The position numbers were made by a program, and so were the translations under genes. Under the pieces are notes generated by a model. It was not told the origin of the DNA and made no database searches. It saw nothing but the letters and a program-made list of their open reading frames with translations. From a virus: DNA of 42,959 nt. This document shows, one piece after another, positions 1-42,959 of the stretch. Numbering within the stretch: the stretch's first letter is position 1; every line of letters starts with the position of its first letter. Location of the stretch: positions 1 to 42,959 of the IMG/VR virus record IMGVR_UViG_3300034072_000110; one strand, written 5' to 3'.

Positions 1-2
1 TA

Positions 3-212
3 ATGGCCCCGCGCAAGAAAGCCAAGAAGGCAGAGCCGTCTAAACGCCGGTCCATTCTGGCCCCGCTACGCACCGCTTGCCTGTCGTCGGTATCTCTGGA
101 TACCTTGGCGCTCGTAATGCCCCCGCCGCGCCGCGCACCGCGCGACAGTGTGCATTACTACAGTGATGGCAAGCGGCATGTTGTCGATCTGGAAACGAGC
201 CATGGCCTGTGA
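3..212 (+). CDS. small basic hypothetical protein
   Basis: Product of 69 residues, not recognised. It opens with a lysine/arginine-rich stretch (MAPRKKAKKAEPSKRR) and ends in a more ordinary segment with DSVHYYSDGKRHVVDLE. The ATG overlaps the TAA at 1-3, which is the in-frame stop of the gene running off the end of the window, so the two are probably translationally coupled (TAATG) in the circular genome. I see no good Shine-Dalgarno sequence of its own, which fits coupling. The basic N-terminus could contact nucleic acid, but that is inference only. It overlaps the next gene by 11 bp. Confidence 0.6.
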   Translation: MAPRKKAKKAEPSKRRSILAPLRTACLSSVSLDTLALVMPPPRRAPRDSVHYYSDGKRHVVDLETSHGL

Positions 213-393
213 GGCTCGCCGCATATCGGACGGCTCGTTTCGCTGTACCGCGTGCGGCACCGCATGGGACGCCGACGACGAGAAGCCGGAATGCAAGCCG
301 CAGAAGGTGAAACGTGACGCGACTTCCAAAAAGGACAGGAAAGAACCCTACCGTCGAAGACACGTTTTTGGTTCGCATCTGCCACGCACTTGA
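202..393 (+). CDS. small zinc-ribbon-like protein
   Basis: A 63-residue protein starting MACEARRISDG. It has CTACGTAWDADDEKPEC, with Cys at about 14, 17 and 29, plus a Cys near the N-terminus. This spacing resembles a small zinc-binding ribbon. The C-terminal half is strongly basic (KKDRKEPYRRRHVFG). The ATG at 202 is chosen because GGAAACGAG precedes it closely; a longer reading frame from 148 would overlap the upstream gene extensively. The last 80 bp overlap the next gene. Small zinc-ribbon proteins are common in phage early regions and often bind nucleic acid or host proteins; the actual role here is unknown. Confidence 0.6.
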   Translation: MACEARRISDGSFRCTACGTAWDADDEKPECKPQKVKRDATSKKDRKEPYRRRHVFGSHLPRT

Positions 394-655
394 CGTGCCG
401 CCGCGTATGCTCGCGGCGCGTCTAGGAGTTGAGTACGCAGAGCTTGAGCCGTTGCTAGACGACAGGCACAAACTCGTTGAGATAGATCGGGACGAAGTAT
501 GGTGGAAGCTAGCCGAGTACGTGAACATACGTCTAGGCGAACTCATGGCTATACGTCACGAACTAGACAAATCCTTGCAAAAGGACAGAGCGGCGCGCGC
601 ACTGCGTATCGCGCATCACAGGCGGCGGGACAAAAAGCCGTCGCCCCGTTCATAA
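314..655 (+). CDS. conserved phage protein, GTG start
   Basis: A 113-residue protein of unknown function starting at GTG, with AAGGTG just upstream as a ribosome binding site. The middle (FLVRICHALDVPPRMLAARLGVEYAELEPLL, quoted in parts) has the spacing of a helix-turn-helix: helix, short turn at LGV, helix. It is followed by an acidic/aromatic segment (EIDRDEVWWKLAEYVN) and a very basic tail rich in Arg and Lys. I infer a DNA-binding or regulatory protein, but the helix-turn-helix reading is by eye and weak. It overlaps the zinc-ribbon gene upstream. A possible nested membrane peptide lies in another frame at its 3' end. Confidence 0.65.
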   Translation: MTRLPKRTGKNPTVEDTFLVRICHALDVPPRMLAARLGVEYAELEPLLDDRHKLVEIDRDEVWWKLAEYVNIRLGELMAIRHELDKSLQKDRAARALRIAHHRRRDKKPSPRS

Positions 656-738
656 CCCCGTCGCCCGCACCGCGACGGTACATAGCGGTCGTAATGATCG
701 TGCTGCTAGCGATAGGCTGGCTAACCAAGAGGTATTGA
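499..738 (+). CDS. possible nested single-membrane-span peptide
   Basis: A 79-codon frame overlaps the 3' half of the 314-655 gene and extends past it. The part beyond the overlap encodes a clear hydrophobic segment (RRYIAVVMIVLLAIGWLTKRY) with positive residues on both sides. It ends two bases before the next ATG, with that gene's AAGAGG ribosome site inside it, as coupled genes do. The only ATG far enough upstream is at 499, whose ribosome site is poor, and the first two thirds look like out-of-frame coding. Either a short membrane peptide is made from a non-standard start near 650, or this is chance. Kept as low confidence because otherwise 656-739 has no explanation. Confidence 0.3.
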   Translation: MVEASRVREHTSRRTHGYTSRTRQILAKGQSGARTAYRASQAAGQKAVAPFITPSPAPRRYIAVVMIVLLAIGWLTKRY

Positions 739-739
739 C

Positions 740-949
740 ATGAGCGACTACAAGATCACCTTTGCCCGCCACACCGGCAAGCTCAAAGACGACGTGACCG
801 AACACGAAGTGAACCGCAACGAGTTCAAGCGTGTTACGAGCAACGAGTTTATCCAGATCGGCGTGGACGTTTACCAGCGGTACGAACTCAACGAGTACAC
901 CGCCACGTATCTGTCCATTCACCCGCTGCGCATTTCACTTGGGAGCTAA
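740..949 (+). CDS. hypothetical protein, 69 aa
   Basis: A small charged protein (starts MSDYKITFARHTGK) with no recognised domain. AAGAGG at a normal distance before the ATG supports the start. The second half reads as alternating polar and hydrophobic residues (FIQIGVDVYQRYELNEYTATYLSI), suggesting a small beta-rich fold. It is followed four bases later by the next small gene in the same direction, so it belongs to the rightward early/replication operon. Confidence 0.65.
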   Translation: MSDYKITFARHTGKLKDDVTEHEVNRNEFKRVTSNEFIQIGVDVYQRYELNEYTATYLSIHPLRISLGS

Positions 950-953
950 GGCC

Positions 954-1091
954 ATGGGCAAGAGCGATGAAGCAACCGCGCTCGCGATGCTGCGCAGCGG
1001 TCGTAGCTACGACGAAGCATCGCGCCTGACGGGCGTATCCGTGGCGCGTTGCATGGAACTCGTACCCATGCCAGAAAGGAAAACGCCATGA
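954..1091 (+). CDS. 45-aa helix-turn-helix-like peptide
   Basis: A very short gene starting MGKSDEATALAMLRSG. The chosen ATG has GGGAG about nine bases upstream. The sequence ALAMLRSGRSYDEASRLTGVSVARC resembles the first two or three helices of a Hin/resolvase-type helix-turn-helix (LRSGxSYxEASRLTGVS), so it may bind DNA. Its stop overlaps the next start as ATGA, a strong sign that it is translated. Function beyond possible DNA binding is unknown. Confidence 0.6.
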   Translation: MGKSDEATALAMLRSGRSYDEASRLTGVSVARCMELVPMPERKTP

Positions 1092-1339
1092 ACTTCACCG
1101 CTTCCGTAGCGTACGGAGTGGCAGCGCTGGTGCTTATGGCGCTTGCGTTCCACATGACAGGCGATGACTTCGGCGTCGCTCTTGTCGCCATCACCGCAGC
1201 GCTGGCGTGGGCGTCGTGCTACTGCACGGCGCTGTACGAACAGACTGCCGCTAAGGGCTTTGCGACGGCTGGCGTTGGCCTGACAGGTTGGGCGCTCGTC
1301 GTCGGCCTGTTCGCCGTAGCGAGGTTGCTTCTGTCATGA
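1088..1339 (+). CDS. small membrane protein, about three spans
   Basis: An 83-residue hydrophobic protein starting MNFTASVAYGVAALVLMALAF. Three hydrophobic segments are visible, at about residues 7-24, 29-50 and 56-81 (the last ending GLFAVARLLLS). The ATG at 1088 has AAAGGA upstream and overlaps the previous stop. It ends by ATGA overlap with the next gene. It is likely an inner-membrane protein, but far from the lysis genes at 13.1-14.8 kb, so I do not call it a holin. A role in altering the host membrane or superinfection exclusion is possible but unsupported. Confidence 0.6.
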   Translation: MNFTASVAYGVAALVLMALAFHMTGDDFGVALVAITAALAWASCYCTALYEQTAAKGFATAGVGLTGWALVVGLFAVARLLLS

Positions 1340-1626
1340 GCAAGTTGACGCACACCGGCATACGCCAGTTCGAGATTGTCGTACACGTCAACGGCTGGCT
1401 TGAAGGCACGTTGGAAGACTGGCCCGCACAGATACAAGACGGCGTGTACGCAGCGCTCGAACGCAAGAGCGATGAAGTGGAATTGCCGCTTGCCATCGTG
1501 TTTAGCAAGTGCGACCACGATCCTGACTTGCCGAACGATCACCCGCAAAAGTTCTGGCTGCATATCGTCGCATCCGAAGTTGTCATGGCCGATCAGCGCA
1601 CCATCGATCCGAGACGCTTGCAATGA
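1336..1626 (+). CDS. hypothetical protein, 96 aa
   Basis: A protein of unknown function starting MSKLTHTGIRQFEIVVHVNG. The start is the ATGA overlap at 1336; a longer in-frame start at 1288 would lie inside the membrane-protein gene. The pattern of short beta-like stretches (QFEIVVHVNG, ELPLAIVFSKC, FWLHIVASEVV) suggests a small alpha/beta fold. It ends with a four-base overlap onto the RuvC-like gene, so the two are co-translated. Confidence 0.65.
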   Translation: MSKLTHTGIRQFEIVVHVNGWLEGTLEDWPAQIQDGVYAALERKSDEVELPLAIVFSKCDHDPDLPNDHPQKFWLHIVASEVVMADQRTIDPRRLQ

Positions 1627-2198
1627 CGTTGATCGTAGGCGTGGACCCCGGCGGCAATGGTGCGTTTGCGGTATTCGACAACATATCGCAACGTATCATA
1701 AGCATAGACGACATGCCGGTGTGGTATCAGACCATCGGCAAGAAGAAACGTAAGCGCGTGGACGCACTCGCGCTTGCCGACATGTTCGACACGTACGAAA
1801 TGATGGGCGTCGAGCTTGTCGTAATGGAAGCCGTAGGCGGCAGACCGCGCCAGTCGGCCAGCGCTGCGTTCGTCTTCGGGTATGGCGTCGGGCTGGTGTA
1901 CATGGCGGCGCTGTACAGTAAGATCGTCATTGAAACCGTACCACCTGCCGCGTGGAAGAAGATACTCAACGTACCGGGTAAGCAGAACGGCAGCGACGAC
2001 GACATTATGGCGCGGGCTGACGAACTCTTTCCGCAGGATCGGGCCTTGTGGCGCGGCGAACGTGGTGGTAAGAAGATCGACAGGGCCGAAGCGGCTATGC
2101 TCGCCAAGTTTGGCGCAGACCATGTGCTGCACACCATCGGACAGATAGGCGACGCCGAGTTGCGCTTGGCGTACCAGAACGCAGACACAGGAGCGTAA
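1623..2198 (+). CDS. RuvC-like Holliday junction resolvase
   Basis: A 191-residue protein with the RNase H-fold layout of RuvC. The first strand is LIVGVDPGGNGAFAVFD with the catalytic Asp at residue 8, a second acidic residue is in VVMEAV (Glu69), and the C-terminal acidic motif is DRAEAAML (Asp153). Between them is the PPAAWKKIL segment typical of phage RuvC-like nucleases. The family cleaves branched DNA in the cytoplasm with divalent metal; in a phage this resolves recombination or replication intermediates before packaging. Length is near the usual size for RuvC. It opens the DNA-metabolism block and overlaps the gene upstream by four bases. Confidence 0.85.
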   Translation: MTLIVGVDPGGNGAFAVFDNISQRIISIDDMPVWYQTIGKKKRKRVDALALADMFDTYEMMGVELVVMEAVGGRPRQSASAAFVFGYGVGLVYMAALYSKIVIETVPPAAWKKILNVPGKQNGSDDDIMARADELFPQDRALWRGERGGKKIDRAEAAMLAKFGADHVLHTIGQIGDAELRLAYQNADTGA

Positions 2199-2202
2199 AC
2201 CT

Positions 2203-2391
2203 ATGCAAGACACACCAACGAAGAACGAAATCTTGACGAGCAAGTTCATTGGCGAACTGCCGGACAGCAACGAACAGTGGTCGGTTGCCGTCACGGACAA
2301 GGGCGTCGTCGTGCTTGTCAATAACGATCACCCGCCGCACGCCATCGTGGACGGCAAGTTGGTAAAGGTGGAAGCAAATGGCTTGGGCTGA
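2203..2391 (+). CDS. hypothetical protein, 62 aa
   Basis: A small acidic protein (starts MQDTPTKNEILTSK) without recognised domains. The central part (EQWSVAVTDKGVVVLVNND) reads as short beta strands. The 3' end overlaps the next gene by 14 bases, and the next ribosome site lies inside it. Position between the resolvase and the kinase suggests the replication operon; no function is visible. Confidence 0.6.
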   Translation: MQDTPTKNEILTSKFIGELPDSNEQWSVAVTDKGVVVLVNNDHPPHAIVDGKLVKVEANGLG

Positions 2392-2626
2392 CGTACCGGC
2401 CAAGCTCGCGCAGCTAGACGCCGAAGAATACACCGACGATACGCAAGGCACGACGAACAGCGCCAAGCTGATCGCAGAGTTCACGAACGGCAAGTCGTTT
2501 GACGAGAACGATATCCTGCCGGAACTGCGCGACGAGTTCGAGAAGCAGCTTGACTACCGCCTTGGCGCAATGGTCAACCTGCGCAACTCGAAAGCGTGGC
2601 CCATCGAGACGCTAAGGGCGCTGTAG
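2378..2626 (+). CDS. hypothetical acidic protein, 82 aa
   Basis: A small, helical-looking acidic protein (starts MAWADVPAKLAQLDAEEYTDD), not recognised. GGTGGAAG stands a few bases before the ATG, which lies inside the end of the preceding gene. The C-terminal part (LRDEFEKQLDYRLGAMVNLRN) could form an amphipathic helix. It is followed after three bases by the kinase-like gene, so translation is probably coupled. Confidence 0.6.
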   Translation: MAWADVPAKLAQLDAEEYTDDTQGTTNSAKLIAEFTNGKSFDENDILPELRDEFEKQLDYRLGAMVNLRNSKAWPIETLRAL

Positions 2627-2629
2627 CAA

Positions 2630-3190
2630 ATGAAAGTCGTACTGTTCAACGGCCCGCGTACATCGGGCAAGGATACGCTTGCGCTCGCTTTGGCGGCTCG
2701 CCTGTCCAGCCGTCACCCGGTCACGATCCTACCCATGGCCAGACCGATGCACGAGGCCGCGCTTGCCGAACATGGCTTGCCGCCTGAAAAGGTGGATGCG
2801 TACCAAGCTGTCAAGGACGAACCGCAGGACGAGTTAGGCGGCAAGACGCCCCGCGAAGTGTACATAGACTACGGCAACCGGCTACGTGCCGAACATGGGC
2901 CGAACGTGTTGGGCGATCTATGGCGTGAGCGCGCGTCGCTTATCTCGAACCACGAACGCGGCTGGCTACTCGTGCCAGACGTACGGTTTCAGCCCGAAGT
3001 CAATGCAGCGATAACGCTTGCGGGCCGTGACAACACCATGTTAATGTACGTTGTGCGTACCGGCACGTCGTGGGAACGCGACATAGGCCGCTTCTGCGAA
3101 CACGACTGGTCGTGTACGTTCATCAACAACGGCTCGCTTGACGGTTTAGGCGGGCGTCTCGAACAACTGTTGGAAAGGGCATGGCAATGA
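2630..3190 (+). CDS. P-loop deoxynucleoside monophosphate kinase-like protein
   Basis: A 186-residue protein with an N-terminal P-loop, VVLFNGPRTSGKDTLA, where Lys14 would hold phosphate. The GKDT form is typical of phage dNMP kinases (T4 gp1-like) and related P-loop kinases. Further on are a VDAYQAVKDEP segment, the helical TPREVYIDYGNRLRAEHG and a strand with a conserved Asp-Arg (GWLLVPDVRFQPE), an arrangement shared by phage dNMP kinases. The expected role is phosphorylating deoxynucleotides for phage DNA synthesis in the cytoplasm. Substrate cannot be told from the sequence. The gene ends in an ATGA overlap with the next one. Confidence 0.75.
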   Translation: MKVVLFNGPRTSGKDTLALALAARLSSRHPVTILPMARPMHEAALAEHGLPPEKVDAYQAVKDEPQDELGGKTPREVYIDYGNRLRAEHGPNVLGDLWRERASLISNHERGWLLVPDVRFQPEVNAAITLAGRDNTMLMYVVRTGTSWERDIGRFCEHDWSCTFINNGSLDGLGGRLEQLLERAWQ

Positions 3191-3651
3191 GTGATCGCAT
3201 ATCACCGTGGCAACCGGAACAAGACCGTATCCGCCTCGCCATGCTAGGCAAGCTGCTTGAAGAATTGGGCGAAGCTGCCCAACGCGCTGCCCGGTGTATC
3301 ACGCACGGCATTGACGAGACGGACCCCGACACAGGGCGTACAAACGCCGAAGAACTGCAACGCGAACTGACAGACGTTGAAGCCTGCATGTCCGTAGCCC
3401 GTCAAGTTGACGACAGGCTACGCAGTCTGCATAACCGTTTCATGACAAAGACCGATGGCTTTGAGCGTTGGCACGCCATGATCCGCAAAGGCGAACGCGA
3501 CGCATTGCTCGAACACGCCAGCACGTCGCCCGGTCCTGTGAACTGTAACGTACGCAAGCGCCACCAAGGCGAAGCGTACCCGCGTACGTGCGAGCGGTGC
3601 GGACTTGGCCCTTGCCCGTTCTTCAACGATAACGGCGCAAAGAAACCATGA
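3187..3651 (+). CDS. MazG-like all-alpha NTP pyrophosphohydrolase
   Basis: A 154-residue protein. The N-terminal 70 residues carry the MazG-type pattern LGKLLEELGEAAQRAARC followed by ELQRELTDVEA, i.e. an EExxE-like helix and a later ExxD helix that together bind magnesium in this superfamily. The C-terminal third is different: CNVRKRH, then CERCGLGPCPF, a possible CxxC-x4-C metal site. MazG-type enzymes hydrolyse nucleoside triphosphates to monophosphates, and in phages may adjust nucleotide or alarmone pools. ATG 3187 is preferred over 3181 because GGAAAGG is then at the right distance and overlaps the previous stop as ATGA. Confidence 0.7.
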   Translation: MSDRISPWQPEQDRIRLAMLGKLLEELGEAAQRAARCITHGIDETDPDTGRTNAEELQRELTDVEACMSVARQVDDRLRSLHNRFMTKTDGFERWHAMIRKGERDALLEHASTSPGPVNCNVRKRHQGEAYPRTCERCGLGPCPFFNDNGAKKP

Positions 3652-5018
3652 CGTTACCGCTGTTCGACTATCAGACCGTAGCCGCAAACATCATGGCGTC
3701 GCGTGACCGCTACGGGCTGCATGACGAAATGGGTATCGGCAAGACGGCCACGACAATCGGCGCTATCAACGCAACGCTAGGCGAGCGGGGTATCATCGTG
3801 TGCCCCGCCATGCTACGCGAGAACTGGATCAAAGAGTTCAAGAAGTTCTCGACGTACGATCTGCGCCTATGCAAAGGCAAGAACATACACGACTACGTAG
3901 CGTGGTCCCGTGGCCGCTTTGACGTGCTGATAACCAGCTACGAACAGATGGCTAAGTGGACGAAAGAGTTCGCCAAGACCGGCGAGTACATAGACTTCGT
4001 GGCGTTTGACGAAGCGCACTATCTCAAGAACGTGAACGCCAACCGCACGCGCGCCCTGCTAGGGCTTGAAGCGAGCGGCGACGACAGCTTGATACAGTGG
4101 GCGGAACACTCGTGGCACGTCACGGGTACACCCATGGCGAACGATCCGCTCGACGTGTTCTCGTTCCTGCGCTTCGCCAAAGCAATCGACATGGACAGCG
4201 ACGAGTTCGTGAAATACTTCTTTGAGAAGCGTGTCACGACGTACGGTGCGCGCCACTTCCCTAAGCCGGAAATGGTGCCGACGCTACAAAGCCTGATATA
4301 CAACAACGCTATCCGCCGCACGCACAAAGACGTGGGCATGGAGCTACCCCCGATCTGGCTACAAGAAACGCTGATCGAAGGCAGCACCGTGGAAATCGAG
4401 GATGCGCTGTCCGGCTACCCGCACCTTGAACAGCAGATCATAACGGCTATCGAGACTGGCGACATGTCCAAGCTCGACGCTGCGCACATAGCGACAGTGC
4501 GCCGCCTCGTCGGCAAGGCCAAGGCTGTACCCTATGCGCAAATGCTCAAGATGGAACTGGACGCAGGATCGGGCAAGCGCGTGGTGTTCTGCGTCCACAC
4601 CGAACCGCTGCTGTACGTTGAGCGCTTCCTAAAGAAGTACGGGTACGGCGTCGTCAAGGCGTACGGCGACATGAACGACAGGGACAGACAGGAAAGCGTT
4701 CGCGCGTTCATGGAAGACCCGAACGTCCACGTCTTTATAGGCAACATACGAGTTGCCGGTGTGGGCTTGACGCTGACGGAAAGCCATGAAATAGATTTGC
4801 TGGAAAGCGACTGGTCGCCCGCTGGCAACGCCCAAGCGATCAAGCGTGTACACCGCTACGGACAAACCAACAGCGTGCGCGCAAGGTTCATAACCTTGGC
4901 CAACTCGCTAGACGAGGTAGTGAACAGTATCGTGGCGCAAAAGACAGCTTCGATAGCCGAAATCGAGGGACATGCTATGACGGCGGCACCCCTTGACGTG
5001 TTGAGCAAAAGGCCGTAA
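3648..5018 (+). CDS. SNF2/superfamily 2 DNA helicase
   Basis: A 456-residue protein with a full set of superfamily 2 motifs. Walker A is DEMGIGKTATT (Lys32), motif Ia is GIIVCPAMLRENWIKE, the DEAH-type motif II is FDEAHYLKN (residues 121-124) and motif III is VTGTPMAND. The second domain has RVVFCVHTEPLL and ends with motif VI QAIKRVHRYGQ. The HRxGQ form and compact size are typical of phage SNF2-like helicases. It probably remodels or translocates on DNA using ATP during replication or recombination. It follows the MazG-like gene with a four-base overlap. Confidence 0.88.
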   Translation: MTLPLFDYQTVAANIMASRDRYGLHDEMGIGKTATTIGAINATLGERGIIVCPAMLRENWIKEFKKFSTYDLRLCKGKNIHDYVAWSRGRFDVLITSYEQMAKWTKEFAKTGEYIDFVAFDEAHYLKNVNANRTRALLGLEASGDDSLIQWAEHSWHVTGTPMANDPLDVFSFLRFAKAIDMDSDEFVKYFFEKRVTTYGARHFPKPEMVPTLQSLIYNNAIRRTHKDVGMELPPIWLQETLIEGSTVEIEDALSGYPHLEQQIITAIETGDMSKLDAAHIATVRRLVGKAKAVPYAQMLKMELDAGSGKRVVFCVHTEPLLYVERFLKKYGYGVVKAYGDMNDRDRQESVRAFMEDPNVHVFIGNIRVAGVGLTLTESHEIDLLESDWSPAGNAQAIKRVHRYGQTNSVRARFITLANSLDEVVNSIVAQKTASIAEIEGHAMTAAPLDVLSKRP

Positions 5019-5053
5019 ACAAGTTATGCAAATCACCTGACAGGAGACAGCAT

Positions 5054-5449
5054 ATGAAAGTCGAATTTGATCCTACCAACGCAGCGGAAGTAGCCGCCGT
5101 ACAGCGGCTTATTGGCGGGGCGGGCAGCACTGCCGCCGCACCGGCTGCGCACAATCCCGCCCCTGCACCAGCGCCCGCACCGGCCCCGGCTCACGCCGCA
5201 CCGGCCCCTGCGCCCGCTCCCGCCCCGGCACCTGCACCGGCACCAGCGCCCGCACCTGCCCCGGCCCCTGCGCCTGCACCTGCTGGCGGTGCAGTATCCC
5301 AAGCAGATTTTGCCGCCGCTGTCCAGAACTACGCCAAGGTCAACAGCCCGAAGGCTACCAAGGCGAAGTTCGCGGAGTTCGGATACACGAAGATCAGCGA
5401 CGTACCAGCCGAACGGTACGCCGAACTGCTTCCCCACTTCACGGCGTAA
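5054..5449 (+). CDS. protein with long Ala-Pro linker
   Basis: A 131-residue protein in three parts. The N-terminus is short and acidic-polar (MKVEFDPTNAAEVAAVQRLIGG). The centre, about residues 30-77, is nearly pure alternating Ala and Pro. The C-terminal domain of about 50 residues reads SQADFAAAVQNYAKVNSPKA and onwards, ending in ELLPHFTA. Ala-Pro repeats form stiff, extended linkers in enzymes and adaptors, so the two ends are probably separate binding modules. AGGAGA precedes the ATG. Sitting between the helicase and the nuclease, it may be an accessory factor for one of them; this is inference. The repeat DNA is listed separately. Confidence 0.7.
   Translation: MKVEFDPTNAAEVAAVQRLIGGAGSTAAAPAAHNPAPAPAPAPAPAHAAPAPAPAPAPAPAPAPAPAPAPAPAPAPAGGAVSQADFAAAVQNYAKVNSPKATKAKFAEFGYTKISDVPAERYAELLPHFTA
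5149..5283 (+). repeat. GC-rich GCNCCN repeat encoding Ala-Pro tract
   Basis: Imperfect hexanucleotide repeats (variants of GCACCN/GCCCCN) encode alternating Ala-Pro through the middle of the 5054-5449 gene. Third positions vary between units, so the amino-acid repeat is better conserved than the DNA. This points to selection on the linker, though unequal crossing-over could change its length. Confidence 0.8.
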
Positions 5450-5460
5450 GGGCAGCAACA

Positions 5461-6786
5461 ATGAGCGGGCACGCAGACAGACAACATCGTCGCTTCTCGC
5501 CGTCGCAGGCGGAACGTTTCACCGTATGCCACGGCAGCACGAACTTGCTGAAACGCGTGCCCGCTCGTCCTGATAGCGAGTACGCTATCGAGGGAACCAA
5601 AGCCCACGAAGTCCTTGACGCCGCGTTGGCCAACGGCATTCGTGATGCGAAGACAGCGCACCGCGACTACTCGTCGCTGTGTATGGAAGACTTGAACACA
5701 TTCGACAACATGTTCTACTTCGCCGTGAACATGGCCTTGAACTACGTGTACAGCATCCTTGACGAATACCCTGACGCCGTGCTGTTCAACGAGCGCTTCG
5801 TCAACCCGCCGTCCGAAGTCGCGCCCGGTGAGACAGGCGGCTACTGCGACATAGCGATATGGGTTCCAAGCCTCAAGACGTTGTTCATCATCGACTACAA
5901 GCATGGCGCGGGTATCGCTAAGGACGTGAAGGGCAACCCGCAGCCGATGCAATACGGCGCTGGTTTCCTGTACGAAGAAAACGCCGTGGTGCCCGTCGAG
6001 GAAGTGAACAGCGTTGTGCTGACGATCATACAGCCTCGTGCGTTCCACCCTGACGGCGCGATCCGTGAACACGAGCTTACACCGTACGAGCTATACGAGT
6101 ACATGTGCTGGCTTGACGACATGATCGCGGAGAACTTGAAGCCCGACGCGCCGCTCGTACCAGACGACAACGGCAAGACGATGGATCATTGCCGCTTCTG
6201 CGACGCGAATACCGTGTGCCCCGCCCGTGAGGCCAAGGCTTTGACAGCCGTGGGTTCGCAGTTCAAGACAGTCCAGATGGTGCGCAAGCCCGATCTACCC
6301 GACGTGAAGAACATCGATATCAACCGCTTGGCGCACATTCGCATGGCCGCGCCGATGCTGCGCAAGTTCCTAGACGACGTGGAAAACCATTGCTACGAAC
6401 TCGCCATGAGCGGGCACGCAGTACCCGGCGCAAAGCTGGTCGAGACGCAAGCGCGCCGCCAGTATTACGGCGACGAGGAAGAAGTAGCACAGAAAGCCGC
6501 TGCGCTCGCTGGTGTATCAGTGGACGAAGTGATGATGAAGAAGATCATGCCTATCACGCATCTTGAAAAGGTGATCGTTGAGGCATTCAAGAAACGTGTT
6601 GGACGTGGCAAGAAACAGCAAGCCGCAGCAGATGCGCGGCAAGCGTTTGCCTTCCTGACACTCAAGCAATCTTCCGGCAACCTCAAGCTGGTTGACGAAG
6701 ATGACCCGGCACCCGCCATCAACAGAGCAATAGACAGCTTCTCACAGATCGCAGGCGTGTTGCCACCACCCCAACAGGAAAGATAG
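5461..6786 (+). CDS. PD-(D/E)XK nuclease, RecB/Cas4-like (DUF2800)
   Basis: A 441-residue protein with the PD-(D/E)XK signature: GTKAHEVLD (His/Glu near 49-50), GGYCDIAIW (Asp130), LFIIDYKHGAG (Asp145, Lys147) and the QPMQYGAG motif. It also has four cysteines in the AddB/Cas4 arrangement, Cys23 far upstream and CRFCDANTVC (244, 247, 253). In that family these hold an iron-sulfur cluster tying the ends of the nuclease domain together. It is the DUF2800 type found in phage replication modules, usually beside a DUF2815 ssDNA-binding protein, as here. It probably trims DNA ends for recombination. The long C-terminal region (270-441) is helical and not recognised. Confidence 0.85.
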   Translation: MSGHADRQHRRFSPSQAERFTVCHGSTNLLKRVPARPDSEYAIEGTKAHEVLDAALANGIRDAKTAHRDYSSLCMEDLNTFDNMFYFAVNMALNYVYSILDEYPDAVLFNERFVNPPSEVAPGETGGYCDIAIWVPSLKTLFIIDYKHGAGIAKDVKGNPQPMQYGAGFLYEENAVVPVEEVNSVVLTIIQPRAFHPDGAIREHELTPYELYEYMCWLDDMIAENLKPDAPLVPDDNGKTMDHCRFCDANTVCPAREAKALTAVGSQFKTVQMVRKPDLPDVKNIDINRLAHIRMAAPMLRKFLDDVENHCYELAMSGHAVPGAKLVETQARRQYYGDEEEVAQKAAALAGVSVDEVMMKKIMPITHLEKVIVEAFKKRVGRGKKQQAAADARQAFAFLTLKQSSGNLKLVDEDDPAPAINRAIDSFSQIAGVLPPPQQER

Positions 6787-6789
6787 AAC

Positions 6790-7662
6790 ATGACCACGAC
6801 AGTAGTTAAAGACAGCATCGTAGGCGACAACTGGATTTACCAGACAGCACAGGCCGTACCTATCCAGCGCGTCATTGACGAGAAGACCGGGCAACCGACT
6901 GGCGACATTCTGACAGGCCCGGTTCGTCTCGCGTTCGACAACCTGTTCGAACTCCCGCCCGTCACGGCCACGATGACGAACCCGAAGTTCGGTGCGTCGT
7001 TGCTGTTCACCCCGTATGCGGACTTCTCCGTCCTGCACGAAGAATACTACGCAGTGTGCGCACGCGAGTTCCCCGAATATTGGGACGGTCAGCAGTACAG
7101 CGGGTTGCACTCGCCGTTCCGCGATCAGCGCGAGAAGATCAAGTTCGGCGGCTTCACCCCCGGCTGCTTGTTCATCACGTCCACCAGCAAGTTCAAGCCG
7201 CCTGTCGTTGACGTACGGTACAACCCTATCGTTGACAAGAGCAAGGTGTACCCCGGCGTGTGGGCGATCTGCGCTGTCAACGCGTACGCATACAAAGACC
7301 CGCGCAAGAAGGGCGTCGCGTTCGGGTTGCAGTCCGTCATGATTATTGGCGACGACACGAAGTTCGGCGGCGGTGCGCCCGATGCTGCTAAGGTCATGGC
7401 CGCAGCGAAGGGTATTGCTGCACCTATCGTACGGCCCGACGTTGCCCGTGGTATGCCGACGCAACAGCAGCCCGCCCCGGCAGCGGGTATCCCCGGCTAT
7501 ACGCAGCCGTCGCCCGCTCCTATGGGCGCTCCTGCCCCGGCTGGCGCACCTGTCATGCCGGGTAGCCCTGCACCAGCCGCAGCGCCCTACATGCCGCCGC
7601 AACCCGCCGCTGCCCCGCCGCTCGCAACGGGCGACGATGACGACATGTCGTTCATGAACTAA
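6790..7662 (+). CDS. single-stranded DNA-binding protein (DUF2815-type)
   Basis: A 290-residue protein. The N-terminal 200 residues resemble the phage DUF2815 ssDNA-binding family: the segments TGPVRLAFDNLFEL, FGASLLFTPY and VYPGVWAICAVNAYAY, followed by KKGVAFGLQSVMII. The rest is a flexible Pro/Ala/Gly/Gln-rich tail ending in the acidic tip GDDDDMSFMN. Acidic C-terminal tips are how many SSBs recruit partner enzymes. It should coat single-stranded DNA at the phage fork and interact with the nuclease or polymerase beside it. CAGGAAAG precedes the ATG, three bases after the nuclease gene. Confidence 0.85.
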   Translation: MTTTVVKDSIVGDNWIYQTAQAVPIQRVIDEKTGQPTGDILTGPVRLAFDNLFELPPVTATMTNPKFGASLLFTPYADFSVLHEEYYAVCAREFPEYWDGQQYSGLHSPFRDQREKIKFGGFTPGCLFITSTSKFKPPVVDVRYNPIVDKSKVYPGVWAICAVNAYAYKDPRKKGVAFGLQSVMIIGDDTKFGGGAPDAAKVMAAAKGIAAPIVRPDVARGMPTQQQPAPAAGIPGYTQPSPAPMGAPAPAGAPVMPGSPAPAAAPYMPPQPAAAPPLATGDDDDMSFMN

Positions 7663-7668
7663 ACGGCC

Positions 7669-8055
7669 ATGGCTAAGTGGCAACACGAAACGTGTATGTG
7701 CGGCAATCTAATCGCCGCACATACTTGGGGCGACGGTCACGCGCCCGTATCCGTGGCTGACTATCTAGGAGAAGACGAAATGAACTTTGGCGAAGTCATT
7801 GAAGGCTTGAAGAAAGGCCGACGCTACCAGCGCGCAGGCTGGAACGGTAAAGGCATGTTCGTGTTCCTTGTACCGGGCAGCACGTTCAAGGTAAACCGCG
7901 AACCGCTGCTGTCCATCATGGGCGAAGGCACGGAGATTGAATACCACGCGCATATCGACATGAAGACGGCGCAGGGGTACGTTGTACCGTGGCTCGCGTC
8001 GCAGGCTGACATGCTCGCAGAAGATTGGGAAGAAGTACGCGAGCTTCCGGCCTGA
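7669..8055 (+). CDS. tad2: Tad2-like anti-Thoeris protein (DUF2829) with N-terminal extension
   Basis: From residue 38 the sequence matches the DUF2829 pattern: NFGEVIEGLKKGRRYQRAGW, NGKGMFVFLV, EIEYHAHIDMKTAQGYVVPW and ASQADMLAEDWEEV. DUF2829 is the family of the phage protein Tad2, which blocks the Thoeris defence by binding the cyclic-ADP-ribose-type signal. The full frame is 128 residues, longer than the usual core of about 90. The extra 37 residues contain CMCG...H...GDGHAP, possibly a metal site. TAGGAGAAG before an internal in-frame ATG at 7780 is a much better ribosome site than the one at 7669, so the core may be made alone. Anti-defence activity is inferred from family membership. 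Confidence 0.8.
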   Translation: MAKWQHETCMCGNLIAAHTWGDGHAPVSVADYLGEDEMNFGEVIEGLKKGRRYQRAGWNGKGMFVFLVPGSTFKVNREPLLSIMGEGTEIEYHAHIDMKTAQGYVVPWLASQADMLAEDWEEVRELPA

Positions 8056-8056
8056 C

Positions 8057-10246
8057 ATGCAAGACTTCCCCGCCATACACCTTGACTTCGAAACGCGCAG
8101 CGCCACGGACTTGAAGAAGTCCGGCGTTTACCGCTATGCGGAAGACCCGACGACTTGGCCGTGGGGCTTCGCGTGGCAAGTCGAGTTCAAGGCGGGGGAG
8201 TACAGCCCGGTCTATCAATGGCGACCGGGCTACGCAGACCCGACGTACTTGCTAGATCACGTACGGCAAGGTGGCCGCGTCGTTGTACACAACGCTGCGT
8301 TCGAGCGGACCATATGGAATTGGGTACTTGTTGGGCGGATTGTACCGCACTGGCCCCCCATGAACATATCGCAGCAAGACTGTACGATGGCGCGCGCCGC
8401 GTCGGTGGCGTTGCCGCAGGCGCTAGAGAAGCTAGGCATTGCGCTCAAGTCCAATTTCCAGAAGGACATGCAGGGCCACAACCTTATGATGAAGATGGCG
8501 AAACCTCGCCGCTTCAACGCAGACGGCAGTGTGACGTGGTGGGACGATCCCGAAGACGTGGACCGGAACATGGCGTACTGCGAACAGGACGTGCGCACCG
8601 AAGGCGCAGCCGACGCAGCCGTACCACAACTGTCGCCCGAATGGCGCAAGGTGTGGGAGTTCGATCAGATCATCAACGAGCGCGGCGTGTGCATTGACGC
8701 GTTCGCCGTCGAGCGCAGCGCGCAGGTAGTCGAGTACGCAAAGAAACAGAACGACAAGGTGATGCGCGAGATTACGAACCGCGCAGTATCGAAGTGTTCG
8801 AAGGACAAAGAGATTATCGCGTGGCTCAACGGTCGCGGCATTGAGGCCACCAGCCTAGCTAAAGGCGAGGTTGACGACGTGGTGTTCCTCGCCTCGTGCC
8901 ACATGGACGATGTAGCGCACGACGTTATCAAGCTGCGTCAAGCTGCGTGGAAGACTAGCACGGCGAAGTACCGGGCTATGCAGCACTGCGTCTCGTACGA
9001 CAATCGCATTCGCGGCTTGCTCAACTTCCATGGCGCGTCAACCGGGCGTTGGGCTGGCCGTCTGGTGCAGCCGCAGAACTTCCCGCGTGTCGATCCTGAC
9101 GACAAGGAACTACAAGTCAAGATCGCGTTCCTGCACGATCTGCTAAACGACAAGGCGCTCAACCCGCGCGACATATACGATCATATCGACGCGGTGTACG
9201 GCCCGCTTGAAGCACTAAGCATTCTGTCCAAGGCGCTGCGCAGTATGCTTGTCGCCGCACCGGGCAAGAAGTTTATCGGCGGTGACTTCTCGAACATCGA
9301 AGGCCGCGTGAACTCTTGGCTAGCTGGCGAAGCGTGGAAGCTACAGGCGTTCCAAGAGTACGACGCTGGCACCGGCCCCGACTTGTACAAGCTGGCCTAT
9401 GCGCGCTCGTTTGGCGTTGACGTGGAAAGCGTAGGCAAGGGGCAGAAGCGTCAGATCGGCAAGGTGCAGGAGCTTGCGCTTGGCTATCAGGGGGGCGTCG
9501 GTGCGTACCTACAGATGGGCGCGACGTACGGCGTGAACCCGTTCGATCTGTCCAAGCCGGTGTATGATGCGACGAGCGCGGAACAGTGGGACCGGACAGC
9601 GCAGCAGTATCATGCGCCACGCACGAATAAGTACGGCCTGTTCGAACGTGAGTGGACGGCGCTCAAGATACTTGTGGATAACTGGCGTGCGGCCAACGCA
9701 GCAGTCGTACAGCAGTGGTGGGATTATCAGGACGCAGCTATCGAGGCAGTCGGTGCGCCGGGTAACATCGTGTACACTGCCGGACAGCGAGTGTCGTACT
9801 ATTCGGACGGTCGTTGCCTTTGGTGCATCTTGCCTTCTGGCCGGATGCTGTGCTATTCCGAACCCGAACTTGTCGAGGAACTTGTTGAGTACACCGACAA
9901 GAACACGGGGGAAACGAAGACGCGCGTTAAGCGCAAGGTTACGTTTTGGGGCAACGATAGCGTTACGAAGCAGTGGACGAAGCAGTCGCTATACGGCGGG
10001 CTACAGTGCGAGAACATCGTACAGGCTGCGTCATGCGATCTGCTGGTGGACGCCATGTTCCGTGTCGAGGCAGCGGGCTACCCCGTCATACTCACGGTGC
10101 ATGACGAAATCTTGTCCGAGCCGGACGACTGGCGGCAAGACCTAAACGAACGCCACTTCGGGGAACTTATGTCAATATTGCCGACATGGGCAGACGGCCT
10201 GCCTGTGTCAGTTGGCGCGTGGGAAGACACGCGTTACGTCAAGTAG
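8057..10246 (+). CDS. family A DNA polymerase with 3'-5' exonuclease
   Basis: A 729-residue replicative polymerase. The exonuclease domain has motif I LDFETRS (Asp10, Glu12), motif II VVHNAAFER (Asn79) and motif III YCEQD (Tyr174, Asp178), all intact. The polymerase domain has motif A IGGDFSNIEGR (Asp410), motif B KRQIGKVQELALGYQGG (about 464-480) and motif C TVHDE (His682, Asp683). There is no 5'-3' exonuclease domain. The start follows the Tad2-like stop immediately; a longer in-frame start at 7982 lies inside that gene. With the primase-helicase and the DUF2815 SSB it forms a self-sufficient fork apparatus. Confidence 0.95.
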   Translation: MQDFPAIHLDFETRSATDLKKSGVYRYAEDPTTWPWGFAWQVEFKAGEYSPVYQWRPGYADPTYLLDHVRQGGRVVVHNAAFERTIWNWVLVGRIVPHWPPMNISQQDCTMARAASVALPQALEKLGIALKSNFQKDMQGHNLMMKMAKPRRFNADGSVTWWDDPEDVDRNMAYCEQDVRTEGAADAAVPQLSPEWRKVWEFDQIINERGVCIDAFAVERSAQVVEYAKKQNDKVMREITNRAVSKCSKDKEIIAWLNGRGIEATSLAKGEVDDVVFLASCHMDDVAHDVIKLRQAAWKTSTAKYRAMQHCVSYDNRIRGLLNFHGASTGRWAGRLVQPQNFPRVDPDDKELQVKIAFLHDLLNDKALNPRDIYDHIDAVYGPLEALSILSKALRSMLVAAPGKKFIGGDFSNIEGRVNSWLAGEAWKLQAFQEYDAGTGPDLYKLAYARSFGVDVESVGKGQKRQIGKVQELALGYQGGVGAYLQMGATYGVNPFDLSKPVYDATSAEQWDRTAQQYHAPRTNKYGLFEREWTALKILVDNWRAANAAVVQQWWDYQDAAIEAVGAPGNIVYTAGQRVSYYSDGRCLWCILPSGRMLCYSEPELVEELVEYTDKNTGETKTRVKRKVTFWGNDSVTKQWTKQSLYGGLQCENIVQAASCDLLVDAMFRVEAAGYPVILTVHDEILSEPDDWRQDLNERHFGELMSILPTWADGLPVSVGAWEDTRYVK

Positions 10247-10256
10247 GGGCGCAGCT

Positions 10257-10511
10257 ATGCGATTAACGGAACTGCAACAAAAGGTGTTCGACATACTCGA
10301 CACGAAACCAAACACCGATGTACCCTTGCATGACCTGTACAACGTAGTGTACGGTGAGGGGCAAAGCGATTTGTTTCCGCCGACAAACAGGTATATGCAG
10401 CAGAAGATGGGACCGTTATTCGCGCGCATCAACGCCAAGCTCAAGCGTGGCCGTATCGAGCCGGGGCTAATTAAGCAGACGTACAGGCTGACAACCAAAA
10501 AGAAAGACTAG
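10257..10511 (+). CDS. small winged-helix-like protein
   Basis: An 84-residue protein starting MRLTELQQKVFDILDTKPNT, with AGGGGCG before the ATG. The layout is helix (LQQKVFDIL), short loop, helix (LHDLYNVVYG), a longer helix (RYMQQKMGPLFARINAKLKRG), then a basic beta wing (IEPGLIKQTYRLTTKKK). This is the order of a winged helix-turn-helix DNA-binding domain. It lies between polymerase and primase-helicase and could regulate replication genes or bind an origin; both are inference. A longer in-frame start at 10212 would overlap the polymerase end. Confidence 0.65.
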   Translation: MRLTELQQKVFDILDTKPNTDVPLHDLYNVVYGEGQSDLFPPTNRYMQQKMGPLFARINAKLKRGRIEPGLIKQTYRLTTKKKD

Positions 10512-10514
10512 GCC

Positions 10515-12482
10515 ATGGGCAAGCTACAAGCGGCGCTCGATTGGGCGGCGCGGGGCTTCCCGGTTTTCCCTCTCGTATCCAACGGTAAAGAGCCAGCCTT
10601 TGAAGGCGAAGCGTGGTACGAGACAGCGACAACAGACCCCGACGCCATTCGATCAATGTGGACCGATCCGGTCCTAAAGACAGAACGTGACTTCAACATC
10701 GGCGTGGACTGCACGAACTACGTGGTCGTGGACGTTGACGTAAAGGCAGGCAAGGACGGACATAATCAATACATGCAACTCGGCGGCTCGTACGAGACGC
10801 TAGTTGTACAGACGCCGACAGGCGGGTATCACTGCTACTTCGAAGGGCCGGACAGCGCCAACGCTCCTATCGCTAAGGACGTGGACATTCGGTCGCACCA
10901 CGGATACGTCGTTGCCCCCGGCTCGACTATCGACGGGAAGGCGTACCAAGTCGTCACGGACATGGACCCGCAATGGATACCGCTTAACGTCGAGCGCTTG
11001 TTGCGCGCTCCGTACGAGCGGCGCGGCACCGCCACCGAAAGCATTGACAGCGAGGCGAGCGTAGCCGCCGCTATACGCTATCTGGAAACCGCGCCCGTCG
11101 CTATCGAGGGGCAACGCGGCGACGAGACAACCTTTGTGACAGCCGCGCGCCTCGTACGCGAAATGGCGCTGTCAGTCGAGACAGCATTCGCGTTGCTGCG
11201 CGACTACTGGAACGATAGGTGTACCCCGCCGTGGCAACTAGACGACTTGCTACAGAAGGTCGAGAACGCCGCTCAATACGGCACGGCTGATCTTGGTAGG
11301 CTGGACCCTTCCGTTCTGTTCTCTGGCGTCACGGTGCCCGTTCCACCTACCGTCTTTGAACAGACCGGGGCGGAGTGGGGCAACGCGCTCGATCCTATGT
11401 CTATCCCGCCCCGGCCTTGGATGATCGACAAGCTGCTTATGCTGCACGAGCAAACGCTAATCATCGCACCGGGCAGCGCTGGCAAGTCGAGCGTGAGCTT
11501 GGCCATCGTGGCGCATCTGGCGCTAGGCCGGGACTTCGGCCCGTACAAGACGCACACGAAGTGCAAGAGCATTGTGTATAACGGCGAAGACAGCGTGGCG
11601 GAACAATCACGCCGACTGTACGCAGTGTGCCAGACGTACAACATGGACTACAACGAAGTGAAAAAGAACGTCATGCTGCTATCCGCTGACGAGATTGATA
11701 TGAAGCTCGTCGGCTCGCAAGGCCGGACAGCGATTGTCAACGAGGCCATGGTCCAGCAGCTTGTCAGCTTCGCGTCCGATCCTGACGTTGGGTTGTTGGT
11801 GTACGATCCGCTCGTTGATATCCACGAAGTTGACGAAGGCGACAACCCGCAAATGAATACGGTCATGCGCGTGATGAAGCGCATAGCCAAGCAGGCAAAC
11901 GTCGCTTCGATGATCCTGCACCATACCACGAAGGCGGGTAGCTCCCGGCAGGAAGACCGCGTGGGCAACATGGACATTGCGCGCGGTGCATCGGGTATCG
12001 TTTATAAAGTGCGTATCGCGTTCACGTTGTTGAACGCGTCGCAGGAAGACGCCGAAGAATTTGGTATGCAAGACGGCGAGCGCGGCGCATGGGTTCGGCT
12101 GGACGACGCCAAGATGCAATACGTACTGGCGAGCGACAAGCCGATCTGGTTCCACAAGGAAGGCGTCAAGATACCAAGCGGCGACGTAGTGGGCGTACTG
12201 CGCTACTCGCCACTAGAGAAGAACACGAACAACTTGCGCTTGCGCGTGGCCGAAACTTTGATTAGCATACTGTCGGCCAACGGCAGCGGTTCAATGCCCA
12301 TGATACAAGCGGTGGCAGCGATCAAGACGCATGAACCGTTGTGGGCCAACAAGACCGATACGCAAATACGTCAACGCTTGGAAGGCATGTTCGGTTCGGT
12401 CGTTGAGATACGTGGACAGCGTTTGCAGGTAGTCCGTGACAACGAGGGGAGCAAGAGCAATGTCCTTATCGTCCTATCGTAA
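10515..12482 (+). CDS. primase-polymerase/helicase fusion
   Basis: A 655-residue two-domain protein. The N-terminus (1-165) is a Prim-Pol domain: LDWAARGFPVFPL, the metal motif VVDVDVKAG (Asp73, Asp75), TPTGGYHCYF with the sxH-type His106, and HHGYVVAPGS. The C-terminal half is a RepA/AAA_25-type hexameric helicase with Walker A LIIAPGSAGKSS (Lys324), the strand VGLLVYDPLVDIHEV and MILHHTTKAG. Such fusions make primers and unwind DNA at the phage fork. The size is normal for the class. It follows the winged-helix gene by three bases, and its last 23 bases overlap the next gene. Confidence 0.92.
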   Translation: MGKLQAALDWAARGFPVFPLVSNGKEPAFEGEAWYETATTDPDAIRSMWTDPVLKTERDFNIGVDCTNYVVVDVDVKAGKDGHNQYMQLGGSYETLVVQTPTGGYHCYFEGPDSANAPIAKDVDIRSHHGYVVAPGSTIDGKAYQVVTDMDPQWIPLNVERLLRAPYERRGTATESIDSEASVAAAIRYLETAPVAIEGQRGDETTFVTAARLVREMALSVETAFALLRDYWNDRCTPPWQLDDLLQKVENAAQYGTADLGRLDPSVLFSGVTVPVPPTVFEQTGAEWGNALDPMSIPPRPWMIDKLLMLHEQTLIIAPGSAGKSSVSLAIVAHLALGRDFGPYKTHTKCKSIVYNGEDSVAEQSRRLYAVCQTYNMDYNEVKKNVMLLSADEIDMKLVGSQGRTAIVNEAMVQQLVSFASDPDVGLLVYDPLVDIHEVDEGDNPQMNTVMRVMKRIAKQANVASMILHHTTKAGSSRQEDRVGNMDIARGASGIVYKVRIAFTLLNASQEDAEEFGMQDGERGAWVRLDDAKMQYVLASDKPIWFHKEGVKIPSGDVVGVLRYSPLEKNTNNLRLRVAETLISILSANGSGSMPMIQAVAAIKTHEPLWANKTDTQIRQRLEGMFGSVVEIRGQRLQVVRDNEGSKSNVLIVLS

Positions 12483-12735
12483 CGAAAAGCCAATGTACTT
12501 CTTGCACCTGCATATAGCAGGGCAAACGAACTGCATGTGGTATAGCGAGACGAGTACGCAATTTGGTATGCACCCCGACGTGCTGTTCGCCCATGCGTGC
12601 GACAAGGAAGACGGCGAGCTAAACGTCGGCAAGCTACAGATCATCGGCGTACCCGTAATCGAAGCGATCTTGGTGCCGTGTAACAGCCGTGACATTCTCA
12701 CACCGGAAATGCAGCGTGTACTAAAACTCGCTTGA
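12460..12735 (+). CDS. hypothetical protein, 91 aa
   Basis: Unrecognised protein starting MSLSSYRNEKPMYFLHLHIAG. The ATG at 12460 is chosen because GAGGGGAGC stands before it; it lies inside the end of the primase-helicase gene, so the two would be coupled. An alternative ATG at 12493 directly after that gene has a poorer ribosome site. The sequence has beta-like stretches (MYFLHLHIAG, KLQIIGVPVIEAILVPC) and a lone Cys-Trp region. A 10-bp stem hairpin follows the stop. Confidence 0.65.
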   Translation: MSLSSYRNEKPMYFLHLHIAGQTNCMWYSETSTQFGMHPDVLFAHACDKEDGELNVGKLQIIGVPVIEAILVPCNSRDILTPEMQRVLKLA

Positions 12736-12739
12736 CGAG

Positions 12740-12773
12740 CCGTCTAAACTGTGCGATCGATGCGTTTAGACGG
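12740..12773. terminator. 10-bp stem hairpin, possible terminator or regulatory stem
   Basis: CCGTCTAAAC and GTTTAGACGG form a perfect 10-bp stem with a loop of 14 bases in the gap between the 12460 gene and the zinc-finger gene. No run of T follows on either strand, so intrinsic termination is uncertain; it may be an RNA processing or stability element. The arm word CGTCTAAAC also occurs at about 38-47 and 38112-38120, in the last case inside the control region. Confidence 0.5.
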
Positions 12774-12800
12774 ATCAACAGGAACCGGGTTTGAAGGCTC

Positions 12801-13103
12801 ATGAGCAAGAGACAGTGCAGAGAATGCGGCGGGGAGTTCACCAGCCGCCAGTACAACGCGGAGTTCTGCGGTGCGCCATGTCGGCGTTCGTTCAACAACC
12901 GGCGCGCGACACGAGGCGCGATCCTGTACGATCTGGTGCTGATCGAGCGAGCCGATCCCAAAGGCTTCGCGGCTAACAAGCTGGAAACGCGCGTCGAGGA
13001 ATTGATTGAGCGCTGGCGCGAGGAAGACGCTACGGCCAAGCGCAGTCGTACATGGAAGCGTCCGAACGACGTGATGTACGATACGGCTGCGTTGCTGCGT
13101 TAG
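12801..13103 (+). CDS. zinc-finger protein at end of rightward arm
   Basis: A 100-residue protein with an N-terminal metal site, CRECGGEFTSRQYNAEFC followed by GAPC: Cys6, Cys9, Cys23 and Cys27. Then comes a basic patch, SFNNRRATRG. This resembles short treble-clef or MYM-type fingers seen in phage proteins of unknown function. The rest is helical with a basic tail. It is the last gene of the rightward arm; its stop codon overlaps that of the convergent gene at 13100-13103. A nucleic-acid binding role is inferred from the finger and charge. Confidence 0.75.
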   Translation: MSKRQCRECGGEFTSRQYNAEFCGAPCRRSFNNRRATRGAILYDLVLIERADPKGFAANKLETRVEELIERWREEDATAKRSRTWKRPNDVMYDTAALLR

Positions 13104-13474
13104 GGCTTGAACAGCTTGTCGAACGCGTTGGCGATTGCTGCCCATACAGGCTGCGCGGCGAACCCGCCCACCAGCGCAGCGCCAGCGAGGAAGCCGCCAC
13201 CCTTAACGCCCAAGTTCTTGAGCTTGTCGGTTTGCGGCTTCACTTCGTTGGTTACGGTAGTCTCGACAGCAGTAGCCTTGTCGCGTGCTTGCGCGGCGAT
13301 CTGGCCAGCGATGGTGACGCTTTGCTCGACGCGCTCGACACGCTCATAGACACGCGCGCGGCTGTCCTTAGCGTCTTCGCGCTCCTGTTCCATCTGGCGC
13401 AGGATAGCGCGTACATCGCCGCGAAGCTCACCGATTGCGCGTTCTATGTTTGAGAGTTGATCCGGCACTACCAC
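13100..13474 (-). CDS. coiled-coil membrane protein of the lysis cluster (DUF1515-like)
   Basis: About 124 residues. A helical region rich in charged heptads (IERAIGELRGDVRAIL, then QEREDAKDSRARVYERVERV) is followed by a glycine/alanine hydrophobic segment (GGGFLAGAALVGGFAAQPVW) near the C-terminus. This pattern resembles DUF1515 proteins of rhizobial prophages. I place the start at GTG 13474, seven bases after AGGCGG; GTG 13468 is nearly as good. A longer ATG start at 13567 would run 87 bp inside the holin-like gene with unrelated residues. Beside endolysin and holin it may assist lysis, for example as a holin partner or spanin-like protein, but no lipoprotein box is seen. Confidence 0.65.
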   Translation of the reverse strand: MVVPDQLSNIERAIGELRGDVRAILRQMEQEREDAKDSRARVYERVERVEQSVTIAGQIAAQARDKATAVETTVTNEVKPQTDKLKNLGVKGGGFLAGAALVGGFAAQPVWAAIANAFDKLFKP

Positions 13475-13476
13475 AC

Positions 13477-13863
13477 CTACCGCCTGCGTACTGCGCCCGC
13501 TACGATCTGCGCGATACCCACGGCAGCACCGGACCCAAAGATCGAACCGAATATGGTGTCGGCCCACGGCCTAACGCTAGAGGGAAGGTCTGGTATCCCC
13601 CATGAAACAAAAGTGAACGCTGTGTCAAACATGACAAGCGCCCACCATGTTCCAAGCGGTGCGGCGAATAACGCCCACACCATCCAAAACGTACGCGACT
13701 GCATCATGGCCTGTCGCGTCTCGGCTTCGGTCTGTACGAACTTCTCGACGGTACGCGCCTTGATTTCCTCTCGGCGCGTATCGTTATCTACCGCGTTGTC
13801 AACTGTACGCAGAACCCGATCCAGTGTCCCGCCCGTTAGCCAGCCTAGAAGCATTTGGAACAT
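13477..13863 (-). CDS. holin-like membrane protein
   Basis: A 128-residue protein starting MFQMLLGWLTGGTLDRVL. It has an amphipathic start, a charged helical middle (DTRREEIKARTVEKFVQTEA) and two strong hydrophobic segments at about 59-81 and 102-124, ending in RRR. This resembles the '3TM holin' type found with gene-transfer agents and phages. A holin would permeabilise the inner membrane at the end of infection and let the endolysin act. The ATG at 13863 has AGGAA upstream and overlaps the endolysin gene by 65 bp; an ATG further upstream at 13935 lacks such support. Its position beside the endolysin strengthens the call. Confidence 0.72.
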   Translation of the reverse strand: MFQMLLGWLTGGTLDRVLRTVDNAVDNDTRREEIKARTVEKFVQTEAETRQAMMQSRTFWMVWALFAAPLGTWWALVMFDTAFTFVSWGIPDLPSSVRPWADTIFGSIFGSGAAVGIAQIVAGAVRRR

Positions 13864-14836
13864 TGCCGATTTCCTGCTTGATCGTGCGCACTGCGTCAAT
13901 GATCCGCTTATGCAGGATAAGGCCGACAATTGCAAGAACGATCAGCGCGACGGCGAGCGCCACGACAACACGCCAGTCTTGCAGGAACGCCGCCACACCG
14001 CTGATACCGCCAAGACCGATGATCGATGTAAGCCGTTCCCAAAAGCCTGTCGTCTGCGTAACGGGCTTGTCGATCTGTTCGGGCGCAACGGCCTTGTCTT
14101 CCGTAACCGGCGCACTTGGCACCGATACGCCGGCCATTGCCGCTAGCGCACGGTGCATGGCCGAACGGGTTTGCGGGCCGGATAGCCCGTCAATCTCGCC
14201 AGTGTACACGCCTTGCGCTTTGGCGCGTGTTTGGAAGGCGCGCACGTCGGTCGGGCCGTAGCCAAGGAAGACGAGCGCGATACGGTCGTACAGCGTCAGC
14301 CTGTCGGCGTAGCCGTTGAGGCCACCGTTGACGCGACGTGTAATCATTTCGATATCGCCCGTGTCGGCGTAGCGATTGAGCTTCCGGCTATCCCAATACC
14401 AGATCGGCCCCAAGCCTTCCCACGGATCGGTGAGCATCGCGTCGGGGTTGCGTTCGAAGTCGGGCACGTTGCCGCCGATTGTCTTGCGGCACCAATCACG
14501 GAACTGCACGGTGTTCGCGCGTCCCGTGATCTGGATACCCGTACGCCCACGGAACATGAACGCTTCGCCGTCCACGGCAGCGCTATGGCCCAAGTCGGCG
14601 CGATCTTCATAACGCTTCTGCGCGGGGGTTGGCCCCCACACTTCGCCGTCGTATTGAAACTCGCCGCTCTCGTGCATAACCTGCGCCAAGAACTGCGCGA
14701 GCCGGTGAGGTACGAGAAGCCCGTACCGTTCACCATATTTGTTAAGCGCGATAAGCACGCTCTCGGCGTTCTTGCGGCTCGCTGACGTTGCCTTGCGCCG
14801 TGCTACGGCGGCGATAGTCTGATACGTCAATTGCAT
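13799..14836 (-). CDS. GH19-type endolysin with C-terminal membrane segment
   Basis: A 345-residue protein. Residues 1-190 are a chitinase-19/muramidase-like domain: AQVMHESGEFQYDGEVWG with the likely catalytic Glu56, then MFRGRTGIQITGR and WEGLGPIWYWDSRKLNRYAD. Residues about 197-232 match a peptidoglycan-binding repeat (VRAFQTRAKAQGVYTGEIDG). Residues 289-309 are a strong transmembrane helix (VVVALAVALIVLAIVGLIL) followed by basic residues. The protein should cut the glycan of peptidoglycan. No N-terminal signal peptide is seen, so export would be through the holin or by the unusual C-terminal anchor. AAGGACG precedes the ATG. Confidence 0.88.
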   Translation of the reverse strand: MQLTYQTIAAVARRKATSASRKNAESVLIALNKYGERYGLLVPHRLAQFLAQVMHESGEFQYDGEVWGPTPAQKRYEDRADLGHSAAVDGEAFMFRGRTGIQITGRANTVQFRDWCRKTIGGNVPDFERNPDAMLTDPWEGLGPIWYWDSRKLNRYADTGDIEMITRRVNGGLNGYADRLTLYDRIALVFLGYGPTDVRAFQTRAKAQGVYTGEIDGLSGPQTRSAMHRALAAMAGVSVPSAPVTEDKAVAPEQIDKPVTQTTGFWERLTSIIGLGGISGVAAFLQDWRVVVALAVALIVLAIVGLILHKRIIDAVRTIKQEIGNVPNASRLANGRDTGSGSAYS

Positions 14837-14848
14837 CGGTGTACGTCC

Positions 14849-17314
14849 TTATGCTGCGTTCCACTGTACGCCGTTGAAAATGTACTCGCGTGAACCATAC
14901 GCGGTGGTGATGTTCTGGTTGGCAGCGCCGTCGATAGTCGCCACTCCCGCTGCGGGGATGACTTGTATCAGATGCGTTCCCGCTGTACCAGACGCATCTT
15001 TGATGACGATACGCTGCCCTTCCACCGGGTAAGGCGGCAAGGCAATAGACAGCGCTGCGCCCGTACCGTTCTGTACGAGAATGACTTGATCCTGCGGTGT
15101 GGAAGGACCGCCAGCAGTCATTACGCGTACGCCGCCCGTCGTTTTGCCACGACGCGGGTTGCCGCTGCCGTCCACGAGGGACAGTACGTTGTCGTTGGCG
15201 TAGTTGTACTTTCCGGCTGCGCTTTCGACAACAACACCCTGATAGCAGTAGTTGCCTGTCGTCGGATGCGCGTTGTTTCCGCCGCCACCAATCATGTTCC
15301 CGTGGACGAATACGTTATCGCTCGATCCGCCGACATACACGCCCGCCTTGAACGTCGAGTTCGTGCCCGCGAATAGCCCGACGTTAAGCGCGTTGTACGC
15401 ATGGATCGTGTTGCCGGTAACAACACCTACCCGTGTGCCATTAAGCACAAGCGGAGTGGCCACGAATGCAAACATCGTGTTACCCGTGATCGTCTGGTTA
15501 ACGACGCTAGGTTCGCCATCTGCGGTATTGCTCGTGGTAAGGATGGCGTTGAGCGTATCGTACTCGCCGTTGTGGGTATTGCCCGTGTGGACGAACCCAA
15601 GTATCTGCTTCCCGGCTGCTAGACTTTCCGTTGTGATATGGCTGTAGCCGTTGCCCGCGTTGTCAAAGAAGTTCTCATTGATACGCAAGTCGATCAGCAT
15701 GTCATTCGTGGCCGACGTGAGCGCAAAGCGTAGGCATGTCTGCGCAGATCGTCCGAAGTAGTTACCACGGATATCGATATCTTCGATACACGTTGCGAAG
15801 ATGCAGTTCTTGCTGCCGGTGTTCCACCCGATTGTCGCGTTGACAGAGTTTGCGCCGTCCGAGAAGGTATGCACGCGCGTTCCGTTGTACGAACCGGAGA
15901 AGTAGTTACGTGTGACTTTAGCTAGCTGTCCGTGTTGCGTCGTGCCACGGAATGCCAAATCGGCTTCACCTTCCTGCGCCGCGACGTTGTTGTTGTCCCA
16001 CCAGCCACGTAGCCAGTTTTGATCGATACGGCTGTTGATCGCTCCGTCGTTGACAATGCAGTACGGCATACGCCACAAAATGTTGCCGCTGATTTCAGCG
16101 TCTTGCGTATTGCGCAGATAGATATGCGCGCTACCATTCGTCTGCCTATAGTCGAGTGACGTAGCGCCTGCATCGGGAGACGTGCCGTGGCGCATGAAGA
16201 AACCGGATATCTTGGCGAACCCGGTGTCCTGATAGAACGTGTGTCCGTAGCTGCCGGTACGCACGATGTTCGTGGTTGTCCCGCCTTGGCCACGGAAAAA
16301 GACGCCGTTTACCGCCGTGATCGTCTCGCCAACAAAATACGTGCCAGCCGACGTTTCAATCCACCCGCCGCCACGCAACGCAACTACCGCTCGCGCGCAG
16401 TTAAAGCGCGGGGCGTCGTCCGTAACCGCGTCCTTGGCCGGTGCCCACCAATCGAGCGGGTACGTGTAGGTGCTGTGCAAGCGCTCACGTACCCACACCT
16501 TCGTCGGGTCCACGGTGGACGCAACGACGACACCGTTAAACGTATCGGCGGCTATCAGGCTTGTGTACCCGCTCGCGTCACGCAGTACGAACGTTCCCGC
16601 GCGCTGCCAATGCGACAGAAACGATACGCCGAATTGAACGTTCGCTGCCGCCAATTCAGCGATTGTCGTAACGACTGTCAAGCCGTTGGCAATCGCTGCT
16701 TCGGCTGCGGCTTGAGCTTCTTCGGCTGCGGCTTGAGCTTCTTCGGCTGCGGTCTGCGCGGCGGCTGCGGCTTGTGCGTGCGCTTGCGCTGCGATAATCT
16801 CGTCAGCGGTAGGGCCGTTTTCCAAACCGTTTTCCGTGGTGTTCCACATCAACGCACGGCCAGCGATAGGCGGGGGCAACGTCAATGCTACGTTACCGAC
16901 AAAGCCGGGTTCGAGCGTTAGCGAACGGTTTAGCTGTTCTTGGATTTGTTGGAACCGGAGTATCGTGCGGTCGAACTCGCGGGACGTAAACGGTGTGTAC
17001 CGTACAGCGGCGGGCGTCGCTTCCGTCAAATAGTCCAGCCGACGACGAACCGTGATGTAGTTGACTTCGGTGCTATCCACCGCGATCAACGCATTGATCT
17101 TATCGATAAGCGCGGTCGTAGGCGTAAGATTGAACGTGTCGAAATCTTCGCCCAAGGTGATAGTGTAGTCCGTATTGTACGTCGCCAGCAATGAAGCGCG
17201 CCCGTAGTACACGCGCACTTCTGAAATCTGGTACAACGGATACGGAACCGAAATCGGTACTCCCGCCGTTACGTCTTCGTAGCGTACCGCTACTGCTTCG
17301 GTTCCTACAGCCAT
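14849..17314 (-). CDS. tailspike/tail fibre with beta-helix
   Basis: An 821-residue receptor-binding protein. The N-terminal ~140 residues resemble the T7-type fibre base (YPLYQISEVRVYYG, YTITLGEDFDTFNLTP, REFDRTILRFQQIQEQLNRS), which attaches to the tail. An alanine/glutamate repeat at about 190-215 (AAEEAQAA units) probably forms a trimeric coiled coil. From about 270 on, GGGWIETSAGTYFVGETI begins a long right-handed beta-helix with repeated asparagine-rich turns (ISGNILWRMPY, IDQNWLRGW, ITGNTMF), as in pectate-lyase-type tailspikes. A polysaccharide depolymerase activity is plausible but no active site is evident. It is followed by the endolysin gene. Confidence 0.85.
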   Translation of the reverse strand: MAVGTEAVAVRYEDVTAGVPISVPYPLYQISEVRVYYGRASLLATYNTDYTITLGEDFDTFNLTPTTALIDKINALIAVDSTEVNYITVRRRLDYLTEATPAAVRYTPFTSREFDRTILRFQQIQEQLNRSLTLEPGFVGNVALTLPPPIAGRALMWNTTENGLENGPTADEIIAAQAHAQAAAAAQTAAEEAQAAAEEAQAAAEAAIANGLTVVTTIAELAAANVQFGVSFLSHWQRAGTFVLRDASGYTSLIAADTFNGVVVASTVDPTKVWVRERLHSTYTYPLDWWAPAKDAVTDDAPRFNCARAVVALRGGGWIETSAGTYFVGETITAVNGVFFRGQGGTTTNIVRTGSYGHTFYQDTGFAKISGFFMRHGTSPDAGATSLDYRQTNGSAHIYLRNTQDAEISGNILWRMPYCIVNDGAINSRIDQNWLRGWWDNNNVAAQEGEADLAFRGTTQHGQLAKVTRNYFSGSYNGTRVHTFSDGANSVNATIGWNTGSKNCIFATCIEDIDIRGNYFGRSAQTCLRFALTSATNDMLIDLRINENFFDNAGNGYSHITTESLAAGKQILGFVHTGNTHNGEYDTLNAILTTSNTADGEPSVVNQTITGNTMFAFVATPLVLNGTRVGVVTGNTIHAYNALNVGLFAGTNSTFKAGVYVGGSSDNVFVHGNMIGGGGNNAHPTTGNYCYQGVVVESAAGKYNYANDNVLSLVDGSGNPRRGKTTGGVRVMTAGGPSTPQDQVILVQNGTGAALSIALPPYPVEGQRIVIKDASGTAGTHLIQVIPAAGVATIDGAANQNITTAYGSREYIFNGVQWNAA
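16700..16762 (-). repeat. 21-bp tandem repeat in tailspike coiled coil
   Basis: A 21-bp unit (on + TTCGGCTGCGGCTTGAGCTTC) occurs twice exactly at 16700-16720 and 16721-16741, and a third, diverged copy follows. It encodes the seven-residue repeat AEEAQAA. The period of exactly one heptad suggests expansion or contraction by heptads, changing stalk length without breaking the coiled coil. Confidence 0.85.
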
Positions 17315-17320
17315 GGCCTT

Positions 17321-19846
17321 TTAGCTCCCAAATGACGGGGCGCGGTCTGGCGTTCTCTGCCCCGGTGCCCACCAATACGAATTGCCCTTCTCGCTTTCCT
17401 GTTTACGCATATTACTTTGGCGTTTACGGTATGCGTTCGGGTCTGCGATTTCCTGCAATCTGTCAAATACCTGACGTTCGAGCGCTAGTCTAGCCCACCA
17501 AAGCGAAGTGCCGGGAGTGTAGCGCTTGGCCCACTCAACTGCCTTTGCGGCTGTACTGCTCTCGAACTCCTTGTCGCTAAGACTACCCACGGTGTCGGCC
17601 CACTGAAACACGTCGCCTAGTACAAGGTCCGTAGTGTCACCCAAAAAGCCGATCAGCGGTCCCGCTACTATGTCTTGCGGGCCGCGTCCAAACTCGTTGA
17701 TACCGGCAAACAGGAAGTCGCCATAGATGGACAACGCGCCACCAGACAGAAACGCCTTGCCGATAAACGCGGCGTTGTCCATGGGTAGGGGGTCGCGGCC
17801 ACGGGAAATCTCGCGCATCTGTGTACCAAGCGCGCCCACCATCGTCATAGCGGCACCAAGCCCTGCATAGAACGACAAGCGCCCCTTGACTGTACGAGCC
17901 GTCATGCCGAGCCGCCCGTAGATCATGGCGAACGACACGGGGAAGTTCTTGTACATGGCGAACGAATACAGCAACGCGCCGACGAGGGTATCAGGGCGTG
18001 TCGTATCCTTGAGCGTAACGGCACCTTCCACCGTAGCTTCCGGCACCATCTTGCGGCTTTCTTCGAAGATCATGCCTTGGAACTTGTTGTACAACGACTG
18101 ACGGTTCGGCATGTCGGTTTGCAGAATGTCGATAGGACGCATGAACGACACGTCTTTACGCGGCGTCCATGTACCGACGCCGTTGCGCATCGCGTCCCAC
18201 TCGTCGGCGGTAATGCCGTACCGTTCCATGACCTGTCTAAACGGAAGGTCTTGGAAGGCCGTACCCCGGCTTCGGTTCATAAGCCCCATGAACTCTGCCT
18301 GCACGGCCCAACGGGCGCTGCGCGTGTGCCCCGATAGCAGGGACAGACGCATGACGGCTTCCGAGACACGGCGGCTGATCTGCGGTCCCTGCGTCGCCAA
18401 GCCCGTGAAGCGCGTTTGTGCGTACGTGGACATGACAACCTCGTCCATGACGAAGCCGCTTTGTGTACTGATCTGCTTCATGAACGCCGGGTCTGACGCC
18501 AGCGTCTTGAGATAGTAGCCCACGCCGTCGAACAGCCCCATGTTGTTGAGCGCTCGTACAGCGGCGGTCTGCATGAAGTCGCCCGGTATGGCCAAGAATG
18601 ACGCGCTACCTAGCTGTGCAGCCGTGAGTATGTTTGACGTTCCGGTCACGAGGTTGCCCAACAGACTGTTTGGGTCCATCGGGTTGTCGCGCATGATCGT
18701 CTCGAACATCGGGTCGAACTTGTTCTTCAACACCGCTTCTGCGTCGGCCTGCGCTTTCGGCCCTTCCGCTGCTGCCTGCTTTCGCACGATGGCCGCAACG
18801 TTCATCTTCGTCATTTCGGGGTTCGGCCCGAACGTCTCGACAAGCGCGATACGGTGTGCCATGTCGTCAATGTGACGAATGAACACGTCGAACACGTTGC
18901 CATCACCGAACTGTTCGTGTATGTCCAACCACGACTGCGCGTCCTTGTAGTGCAAGAACCGATGGTTCTCTAGCATGTTGCCAACTGCGCGCCCGCGACC
19001 ACGGAACGCCTTGGCGTCGATCTTGTTGGCACCGTCCGACACAAGCGTATTGTACACCTGCTTTAACACGTCAAGCCGCTGTTCGGGGCGGATCATCGTA
19101 CCGTCAGGCCAGCGGGTATTGTTCCAATCGACAGCGTTCATATGGGCGTCAACCCACTTGCTTTCTCCGGCGCGCATGATCTTGACGGCGTTCTGTGACT
19201 GCGGAATGTAGCGGTCGAGACGACGCATGGAACCGCCCGCCTGATTGAACAGATCGACGGCGAGGTCTTGCACCTTTAACCACGCGTCGGCAAATTCCTT
19301 CGCCACCATGTCGCCGGTACGTTCGCCCTTGACTTCGCGTATCACGTTCGGCAAGTGTGCTTTGCCCTTCTGGCGTCCGAATGCCCCCTTGCCGATCTTA
19401 TCGATTACGTCACCGAAGATGGCGTATAGCTGCCCGCGCGTAAGCTCGCGCTGCGTGCTGTACGACAAGCCGCTAAAACGCGGATCGTCTTCGATAAGCG
19501 ACACTGCGGCGCGTGCAAGCGCGGTGCCCCTGCTACCCGGTTTGCCGTCCATAAGGAACGTCGAGGTCGTGACGTTCAACCCCTGCGCGATACGCTCGTT
19601 GTTCGCCGCTTGTACCGACAGCATCTTAGCGGTACGCTTGATACGTTCCTGCACTTCGCGCGTGATGTTGTCGAATGTGTCGCGCATGGCAAGCGTCGAG
19701 GCCGTAGTGCTGTCCATACCTTGCTGCTTGTAGCCTTCGACACGCGTCTCGAACGCGTTGGTTATCTCGTCAATGCGCGCCTTCTTGAACCCACGCTTTT
19801 GCAGGTTTTCGCGTACGCAGGTTACGAAGTCTTGCGGAGTGAACAT
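17321..19846 (-). CDS. large internal virion protein, 841 aa
   Basis: A long protein starting MFTPQDFVTCVRENLQKRGF, not matched to a named domain. It is mostly helical with a charged N-terminal half. It has several hydrophobic stretches in the C-terminal third (VGALLYSFAMYKNFPVSFA, FYAGLGAAMTMVGALG, FLSGGALSIYGDFLFAG). Position after two other large internal proteins and before the tailspike is that of T7 gp16-type ejection proteins, which enter the host envelope at infection and form a DNA channel. The hydrophobic segments suit membrane insertion. The 5' end overlaps the preceding gene by 25 bp. No transglycosylase motif is seen here, unlike T7 gp16. Confidence 0.75.
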   Translation of the reverse strand: MFTPQDFVTCVRENLQKRGFKKARIDEITNAFETRVEGYKQQGMDSTTASTLAMRDTFDNITREVQERIKRTAKMLSVQAANNERIAQGLNVTTSTFLMDGKPGSRGTALARAAVSLIEDDPRFSGLSYSTQRELTRGQLYAIFGDVIDKIGKGAFGRQKGKAHLPNVIREVKGERTGDMVAKEFADAWLKVQDLAVDLFNQAGGSMRRLDRYIPQSQNAVKIMRAGESKWVDAHMNAVDWNNTRWPDGTMIRPEQRLDVLKQVYNTLVSDGANKIDAKAFRGRGRAVGNMLENHRFLHYKDAQSWLDIHEQFGDGNVFDVFIRHIDDMAHRIALVETFGPNPEMTKMNVAAIVRKQAAAEGPKAQADAEAVLKNKFDPMFETIMRDNPMDPNSLLGNLVTGTSNILTAAQLGSASFLAIPGDFMQTAAVRALNNMGLFDGVGYYLKTLASDPAFMKQISTQSGFVMDEVVMSTYAQTRFTGLATQGPQISRRVSEAVMRLSLLSGHTRSARWAVQAEFMGLMNRSRGTAFQDLPFRQVMERYGITADEWDAMRNGVGTWTPRKDVSFMRPIDILQTDMPNRQSLYNKFQGMIFEESRKMVPEATVEGAVTLKDTTRPDTLVGALLYSFAMYKNFPVSFAMIYGRLGMTARTVKGRLSFYAGLGAAMTMVGALGTQMREISRGRDPLPMDNAAFIGKAFLSGGALSIYGDFLFAGINEFGRGPQDIVAGPLIGFLGDTTDLVLGDVFQWADTVGSLSDKEFESSTAAKAVEWAKRYTPGTSLWWARLALERQVFDRLQEIADPNAYRKRQSNMRKQESEKGNSYWWAPGQRTPDRAPSFGS

Positions 19847-21846
19847 GTACCGACAGCCTCTATCTCGTATTCGTCCATCTTGTTTTCTTCAAGCAACTGG
19901 CGAACGGTAACTTCACGCCCGCCCGTGCCGTCTTCGTTTGGCACGAACAACTTGTCCTTGTCCAGATTTAGCTTGTACGTCTGGCCGTTAATCTCGATTT
20001 CACCGTTCTTCTCTGCGCCGATTAGCCCGTCAAGACTGGCTCGATACACGTCAAGCGCTTCGTCTAGCACCTTGATATTTTCGGCCACGATTGCTTGCGC
20101 TACGTCGCCAGCATCGGCGTCACGGGCAACCTTGCCTGACACTTTGTCAGCTTGACGCAGGATCGGGGCGCGATCTGCCAACGTCTGCGCAACAGTTTGT
20201 TCAACCCCGGCAACGATACGTTCGGCTTGCGGATCGGCCCGGTAGTCTGTCCGGCCTTCGCGCAGCATAGCCGTAATGGCTTCCCGGTCGGCGGCGGTGT
20301 TTGTCCATTTCTTCTGCGCACGCGCATACGCCCGCGATACCAGCGGCGCAAGATCGCGCATCTTGATATCATCCTGCATGAGCGAGCGACGTACACGCGC
20401 CATATCCGGCGTTTCCTTGCGCGCGCTTTCCGCAACGATCTGCGCTTTTTCAGCTTCTAGCGCAGCGATATCTTTACGCAACTTCGCCGCGCGCTTGCCG
20501 CCTGTCTCGTCGGCTTTGGCAGCGAGCGCGAATATCTTGTTGTCCACTTCGTCAATGCGCTGCTGTATGCCCGCGTCGCGGGTATCTGACAACTCGTCAA
20601 GCCAGCGCCGGTATGTTTGCTTACGCTGCGCTAGCTCGTCGTATCGACGGAACGTTTCAGGGTCCACACGGCGAGCAATGTCATCGATCTGTGACTTCTC
20701 GACAAAGCGCGTCATGTCCGGCATAGCAACGAAGTCGCCACGCGGTATCGTTGACGCCGTGTCTGTCTTCGGCGGTATCTCCCACGGACGCTCGCCGCCC
20801 CATTCTTCCAAACGGGTCGTCGCGTAGTCGAGGTCGAGTACCGTGCGCGCACGGCCCGCCCGTGTTGACGATAGCGGCGACTGTTCGTGCAGATAGTCGA
20901 TATACGTTTCCGGCGAGCGTGTCAGCTTCGCAGCCGCCAGCCCTTCGTCCGCTGGAATGGCCTGCGGTGGCACCATGCGCGTATCCGGCAACGCCGGACG
21001 GTTCAACACTTCGGGCGTCGGCGGCAACGCCACGTCGTTCGGCGTCGAACGGAACCACCGACGCAGCCCGAAACCCACGGCTTCGCCTACACCCTGTATC
21101 GCCGCGCCGCCAACAGCCGCACCGGCCACCCGCGAAACCGCATCGCCTAAACCGTACTCGACGCCGAGTAGGCGGCGCTGTTCCTGTACGCCCGTGATCT
21201 GGTTAATGCCTTCGATGACACCCTGCGCGCCGCCCTGCGTGGCGATACGCCCTACGATTGTCTTGCCGATACCGCCGACGCCGAGCGTCAAGAAGTTTAG
21301 CGGGTCGGTGTTCGGGTTCATGGACGCAAGCGAGCCGCCGAGAAACGCACCTACCTCGCCACCGAGCGTACGGCGGTTGTTGATGGCGGCTTGCTCGTAT
21401 CGCTGCGCTTCGGCCTGTACACCTTCCCACATTTCACGGGACGTTTGCAGGTTAAGGTTCGGATACCTTTCGCGCAGTTCACCAATGCGCTTGTCGTATT
21501 CCTGCAACTCTGTCGCGAAGCCGGGTTCCCCGCCATCGGTGTAATACTTGGCAACGTCAAGGTAGCGCTCAACGCCAGCGGCGGGACCGGGCATGTTGTC
21601 TGCCCAAAAGCCTACGCTGTCCGGCGACAGATACGGCACGTCTTCGATACCGGCGTCTCGCATGGCGCGCACTTGCTCGCTGTCACGCTGCCACATTTGG
21701 TTCTCGATACCGTACATGGCTGCGGCGCGGGTCTGTTCTTCCCACGCTACCGCCCAACTTTCGAGGAACCCAACGCGCGGCCCGGTCGCTGCTTGCTCTG
21801 GCGAGACGGATATTGCGTCTTTGTTTGCTTCGCTAAGGAACGTCAC
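19822..21846 (-). CDS. internal virion protein, 674 aa
   Basis: Starts MTFLSEANKDAISVSPEQAA. The first 200 residues are helical, and a glycine-rich hydrophobic part (VGAFLGGSLASMNPNTDPLN, FLTLGVGGIGKTIVG) lies near 170-215. A long charged coiled-coil follows at about 410-570 (ARRVDPETFRRYDELAQRKQ, KLRKDIAALEAEKAQIVAES). It resembles internal or ejection proteins of short-tailed phages in composition and position, between the M15-containing protein and the 841-residue protein. The GGIGKT string is not taken as a P-loop since no other ATPase motif follows. Overlaps of 4 bp upstream and 25 bp downstream show tight coupling. Confidence 0.7.
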   Translation of the reverse strand: MTFLSEANKDAISVSPEQAATGPRVGFLESWAVAWEEQTRAAAMYGIENQMWQRDSEQVRAMRDAGIEDVPYLSPDSVGFWADNMPGPAAGVERYLDVAKYYTDGGEPGFATELQEYDKRIGELRERYPNLNLQTSREMWEGVQAEAQRYEQAAINNRRTLGGEVGAFLGGSLASMNPNTDPLNFLTLGVGGIGKTIVGRIATQGGAQGVIEGINQITGVQEQRRLLGVEYGLGDAVSRVAGAAVGGAAIQGVGEAVGFGLRRWFRSTPNDVALPPTPEVLNRPALPDTRMVPPQAIPADEGLAAAKLTRSPETYIDYLHEQSPLSSTRAGRARTVLDLDYATTRLEEWGGERPWEIPPKTDTASTIPRGDFVAMPDMTRFVEKSQIDDIARRVDPETFRRYDELAQRKQTYRRWLDELSDTRDAGIQQRIDEVDNKIFALAAKADETGGKRAAKLRKDIAALEAEKAQIVAESARKETPDMARVRRSLMQDDIKMRDLAPLVSRAYARAQKKWTNTAADREAITAMLREGRTDYRADPQAERIVAGVEQTVAQTLADRAPILRQADKVSGKVARDADAGDVAQAIVAENIKVLDEALDVYRASLDGLIGAEKNGEIEINGQTYKLNLDKDKLFVPNEDGTGGREVTVRQLLEENKMDEYEIEAVGTCSLRKTS

Positions 21847-24800
21847 TGTGCGCCACCATCTGCCGGTCCAAGCCAGCGCCCGTTGTCATCGAACTGGTAC
21901 AACAGCCCGTAGTTCTGTATAAGCCGCTGCTGTTCTTCCACGGATAGCGTACCGTCATTGTTGACGATATCGCTACGCGGAACCGGCTGGCTCTGCGACG
22001 TGACGGGGTTGTCTGCCGGAACCGGACGCGTCGCTATCCGCTGGATTTCCTGCGGATCGGGCACGAACACGTACGCTTCCATACGCCCGTTCTGGCCCAT
22101 CTGTCCAGTAATCGCATACGATCCGTCCGGCAGCATGATACGATACTTACCGCCACCAATGGCGCGCAACATCGCCTCGTCGGCCAAGTCATCGGGCGAC
22201 ATAATTTCGCCAGTAACGTAGCGCGGCGGCATACGCTGTTCGGACAAACGAGTCCAGTCGTCCACCGTCATGCGCGAGAACGCTTGTTCCATCTGCTGCC
22301 CGCTCACACCGGGCGGCAAGACTGTCGGCTGTCCATTCACAGTGTCGATGGCGGGGGCACCTTGTGTTCCACCAAGCACGGCCTGTATGCTCGTGGCAAA
22401 CGCATCTTGATTGAACTGCGTGTTGCCGGTACGCCCGACAACCGTTTCAACGTAGTGTGCCAACGCGGCGTCTTGAATAGCCTGCGCTTGCTGCGGGCTG
22501 GCGTCGAGCAACGCCCCGCCCGTCGTGCGCATAAACGCGTCGTACAAATCGCGCGGTGTAGCGCCGATAGCTTCTTTGATAGCCGGGTTTTCTTCGATAC
22601 GCTTCTGCCCCCGAATGATATCCGACGCAACCGCACCTTGCCCCCGCTCGAACTGCAAGCCCGCCGCGTACGCATACACGCTGTCTTTCTGGTCAAGCTG
22701 TACAAGCGCCGCCCGCGATACGTCGCCACCCATGGCCTGAATAGCGGTCATGACTTCTAGCACATCGTCAACGCTACCTTCACGCATACTCTTTGTCAGC
22801 GCATTGGCTTCATCTTCCGTGAACGGCTTAATGTCCGTTACGGGTATGTTGTAATAATCGGCCACCGCACGAGCCTCTTGCCCGCGCATCTGAAACCCTT
22901 GCGAGGCGTCGAGCGGCGTAATGGCGAACGTGCCGGTAGTCTGCGCGTGCGCCATAGGGTCCGTGGACAATGCCTTTTCGGTGTTTTCCAATATCTTGCC
23001 ACGCGTAACGTTATCGCCGTACGCTACCTGCGTAGGTGCCGTGCTAAACTGCGTCGAGATATTGCCGTACACTTCGCGTACAGTAAGCGCCTTCCCGTTC
23101 TTGTAGAAGATCGAACGGTGATCCTTGGCGGCTTCCGGCAGCAACGCAGCAGCGGATTGTTCCGGCTGTCCTTGGAACGCCGAGATAAGCGCAGTTGCGC
23201 CGCCTGCACCCAAGAAGTGCGCCATGTACAACTCGGCGTCGTTGACCGGACGGCCCAACACTTGCTGCAACGAACGCTTGTTCTGTTCCGCCAACGCCGC
23301 GCCCGCCATGGTCGCAACGTACGGGTCTTTACGTAGCTCAAGTATCTGCGCTTCCGACATGTTCGTAATGTCCACGCCGATACGTGCAGCTACACCGGGC
23401 GTCCGCATAACGTCGAGGAACGTGCCGTTCGTAAACTGCATGACGCCCGTAGCGCTCGACGCGGGCTTTCCGTCCGCGCCCATAACCGTTGTGCCACGTC
23501 CGTAATCAATGTTGTCGGCGCTTTGTACAGGACGTGCGCGGCGGATTTGTTCGGCAGACAGGCCAGCGGCGAACCCGCGATCTGCCAACGCTTGCGACAC
23601 TTCCGGCGAAAGATACGTCCAGCCGCCCCAAACCTTGCCGTCACGCTCGCCAAACGAGGCAGGGACGGCGTTTCGAAAGTCACCGTGGATATGCGTGCCA
23701 TATTCGCCAACGCCCGTGAACCCGGCGTCCACAAGCGAGCCGACTAGACGGGCCTTATCCGCTGCTGACATGCCTACCGTCGATACGTCGATAGCGGTGC
23801 CTGCGGTGTGATGGCTTTCACGCGCTACGGTCGGACGGTTCGGGTCGCCCTGCGCGCGTATGCTGTCTTGCTTGGCTTGCGAGCGGTATCCTGAATTAAG
23901 TTGCAGTGGCGCACCAAACAGTTCGCCCGCTACGGTAGCTGCGTCCAACACGTCGCTGCGGATACCCGTCAGATCAACGCCACCGTGTGTAGCAACTGGC
24001 TTGAATTGCGGTTTACCCTGCGGCGTTGCGCCGCCAAGGAACTGTCCGTACTCGCGCTGGATAGTCGCACCGAGATAGCTAGCGCTTACGTCGAACTTAC
24101 TGCTAGCGTCGTTGATCGCAGTTGACAGCGAAGGTGTCATGCCGGGATACGCTACGCCGGGATTGCCGTTCGCACCGTTAATACGCGCACGCAACTCGGC
24201 TGGCGTGAGCGTTTGGCTTTCCTGAATAACGGCCTGATCGCGCATAACTCGCGCCATTCTGGCCACGGTCACAGGGTTTTGCGACTGCCCGACAAGCTGC
24301 TGTACAGCCTGTAGTTCTTCGCGCGGGATTAGCTGCAATCCGTCTGCGCGCTGTTCGATAGTGTCAATGGCCGCACGGGCGTCTGCGTCGGCTTTCGTGA
24401 CAAACGCATTCCGCACAGTGCCAATCTGGTTTACCATTCGCTCAAAGTCGGCAGGCGCGAATTGGTTTGTCCAGTCCACCGTGCCTTCGTCCGCGCCAAG
24501 CGCGCCGCTGTTTACGCCGGTCAACTCGGCGGCGATAGCATCGATTTCGTCAACAGACTTGGCACGCTCAAGCATACCTGTGAACCGGGCACGCGCGCTA
24601 TCCTGCCGCCATTGCAGCTTCATGCCTTCGCGCACTGTAGCGTTGATATCGGTACGCGTATCAAGAACGTCGAAACCCTGTTGAATGTACGCATCGTACA
24701 TCGTCGGGTCTGTCATGATCTTGTTGTTCAACGCCATGAGCGAAGCATTCGCTTGCTCTTTCGAGTGCGTCGCCTGCAACGTAAACTCATACTGCGCCGA

Positions 24801-25205
24801 ACGCGACGACACGGCGGGCAACTGACCCATCATGCGGTTGCGGTATTCCAGCCGCGCAACGTCGTCATCGATAGCGTTGGCGTTCTCGTCCACGAACGCA
24901 GTGTATTCTTCGACTACACGATCCTGATAGCCCGCGCCGTCTGCTGGTATCTCATTGCGCAGTTCGAGTTCACGCCGTGTAAAGTCCGATTGCGCAACCC
25001 GATTGGCCACGGTTTCTTGCCGACGCTTTTGTTCAAGCGCGCCTAGCCCCGCCCCAAGCTGATCGACGCCCGCCGCAAACCCCTGCATGGCGCGACCGAT
25101 ACCCGCGCCGAATGCTTCCGCACTGGCGCGTGTGTTCGGCATGACGCCAGAATTGCGCAATGCGGTTGCGCTGACTTCGCTCGTGACTGTTGGAATACGC
25201 GGCAT
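21843..25205 (-). CDS. internal virion protein with peptidase M15 and transglycosylase-like regions
   Basis: A 1120-residue protein. After a helical N-terminus of about 400 residues, an M15_3-type peptidase motif is complete: SGYRSQAKQ, then SHHTAGTAID (His466, Asp473) and THIH (His507), the SxHxxGxAxD...HxH zinc site of D-Ala/L-Ala-D-Glu peptidases. Next is a lytic-transglycosylase-like region (SSATGVMQFTNGTFLDVM at about 582-600, ELYMAHFLGAGGA near 658). The expected catalytic glutamate before it is not obvious. In T7-like particles such proteins open peptidoglycan during DNA entry. It begins in a TAATG overlap with the gp14-like gene. Confidence 0.85.
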   Translation of the reverse strand: MPRIPTVTSEVSATALRNSGVMPNTRASAEAFGAGIGRAMQGFAAGVDQLGAGLGALEQKRRQETVANRVAQSDFTRRELELRNEIPADGAGYQDRVVEEYTAFVDENANAIDDDVARLEYRNRMMGQLPAVSSRSAQYEFTLQATHSKEQANASLMALNNKIMTDPTMYDAYIQQGFDVLDTRTDINATVREGMKLQWRQDSARARFTGMLERAKSVDEIDAIAAELTGVNSGALGADEGTVDWTNQFAPADFERMVNQIGTVRNAFVTKADADARAAIDTIEQRADGLQLIPREELQAVQQLVGQSQNPVTVARMARVMRDQAVIQESQTLTPAELRARINGANGNPGVAYPGMTPSLSTAINDASSKFDVSASYLGATIQREYGQFLGGATPQGKPQFKPVATHGGVDLTGIRSDVLDAATVAGELFGAPLQLNSGYRSQAKQDSIRAQGDPNRPTVARESHHTAGTAIDVSTVGMSAADKARLVGSLVDAGFTGVGEYGTHIHGDFRNAVPASFGERDGKVWGGWTYLSPEVSQALADRGFAAGLSAEQIRRARPVQSADNIDYGRGTTVMGADGKPASSATGVMQFTNGTFLDVMRTPGVAARIGVDITNMSEAQILELRKDPYVATMAGAALAEQNKRSLQQVLGRPVNDAELYMAHFLGAGGATALISAFQGQPEQSAAALLPEAAKDHRSIFYKNGKALTVREVYGNISTQFSTAPTQVAYGDNVTRGKILENTEKALSTDPMAHAQTTGTFAITPLDASQGFQMRGQEARAVADYYNIPVTDIKPFTEDEANALTKSMREGSVDDVLEVMTAIQAMGGDVSRAALVQLDQKDSVYAYAAGLQFERGQGAVASDIIRGQKRIEENPAIKEAIGATPRDLYDAFMRTTGGALLDASPQQAQAIQDAALAHYVETVVGRTGNTQFNQDAFATSIQAVLGGTQGAPAIDTVNGQPTVLPPGVSGQQMEQAFSRMTVDDWTRLSEQRMPPRYVTGEIMSPDDLADEAMLRAIGGGKYRIMLPDGSYAITGQMGQNGRMEAYVFVPDPQEIQRIATRPVPADNPVTSQSQPVPRSDIVNNDGTLSVEEQQRLIQNYGLLYQFDDNGRWLGPADGGAQ

Positions 25206-25705
25206 TATGCCATCCTCGTAAGTGCTGTTCCCGCGCCGCCGACAAGCTGTCCCGCCGCGCCGATATACCCTGCCGTCTTCGCGGCCTTCGCTTCCATGCG
25301 TGAAAGGGTAGCGTCTTCCCGCAACCCAAGCATCTGTATAGCACCTTCACGCGCTCGCAAGCGCCCTTCGTATCTGACGCGCTGTACGTCGAGTTCTTGC
25401 TCAACGGCGGTATCTTCTAGTACGTCGAGTGGCGAACCCGCCATTTCCAAACCAGACGTTCCGTACGCCGCGCGCATCGCCGCCAGCACACGACGGTTAT
25501 CCCGGCGTTTGTCGGTTGCCGCGATTTCCGAAGTCTCAATAGCCTGCTTACGGTTCTGATCCGCAATGATGGCATTGCGTTCCGAAATCTTCGCGTTGTA
25601 CTCGCCAGCGGCGGCTTGTGCATTGGCGGCTTGTATAGCGCCGAGCGCACCGATAACGCCGCTGACGGCAGACGCGGCGGCTGCTAGTCCCTCAAGTCCT
25701 GTCAT
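25205..25705 (-). CDS. internal virion protein B-like (gp14-type)
   Basis: A 166-residue protein. The N-terminus is an alanine/glycine-rich hydrophobic segment (LAAAASAVSGVIGALGAIQA). It is followed by a long helix with NAKISERNAIIADQNRKQA, the motif GTSGLEMAGSPLDVL, more helix, and a second Gly/Ala hydrophobic end (AAGQLVGGAGTALTRM). This architecture and the GTSGLEMxGSP motif are typical of T7 gp14-like internal virion proteins, which insert in the outer membrane at ejection. Gene order (after gp12- and gp13-like genes, before the large internal proteins) agrees. Confidence 0.8.
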   Translation of the reverse strand: MTGLEGLAAAASAVSGVIGALGAIQAANAQAAAGEYNAKISERNAIIADQNRKQAIETSEIAATDKRRDNRRVLAAMRAAYGTSGLEMAGSPLDVLEDTAVEQELDVQRVRYEGRLRAREGAIQMLGLREDATLSRMEAKAAKTAGYIGAAGQLVGGAGTALTRMA

Positions 25706-26133
25706 TTCACCACCGCGTACATATATTCGTCCTCGCCGTTTGCGCCGTGCGCACGCATCGGTTCTGGCGTTTCAAGGGTCATTCCGATCAGCCGCGCAAA
25801 ACGCTTTCCGTCTTCGAAGTCGGCGCGCACGGCTATCTCGATACGACGATACGGAAGGTTAGCCATAGTGTACCGAACCTTCCGCACGATCTGCAACATA
25901 TACGGGGCCGCGTCGTTGGACAAGATAGCCCAAGCAACTGCGCGTGACGCAAAGATCGGGACTACCCCCGCCGCCGCAACGCATATGTTTCCGTCCCAAG
26001 CTGACAGGCCAAAGTTGTTGTCCACAATCTCGGCATACTGCGAATTGAGCATGATAGCATGGTCGTGGCGTTGCAACCGCTGCGGCGCTAAGTACCGTAA
26101 GTGCCCACTTTGAAACGGTCTGTACTCCATCAC
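25702..26133 (-). CDS. gp13-like GNAT-fold protein (DUF2833-type)
   Basis: A 143-residue protein starting MMEYRPFQSGHLRYLAPQRL. The order of elements is GNAT-like: NNFGLSAWDGNICVAAAGVV, then AWAILSNDAAPYMLQIVRKV, then RRIEIAVRADFEDGKRFARL, IGMTLETPEPM. It matches the small internal virion protein of T7 (gp13, DUF2833 family), which is needed for assembly but has no proven acetyl transfer. Here too it sits between tail tubular B and the gp14-like protein. An acetyl-CoA binding loop (Q/RxxGxG/A) is not clear, so it may be a structural use of the fold. Confidence 0.75.
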   Translation of the reverse strand: MMEYRPFQSGHLRYLAPQRLQRHDHAIMLNSQYAEIVDNNFGLSAWDGNICVAAAGVVPIFASRAVAWAILSNDAAPYMLQIVRKVRYTMANLPYRRIEIAVRADFEDGKRFARLIGMTLETPEPMRAHGANGEDEYMYAVVK

Positions 26134-28913
26134 CTATCCTGCGTGTTCATCTGCGGCATGAGCGCAACAAGGTTGAACGGCAACGGACTTGACTTCGGAC
26201 GGCGAAACGCCAACGAACCCCGCATACCGTATCCTGCTTCGGGTACAAATGGACCTATCATCCCCGTGTACAATTCTATGTCTTCGATTTCATCGAACCT
26301 GCCGGGATACTCTAGCTCGTTGTAAACGATGCGATCCTCTTGCTCGTTGTACACGCCTATCTCGCCACCTACGCTATTCCATACCGCGCCGACAATGCTG
26401 TTGATACGCTTCACTTTACCCATGGCCGTACCGTCTGCCGCTCCGTTTTCGAGACGCGCAGTTTCCGCCTCGCTATCATAACCTAATCCGATTATGATGT
26501 TCGACGCTTCGAATGGTAACGTTACGCTACCGTTCTCGACAGTAAACGGTCCTACAGGGCGTGCGTCCGCTAGCCCGTACACTTCCTCGCCTTCAAGATG
26601 CTGCAAACCATACACCATACGGGTAGGAACACCAGTATAGCGCAGCCCACTATCAACAAAATGCGCGTCTTCAAGCATGGTATCGAAATCCCAAAAACGC
26701 GTTAGGCGTTCTATGTACCTCTTGTCCGTACCGTTTACGTTGCGTTTAACAACAACCCACAACGCATCTTGCAACTGATCCTTTTGAGGCAATACGGCCA
26801 AGCTCTCGATCACCCCGCCCGATAGGTCGTGTCTATGCCAACCTATAACGTTTTCTTCGCGATTGTACGTTAGCCCTACTAGGGAACCGTCCTGCCTGCG
26901 TATCCATACGATGCTGTGTGGTTCTGCTGCGTAATCCATTTCCACAAACGGGGTCGCGCCAAGATGGCTCGCAAGTTGCGACATGGATGGCGACTTGTAC
27001 CCGTCAGCTTCGTACACGTATGCAAATTCACGTATTGTACGCCCCGAACGCTGCACGTACAGAACTTGGCTATCTATACGTACCGGCTCGACGCCCGCGC
27101 TACCGCGCCTTGTAGTGGGGCGGGCTTTGATGTTACGCGCGGTCAACGCTTCATTGTTAGGCGCGGCCAAGGCGTATTCTTCCGAGCCGGTGCCCATGAT
27201 TAGCCCCCGCTCGTCAGACGACAGCCAACGAACGCGAGAAAGACGACGGGAGTTAAGACGGCCCACCACGGCGCTATCGTCCAATACCTCGCCAAATGTA
27301 TCGGTCTGACTAAACGTCTCGTACGCTCCCGTAACCGATCCTGCGAACTGGTCGGGGTATTCATCCGGTCCCGCCAGCCACAAACGGTCTTCGAAGAAAT
27401 CACCAACGGTAGGCCACCCCGTTGTGTCGCTCCAAAAGCCTAGTCGCCATTGCTTGATTGCCTTAACGTCCAGCAACGGTTCGCCTAACAGTTCCACGGT
27501 TACTGACGTTGCGCTCGTACGCGCTGATATCCGTACCGAACGCCACGCTCCGTCCGAACCCTTCAACCGAATAAGACGGCCCACGTCCGTTGTCTGAAAC
27601 CCGGTATCGTTGTTTATGCCTATAGTCGAACTCGCTGTAAGTACAAACGACGATGTAGTCTTAGACCGCATAGCCAAACGTCGTACGCGCGGCTCAATAG
27701 GACCGTTGCGCATGAGCTTCTGTATAGACAGACGGTACGCGGAGTGCGAAACATCGTTGTCGATTTCAAAGAATACCGACTTGTTATTATCGTACAGAAC
27801 GTAATTTTCCTGCCGGTCCAACGTCACCCACTTGGTGCCATCGTAACCCTGAAACTCGAACGTACTTGGTGCATAGTCTGCCGCCAGATAGCTAGTGTCC
27901 TGATTATCGAACGCAACGTATATCGTGTATCCGTCGCATATTGCTCCCGCTGGAAATGCGTATTGTACAAAGCCTGACTGTTCCGAACCACCGGCCCAAT
28001 ATGTTTCATCGTTGTCGTCAAAGGCGTAAAAGTAATCACTCGCATCAAGCGTGTAAGTGATGTTTCGGCCAAGCCAAGGGGCCGGACTGGCAACAGTGCC
28101 CGGTATTGTTGGCCGTTTATCGCTGCCCGCCGCTTCACCAGATGGCGACAGGTTATCCGTCATAGCCGGTACAGCGTTACCCGTAGCGCTAGGCGTAAGC
28201 GAGGTGGACGTGGTATTGATCGGCATATACGGTCCATCGACAAAATCGATAGCCTCTAACCGCCAATCGTAGTCGCCGTATCTCGATAGCTTCCGTGGCC
28301 TCGCCGTAGTCAACAAGTACAACACGTCAACGGATTGAACGAAGCGCATCGCCTTACGTTGGTCTTCTGTCAAAGTGCATGGTACGTGATACACACGCGC
28401 GACATTACCGTTGACTACGCTAAGATTAGGATACACTTTATCAATCGTGTACGTAGTGCCTAACTTAGCAGTCACATTGGCAACTTCGCCGTTTAGATTG
28501 TACTCGGCAGGAAAGCCCAACAGTACGACTTGATCGCCTACTTCCGCCGCCAACGACGCCGACGTAAACACCATGGCCGCGCCAGCAGCCGAACCCATAG
28601 TCATAGCCACAGGCTCGTACACCTGCAATCCGTCTTCATCCACAAAGCGGATACGATCACTCGCGAACTCAAGTAGCTTCGCCTGTTCATTCGAAAACAC
28701 AAACGGCAATAGCGCACTGTACTCGCCATGGTCGTTCACTGGCGCAACAAACGCCGTGCCAGAACGACTTATCGCCGGACCTTGCGGTGCGGCGATGAAG
28801 TTTACCAGCTTCCGCATAGACGCGGGGTATCTATCGAGGTCCGTACGGCCTTCTAGCAGTTCCGAAAACTCGCCCGCGTTGAACGAGCGCACCATTGGTG
28901 ACGCTTTGGCCAT
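26130..28913 (-). CDS. tail tubular protein B-like (nozzle)
   Basis: A 927-residue protein starting MAKASPMVRSFNAGEFSELL. The opening (SFNAGEFSELLEGRTDLDRYPASMRKLVNF, quoted in part) and GPAISRSGTAFV are typical of the phage tail nozzle family equivalent to T7 gp12, somewhat larger than T7's. The body is beta-rich with segments such as GTGSEEYALAA and FAYVYEADGYKSPSM. It should form the hexameric distal tube through which DNA passes. It is followed at a four-base overlap by the gp13-like gene and preceded by tail tubular A, the same order as T7. Confidence 0.88.
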   Translation of the reverse strand: MAKASPMVRSFNAGEFSELLEGRTDLDRYPASMRKLVNFIAAPQGPAISRSGTAFVAPVNDHGEYSALLPFVFSNEQAKLLEFASDRIRFVDEDGLQVYEPVAMTMGSAAGAAMVFTSASLAAEVGDQVVLLGFPAEYNLNGEVANVTAKLGTTYTIDKVYPNLSVVNGNVARVYHVPCTLTEDQRKAMRFVQSVDVLYLLTTARPRKLSRYGDYDWRLEAIDFVDGPYMPINTTSTSLTPSATGNAVPAMTDNLSPSGEAAGSDKRPTIPGTVASPAPWLGRNITYTLDASDYFYAFDDNDETYWAGGSEQSGFVQYAFPAGAICDGYTIYVAFDNQDTSYLAADYAPSTFEFQGYDGTKWVTLDRQENYVLYDNNKSVFFEIDNDVSHSAYRLSIQKLMRNGPIEPRVRRLAMRSKTTSSFVLTASSTIGINNDTGFQTTDVGRLIRLKGSDGAWRSVRISARTSATSVTVELLGEPLLDVKAIKQWRLGFWSDTTGWPTVGDFFEDRLWLAGPDEYPDQFAGSVTGAYETFSQTDTFGEVLDDSAVVGRLNSRRLSRVRWLSSDERGLIMGTGSEEYALAAPNNEALTARNIKARPTTRRGSAGVEPVRIDSQVLYVQRSGRTIREFAYVYEADGYKSPSMSQLASHLGATPFVEMDYAAEPHSIVWIRRQDGSLVGLTYNREENVIGWHRHDLSGGVIESLAVLPQKDQLQDALWVVVKRNVNGTDKRYIERLTRFWDFDTMLEDAHFVDSGLRYTGVPTRMVYGLQHLEGEEVYGLADARPVGPFTVENGSVTLPFEASNIIIGLGYDSEAETARLENGAADGTAMGKVKRINSIVGAVWNSVGGEIGVYNEQEDRIVYNELEYPGRFDEIEDIELYTGMIGPFVPEAGYGMRGSLAFRRPKSSPLPFNLVALMPQMNTQDR

Positions 28914-28916
28914 GGG

Positions 28917-29483
28917 TTAGAACCTCGATGTAATGAAAGGAAAGTCGCTGTCATCTTCCCCAATGTCTTCGGGGCCGATTACAAACGCATTCGCCCGCGC
29001 GGCTTCGTCCACGGCGGCGCGGTACAACGCTTCGCTATCGGCTTTCTTTGTGTTAGACTGCGTAACGTACTCAACGCTTTCGAGCGCGATACGGCACGCC
29101 AATACTTCCACGAACAGCGGATCAAACTCTGTTTCGTCCACGTTCATAATCATGGACACGCGCAGCGTATCGTACGCGCTGTAAAGAAAACGACGGCGTT
29201 GCTTCCACTCCGTACGCTTGCCGCGCACCGGGCGCAAACACTCGACGGGTAGCTGAAACTTATATGGGCGGTCCACGTTCTCAAGCGTCTCTGTACGCGT
29301 GAGCGTGTAGTCGTCTTCGGTCGCGAACACCCACCTACGCTTCGTCAGTTCCGAGCGCTTCCAGTGGTCGTACCCTTCCGCCACAAAACGCTCAAGCGGT
29401 GACACGGGTGGGTCAATGCGAGAAACGCGGGACGACGCGATCTTGGACAAACCAAGGTTGATGATCTGTACATTGGTAAACAT
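28917..29483 (-). CDS. tail tubular protein A-like (gatekeeper)
   Basis: A 188-residue protein starting MFTNVQIINLGLSKIASSRV. The pattern INLGLSKIAS, then SPLERFVAEGYDHWKRSELT and WVFATEDDYTLTRTE matches tail tubular A (T7 gp11-like), the dodecameric adaptor between portal and nozzle. Its length fits the family. TAGGGG stands before the ATG. It lies between a head-associated protein and the nozzle gene, as expected. Confidence 0.88.
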   Translation of the reverse strand: MFTNVQIINLGLSKIASSRVSRIDPPVSPLERFVAEGYDHWKRSELTKRRWVFATEDDYTLTRTETLENVDRPYKFQLPVECLRPVRGKRTEWKQRRRFLYSAYDTLRVSMIMNVDETEFDPLFVEVLACRIALESVEYVTQSNTKKADSEALYRAAVDEAARANAFVIGPEDIGEDDSDFPFITSRF

Positions 29484-29502
29484 CGCGTCGCCCCTATTTG
29501 AA

Positions 29503-29982
29503 TTACTCGTACAGGTACGCGCAGTACCCGGAGAGTGTTGCGCCTACCGGCATGGTGCCGCCAAGGACGGTCGCGTACACGAGGATTTCGTCAATCGAGT
29601 ACAGATCGTACTTGAGTACGGTTGACCATGCAGCCCCATTGACAGCAGCGGACACGTCCATACCGTCAATGAAGGCGTCGGGGTCAGCGACTTCGGCGGT
29701 GGCCGTGCCGGACGGACGCGCTGCGTAACCGTCGTGGCCAATATCGATCGTGCGAGCCGCGCCGAATGCCGAGCCGGTGATGCGCGACAGGCCGGGTAGG
29801 ATACGCTTGCGACCGGGGGGAAGCCAGAACAGCCCGATAGTGTCATTCGCGGAAAGCGCGACAGTCAACGCCGGAACGTTGAAGAACTGCATACGCAGCT
29901 TGCCGTGATCGTCCACGGGGTAACGACGAAAGCCGTCCGTAAGCTGTTCGGCGTTGATAGTCTTTCCAGTATCGACGTGCAT
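29503..29982 (-). CDS. virion-associated protein following the capsid, 159 aa
   Basis: Unnamed protein starting MHVDTGKTINAEQLTDGF. It is beta-rich with few charges (FFNVPALTVALSANDTIGLF, WSTVLKYDLYSIDEILVYAT). Directly after the capsid gene and before tail tubular A, it is in the position where head decoration or head-stabilising proteins are coded in related short-tailed phages. GGAGCG precedes the ATG. The role is inferred from position only. Confidence 0.65.
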   Translation of the reverse strand: MHVDTGKTINAEQLTDGFRRYPVDDHGKLRMQFFNVPALTVALSANDTIGLFWLPPGRKRILPGLSRITGSAFGAARTIDIGHDGYAARPSGTATAEVADPDAFIDGMDVSAAVNGAAWSTVLKYDLYSIDEILVYATVLGGTMPVGATLSGYCAYLYE

Positions 29983-30036
29983 TGTTTCGCTCCATTTGCG
30001 AGGTTGCCGTACACGGGAAGCGCATACGGGTAGTCA

Positions 30037-30065
30037 GTACGTGGCGGTGTCGAGCCGCCACGTAC
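30037..30065. terminator. 11-bp stem hairpin after capsid gene
   Basis: GTACGTGGCGG and CCGCCACGTAC form a perfect 11-bp stem with a seven-base loop, 14 bases beyond the capsid stop in the leftward direction. No T run follows, so it is either a weak terminator or an mRNA end/processing element. In T7-like phages an attenuating terminator follows the capsid gene and lowers expression of tail genes; this hairpin is in the equivalent place. Confidence 0.6.
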
Positions 30066-30078
30066 ACGCAGCGCCGTC

Positions 30079-31014
30079 TTACGACGGGGTGCCGCTTTCC
30101 ACGCACTGCAACTGCAACACCTTGCTTTCGTCAAGGCGCGTCGCACCGGCAGTGAATGTCGCGTGGATTTGCTTGATGTTGTTCTTGTCGGGGCGGGGGC
30201 CGATCACGATGGACAGGCCGTCCCACATACCGAAGTGCATACCATCCGGCACCCACACAGGGCAGTTGCGGATCACGGCGGGACCGGCGACGCTTTCGGT
30301 CGGGATACCCTTGCCGTTCGTGGACACGCCGTTGTCTTCGTACGGCACGAACACGAAGCCCATGAACTGCGAAACCTCGCCGTCCACCAGCGGCTTGACC
30401 GCGTTGTAGTCGCTCGAACCCACGGCCACTTCGCCAAGCAGATCGTCGGTCTGTTCCGCCGTCACCGCGATAAGCGGCTTGGTGGTGCGCAGATCAACGT
30501 GCTTCTTCTTGAGCAGCTTGCGCGCCGAGCGCAACTTGGCCACGGACATGCGGGTGCCGCCGTGAGCGATGATGTTGCCGTTCGGGAACGCTGCGTTCGT
30601 GTTGCCGTCCTTGCCGGTCTTCGCCACGGCGAAGAACTTGGACATGATGATTTCGTCCATCTTGCGCGATGCGGCTTCCCGCATACGCTCGACGTACGGC
30701 GAGGTCGGATCGTAAATCATCTTGAGAGTGTCGAGACGATCCACGAGAACGGCACAGTCATACTCGTTGCCGCTGATCCAGCGCTGCGTGTGTTCGAGTT
30801 CCGACAGCTTGGTATCGCCGTACGGAGTGTCGCGTTCCACGAACTCAACCGGGCCGATGAAGCTGACGACTTGCGCCTTCTCGCCGGTGTACGGTGCAGA
30901 CGACACGTACGCGCCAAGCAGTCCACCCTTTTTGGTGAGAACCGCCTGTACGTTCGCCGTGTACATCTTGACGTGGTGTTCGGGTACGCTGTAGGTAGCT
31001 AGTGTTTCCGCCAT
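30079..31014 (-). CDS. major capsid protein
   Basis: A 311-residue protein starting MAETLATYSVPEHHVKMYTA. It has features seen in phage capsid subunits: alternating strands with KAQVVSFIGPVEFVERDTPY, the helix MREAASRKMDEIIMSKFFAV, the RLDTLKMIYDPTSPYVERM segment and the C-terminal VRNCPVWVPDGMHFGMWDGL-like strand region. The size and position after scaffold agree with the HK97-fold capsids of short-tailed phages. AAGGGG stands before the ATG. A strong leftward terminator lies just upstream of this gene (31092-31124), which is unexpected for the most abundant virion protein. Confidence 0.85.
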   Translation of the reverse strand: MAETLATYSVPEHHVKMYTANVQAVLTKKGGLLGAYVSSAPYTGEKAQVVSFIGPVEFVERDTPYGDTKLSELEHTQRWISGNEYDCAVLVDRLDTLKMIYDPTSPYVERMREAASRKMDEIIMSKFFAVAKTGKDGNTNAAFPNGNIIAHGGTRMSVAKLRSARKLLKKKHVDLRTTKPLIAVTAEQTDDLLGEVAVGSSDYNAVKPLVDGEVSQFMGFVFVPYEDNGVSTNGKGIPTESVAGPAVIRNCPVWVPDGMHFGMWDGLSIVIGPRPDKNNIKQIHATFTAGATRLDESKVLQLQCVESGTPS

Positions 31015-31091
31015 GGTAAAACCCCTTGTTACGGTTGCTAACCGTCTGTTCGAGTGTTGAACGAGGGGTGTGCGCCCAAAGCGGCCCTCAA

Positions 31092-31124
31092 ATAGAAAAA
31101 GGGAACCGAACAGATCGGTTCCCC
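31092..31124 (-). terminator. intrinsic terminator upstream of capsid gene
   Basis: In the leftward transcript GGGAACCGA pairs with TCGGTTCCC around a five-base loop, followed at once by a TTTTTCTATTT tract. This is a textbook rho-independent terminator. It lies between the scaffold stop (31164) and the capsid start (31014), so it should reduce readthrough from terminase/portal/scaffold into capsid. A further short stem, ACGGTT/AACCGT, stands in the capsid leader. Confidence 0.88.
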
Positions 31125-31163
31125 TCGTAAGTACGTCAGATTAGGTACGTCGTCAAGCGGCCT

Positions 31164-32093
31164 TTATGCGCGCGCAAACAGCCTTTCCATAAGCTGCAAC
31201 GCGTCTTTGTGAGCCGGGTGGTTCTTGTCGGTGTACTTCGCTTGGAACTCGGCGTCGCCCTGCAACTGCTGAATACGCGACTGCGCCTGTTCTTTCGTCA
31301 TCGTGGCCGGGTTGTTGGGGTCCATCTGCCCCCCGGTATTGACGAACCCGCCTTCGTCAGACTTACGCCCGATCATCGCCAGCAGTTCGACAACCGGCGC
31401 ACCGCCGATGTTGTTTTCAAGGCGTTCGATGAAATCGTTCGTCAAGCCCAACGCCTGCACGGCACGTTGCCCCGCCGCCTTGTTCTTCTCAAGGTCGGCA
31501 CCAAACTTGCTCGACAATGCGTCAAGCTCTTGCTGGTTTTGCGTACGCGCCTGTTCGAGCATGGCCGCTTCCTGTTCGGCCACGAACCCGTTCCACTTGT
31601 CCGCTGCGGCCTGCGCCTTGCTCGCCGGTACGCCGAGTTCATGGAACAGCGTCTTGCCGAACTTTACCATGTTCTCGTCGGTCTGGACGCCTTCACCGAA
31701 CTTGAGTTCATACCCATCCGGCGTGTCGGGCCGTCCGAGTTTCTTGTACACGTCGTTCCACGCTTCGGGCGGTGCGTCCTTCGCGGGCAGCGCCAGAATG
31801 TCGTCAGCACCACGTTGCAGCTTGGTGAGGTTGTAATTCGCCAATGCCAGTTCTGCGGGGCTGGCATACTGCTTCGCTTCGATATGTGCGCGCGCTTCGG
31901 GTTCGGGAATGGTGTTCCACCACGGCTGCGCCGTTTCACCTTCGCCAACTTTCCACACACCCTGCGCGCCCGCCCATGGCGCGGTTACACCGGGTGTGCC
32001 GCCTTCGCCGCCAGCCGGTGCGGGTGCCGGGGGAGTTCCGCCGCCACCGCCGCCACCTTCGGCGTTGAATACCGGGCCAGTGTTCCACTTCAT
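31164..32093 (-). CDS. scaffolding protein
   Basis: A 309-residue acidic, helical protein starting MKWNTGPVFNAEGG. The first 45 residues are Gly/Pro/Ala-rich and flexible. The central part is rich in Ala, Glu, Lys and Gln with likely coiled coils (ADKWNGFVAEQEAAMLEQAR, NQQELDALSSKFGADLEKNK). The C-terminus (EFQAKYTDKNHPAHKDALQL) is a small helical tail, which in scaffolds binds the capsid. It lies just upstream of the capsid gene, as is usual. The composition and order support the call; no specific sequence motif does. Confidence 0.8.
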   Translation of the reverse strand: MKWNTGPVFNAEGGGGGGGTPPAPAPAGGEGGTPGVTAPWAGAQGVWKVGEGETAQPWWNTIPEPEARAHIEAKQYASPAELALANYNLTKLQRGADDILALPAKDAPPEAWNDVYKKLGRPDTPDGYELKFGEGVQTDENMVKFGKTLFHELGVPASKAQAAADKWNGFVAEQEAAMLEQARTQNQQELDALSSKFGADLEKNKAAGQRAVQALGLTNDFIERLENNIGGAPVVELLAMIGRKSDEGGFVNTGGQMDPNNPATMTKEQAQSRIQQLQGDAEFQAKYTDKNHPAHKDALQLMERLFARA

Positions 32094-32467
32094 CGTTTCA
32101 TTCCTCTTGGTGCTTCTGCGTCTGTATATAGCAACATCAACGTGTCATGGGACAGACGCGTAAAATCCATGATACGCTGGTACACTTCCCGACGCCCTTC
32201 TTGAAGGTCTTGTATCTTCTGGTTTGTCGGGTGAAAGGTCGGACGATACGCACGGCAGAAGTGCGCAAGGTCCAGCAGAACGAATTGCAGATCGTCCTTA
32301 CTCGGCGTGCCCGCCTCGAACACTGCACTGTACGCCGACTTGCGCCGACGCATAAAAGCCGCTACGGCTTCGCTTACATCAACGCCTTGCTCGTACTGTA
32401 CGTTCTCTGCCTGCGTGGCGAGTTCGGGGTCGAACGGGTCGCTATCTACAAAGTCGTCACCGCTCAT
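32090..32467 (-). CDS. Bbp19-like small virion-operon protein
   Basis: A 125-residue acidic protein starting MSGDDFVDSDPFDPELATQA. The second half reads LQFVLLDLAHFCRAYRPTFH, then QKIQDLQEGRREVYQRIMDF, close to the small conserved protein found between portal and scaffold in Bordetella BPP-1-type podoviruses (Bbp19). Function is unknown. Four-base overlaps on both sides couple it to portal and scaffold. The family name is from memory and should be checked. Confidence 0.65.
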   Translation of the reverse strand: MSGDDFVDSDPFDPELATQAENVQYEQGVDVSEAVAAFMRRRKSAYSAVFEAGTPSKDDLQFVLLDLAHFCRAYRPTFHPTNQKIQDLQEGRREVYQRIMDFTRLSHDTLMLLYTDAEAPRGMKR

Positions 32468-34134
32468 TTGCCTTGCTCCATACTAGCCGCCGTTTGAGCC
32501 GCGCTAGCCAGTGCGGGCGCATTCTTGAGTAGTTCCGCTTGCTGCGCTTGCTGGCTACGGTTTTCCCGTTTGGCTTCGATACGCTTTTGGTCATTAGTCC
32601 ACCGCGCCGGTACAGCCATGTAGTCCGAGATTTCGGGAATGGCCGTGTCGAAATCAAAGTGGTCAAGGTGCGACGGGTCTTGCGTCGCATTGGCCACGCC
32701 CAACGCCATTTCGACAGCACGCATGAAGCCGCTGACTTCTTCGGCGTATTGACCCTTGGCGAGCGGCGAAGTGTACACCACTTCGTATTCGCCCTTGGCC
32801 TCGATAAGTTCTGGCGGCATTTCGGGGAGTAGCCCCAATTCGTCCAGCATATCGATTTCGCGCTCGATACACGGCCCAAGGAACTCGGACTGCAACCGGC
32901 CCATCGTCGGTGACAGTAACGACGCCTTCTCGGCTACACGTTCCATGACTTCGGTTGCTGTCATTTCCGGGGTATCGTTGAGTATCTGGAACAGCGTCAC
33001 AAAGAAACTGTCTTCGATATCGCGGCGCTCGTCTGCCAATAGCGTTTCGGCTACTCGGAAGTTGCCGGTTGCAAGCGGCTGGATAAGCGGTCGGCCTTGC
33101 TTGTCCACGCCACCGTAGTTGACAGCACCGGGGCGCAAGTCCACTTCACCGTTCAACACGCCGTCGTCATAGGCCAGCAACACCGGGTCCACGGCCTTGT
33201 TGCCCTGCTTGAGATACGTCTTCTTGACGGTTGACGCGCCGCCGAGTGCGGCGAGTACCGACACGGCGGGGCTGATACCATACGGGTTGCCAGCCACGGT
33301 AGCCGTACGCGGGATACGATACGGCATGGACCGGAAGCCCGTTTCGTCACCGACATACTCTTGGCTCTTGACGCACACGTACGAGCCGACGACAGGGTGC
33401 CGTCGTGCGTCGAGCGCTTGAGGATCGTAGTCTGCGCCACGCATCGTGACGTAGTGTACGAACTCGAAATACTGCTGTTCGTTCGGCGCTGGCTTCGCGG
33501 CTTCCGCTTGCATCTGCGTCGGGAACGGCGCGTCGGGGAACTTCTGCTTGAACTGACGTACGTTGAGCCAGAAGCGGCGAAACACCGCAACTACCTCGCC
33601 ATCGTCATCTGTAAGAAAGAACACGTCACGCATGGGGCACGCGATGTACCGGAAGCCGGGAAGCCTCGATATCGGCGTCTGCTTGCGCTGGCCGATGTAG
33701 ATAGGGCCGTTGCCGTACACACCCATGCTGGTGTACATTTCGCTCGACGCAGTACGGAACCACGCCTTCGGGTCGTACCGCATCTTGAACAACAAATCTT
33801 GTAGCGCATCGAAGTACGCTTTGACACGACGCTGCTTGCGCAACCGTACATCGGACGGCATTAGCCCGTGCCAGCGCTGCCCTACCGGCGTAGCGATACG
33901 TTCGAGGATCGATACGTACTTCGGCAAACTGCGCGTACCCGTCGTGTCGTACTGGACACGGCGGGCTGCTGCGTTGTTCTGGTGATACGACGCTGGCCCG
34001 TCCGTCTGCCATGCCGAATAGTGCGATGGCAGACAGTATGCCGCCGCCATACGCCAGTCGTTTTCTTCGGTTGAGCGTATGGCTTTCGCCTGTTCGTATA
34101 GCTTGATTGCGTCTTTAGGGTCGAGCCGCGCCAT
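32464..34134 (-). CDS. portal (head-tail connector) protein
   Basis: A 556-residue protein starting MARLDPKDAIKLYEQAKAIR. The start is followed by NDWRMAAAYCLPSHYS and the segment RRVQYDTTGTRSLPKYVSIL, typical of T7-type connectors (gp8-like, 'head-to-tail connecting protein'). Later are GVYGNGPIYIGQRK and PYRIPRTATVAGNPYGISPA, with the ASTVKKTYLKQGNKAVDPVL region of the portal wing/stem. Length is normal for the family. The portal is the dodecameric DNA entry/exit ring and also the scaffold's docking site. It stands between terminase and scaffold. Confidence 0.9.
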   Translation of the reverse strand: MARLDPKDAIKLYEQAKAIRSTEENDWRMAAAYCLPSHYSAWQTDGPASYHQNNAAARRVQYDTTGTRSLPKYVSILERIATPVGQRWHGLMPSDVRLRKQRRVKAYFDALQDLLFKMRYDPKAWFRTASSEMYTSMGVYGNGPIYIGQRKQTPISRLPGFRYIACPMRDVFFLTDDDGEVVAVFRRFWLNVRQFKQKFPDAPFPTQMQAEAAKPAPNEQQYFEFVHYVTMRGADYDPQALDARRHPVVGSYVCVKSQEYVGDETGFRSMPYRIPRTATVAGNPYGISPAVSVLAALGGASTVKKTYLKQGNKAVDPVLLAYDDGVLNGEVDLRPGAVNYGGVDKQGRPLIQPLATGNFRVAETLLADERRDIEDSFFVTLFQILNDTPEMTATEVMERVAEKASLLSPTMGRLQSEFLGPCIEREIDMLDELGLLPEMPPELIEAKGEYEVVYTSPLAKGQYAEEVSGFMRAVEMALGVANATQDPSHLDHFDFDTAIPEISDYMAVPARWTNDQKRIEAKRENRSQQAQQAELLKNAPALASAAQTAASMEQGK

Positions 34135-34139
34135 GTTGT

Positions 34140-34364
34140 TTATGTCCTTGCTGCGCCGCCGAGAAAGCGGATAGCCGACGCGCCACCGCTCGTACCGCTA
34201 CCGCCTGTCAGCATGGTTGAGGCACGCCCGCCGCGCCGGAAAAAGCTCTCACGCTGCTGCGCCGCGAGGTTCGAGGTATCTTCCGCCGAGCGGACAGGCG
34301 GGGGCGGAGCCGGATCGGGCGTCTTGACTTCGGGCATTTTGGGGGTCGAGAACAATGCGGCCAT
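34140..34364 (-). CDS. small conserved protein between terminase and portal
   Basis: A 74-residue protein starting MAALFSTPKMPEVKTPDPAP. It is proline-rich at the start and then glycine-rich (RRGGRASTMLTGGSGTSGGA). Short proteins with this Pro-then-Gly layout are often found between terminase and portal in short-tailed phages. The role is unknown; a flexible virion or assembly component is a reasonable guess. Gaps of 5 and 10 bases to the neighbours show that it is part of the packaging operon. Confidence 0.7.
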   Translation of the reverse strand: MAALFSTPKMPEVKTPDPAPPPPVRSAEDTSNLAAQQRESFFRRGGRASTMLTGGSGTSGGASAIRFLGGAART

Positions 34365-34374
34365 GGGCTTGCTC

Positions 34375-35955
34375 CTAAGTGTTCAATGGGTCGTATTCGG
34401 TCTTTGCCATCCGTCGCCGTCTAGCTCCCGCATTAGCCGCCATGTTGAGGTTGCGGCGCGCTACCTTAACAGCAAACGTCAACATGTACATATCCGAGCG
34501 GTCGGGAGAAGGCAAGCCCCTCGTGCGCATGTCCTGCTTGCTTTCCATCAACGTCTTGCCGTCGCTCTTACGCAGGAAGTATTTCATTTTCGTCATCTGG
34601 CTAAACGTCACCGGATCGTCTGGCATAGCGCTCAACGGTTCGTACACCCAATCGCGGAACTCGCTGTACCATAGCGCACGATTGTTGTAGTAGTGCGGAT
34701 CGGTTGTTATCGAGCCGGGGTACGCGCGGTGTACCTTATAGCCCAAGTCTTCCAAGTCGTCGCATAGCGGGATACCGATACCCACGCATTCGATCACAAT
34801 AGCGTCGGGCTGGTTGGCGTCAGCCGTGGCCGCTACCCACTTCACCATTTCGCCGTGTCGCAAATTGGTACGCGCTTGTAGCGGTCGTGACCGTGCGTCC
34901 CATCCTTGCCGGAAGCCAATAACGATTTCGTCGCCGCCGCTGTTGGCTACGTCCACCGCCATGATAAGCGCGGCGCTGCGGTCCACCACTACGTCTTCGC
35001 GCTGCATACATTCGCTGACGCTCGCCACGTCAAAGAAGCCGTCAAAGCTCTGTGTCGGGAACTGCCCCTTGATACGAACCTTTACCTCGTCGCTGTCTTC
35101 ACCGTACTTGGCAATGATCCCGGCGAGCGCTGCCTTGTTCGTATGCGACACGCTGCGGCTATCGACATGTCGTGTACGGTATATGTGGGAGTGTTTGTCA
35201 AAGCAGTCTGCGAACTCGCCGTCTGGTTTCGTCGGGTTTCCGTACGCAAAGAAAAAGCCTTCGCCGTCTGTCAACGCACCTTCGGCAACTTCCCAAATCT
35301 TCGATAGCACGCCGGACGCTTCGTCAAAGATCACGAAGACCGTACGCCCTTCGTTGTGCAGACCGGCGAACGCTTCGGTGTTCGTCTCGCTAACGGTTGC
35401 TGCGGTGGCGCGGTAGTTCTTGCGCTTTTCTTCGGGGTACGCTGCAAACGAGAACGACGTGCCCGCCCATGCGAACCAATGCCGGTTGAGTGCGAGGTTA
35501 TGCCACTTCGCTAGTTCCGGCCATGTCTTGTCTTCAAGCTGGAACTGTGTGGACGCAGTGACGGCACCGCGCGTGTCCACTCGTGTACTCATTAAGAAGT
35601 AGATCACCCACGCCACGAACGCCGACTTGCCCACGCCGTGCCCCGACGCTATAGCGCTGCGCCAGACTTCCATGTCTAGCCCTAGCTCGCGCCGTTCCAT
35701 GTTCTCGCGTATATGCCTGCCTAGCGCTTGTAGTTCCTCGCGCTGCCAGTCTTCCGGCCCGGTCTTGTCGATCAGCGGGTTGGGCGCTCCGTCCGGCAGG
35801 TATTCCATGCCGGGTATGCGCACCTTGTTGCCGTTGGCGTCCAGCCTCGATCCCCACGGAAACACCGCCATGACGAAGCCGTACGGATCAGCATAGAAGC
35901 CCGCTAGGAACTCGGCTAGCTGTGTTTCCGTTTCTATGCTGATCTTGCTTGCCAC
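34375..35955 (-). CDS. terL: terminase large subunit
   Basis: A 526-residue packaging motor. The ATPase has Walker A ASGHGVGKSAF (Lys110) and Walker B TVFVIFDEAS (Asp211, Glu212), with an arginine-rich stretch before. The nuclease domain has the first acidic motif ALIMAVDVANSGGDE (Asp335) and the second near AIVIECVGIGIPL. The gene starts at GTG, with AGGG upstream. It heads the leftward virion operon proper. The divergent small-terminase gene begins 40 bp from its start codon. The protein cuts and pumps phage DNA into the prohead through the portal coded downstream. Confidence 0.92.
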   Translation of the reverse strand: MASKISIETETQLAEFLAGFYADPYGFVMAVFPWGSRLDANGNKVRIPGMEYLPDGAPNPLIDKTGPEDWQREELQALGRHIRENMERRELGLDMEVWRSAIASGHGVGKSAFVAWVIYFLMSTRVDTRGAVTASTQFQLEDKTWPELAKWHNLALNRHWFAWAGTSFSFAAYPEEKRKNYRATAATVSETNTEAFAGLHNEGRTVFVIFDEASGVLSKIWEVAEGALTDGEGFFFAYGNPTKPDGEFADCFDKHSHIYRTRHVDSRSVSHTNKAALAGIIAKYGEDSDEVKVRIKGQFPTQSFDGFFDVASVSECMQREDVVVDRSAALIMAVDVANSGGDEIVIGFRQGWDARSRPLQARTNLRHGEMVKWVAATADANQPDAIVIECVGIGIPLCDDLEDLGYKVHRAYPGSITTDPHYYNNRALWYSEFRDWVYEPLSAMPDDPVTFSQMTKMKYFLRKSDGKTLMESKQDMRTRGLPSPDRSDMYMLTFAVKVARRNLNMAANAGARRRRMAKTEYDPLNT

Positions 35956-35973
35956 GCCGTTTTACCCTATGTT
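35945..35973 (+). promoter_or_regulatory. possible promoter for small terminase
   Basis: TTGCTT, 17 bases, then TATGTT lies in front of the small-terminase gene, reading rightward and overlapping the first codons of the large-terminase gene. The match to sigma70 is 3/6 and 4/6, so it is weak; it is listed because this gene needs its own rightward promoter. Confidence 0.35.
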
Positions 35974-35994
35974 GCGCGTCGAAAGAGGTACACC

Positions 35995-36483
35995 ATGTCT
36001 TTGTCGTATGACTACTACCCCGCTGTTCTATACGCGCTTGGCGAGATTGGTCAAGGGCGCACGCTTACTGACGCGTGCGACCGCGCTAACATTACGGTGT
36101 CGGTGTTCGACTATCACGTCAAGAACAATCCCGAACTACAGACGATGTACGAGGAAGCGGTACAGCGTGGCAACGACGCCATGGCCGACGCGCTTGTCAA
36201 CATCGATAATCACAAGATACACGGACAGTCCGACGCCAAAATGGCCAAGGTCATATCCGACAATATCAAGTGGGTTCTCGGCAAGCGGGACAGCAAGCGC
36301 TTCGGTGAGAAGATCGAAGTCAAGCACGAAATCACTATGGACCGTGCTATCGTGTCGGCGCTCGAACACGCGCGTAACCGTGTACCGATGATCGACGCTG
36401 ACTACGAGCGCGTGATAGACGTAACCCCCGCAATGCTGTCGTACAACGAAGACGACGAGCTATTGCAGGAGTTACTTAGCTAG
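35995..36483 (+). CDS. terS: terminase small subunit
   Basis: A 162-residue protein starting MSLSYDYYPAVLYALGEIGQ. The N-terminus has a helix-turn-helix-like region (GRTLTDACDRANITVSVFDY). The middle carries the signature common to many phage small terminases, AKVISDNIKWVLGKRDSKRF, followed by GEKIEVKHE. It should recognise phage DNA and start packaging with the large subunit. AAAGAGG precedes the ATG. The gene is on the opposite strand to all its late neighbours: divergent from terL (39-bp gap) and convergent with the 36487 gene (3-bp gap). Confidence 0.85.
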   Translation: MSLSYDYYPAVLYALGEIGQGRTLTDACDRANITVSVFDYHVKNNPELQTMYEEAVQRGNDAMADALVNIDNHKIHGQSDAKMAKVISDNIKWVLGKRDSKRFGEKIEVKHEITMDRAIVSALEHARNRVPMIDADYERVIDVTPAMLSYNEDDELLQELLS

Positions 36484-36486
36484 GCG

Positions 36487-37212
36487 TCAGTACGGCGCTT
36501 TCAATTCTTCGATAGCGCCGTGCAACGGCTTGTCGCGTTTACCAGCTTCACGCAAGCGCTGCACTTCCGTACGCAACTGCGACGCATCCTGTTCGGCGGC
36601 AACGGCACGCTGTTCGGCTTCGCTCGCCTTCTCGGCCAGCGCGTCGATAGCGTCGGTAATCAGGCCGTCGCCCGCGCCGAGCTTGTCACGGATGGCGGCG
36701 ATCTGGTCGGTGAGACGTTCGTTGGACGACTTGAGGTCTTCCACTTCTTTCGCCTCGTCTTCCTGCTTGAACGCACGCAGCGTGTCCACCGCGCCTGTCG
36801 CCGTCTTCGCGGCCTTCACAAGCTCGATAGCTTCCTTGTCTTCGTCAGACATGGTGTCGCCCTGTACGGCGGTCGCAGTGCCCGTGCCGCTAGCATCGTT
36901 CCCGTCGCTACCGGCGATCTGTGCCGGGTGTTCGAGAATGTTGCCGTTGCCGTCACGCACCGTCTCGCCGTCACCAGCGGTATTCTCGGTTTCGTCAACC
37001 TTCTCGGCGTCCACCGACTTGAGGTACGCTTTGGTGGCGTCGAGGCGATCACCCACCGTGCGACCGTTCCAGTCGTCGTTTGACTGTTCGCCCTTAACCG
37101 CCGCGATGATCTGCGACAGATCGTACACCGTGCCTTCGATCCGGTAGCGCTCTGCCAGATCGGTGTGGTGAGGCGCTTCTGCCCCAACGTCCAGATTGTT
37201 CTTCGTGGCCAT
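36487..37212 (-). CDS. first gene of leftward arm, coiled-coil protein
   Basis: A 241-residue acidic protein starting MATKNNLDVGAEAPHHTDLA. The first 80 residues are polar with RYRIEGTVYDLSQIIAAVKG and WNGRTVGDRLDATKAYL. A low-complexity Gly/Asp/Thr linker follows, then a long C-terminal coiled coil (EVEDLKSSNERLTDQIAAIR, EQDASQLRTEVQRLREAGKR). The ATG at 37212 has AGAAAGGA upstream. It is the gene nearest the proposed leftward promoter at 37323. Function is unknown; a virion or assembly role is suggested by the operon and by coiled-coil composition. Confidence 0.75.
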   Translation of the reverse strand: MATKNNLDVGAEAPHHTDLAERYRIEGTVYDLSQIIAAVKGEQSNDDWNGRTVGDRLDATKAYLKSVDAEKVDETENTAGDGETVRDGNGNILEHPAQIAGSDGNDASGTGTATAVQGDTMSDEDKEAIELVKAAKTATGAVDTLRAFKQEDEAKEVEDLKSSNERLTDQIAAIRDKLGAGDGLITDAIDALAEKASEAEQRAVAAEQDASQLRTEVQRLREAGKRDKPLHGAIEELKAPY

Positions 37213-37301
37213 GGCTTCGTTCCTTTCTGGCACACCGCGTGCCATTTGCTAGCAACGCACACCTAGCCGATTTGATCCCTGCCGTCTAGCCCTATATCCC
37301 A

Positions 37302-37317
37302 CTCCCCCTAAAGGGAG
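37302..37317 (-). repeat. CTCCCCCTAAAGGG stem, left copy
   Basis: The 14-bp word CTCCCCCTAAAGGG (37302-37315) can form a CTCCC/GGGAG stem. It starts just downstream of the leftward -10 box, so it would be the first bases of the leftward transcript. The second copy stands at 38058-38071. Confidence 0.6.
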
Positions 37318-37322
37318 AGGGG

Positions 37323-37328
37323 ATTATA
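37323..37328 (-). promoter_or_regulatory. leftward promoter -10 box (TATAAT)
   Basis: A perfect TATAAT reads leftward, about 110 bp before the 37212 gene. No good -35 is present at 16-18 bp; instead the dyad TTTACA-CTT-TGTAAA (37341-37355) occupies the -35 area. This suggests an activator- or repressor-controlled promoter for the leftward arm. Confidence 0.6.
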
Positions 37329-37340
37329 GTGCGTATCGGG

Positions 37341-37355
37341 TTTACACTTTGTAAA
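37341..37355. promoter_or_regulatory. 15-bp dyad site 1 (TTTACA CTT TGTAAA)
   Basis: A perfect six-base dyad around a three-base centre, over the -35 position of the leftward promoter. Member of the control-region array; its arms differ from the GACA-type copies in having TACA. Confidence 0.65.
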
Positions 37356-37412
37356 GCCCACTTCCGCGTGAGTTGGCCACTTTGAAGACTGCGTAGCACG
37401 CGGTTTGTCAAT

Positions 37413-37427
37413 TAGACACTTTGTATA
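37413..37427. promoter_or_regulatory. 15-bp dyad site 2 (TAGACA CTT TGTATA)
   Basis: Same layout as the neighbouring site (same CTT centre), with one weak arm position. A degenerate copy (TGGCCA CTT TGAAGA) lies between the two at 37374-37388. Confidence 0.6.
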
Positions 37428-37605
37428 GTTCGCGCTCATAGTGGGAGGTCTGCTAGGATTTTGCAGGACGTATAAGACAACTAGACGACTTAGCAGAATT
37501 GCAACTTGTAATTTTTACAGGACGGTTTGGACGCGCCGGGCCATTCGGGTGATAAACCGCAAAGTCTGATCCGCCCCCTACCCCCGCCTTGACCCCCTCC
37601 CCCTC

Positions 37606-37620
37606 TTTGCATCGTGTAAA
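37606..37620. promoter_or_regulatory. dyad-like site 3 (TTTGCA TCG TGTAAA)
   Basis: Five of six arm positions are symmetric. It fits the array spacing just left of the inverted repeat but could be a degenerate member. Confidence 0.4.
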
Positions 37621-37652
37621 GTCAATTCGTCTAATCGCCCGGCGAGCCGTCA

Positions 37653-37759
37653 GCTAACCCATTGATATCATTGACGATTAACCAACATCGAGTTAATAGT
37701 TCCATAATGCATGTTATGCGAACACACAGTGTAAAGCTCAACGATATCAATGGGTTAGC
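37653..37759. repeat. 21-bp inverted repeat enclosing AT-rich palindromes; candidate origin
   Basis: GCTAACCCATTGATATC plus ATTG at 37653-37673 is repeated in inverse orientation at 37739-37759 with a single mismatch, separated by 65 bp. The spacer contains ATTAAC...GTTAAT (37677-37697) and CATAA-TGCATG-TTATG (37703-37718), both symmetric and AT-rich, and a weak dyad site at 37721-37735. Nested palindromes in an AT-rich segment are typical of replication origins or recombination/packaging sites. The long spacer makes a simple RNA hairpin less likely. Confidence 0.7.
37721..37735. promoter_or_regulatory. dyad-like site 4 (AACACA CAG TGTAAA)
   Basis: Right arm TGTAAA and central ACACAGTGT are symmetric; the outer left arm is poor. 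It sits inside the large inverted repeat. Confidence 0.4.
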
Positions 37760-37772
37760 CTGCTAGACGTGC

Positions 37773-37787
37773 TGGACATTGTGTCTA
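37773..37787. promoter_or_regulatory. 15-bp dyad site 5 (TGGACA TTG TGTCTA)
   Basis: Good member of the array, followed by ATC as in sites 7 and 8. It lies 13 bases to the right of the inverted repeat. Confidence 0.65.
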
Positions 37788-37821
37788 ATCGGCCATGATC
37801 GAGCGCGCTAGACCTGCTAGG

Positions 37822-37836
37822 TTGACACGTTGTCTA
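37822..37836. promoter_or_regulatory. 15-bp dyad site 6 (TTGACA CGT TGTCTA)
   Basis: Good member of the array. Immediately right of it, GTCCA-ATC-TGGAC (37838-37850) shows the half-sites in everted order, so this may be a composite site. Confidence 0.65.
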
Positions 37837-37991
37837 GTCCAATCTGGACAATCCGAGCGGTTCGAGCCGTCGCGCGTCGGGCTATGTGCGCACAACGGTA
37901 AAGAGGACGGAATGCGAATGGCAATTCGTCCAGTCCGTTCCAATTCGCCGCTATTTGTCCAACCCTGCCGATTGTTCCCTTTGTCGCCAAC

Positions 37992-38006
37992 TAGACACAG
38001 TGTCTA
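37992..38006. promoter_or_regulatory. 15-bp dyad site 7 (TAGACA CAG TGTCTA), perfect
   Basis: The arms are perfectly symmetric, and symmetry extends into the centre (GACACAGTGTC). With flanks it reads CTAGACA...TGTCTAATC. It is the best single copy for defining the consensus. Confidence 0.75.
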
Positions 38007-38055
38007 ATCAGCCCGAAACGGATTTTTCACCCTATCCATACACAAGGCCGCAAGG

Positions 38056-38077
38056 CTCTCCCCCTAAAGGGGGAGAG
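38056..38077. repeat. CTCCCCCTAAAGGG stem, right copy (9-bp stem)
   Basis: CTCTCCCCC and GGGGGAGAG pair perfectly around TAAA. The core is identical to the copy at 37302-37315. No T run follows on either strand, so a terminator role is doubtful; it may be a leader stem or binding site. Confidence 0.6.
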
Positions 38078-38159
38078 ACCTAGGCTGTCCAGTGTTAGGA
38101 TAGACATTTATGCGTCTAAACGGCTTGGCAGGTTTGCAACGCTTTTCACCACGTCCAGA

Positions 38160-38174
38160 TTGACACTCTGTCAA
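38160..38174. promoter_or_regulatory. 15-bp dyad site 8 (TTGACA CTC TGTCAA), perfect
   Basis: Perfect six-base arms around CTC, followed by ATC as in sites 5 and 7. It lies 168 bp from site 7. A looser relative with an eight-base centre (TAGAC...GTCTA) stands at 38101-38118. Confidence 0.75.
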
Positions 38175-38212
38175 ATCGTCAAATCCCTGCCATGATTGGC
38201 CGCTAGATCGAT

Positions 38213-38227
38213 TTGACACTATGTCCA
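38213..38227. promoter_or_regulatory. 15-bp dyad site 9 (TTGACA CTA TGTCCA)
   Basis: Good copy with one arm mismatch; a half-site TGGACA follows at 38250-38255. These are the sites closest to the rightward promoter. Confidence 0.65.
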
Positions 38228-38302
38228 GTTAGGTCTAGCGCGCTCGAATTGGACATTTTGCGCGTGTACGACAGAAAAAGCAGAAAAATCGCGTGTACCG
38301 TG

Positions 38303-38331
38303 TTGACAGCGTACGCAAAGCGCTTTACATG
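38303..38331 (+). promoter_or_regulatory. rightward promoter candidate
   Basis: A perfect -35 TTGACA, a 17-base spacer and TACATG (3/6) lie 35 bp before the first rightward gene. The -35 coincides with a half-site of the dyad array, so a regulator binding the array could also cover this promoter. Confidence 0.55.
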
Positions 38332-38343
38332 ATGCTTATCGAC

Positions 38344-38370
38344 AACGCCAAGAAAGGTTTAGACCATGGC
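38344..38370 (+). repeat. 27-bp leader repeat, partial third copy
   Basis: The last 27 bases of the 90-bp leader repeat, from AACGCCAAGAAAGG through ATGGC, occur here before the first rightward gene. The copy includes the ribosome site AAGAAAGG and the first codons, so three consecutive genes share the same translation start region. Confidence 0.9.
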
Positions 38371-38809
38371 AACGATCATTAAGACACAAAAGCAGGCTCG
38401 CAACGTCAAGCACGTTGACGGCGTGCAATTCCTTTGCGGCGATTGCGGGGAAGTCAAGCCGGTTAGCACTAACGGCGGCACGGGTTACGGCTATTTCGAG
38501 CGCACCGACAACGCCAAGCCGATTTGTTACGCATGTTGCGGCAAGCGCGAATTGGCTAGCATGATCGAAACAGGCAAGGCGACGCTTTACATGACGCTAA
38601 CCAAAGGCGCGTCGTACAATCATTGCACTGTGACAGATTGGCCCGGTACATTGAAGTTCAATGGCGCGTATAGCGTTGGACGCCACAACATAGCGGGCAA
38701 GCGGTACGACGTGGAATTTACCGGGCCGGACGGTTTCAAGTGGCATGGCGTCACGTACGGCGACAATACGCAAATCTGCCATTGCAAGCGCACAAAGCGC
38801 AAGGCTTAA
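38366..38809 (+). CDS. first early gene, zinc-finger-like protein
   Basis: A 147-residue protein starting MATIIKTQKQARNVKHVDGV. It contains two Cys pairs, CGDC (24/27) and CYAC with a neighbouring Cys (54/57/58), suitable for one zinc site, and a C-terminal CHCKRTKRK. The rest is beta-rich (YNHCTVTDWPGTLKFNGAYS, KRYDVEFTGPDGFKWHG). No known family is recognised. It is the first gene on the rightward arm, so it should be made earliest; early phage genes of this kind often redirect or block host functions, but nothing here shows which. Confidence 0.75.
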   Translation: MATIIKTQKQARNVKHVDGVQFLCGDCGEVKPVSTNGGTGYGYFERTDNAKPICYACCGKRELASMIETGKATLYMTLTKGASYNHCTVTDWPGTLKFNGAYSVGRHNIAGKRYDVEFTGPDGFKWHGVTYGDNTQICHCKRTKRKA

Positions 38810-38897
38810 CGAATTGTTTACCTGTTGCGCGCTATACGTGGCGCGCAACTAGCAAGCAATTCCGCTTGATAACGCCAAGAAAGGTTTAGACCATGGC
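38808..38897 (+). repeat. 90-bp direct repeat, copy 1 (leader of the 38893 gene)
   Basis: Identical over 90 bases to 39183-39272. It contains an imperfect-loop hairpin with a nine-base stem, GTTGCGCGC/GCGCGCAAC (loop TATACGTG), the ribosome site AAGAAAGG and the ATG of the next gene. The stop of the preceding gene overlaps its first bases. Confidence 0.95.
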
Positions 38898-39183
38898 AAA
38901 CAAATATGACGTTGAATACACAGACACGTTCGCGGGTGCAGCAAACTATTCGTGGGTTAAGCGCGCAATCGTCACCATGCCGGAATTGACACATTACGGA
39001 TATGACGGCGGCACCAATTACAGCAAGGCTAACCGCGTATTCGAGCGCGAACTAATGAAGCGCGCAAAGGCTGAAATGGGCTTGACAGGCGTACGCGGCA
39101 CGGTTGAGCGCTATGGCGACAGCATGACGTTTCGCCCGTATCGCTCTTGCACCGTCATGTTTATTTCATGGCGTGACGAATAA
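38893..39183 (+). CDS. hypothetical early protein, 96 aa
   Basis: Starts MANKYDVEYTDTFAGAANYS. A compact, basic protein with beta-like ends (WVKRAIVTMPELTHYGYD; RPYRSCTVMFISWRDE) and a central helix (KANRVFERELMKRAKAEMG). The short hydrophobic/basic pattern is common in small phage proteins, and I do not recognise a family. It is preceded by the 90-bp leader and followed by a second copy of it, so the gene plus leader behaves like a cassette. Confidence 0.72.
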   Translation: MANKYDVEYTDTFAGAANYSWVKRAIVTMPELTHYGYDGGTNYSKANRVFERELMKRAKAEMGLTGVRGTVERYGDSMTFRPYRSCTVMFISWRDE

Positions 39184-39272
39184 ACGAATTGTTTACCTGT
39201 TGCGCGCTATACGTGGCGCGCAACTAGCAAGCAATTCCGCTTGATAACGCCAAGAAAGGTTTAGACCATGGC
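39183..39272 (+). repeat. 90-bp direct repeat, copy 2 (leader of the 39268 gene)
   Basis: Exact second copy of 38808-38897, again starting at the stop of the gene before and ending in the second codon of the gene after. Perfect identity at this length suggests recent duplication or strong selection on the leader RNA. Confidence 0.95.
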
Positions 39273-39609
39273 TCGCACTGACAAGCTCTCGACGTACCGC
39301 ACCGCATGGGAACACGACGCCACGCGCGGTTCCGTCACGTACATTTCAACGCGCATTGTCGCACGGGACGGCGACGCTGTAACGCTCAATTCGGACGGCT
39401 GGCAGACTGTCACCACTAAGCGCAAAATGTGCCAAGCCGCTAATCAGTTTGGTTTGCGCTTTTGCGTGTACCAGAAAGCCGGGGAATGGTTCGTTGACGT
39501 ACGCAATCCGCGCGACGTGTTCGAGGCAACCGGCAATTACTGGCAAGGGCTGAAAATCCCATTCCGTGACGGTATGACGTTCGACATGTACACGGGCGAA
39601 TTGCTCTAA
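39268..39609 (+). CDS. hypothetical early protein, 113 aa
   Basis: Starts MARTDKLSTYRTAWEHDATR. It is beta-rich and fairly basic, with AANQFGLRFCVYQKAGEWFV and DVRNPRDVFEATGNYWQG; the last part (IPFRDGMTFDMYTGELL) ends in a beta strand. It is not recognised. Its start region is the second 90-bp leader copy. Its stop TAA overlaps the ATG of the small exported protein (TAATG), so these two are coupled. Confidence 0.72.
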   Translation: MARTDKLSTYRTAWEHDATRGSVTYISTRIVARDGDAVTLNSDGWQTVTTKRKMCQAANQFGLRFCVYQKAGEWFVDVRNPRDVFEATGNYWQGLKIPFRDGMTFDMYTGELL

Positions 39610-39752
39610 TGCGCGCCTTAACCGTCGCGCTATGGCTTGGCGTTCTAGTGGCGTGTATCGCGCCACTAGTGCTAGCCGCAAGCAACCATGACGCGCTGGA
39701 CAAATGCCAGCTAACCCATTCATTCGATACATGCGCAAGCGCGCTACGCTAG
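39609..39752 (+). CDS. small exported two-cysteine protein, 47 aa
   Basis: A 47-residue protein starting MRALTVALWLGVLVACIAPL. The N-terminus is a signal peptide: basic Arg, a hydrophobic core and a likely cut after VLAA/S at about residue 24. The mature part is only about 23 residues, with Cys33 and Cys42 in KCQLTHSFDTC, which could form one disulfide in the periplasm. Small phage proteins with this two-Cys tail are seen in other phages, but I know of no assigned function. The ATG overlaps the previous stop (TAATG). Its own TAG overlaps the next ribosome site. Confidence 0.7.
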   Translation: MRALTVALWLGVLVACIAPLVLAASNHDALDKCQLTHSFDTCASALR

Positions 39753-39765
39753 GAGAGAAGCCATG
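39751..39765 (+). promoter_or_regulatory. RBS module 1 (AGGAGAGAAGCC-ATG)
   Basis: First of six identical 15-base start modules (39751, 40033, 40289, 40509, 40756, 40958). In this copy the preceding TAG stop shares its AG with the module. Confidence 0.9.
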
Positions 39766-39981
39766 ACCGCACCAAAAGACTTGCACGAAACCGAAGCCGT
39801 TTACCGTACGCCAAGCGGCAAGCTAGCCTATTTCTCGAAAGTGCTAGCAGGCACGCCGGACGAGTGCAGCGACGAGATACAACGCCTGTTGCGCAACGAA
39901 CAACGCTTTGGGCGTCGCCGTGTCGGGCAATTCGTCGGCACTAACACGCGCCACATAGGCAAGCAAATTCAGACAAGCTAA
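39763..39981 (+). CDS. hypothetical early protein, 72 aa
   Basis: Starts MTAPKDLHETEAVYRTPSGK. It is a basic, polar protein with a possible helix (DECSDEIQRLLRNEQRFGRR) and a GQFVGTNTRHIGKQIQT tail. It is not recognised. It starts from the first copy of the AGGAGAGAAGCC module. The following 63-bp gap holds a GC-rich stretch rich in CGCG. Confidence 0.68.
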   Translation: MTAPKDLHETEAVYRTPSGKLAYFSKVLAGTPDECSDEIQRLLRNEQRFGRRRVGQFVGTNTRHIGKQIQTS

Positions 39982-40032
39982 CGGCTTATAGGCGTCGCGC
40001 GTGTCGCGGCGCTCGATAAACCGTTAGCACAT

Positions 40033-40047
40033 AGGAGAGAAGCCATG
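40033..40047 (+). promoter_or_regulatory. RBS module 2 (AGGAGAGAAGCC-ATG)
   Basis: Identical start module before the 40045 gene; here it is separated from the previous stop by about 50 bases, and TAG again precedes it out of the coding frame. Confidence 0.9.
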
Positions 40048-40290
40048 ATTTCGATTTGGAACAATTCGCGCAAAGTCATTGTGTCGCGCGACGGCGTGGC
40101 GGCGTTCAATCGCCGCTGGCCATGTAGCGAGCTACGCGACAGCCGCGCGTATTGGTTCGAGTTCGACAGCGACGGCGATTTGATCGATACCGACGTGCCG
40201 GAACAAGACGACGGCAGCGCCGCAACGGCCATGGCCGAAGATTGCAAGGCATTTTACTTTGACGGCATCATGCCCGAATGGGCCGAATAG
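40045..40290 (+). CDS. hypothetical early acidic protein, 81 aa
   Basis: Starts MISIWNNSRKVIVSRDGVAA. The first half is basic (FNRRWPCSELRDSRAYWFEF), and the second half is strongly acidic (DSDGDLIDTDVPEQDD). The acidic C-terminus resembles DNA-mimic or polymerase-binding inhibitors in broad composition only; no family is recognised. The TAG stop overlaps the next start module. Confidence 0.68.
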   Translation: MISIWNNSRKVIVSRDGVAAFNRRWPCSELRDSRAYWFEFDSDGDLIDTDVPEQDDGSAATAMAEDCKAFYFDGIMPEWAE

Positions 40291-40303
40291 GAGAGAAGCC
40301 ATG
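40289..40303 (+). promoter_or_regulatory. RBS module 3 (AGGAGAGAAGCC-ATG)
   Basis: Start module fused to the stop of the gene before (TAG shares AG), giving TAGGAGAGAAGCCATG. Confidence 0.9.
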
Positions 40304-40510
40304 AGAGACAGAACGCCGCGCCTTACACAAAAGGCAATGGATGAAATGGAACGCAAGTTCAAGCTGGAAGCGCGGGCTATGGAACTGCTCGCGCTTATCG
40401 CCGTCGAGTTCAAGTCGGACCCGGCAAGTGTACAGTGCTTTGATTTGCGGCTTGTACAAGAGGTAATCCAGATCGCAGACGAGTACCCGAAACTGCGACC
40501 GCTTTTCTAG
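40301..40510 (+). CDS. hypothetical early helical protein, 69 aa
   Basis: Starts MRDRTPRLTQKAMDEMERKF. It appears all-helical (KLEARAMELLALIAVEFKSD, RLVQEVIQIADEYPKLRPLF) and is not recognised. The module ATG at 40301 fixes the start; a longer in-frame ATG at 40259 overlaps the gene before and lacks a ribosome site. The stop again overlaps the next module. Confidence 0.68.
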   Translation: MRDRTPRLTQKAMDEMERKFKLEARAMELLALIAVEFKSDPASVQCFDLRLVQEVIQIADEYPKLRPLF

Positions 40511-40523
40511 GAGAGAAGCCATG
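40509..40523 (+). promoter_or_regulatory. RBS module 4 (AGGAGAGAAGCC-ATG)
   Basis: Fourth identical module, fused to the previous TAG. Confidence 0.9.
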
Positions 40524-40757
40524 ACGCGTACCGTGTACGTGATCTGCACTAGCGTCGAGGTAGCCGAAAAGCTAGCTCGGCGCATTATCGATGGAACCTT
40601 GCCCGTTTCGCATATCAGCGAGGCGGCTTGTCTGCTTTGGTGGGGGCTGTATCCTACCCCATTGAAGGCCAACCACCTGCCCTATGCCGTCACCCTTTCC
40701 ACGGGCGGGGAAATCGAGGCGACTAGACGGATCGCCGCACCACAACTAGCCAGCTAG
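40521..40757 (+). CDS. hypothetical early protein, 78 aa
   Basis: Starts MTRTVYVICTSVEVAEKLAR. The opening is strand-helix (RTVYVICTSVEVAEKLARRI) and a Trp-rich patch (CLLWWGLYPTP) follows. The last part reads AVTLSTGGEIEATRRIAAP. This could be a small alpha/beta fold. Function unknown. It ends on the TAG that forms part of module 5. Confidence 0.68.
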   Translation: MTRTVYVICTSVEVAEKLARRIIDGTLPVSHISEAACLLWWGLYPTPLKANHLPYAVTLSTGGEIEATRRIAAPQLAS

Positions 40758-40770
40758 GAGAGAAGCCATG
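40756..40770 (+). promoter_or_regulatory. RBS module 5 (AGGAGAGAAGCC-ATG)
   Basis: Fifth identical module, fused to the previous TAG. Confidence 0.9.
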
Positions 40771-40986
40771 CGTGCGATCTTCTACAGCGACGCGCACATG
40801 CGCCACCTGCTGAAAGACGGAAAGCCGAGATACACCAACGTACAACAGAACAGTTTTGGCGATCAGATTTACGGTTCGTCGCACGCGTCGAGGGAAACGG
40901 CGCGTGTTGCGTATTTCAAGCAGTTTCCCGTACTGTACCGCATCGTCGTAAAACCAAAGGAGAGAAGCCATGAAGATAGAGACTGA
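40768..40986 (+). CDS. hypothetical early protein, 72 aa
   Basis: Starts MRAIFYSDAHMRHLLKDGKP. It is a basic small protein with YTNVQQNSFGDQIYGSSHAS and ARVAYFKQFPVLYRIVVKPK, unrecognised. Its 3' end reads through the next start module (encoding KERSHEDRD), so it overlaps the following gene by 17 bases instead of stopping at TAG as the other cassettes do. Confidence 0.65.
   Translation: MRAIFYSDAHMRHLLKDGKPRYTNVQQNSFGDQIYGSSHASRETARVAYFKQFPVLYRIVVKPKERSHEDRD
40958..40972 (+). promoter_or_regulatory. RBS module 6 (AGGAGAGAAGCC-ATG)
   Basis: Sixth identical module; it lies inside the coding sequence of the preceding gene, with AAAGG before it. Confidence 0.9.
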
Positions 40987-41194
40987 TATTGAAATGCCGG
41001 GAACCGCACCAGCGGTCAAACAGGAACCCACATACGAGCGGTTCTTGTGCCTCAACGGCGAGTTCGAGGGGCGCGGCCTGATCGTACCAATGCCCGCAAC
41101 GTACGCATGGGGCTACGATCTGCTGAAACTCAAGGACGGAACGCACGTCGCCGTCCAGAAAGAACCCGTGGCCGCACCGGACTTGACAGCCTGA
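40970..41194 (+). CDS. hypothetical early protein, 74 aa
   Basis: Starts MKIETDIEMPGTAPAVKQEP. The middle (FLCLNGEFEGRGLIVPMPA) and TYAWGYDLLKLKDGTHVAVQ suggest a small beta fold. It is not recognised. It is the last gene of the cassette run. A 129-bp gap with a promoter candidate follows. Confidence 0.68.
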   Translation: MKIETDIEMPGTAPAVKQEPTYERFLCLNGEFEGRGLIVPMPATYAWGYDLLKLKDGTHVAVQKEPVAAPDLTA

Positions 41195-41252
41195 AACACA
41201 GCGCGTACGAAAGGCGTGCTAAGGCCAATCGGCCTAGTTGACAAGAAACCAT

Positions 41253-41281
41253 TTGACAGCTAATCAGGGACCGTGCATAAC
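41253..41281 (+). promoter_or_regulatory. sigma70-like promoter before the 41324 gene
   Basis: TTGACA, 17 bases, CATAAC (4/6) lies in the gap 41195-41323, about 43 bp before the ATG. Another TTGACA at 41238-41243 has no good -10. This could start a second rightward transcript for the middle genes. Confidence 0.6.
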
Positions 41282-41323
41282 AAGTTTATCGCACTACCCG
41301 CAACCTAAGAGAAAGTGAATACC

Positions 41324-41749
41324 ATGGCAAACGCACCTGCCCCCAAGGCCAAGACCACCGAAGCCGCTCCCGCTGCTGCTGCCGCACCGGCAACCGAAAC
41401 CACGGCGTCGAGCGCCTTCAAGATCGAAACCGGCTTCGAAGTCCCGGCACGCACCACGTTTGGCGGTGGCGGCAAGTCGCCTGAATACCCGTTCGGTGAA
41501 ATGCCGGTCGGCGCATCGTTCCTCGTCGGCGTCACCGTGCCCGACACGATCAAGGACGAAGCCGAGCGCGCCAAGGCGTTCAAGGAAGAAGCCCGCAAGG
41601 CGTCGAACCGTATCAGCGGTGCGATCCGTCGCTTCCGCAAGCAGAACGCCGGAATGGACTTCGCTATCCGCACCGTCAACGACGACAAGATGGGCCGTGG
41701 CGTCCGCGTGTGGCGCGTCGAGCCGGAAGCTGCCAGCGCCGCCGAGTAA
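41324..41749 (+). CDS. conserved alanine-rich phage protein, 141 aa
   Basis: Starts MANAPAPKAKTTEAAPAAAA. An Ala/Thr/Pro-rich flexible start of about 35 residues precedes a folded domain: FKIETGFEVPARTTFGGGGK, YPFGEMPVGASFLVGVTVP, then the basic helix ASNRISGAIRRFRKQNAGM and FAIRTVNDDKMGRGVRVWRV. The domain is of a type I recognise from other phage early regions without assigned function; the Arg-rich helix followed by strands could bind nucleic acid. The ATG at 41324 has AGAGAAAG upstream, and GTG 41315 is an alternative. Its codon use is strongly biased to C-ending codons compared with the early cassettes, suggesting high expression. Confidence 0.75.
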   Translation: MANAPAPKAKTTEAAPAAAAAPATETTASSAFKIETGFEVPARTTFGGGGKSPEYPFGEMPVGASFLVGVTVPDTIKDEAERAKAFKEEARKASNRISGAIRRFRKQNAGMDFAIRTVNDDKMGRGVRVWRVEPEAASAAE

Positions 41750-41766
41750 TCGGCTGCGTTTAGCAG

Positions 41767-41804
41767 ATAGCCCGTGTAGCAATTCCTCCCGCTACACGGG
41801 CTAT
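41767..41804. terminator. 14-bp stem hairpin after the 41324 gene
   Basis: ATAGCCCGTGTAGC and GCTACACGGGCTAT form a perfect 14-bp stem with a ten-base loop, 17 bases after the stop at 41749. No T run follows in either direction (next bases TCACTAAC), so it may end or stabilise the upstream mRNA instead of being a classical terminator. Confidence 0.65.
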
Positions 41805-41834
41805 TCACTAACCGCAGTACACCGGAGCGCGCCA

Positions 41835-42959
41835 ATGTACATCAACGAACTGATCGGTGACAAAGCCGATATCATCGAACAGGCCATGGGCAACCCCGGC
41901 CTCGCACCCAAGCGCAAACCCACCATCGAACAGGCTATGAAGGCTGTCGCGTCGCAGGTCGAGTTTGCCGCCATGCAGAACGTCCAGCAAAAGGTTCTGC
42001 CGATCATTCAAGACATGTACGACATGTACGTACTCATGAACGGCGAGTACGAAGACGTTGGCATGTTGAACGAAGCCGACGCAGCGGTCACGGAACCCGA
42101 CGAGGATTTCGTCAACGCATCGCGCACCGAGTACAGCAGCGGGCTTGACGACGAACTGGAAAAGGTTCTCGAACCGTTCGAGGCGTTGCTGTCCGCAGAT
42201 TGGCTTGGCCGCAACACCATCGATACGCGGTTGTGGGAAGAAAACGCAATCGTCAAGCTGTCGCAGAGCGTAGCGAAAGAAGTGTTCAAGCAGCTTTCGT
42301 ACCAGAAGACGCCCGCGCAAGTCCTTTCCAACGCCGGTATCGTGCAGGCCGACGTGGAAATCTTCTTTGAACAGCACCTTGCACAAGCTGAAACCCCGAA
42401 AGGAAAGCAAGCCATGTCCGACGCTACCGCAACCAGCGCCGAAGACCTTGCGGCCAAGATCAAGTCGCATGTCGGCAACGACTTCGATCAGATGACCGTG
42501 TACGACGATCTATCGCTCGCACTGGACGACGACGAAATTCTCGCCAATGGCGCGGGCAAGCGTCTCGGCCTTGACGAGAACGACGTACAGGCGTTGCAGA
42601 TGGTCGGCCTCGAATACGGCGAGGATACCGCCGATCACCTGATCGAGCTTATCGGCAACGCGTCGAGCGGCGAGAAGGCAGCGAAGCCCAAGGCCGAACG
42701 CAAGCCAGCCGCACCGAAGACGCAGACCGCAGCGCCCGCAGAAGGCGCGGTGGACCCGAAGGTGCTGGTTCTCATGAAGAACCACGGCAGCACCAAGGAC
42801 ACCGAAATGTCCGCGACGCTTGGCGTATCGCGCGCCACGTACAACAACTGGCTCAACGGGAAAAACGCTTTTGCGCCCGATGGCGACCAGTACAGCGCTG
42901 TACGCGACGAACTCGTGCGCAACATCAACGGCTTGCTCGAAGCGCTCGCAACGCTCGAC
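41835..42959 (+). CDS. 375-aa protein with C-terminal helix-turn-helix, runs across the window end
   Basis: Open from ATG 41835 to the last base; its TAA stop is bases 1-3 of the window. It encodes 375 residues starting MYINELIGDKADIIEQAMGN. The first 200 residues are acidic and helical (MQNVQQKVLPIIQDMYDMYV; LDDELEKVLEPFEALLSADW). The middle is an acidic region and then a Lys/Pro/Ala linker (GEKAAKPKAERKPAAPKTQT). The C-terminus has TKDTEMSATLGVSRATYNNW, a helix-turn-helix-like pattern, and LNGKNAF. A DNA-binding regulator or replication accessory is likely. No family name is recognised. Confidence 0.75.
   Translation, partial: MYINELIGDKADIIEQAMGNPGLAPKRKPTIEQAMKAVASQVEFAAMQNVQQKVLPIIQDMYDMYVLMNGEYEDVGMLNEADAAVTEPDEDFVNASRTEYSSGLDDELEKVLEPFEALLSADWLGRNTIDTRLWEENAIVKLSQSVAKEVFKQLSYQKTPAQVLSNAGIVQADVEIFFEQHLAQAETPKGKQAMSDATATSAEDLAAKIKSHVGNDFDQMTVYDDLSLALDDDEILANGAGKRLGLDENDVQALQMVGLEYGEDTADHLIELIGNASSGEKAAKPKAERKPAAPKTQTAAPAEGAVDPKVLVLMKNHGSTKDTEMSATLGVSRATYNNWLNGKNAFAPDGDQYSAVRDELVRNINGLLEALATLD

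Follow-up and report, generated by a model that had tools for sequence, protein, structure and literature searches.

Genome organization and relatives

The stretch of DNA analysed here (the window) is the whole of the IMG/VR virus record IMGVR_UViG_3300034072_000110, comprising 42,959 bases. Since the last open reading frame (41835-42959) ends exactly at the window end and has its TAA stop codon at positions 1-3, the genome is circular or circularly permuted. Its genes are organized in two divergent units. Leftward from ~37.2 kb lie the structural genes, for the terminase, a BPP-1/BcepC6B-like portal, the capsid, the tail and internal virion proteins, with the largest ORF (1120 aa) specifying a virion protein with a transglycosylase match. 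Rightward from 38.4 kb, and crossing the ends of the record, lie the early and replication genes, for a RuvC-like resolvase, a helicase, an exonuclease, a Gp2.5-like SSB, a DNA polymerase and a primase-helicase. In its portal and structural module the phage resembles podoviruses of the Burkholderia phage BcepC6B/Bordetella phage BPP-1 type (34% portal identity to BcepC6B), from which it is set apart by the annotated integrase of BcepC6B and the lack of a dif-like match within the 24.5 kb of BcepC6B that were scanned.

A megablast search of the phage collection retrieved no close relatives, and the members of the clade were reached through the portal protein (61-97% identity). Three of them are full-length, namely G002 and G004, which carry terminal repeats of 100 and 127 bp, respectively, and G005, whose contig ends overlap by 240 bp with one indel. 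The presence of a dif-like site (see below) at both contig ends of G005 was considered as a possible attL/attR pair and rejected, the alignment corresponding to this 240-bp circular overlap.

The dyad array of the divergent control region

Between the two units lies a control region containing a series of dyads in which two 6-bp arms are separated by three nucleotides. A first-pass annotation of the window had reported seven such dyads, all of which were found in place, and two weaker ones can be added to them. Together with the -10-like element of the leftward unit, they are as follows:

37323-37328, minus strand: TATAAT, -10-like element of the leftward unit, conserved in relative L017
37341-37355: dyad TTTACA-CTT-TGTAAA, covering the -35 position of the leftward TATAAT
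37413-37427: dyad TAGACA-CTT-TGTATA, adjoining a minus-strand TTGACA
37606-37620: eighth, weaker dyad TTTGCA-TCG-TGTAAA (TTTGCATCGTGTAAA), 12.7 bits
37721-37735: weak dyad AACACA-CAG-TGTAAA, 9.7 bits, overlapping the XerC end of the dif-like site, similar in L017
37773-37787: dyad TGGACA-TTG-TGTCTA, lost by degradation in L017
37822-37836: dyad TTGACA-CGT-TGTCTA, identical in L017
37992-38006: dyad TAGACA-CAG-TGTCTA, kept in L017
38160-38174: dyad TTGACA-CTC-TGTCAA, with both arms changed in L017 (TAGACA..TGTCTA)
38213-38227: dyad TTGACA-CTA-TGTCCA, degraded in L017

The genome was scanned with a symmetric 15-bp matrix whose centre was neutralised and from which each site was left out in turn, and the seven dyads ranked 1-7 among 42,945 positions. 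Of the sites scoring at least 10 bits, 8 fall within the 1.12 kb of the control region and 10 within the remaining 41.8 kb, a density about 30-fold higher that bears out the concentration of dyads originally proposed. At 7 bits or more the control region contained 14 sites, as opposed to a mean of 0.68 and a maximum of 5 in 2,000 first-order Markov simulations, and in a genome search the strict pattern KDGACANNNTGTCHW occurred only in this region.

The sites are largely kept in L017 (94% portal identity), where those at 37341, 37413, 37822 and 37992 are retained, so that conservation in related phages, on which the operator reading had been staked, was indeed observed. In other clade members the 6-N3-6 layout is kept and the half-site differs. 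Within 900 bp of the dif-like site each genome is enriched in its own half-site (~15x for TAGACA in the window, 11-13x for TGTACA in G002 and G005, 12x for TGCACA in G001 and 6x for TACGCA in G004), mostly without enrichment of the hexamers of the other genomes, these figures being descriptive, as the comparisons were made after the sites had been seen. The array is not evident in the distant dif-bearing relatives L039, L059, L067 and L086, and therefore array and Xer site are separable.

Dyads also lie at or near promoter elements of the leftward unit. In the window and L017, the dyad at 37341 covers the -35 position of a perfect TATAAT (37328-37323 on the minus strand) that has no good -35 element, in agreement with the first-pass assignment of this dyad to the -35 area of the leftward promoter. 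The leftward unit of G002, G005 and G001 has a TTGAC hexamer resembling a -35 element, with a dyad ~30 bp upstream of it. The divergent promoter regions thus contain a repeated series of dyads, as expected of repressor operators.

Two other kinds of element were noted in and around the control region. A G-rich, quadruplex-like run on the minus strand (37571-37610, GGGGGAGGGGGTCAAGGCGGGGGTAGGGGG) is identical in L017 and similar in place in L007, L009, L013 and L033. Two copies of CTCCCCCTAAAGGG(A/G)GAG, which could form a hairpin, lie one on each side of the region (37302-37319 and 38058-38075) and are largely kept in L017.

A putative Xer recombination site inside the array

The first-pass annotation had overlooked a dif-like site and IHF-type sites enclosed by the array:

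37655-37667, minus strand: IHF consensus TATCAATGGGTTA, 49 bp from the dif centre, on the XerD side
37697-37724, minus strand: dif-like XerC/XerD site TGTTCGCATAA-CATGCA-TTATGGAACTA, 25.0 bits
37745-37757, plus strand: IHF consensus TATCAATGGGTTA, 41 bp from the dif centre, on the XerC side

When the window was scanned with a matrix of 45 proteobacterial dif sequences (Table 1 of PMC2731167), the dif-like site emerged as a single outlier, with the next unrelated match scoring 1.2 bits. Like chromosomal dif/XerCD systems, it presents a 28-bp core composed of two 11-bp arms, for XerC and XerD, and a 6-bp centre, in one copy per replicon, and its arms match the proteobacterial dif consensus. It differs from them in residing in a 43-kb phage, in its centre CATGCA and in being flanked by IHF consensus sites at preferred spacing. 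On the XerD side the arm TTATGGAACT is the same as in Agrobacterium and Mesorhizobium dif (Rhizobiales, PMC2731167), although the centre does not resemble the hexamers, all beginning with G, of those Rhizobiales dif that have this arm (Table 1, PMC2731167). In L017 the site is invariant except for the last base. These features suggest that 37697-37724 is a putative Xer recombination site.

The identity of the XerD arm also bears on the host. The product of 38893-39183 shares 70-76% identity with proteins from giant Caulobacter phages and Agrobacterium phage JP1 (64-67% with loci L152 and L153) and, because both lines of resemblance point the same way, the window phage is likely to infect an alphaproteobacterium. 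A 90-bp exact direct repeat (38808-38897 and 39183-39272) provides two early genes with a ribosome-binding site and start codon, and six more genes have near-identical TAGGAGAGAAGCCATG leaders.

Dif-like outliers of 20-42 bits were found in every relative whose sequence covers the control region (G002, G004, G005, G001, L016, L017, L033, L035, L039, L059, L067 and L086). Many other loci have none, their stretch often stopping short of this region. The central hexamers vary widely among phages. Searching viral contigs for exact dif cores of the alphaproteobacterial type returned 92 stretches. Identical 37.5-bit dif-like sites were also found in two related Acinetobacter plasmids with podovirus-like structural genes, pZS-1 (L204) and pAI02 (L207), a weak precedent given that dif-like sites are common on Acinetobacter plasmids. 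No strong dif-like match was detected in HTVC010P, nor any in Sinorhizobium phage phiM5, which encodes an integrase.

IHF consensus sites beside dif-like cores

The conserved block beside the dif-like core corresponds to a perfect IHF consensus, WATCAANNNNTTR. It is found at -34/-35 from the core centre in G001, G002, G004, G005 and L016, and L033 has a copy there with one mismatch. The window and L017 share copies at -41 and +49, L039 and L067 have theirs at -29 and +40, and L086 has one at +35. The site of L059 has one mismatch, L035 is cut at its end, and near the core of L150 no IHF consensus was found. Across 69 distinct dif-like viral sites, the consensus occurs 24 times in the 14.4 kb near the core and 21 times in the 520 kb away from it (1.66 versus 0.040 per kb, a 41-fold enrichment), and 21 of the 69 sites have it within 120 bp of the core.

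A composite IHF+dif pattern, designed after the sites had been seen, matched at least 119 viral contigs, and the same pattern with its IHF core scrambled, used as a control, matched 5. Among the composite matches listed (92 distinct), the gap is 21-22 bp in 69 and 28-29 bp in 12. Part of this conservation reflects common descent, because 76 of the 116 composite loci listed encode relatives of window proteins, most often terL. Short blastn searches revealed no composite in isolate phages, with dif-like matches appearing in microviruses and others.

The predicted architectural-protein site at fixed spacing beside the core is a feature shared with plasmid Xer sites, where ArgR or ArcA act and accessory sequences adjoin the XerC arm, with PepA having no recognisable motif (PMC11724359). 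Most of the window clade shares with ColE1 cer and pSC101 psi (PMC11724359) an Xer core and a host architectural-protein site on its XerC side. The difference lies in the IHF consensus, which replaces the ArgR or ArcA sites, and, in the wider viral set, in orientation: among the matches listed, the XerC side faces the IHF site in about half and the XerD side in the other half. The open-access literature searched contained no report of IHF as a Xer accessory protein, nor of dif-like sites in tailed phages, the latter being weak evidence of absence.

Integrase, lysogen and plasmid searches

The first-pass statement that no integrase is visible was upheld: neither the window nor G002, G004 or G005 has a match to PF00589, and PF00239 likewise gave none in the window or in these three complete or near-complete relatives. 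PF00589 was also missing from 26 of 30 dif-bearing viral records (of the four matches, one scored under the curated cut-off) and from 14 of the 16 other viral records bearing the composite, counts that are only suggestive, as some of these records are fragments. An XerD-like recombinase is annotated in MW202898, a relative at greater distance.

A portal-profile scan of ~85,000 species, which employed a few degenerate peptide patterns and could miss some cases, disclosed no lysogen; its one match, in a Dependentiae MAG, was discarded as a phage-sized contig. No rep or par gene was recognised in the phage, and no near relative turned up among plasmids.

Candidate regulator of the array

No HTH gene adjoins the array. 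The candidate regulator is encoded ~3.6 kb away:

41835-42959, plus strand: 375-aa protein with C-terminal XRE-type HTH, TAA stop at 1-3

This protein makes doubtful the previous remark that no repressor is visible. It is conserved in all four of the other clade genomes carrying that region (35-43% identity), and the C-terminal segment of the family gives weak XRE-type HTH matches (best Pfam E 2e-4 among members), the match of the window's own protein falling below the cut-off. In its structural model residues 308-375 fold as helices (mean pLDDT 75), and Foldseek returned no match at E 0.001 or better. The recognition-helix sequence is common to G002 and G005, which both use the TGTACA half-site, and recognition-helix and half-site both differ in the window and G004. 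With four genomes, two of them close, this correlation is a consistent observation rather than a test. Two more conserved proteins have possible DNA-binding folds (314-655 and 10257-10511). The former has a helix region more uniform among relatives and consequently fits changing half-sites less well. The protein encoded at 41835-42959 is the best candidate for binding the dyads.

Proposed function of the locus and alternative explanations

In several respects the array resembles the repressor operator arrays of phages, of which the λ operators and the stoperators of mycobacteriophage L5 are examples. Multiple short sites extend across divergent promoters, and half-sites diverge between relatives. 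The window departs from them in lacking a repressor gene beside the array and in having its sites spread over 900 bp around a Xer site. The dyads fit the operators of a diverging phage regulator, and from the first-pass interpretation the regulator/operator array, backed by the ~30-fold density and the conservation in relatives, and the missing integrase survive. The iteron proposal does not, the units being inverted dyads with irregular spacing and not regularly spaced direct repeats, which led to the rejection of replication iterons. The designation as a lytic phage is now questionable, with the array enclosing a dif-like XerCD site and IHF sites.

The reading towards which we lean, with slightly more confidence than doubt, is that an integrase-less, circularly permuted podovirus has in this region its master locus for control and maintenance, where operators surround an IHF-bent multimer-resolution site for host XerCD. 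A dimeric phage regulator, most likely the HTH protein, would bind the 15-bp dyads and control both promoters, the leftward one of the structural genes and the rightward one of the early genes. With its flank bent by IHF, the 28-bp core would be recombined by host XerC and XerD, and multimers of the circular phage genome would thereby be resolved in a repressed, plasmid-like state. The regulator might possibly affect recombination as well, since the XerC end of the core is shared with the weak predicted dyad at 37721-37735. The data suggest that a phage without integrase borrows the enzymes of host chromosome-dimer resolution, as many uncultivated relatives may do.

Alternatively, the dif-like site could be an attP through which XerCD would integrate the phage at the host chromosomal dif, in the manner of the IMEX phages, making it a temperate tailed phage with the dyads as lysogeny operators. 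Exploitation of Xer is known in filamentous phages, and also in some tailless phages and microviruses (PMC5357621, PMC7062461, PMC11630473), and CTXphi, VGJphi, TLCphi and integrated gokushoviruses have, like the window, a dif-like site and no integrase of their own; the host-type XerD arm agrees with such a use. The window differs from them as a double-stranded tailed phage for which the portal scan gave no integrated copy. We regard integration as rather unlikely and favour multimer resolution, because the centres vary, CATGCA departs from those of the Rhizobiales sites with this XerD arm, the portal scan (with its limited patterns) yielded no lysogen and pZS-1 and pAI02 carry a dif-like site, each of these arguments being weak alone.

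Other explanations concern the dyads themselves. Their binding by a host regulator or a late-promoter activator would agree with the location of a dyad upstream of TTGAC or on the -35 position, and variation of the half-sites within one clade is better explained by a phage-encoded diverging protein than by a conserved host factor, which renders this alternative unlikely, even if activator and repressor roles can coexist. It is improbable that the array forms part of a replication origin with the HTH protein as initiator: the cumulative GC skew does take low values around 37-42 kb and the replication genes follow the HTH gene, but the skew tracks the direction of transcription, the dyads are irregular over their 900 bp and two of them lie at promoter elements. 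The 6-bp arms and 3-nt loops recall the geometry of the single-stranded hairpins that serve as promoters for the virion RNA polymerase of phage N4. This very improbable explanation is disfavoured by arm matching near chance (identical arms in 3 of 7 dyads, with 1.8 expected from arm frequencies in a hand count assuming independent half-sites) and by the absence of a gene for a giant virion RNA polymerase, the largest ORF being of transglycosylase type.

Significance and further features of the genome

The multimer-resolution reading and its integrative variant can be extended, tentatively and with somewhat more doubt than confidence, to a large uncultivated group of integrase-less, podovirus-like tailed phages that would use an IHF-assisted dif-like site to live part-time as XerCD-dependent plasmids or dif-integrated prophages, with the immunity specificity of the window clade being set by 15-bp operator arrays that diverge rapidly around this site. 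Phages without integrase are commonly called lytic. Should many tailed phages of this kind possess host-type Xer sites with IHF sites, the lifestyles predicted for a common viral group would have to be revised. Were the proposal true, the Xer systems of small replicons would include an IHF-dependent form, and the diverging operator sets would amount to an immunity code readable from sequence.

Elsewhere in the window, the product of 7669-8055 gives a strong match to a Thoeris anti-defence Tad2-like domain (E 1.4e-26).

Follow-up and report, generated by a model that had tools for sequence, protein, structure and literature searches.

The stretch of DNA analysed here (the window, 42,959 bases) encodes a T7-type head-tail connector, a capsid protein, an Sf6-type small terminase, a family A DNA polymerase and a primase-helicase. 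From this set the virus is taken to be a podovirus, and we take the window to be a member of an uncultured podovirus lineage. Its large terminase is at best about 38% identical to those of named phages, namely epsilon15-type phages, and 49-93% identical to those of 39 IMG/VR loci; since a comparison of window 1-24000 with named phages also gave no near DNA match, no named phage was usable as a swap partner. One relative (L187) spans both window ends, its positions 209-1854 matching window 41250-42959 and its sequence from 2222 onward matching window 422 onward, which indicates that the ends are contiguous and puts the gene array described below between the replication genes and the side of the terminase. 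The genome of this record is probably permuted or closed into a circle, with an arbitrary cut.

The array is punctuated by a 15-nt module, AGGAGAGAAGCCATG, present in six exact copies, all on the + strand, at 39751, 40033, 40289, 40509, 40756 and 40958 (span 39751-40972). The module is composed of the Shine-Dalgarno (SD) sequence AGGAG, the spacer AGAAGCC and the start codon ATG, and every copy is the start of a different ORF of 69-81 aa. A TAG lies directly before five of the six copies and, at 39751, 40289, 40509 and 40756, terminates the ORF upstream; in front of the copy at 40033 the upstream ORF ends earlier, at 39981, with a strong hairpin in the spacer, and the copy at 40958 overlaps the preceding ORF by 17 nt. 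Exact searching and ORF prediction thus agree with the preliminary description, which had reported six identical copies each starting a different small gene and a fused TAG in four cases. At two to three mismatches the module occurs in two more places in the window, both on the - strand. The eight matches with up to three mismatches compare with a mean of 0.48 and a maximum of 3 in 100 dinucleotide shuffles, and a chance origin of the six copies was rejected by this test. At E 0.05 the six module-led proteins match neither PHROGs nor Pfam families, and 12 other array loci contain no homologue of them. The features considered are listed below.

1623-2198, +: predicted RuvC-like Holliday junction resolvase, possible recombination machinery
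5461-7662, +: predicted exonuclease (phrog_69, PD-(D/E)XK) and gp2.5-like ssDNA-binding/annealing protein
35995-36483, +: conserved left-flank gene, Sf6-type small terminase
38344-38372, +: 29-bp partial copy of the 90-bp unit (AACGCCAAGAAAGGTTTAGACCATGGCAA); start of ORF 38366-38809
38808-38897, +: 90-bp leader copy 1, with hairpin (38811-38862), SD and ATGG; starts ORF 38893-39183; fold z -4.53
38893-39183, +: ORF, 96 aa, phrog_22729, function not known; similar gene in giant Caulobacter phages
39183-39272, +: 90-bp leader copy 2, with hairpin (39186-39237); starts ORF 39268-39609; fold z -4.67
39268-39609, +: ORF, 113 aa, phrog_554 / Kyano_Gp96-like, function not known
39751-39765, +: module copy 1, fused to the TAG stop of ORF 39609-39752
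39763-39981, +: module-led ORF, 72 aa, no family
39977-40028, +: two-tier hairpin leader, from the preceding stop region to 4 nt before the module; fold z -4.75
40033-40047, +: module copy 2, leader type
40045-40290, +: module-led ORF, 81 aa, no family
40289-40303, +: module copy 3, stop fused
40301-40510, +: module-led ORF, 69 aa, no family
40509-40523, +: module copy 4, stop fused
40521-40757, +: module-led ORF, 78 aa, no family
40756-40770, +: module copy 5, stop fused
40768-40986, +: module-led ORF, 72 aa, no family
40958-40972, +: module copy 6, within the end of the preceding ORF
40970-41194, +: module-led ORF, 74 aa, no family
41324-41749, +: conserved right-flank gene, phrog_7597; the homologue in relatives can itself be module-led
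41835-42959, +: conserved right-flank gene, 375 aa up to the window end; weak C-terminal HTH match

The 90-bp unit is a second repeated element, whose two full copies are 100% identical and extend from the preceding stop codon to ATGGC before two unrelated ORFs. The gene at 38889-39166 is the sole gene within 38000-42959 with DNA similarity (71-78%) to named phages, including giant Caulobacter phages, in several of which its homologue sits in a terminal repeat; our reading is that this similarity points to horizontal spread of a single gene. Upstream of the array, an imperfect inverted repeat (GACA...TGTC) occurs three times within window 37772-38181, and in the matching region of relatives TTGCACACTGTG or a single-base variant is repeated; these repeats are possibly operators or early promoters.

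Leader hairpins and module variants in relatives

Stop-to-ATG gaps of about 60-90 nt often fold into a long two-tier hairpin that ends just before the SD. Among 18 folded leaders, chosen because a hairpin was already visible and leaving out hairpin-free ones (such as G034 3798 and G023 4816), 17 gave z <= -2.49 and one -1.72; two tight spacers folded as controls gave +0.24 and +0.46. The relative G021 carries six such leaders before six genes, the TGA of the previous gene forming the first part of the leader at 2178, 3445 and 4261. Aligned by a hand rule, these paralogous leaders have both-side changes at outer pairs 6 and 7 and at several inner pairs, a compensatory count that leans towards pairing because the minimum-energy fold of each single leader supplied its inner pairs, and one broken outer pair among seven outer positions in six copies; copy 3 (L167:2173) gave no outer stem when folded alone. 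The compensatory stem changes in G021 support the predicted RNA pairing. An alignment of 13 leaders of mixed origin (MAFFT and RNAalifold) recovered the inner stem alone, because the outer stems were misaligned, with both-side changes at four of nine consensus pairs. No leader matched an Rfam family at gathering score, the only matches being two tRNAs in relatives.

Two relatives that are 98% identical over 6.4 kb offer a further observation: between L182:4599-4651 and L183:3731-3786 the inner stems differ and the outer stem is kept, the difference lying in a diverged patch that ends at the 3' foot of the hairpin. Both phages also carry a tRNA-Met gene (anticodon CAT) between leader hairpin and module (L182:4660-4734, L183:3796-3870), which G040 lacks.

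Relatives were obtained via the terminase, an alignment of flank proteins and a second alignment. A search with the right-flank protein alone confirmed no relative, and none came from a scan of bacterial and archaeal genomes, from the concatenated proteins of the window array as a query, or from a peptide scan of viral contigs with the six window module-led proteins. Near-identical records (G038/G041, G018/G039 and L179/L180/G034) were entered once wherever phages were counted. Four or more module copies or variants on one strand (up to three mismatches) were found in 10 of 41 records, the set searched being mostly terminase relatives and including many fragments that do not reach the array; with two near-identical pairs, these 10 represent about eight phages. 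A reversed control pattern gave at most three matches in any of the 41. L182 has eight copies and L183 three. L126, with a terminase 93% identical to the window's, breaks off short of the array.

The genes flanking the array are conserved among relatives, in some of which both right-flank genes are module-led. The module exists in lineage variants beginning with AGGATAGAA, AGGACAGAA or AGGAGAGAAGAC, placed before small genes that are mostly not shared, and variants go with genomes: AGGATAGAAACC in G037 and G016, AGGACAGAAGCC in G034 and AGGAGAGAAGAC in G021. In a set of 65 modules, picked by likeness to the window module and including close relatives, modules differ at 1.36 of 12 positions within genomes against 1.75 between genomes, a contrast that none of 1000 label permutations reached. 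As to the genes behind them, 33 of 64 module-led ORFs (at least 40 aa, 13 loci), including all six of the window, are without a homologue in the other loci, and the others are chiefly conserved flank genes or genes common to close pairs.

In the right-flank ORF 41835-42959 an internal in-frame Met at window 42414 is invariant in all eight aligned homologues. About seven of the eight contexts have an SD-like sequence ahead of this codon, that of G040 being the module variant AGGAAAGAAACCATG, and the Met may serve as a nested start yielding a short isoform. G040 and G004 (loci L034 and L129) come from one sample, and the end of G004 and the start of G040 both lie in a gene rich in CSYC/CSDC-like repeats, so that the two may be adjacent pieces of one genome.

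Gene exchange at module borders

The searches brought up no relative of the six genes in the window itself, so that swapping is seen in relatives only; the sharpest evidence for it comes from three fragments (G004, G005 and L182). G004 and G005 are 87-93% identical on both sides of a replaced gene, the homology reaching the ATG at 5171 and restarting at the first module base, 5510. It stops again four bases past the module at 6931, from where G004 continues with a gene beginning MTVTIHK and G005 with one beginning MTAYQYR. At this second junction, L182 has a leader and a module with T at the fifth base, as do G004 and G005, followed by a gene beginning MFFDK; the three genes are unrelated, the three leaders are 87-95% identical, and the gene before the module, beginning MTNEKF, is common to all three (71-74% identical). 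The homologue of the MFFDK gene in G004 (MFFDT, 78% of bases) is located one gene further on, behind another, leaderless module whose fifth base is G. With T at this base in L182, the crossover falls between the fifth base and the first codon, a distance of 10 bases. At the first junction, the MTNEKF gene of L182 sits behind a leader and a G-type module that in G004 belong to MTKFYVIG, and its own module in G004 and G005 is of the T type, which places a second crossover within 12 bases. Two crossovers thus map inside the module; each could instead be a point mutation of the fifth base, but the leaders of 42-55 nt fit the recombinant reading.

Over seven pairs of relatives, 10 of 24 homology edges lie within 5 nt of a module (uniform random placement: mean 2.2, maximum 8 in 2000) and 13 at any SD plus start (random mean 3.4, maximum 9). 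Edges recur between pairs and collapse to 14 non-redundant boundaries, six of them at SD plus start. The remaining boundaries are at stop codons or inside hairpin leaders (for example L182/L183 at 3428 and G040/L182 at 876), apart from two in or near coding sequence; that of G034/G023 is 25 nt inside a gene. Judged by eye, some 12 of the 14 fall in the interval from a stop codon to the start that follows it. G040 and L182 also differ by four gene-sized indels in a module-free stretch to the right of the array, one of them ending in a shared GGCGTGATG, and modules are therefore not required for gene indels.

Exchange is, on these alignments, concentrated at modules, yet not confined to them, and recombinants that survive when broken between genes would also give part of the breakpoint pattern. 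The preliminary description had proposed a cassette array built by recombination at the module, and as a check on it had asked whether genes are swapped, lost or gained precisely at module borders between related phages. The alignments bear this out in part: in the relatives, genes have been gained, lost or exchanged at module borders, and two crossovers are placed inside the module; such borders are not the exclusive sites, given that only six of 14 boundaries are at SD plus start and that indels occur where no module is present.

Comparison with known systems and interpretation

In an integron, small unrelated genes stand in a row with a uniform element between neighbours, and a tyrosine recombinase recombines attC sites as folded single strands. 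The array described here resembles it in the arrangement of its genes and the uniform element between them, a likeness that had been suggested from the outset; it does not extend to the machinery. The one record searched, that of the window, gave no match to the tyrosine recombinase family PF00589 (positive control 14 of 14), and the integron reading was rejected on this ground; the Rfam scan at gathering score brought up no attC-type site either. The predicted exonuclease, annealing protein and RuvC-like resolvase suggest that ordinary short-homology recombination would suffice for the exchange.

In T7-type phages, early mRNA is processed by RNase III cleavage at hairpins; for the leaders here a two-tier fold is predicted. 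The boundary sequences proposed for phage mosaicism, which reportedly go back to work on lambdoid phages, provide a parallel: the junctions of mosaic segments in the relatives fall in shared sequence, though not exclusively. They differ in that one module is repeated here at successive genes, with crossovers localised inside it. In the available text of PMC3029335, such sequences are cited as short conserved gene-border sequences serving as sites of homologous exchange.

Intergenic hairpin units in a shuffled gene region are also shared with the promoter-stem-loop (PeSL) cassettes of T4-type phages. These cassettes (Arbiol 2010, Comeau 2014) are said to place an early sigma-70 promoter beside a terminator-like stem-loop. 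The unit described here ends instead in an SD and a start codon, and no promoter or terminator signal above chance was found in a consensus scan of the window. According to the part of PMC4503421 available, PeSL hairpins lie in intensely shuffled regions and mediate gene exchange.

The start-associated sequences (SAS/ESAS) of cluster K are short, identical, non-palindromic sequences that include an AGGAG SD and mark where many nonstructural genes from different families start; all point the same way, and about half of them have a long inverted repeat upstream (available text of PMC3203893 and PMC12699233). The window repeats likewise lie at start codons in one orientation in the nonstructural part of the genome, with an inverted repeat directly upstream of some copies (that at 40033 of the six, and both 90-bp leaders). 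The sequences are unlike: the 13-bp SAS GGGATAGGAGCCC, with up to two deviations allowed, has one two-mismatch match in the window, at 18509 in the structural region, where 0.43 are expected. Further differences are that many copies here are fused to the previous stop codon, that the inverted repeats here change in a compensatory manner whereas Pope et al., in the text available, found little support for RNA pairing, and that module-bounded gene exchange is seen here in relatives and none is reported for SAS in the accessible parts of PMC3203893 and PMC12699233. For the 17-bp repeats of cluster O mycobacteriophages, gene gains and losses were explained by recombination between short, often intergenic copies, as would apply here; those repeats are inverted repeats, about one third of them in coding sequence, and are not linked to starts (PMC4351075, as far as its available text goes). 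The system thus resembles the SAS/ESAS of cluster K and the lambdoid boundary sequences. A limited literature search, too narrow to claim absence, surfaced no paper joining these features.

We consider it likely that the module is a translation start of the accessory-gene region that doubles as a homologous-recombination junction. A different account, which we think improbable, is that selection for one strong translation start acts alone and that genes turn over by random illegitimate recombination, with only intergenic breaks surviving. The SD of the module is indeed a good one and well spaced, single exact copies are common in viral contigs (at least 119 stretches), and gene indels also occur at boundaries that carry no module. 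Such selection would not, however, explain why the spacer AGAAGCC is identical six times although no pairing with the anti-SD region of 16S rRNA is expected for it, nor why at each of the two junctions a gene follows the leader and module of a different gene. Moreover, among the 80 loci listed of the at least 119, those with more than one copy (L028, L034 and L061) all possess flank genes known from this phage family. That the leader hairpins are intrinsic terminators or carriers of early promoters, as in PeSL cassettes, is less probable still: a strong hairpin positioned from stop to start in a shuffled gene region would suit such a role, but the window holds four terminator-like sites against 5.8 expected, none on a leader hairpin, and three promoter-like sites against 2.7 in a sigma-70 consensus scan, and terminators and promoters in leaders were rejected on these counts.

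Control of translation is exerted in phage T4 by the RegA protein. An analogous regulon, in which the module, the hairpin or both are the site for a phage RNA-binding protein or a small RNA and exchange is a by-product, is compatible with a recombination junction and seems to us possible but rather doubtful. Conserved bases beyond the SD, lineage-specific variants that are alike within genomes and the two-tier hairpin with its compensatory changes all favour it, as does the mention of a possible host- or phage-encoded binding partner by the SAS authors (PMC3203893, available text); against it are the tight modules, which in the fold controls have no hairpin, and the lack of any candidate regulator.

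Under the recombination-junction reading, the six 15-mers would be one translation-initiation module reused in the accessory region between terminase and replication genes. Joining is either tight, the previous stop codon being fused to or overlapping the module, or by a leader of 60-90 nt from the previous stop codon, whose long two-tier RNA hairpin directly precedes the SD. This punctuation varies so little between genes, and between phages, that it provides short stretches of homology for crossovers, which may be of sufficient length for recombination of the annealing type. A crossover at the module would insert, delete or replace one gene and retain the upstream stop and a working ribosome site, the exchange presumably being carried out by the phage's own exonuclease, annealing protein and resolvase. 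The region would be expressed early, and the hairpin may insulate or process the polycistronic mRNA in an RNase III-like manner. By analogy with the relatives, the same process would have built the window's array, where identical modules and leaders before unrelated genes are as expected if exchange occurred there too. We further suggest, quite tentatively, that stop, covarying hairpin, SD and start form a socket, homogenised within each genome, that makes any ORF translatable via mRNA processing and steers exchange without a dedicated recombinase, so that accessory genes are traded singly.

Start-associated repeats (SAS/ESAS), gene gain and loss at short repeats (cluster O) and the boundary-sequence proposal were already known from the sources cited, to the extent of their available text. 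The present lineage displays a plain repeated boundary sequence with a plain second role, that of a ribosome site, in which crossovers can be placed by diagnostic bases. The boundary-sequence question thereby becomes directly testable by phage crosses and by more genomes of one lineage, and the leader of stop, hairpin, SD and start would represent a compact design that makes any gene readable wherever it is inserted.
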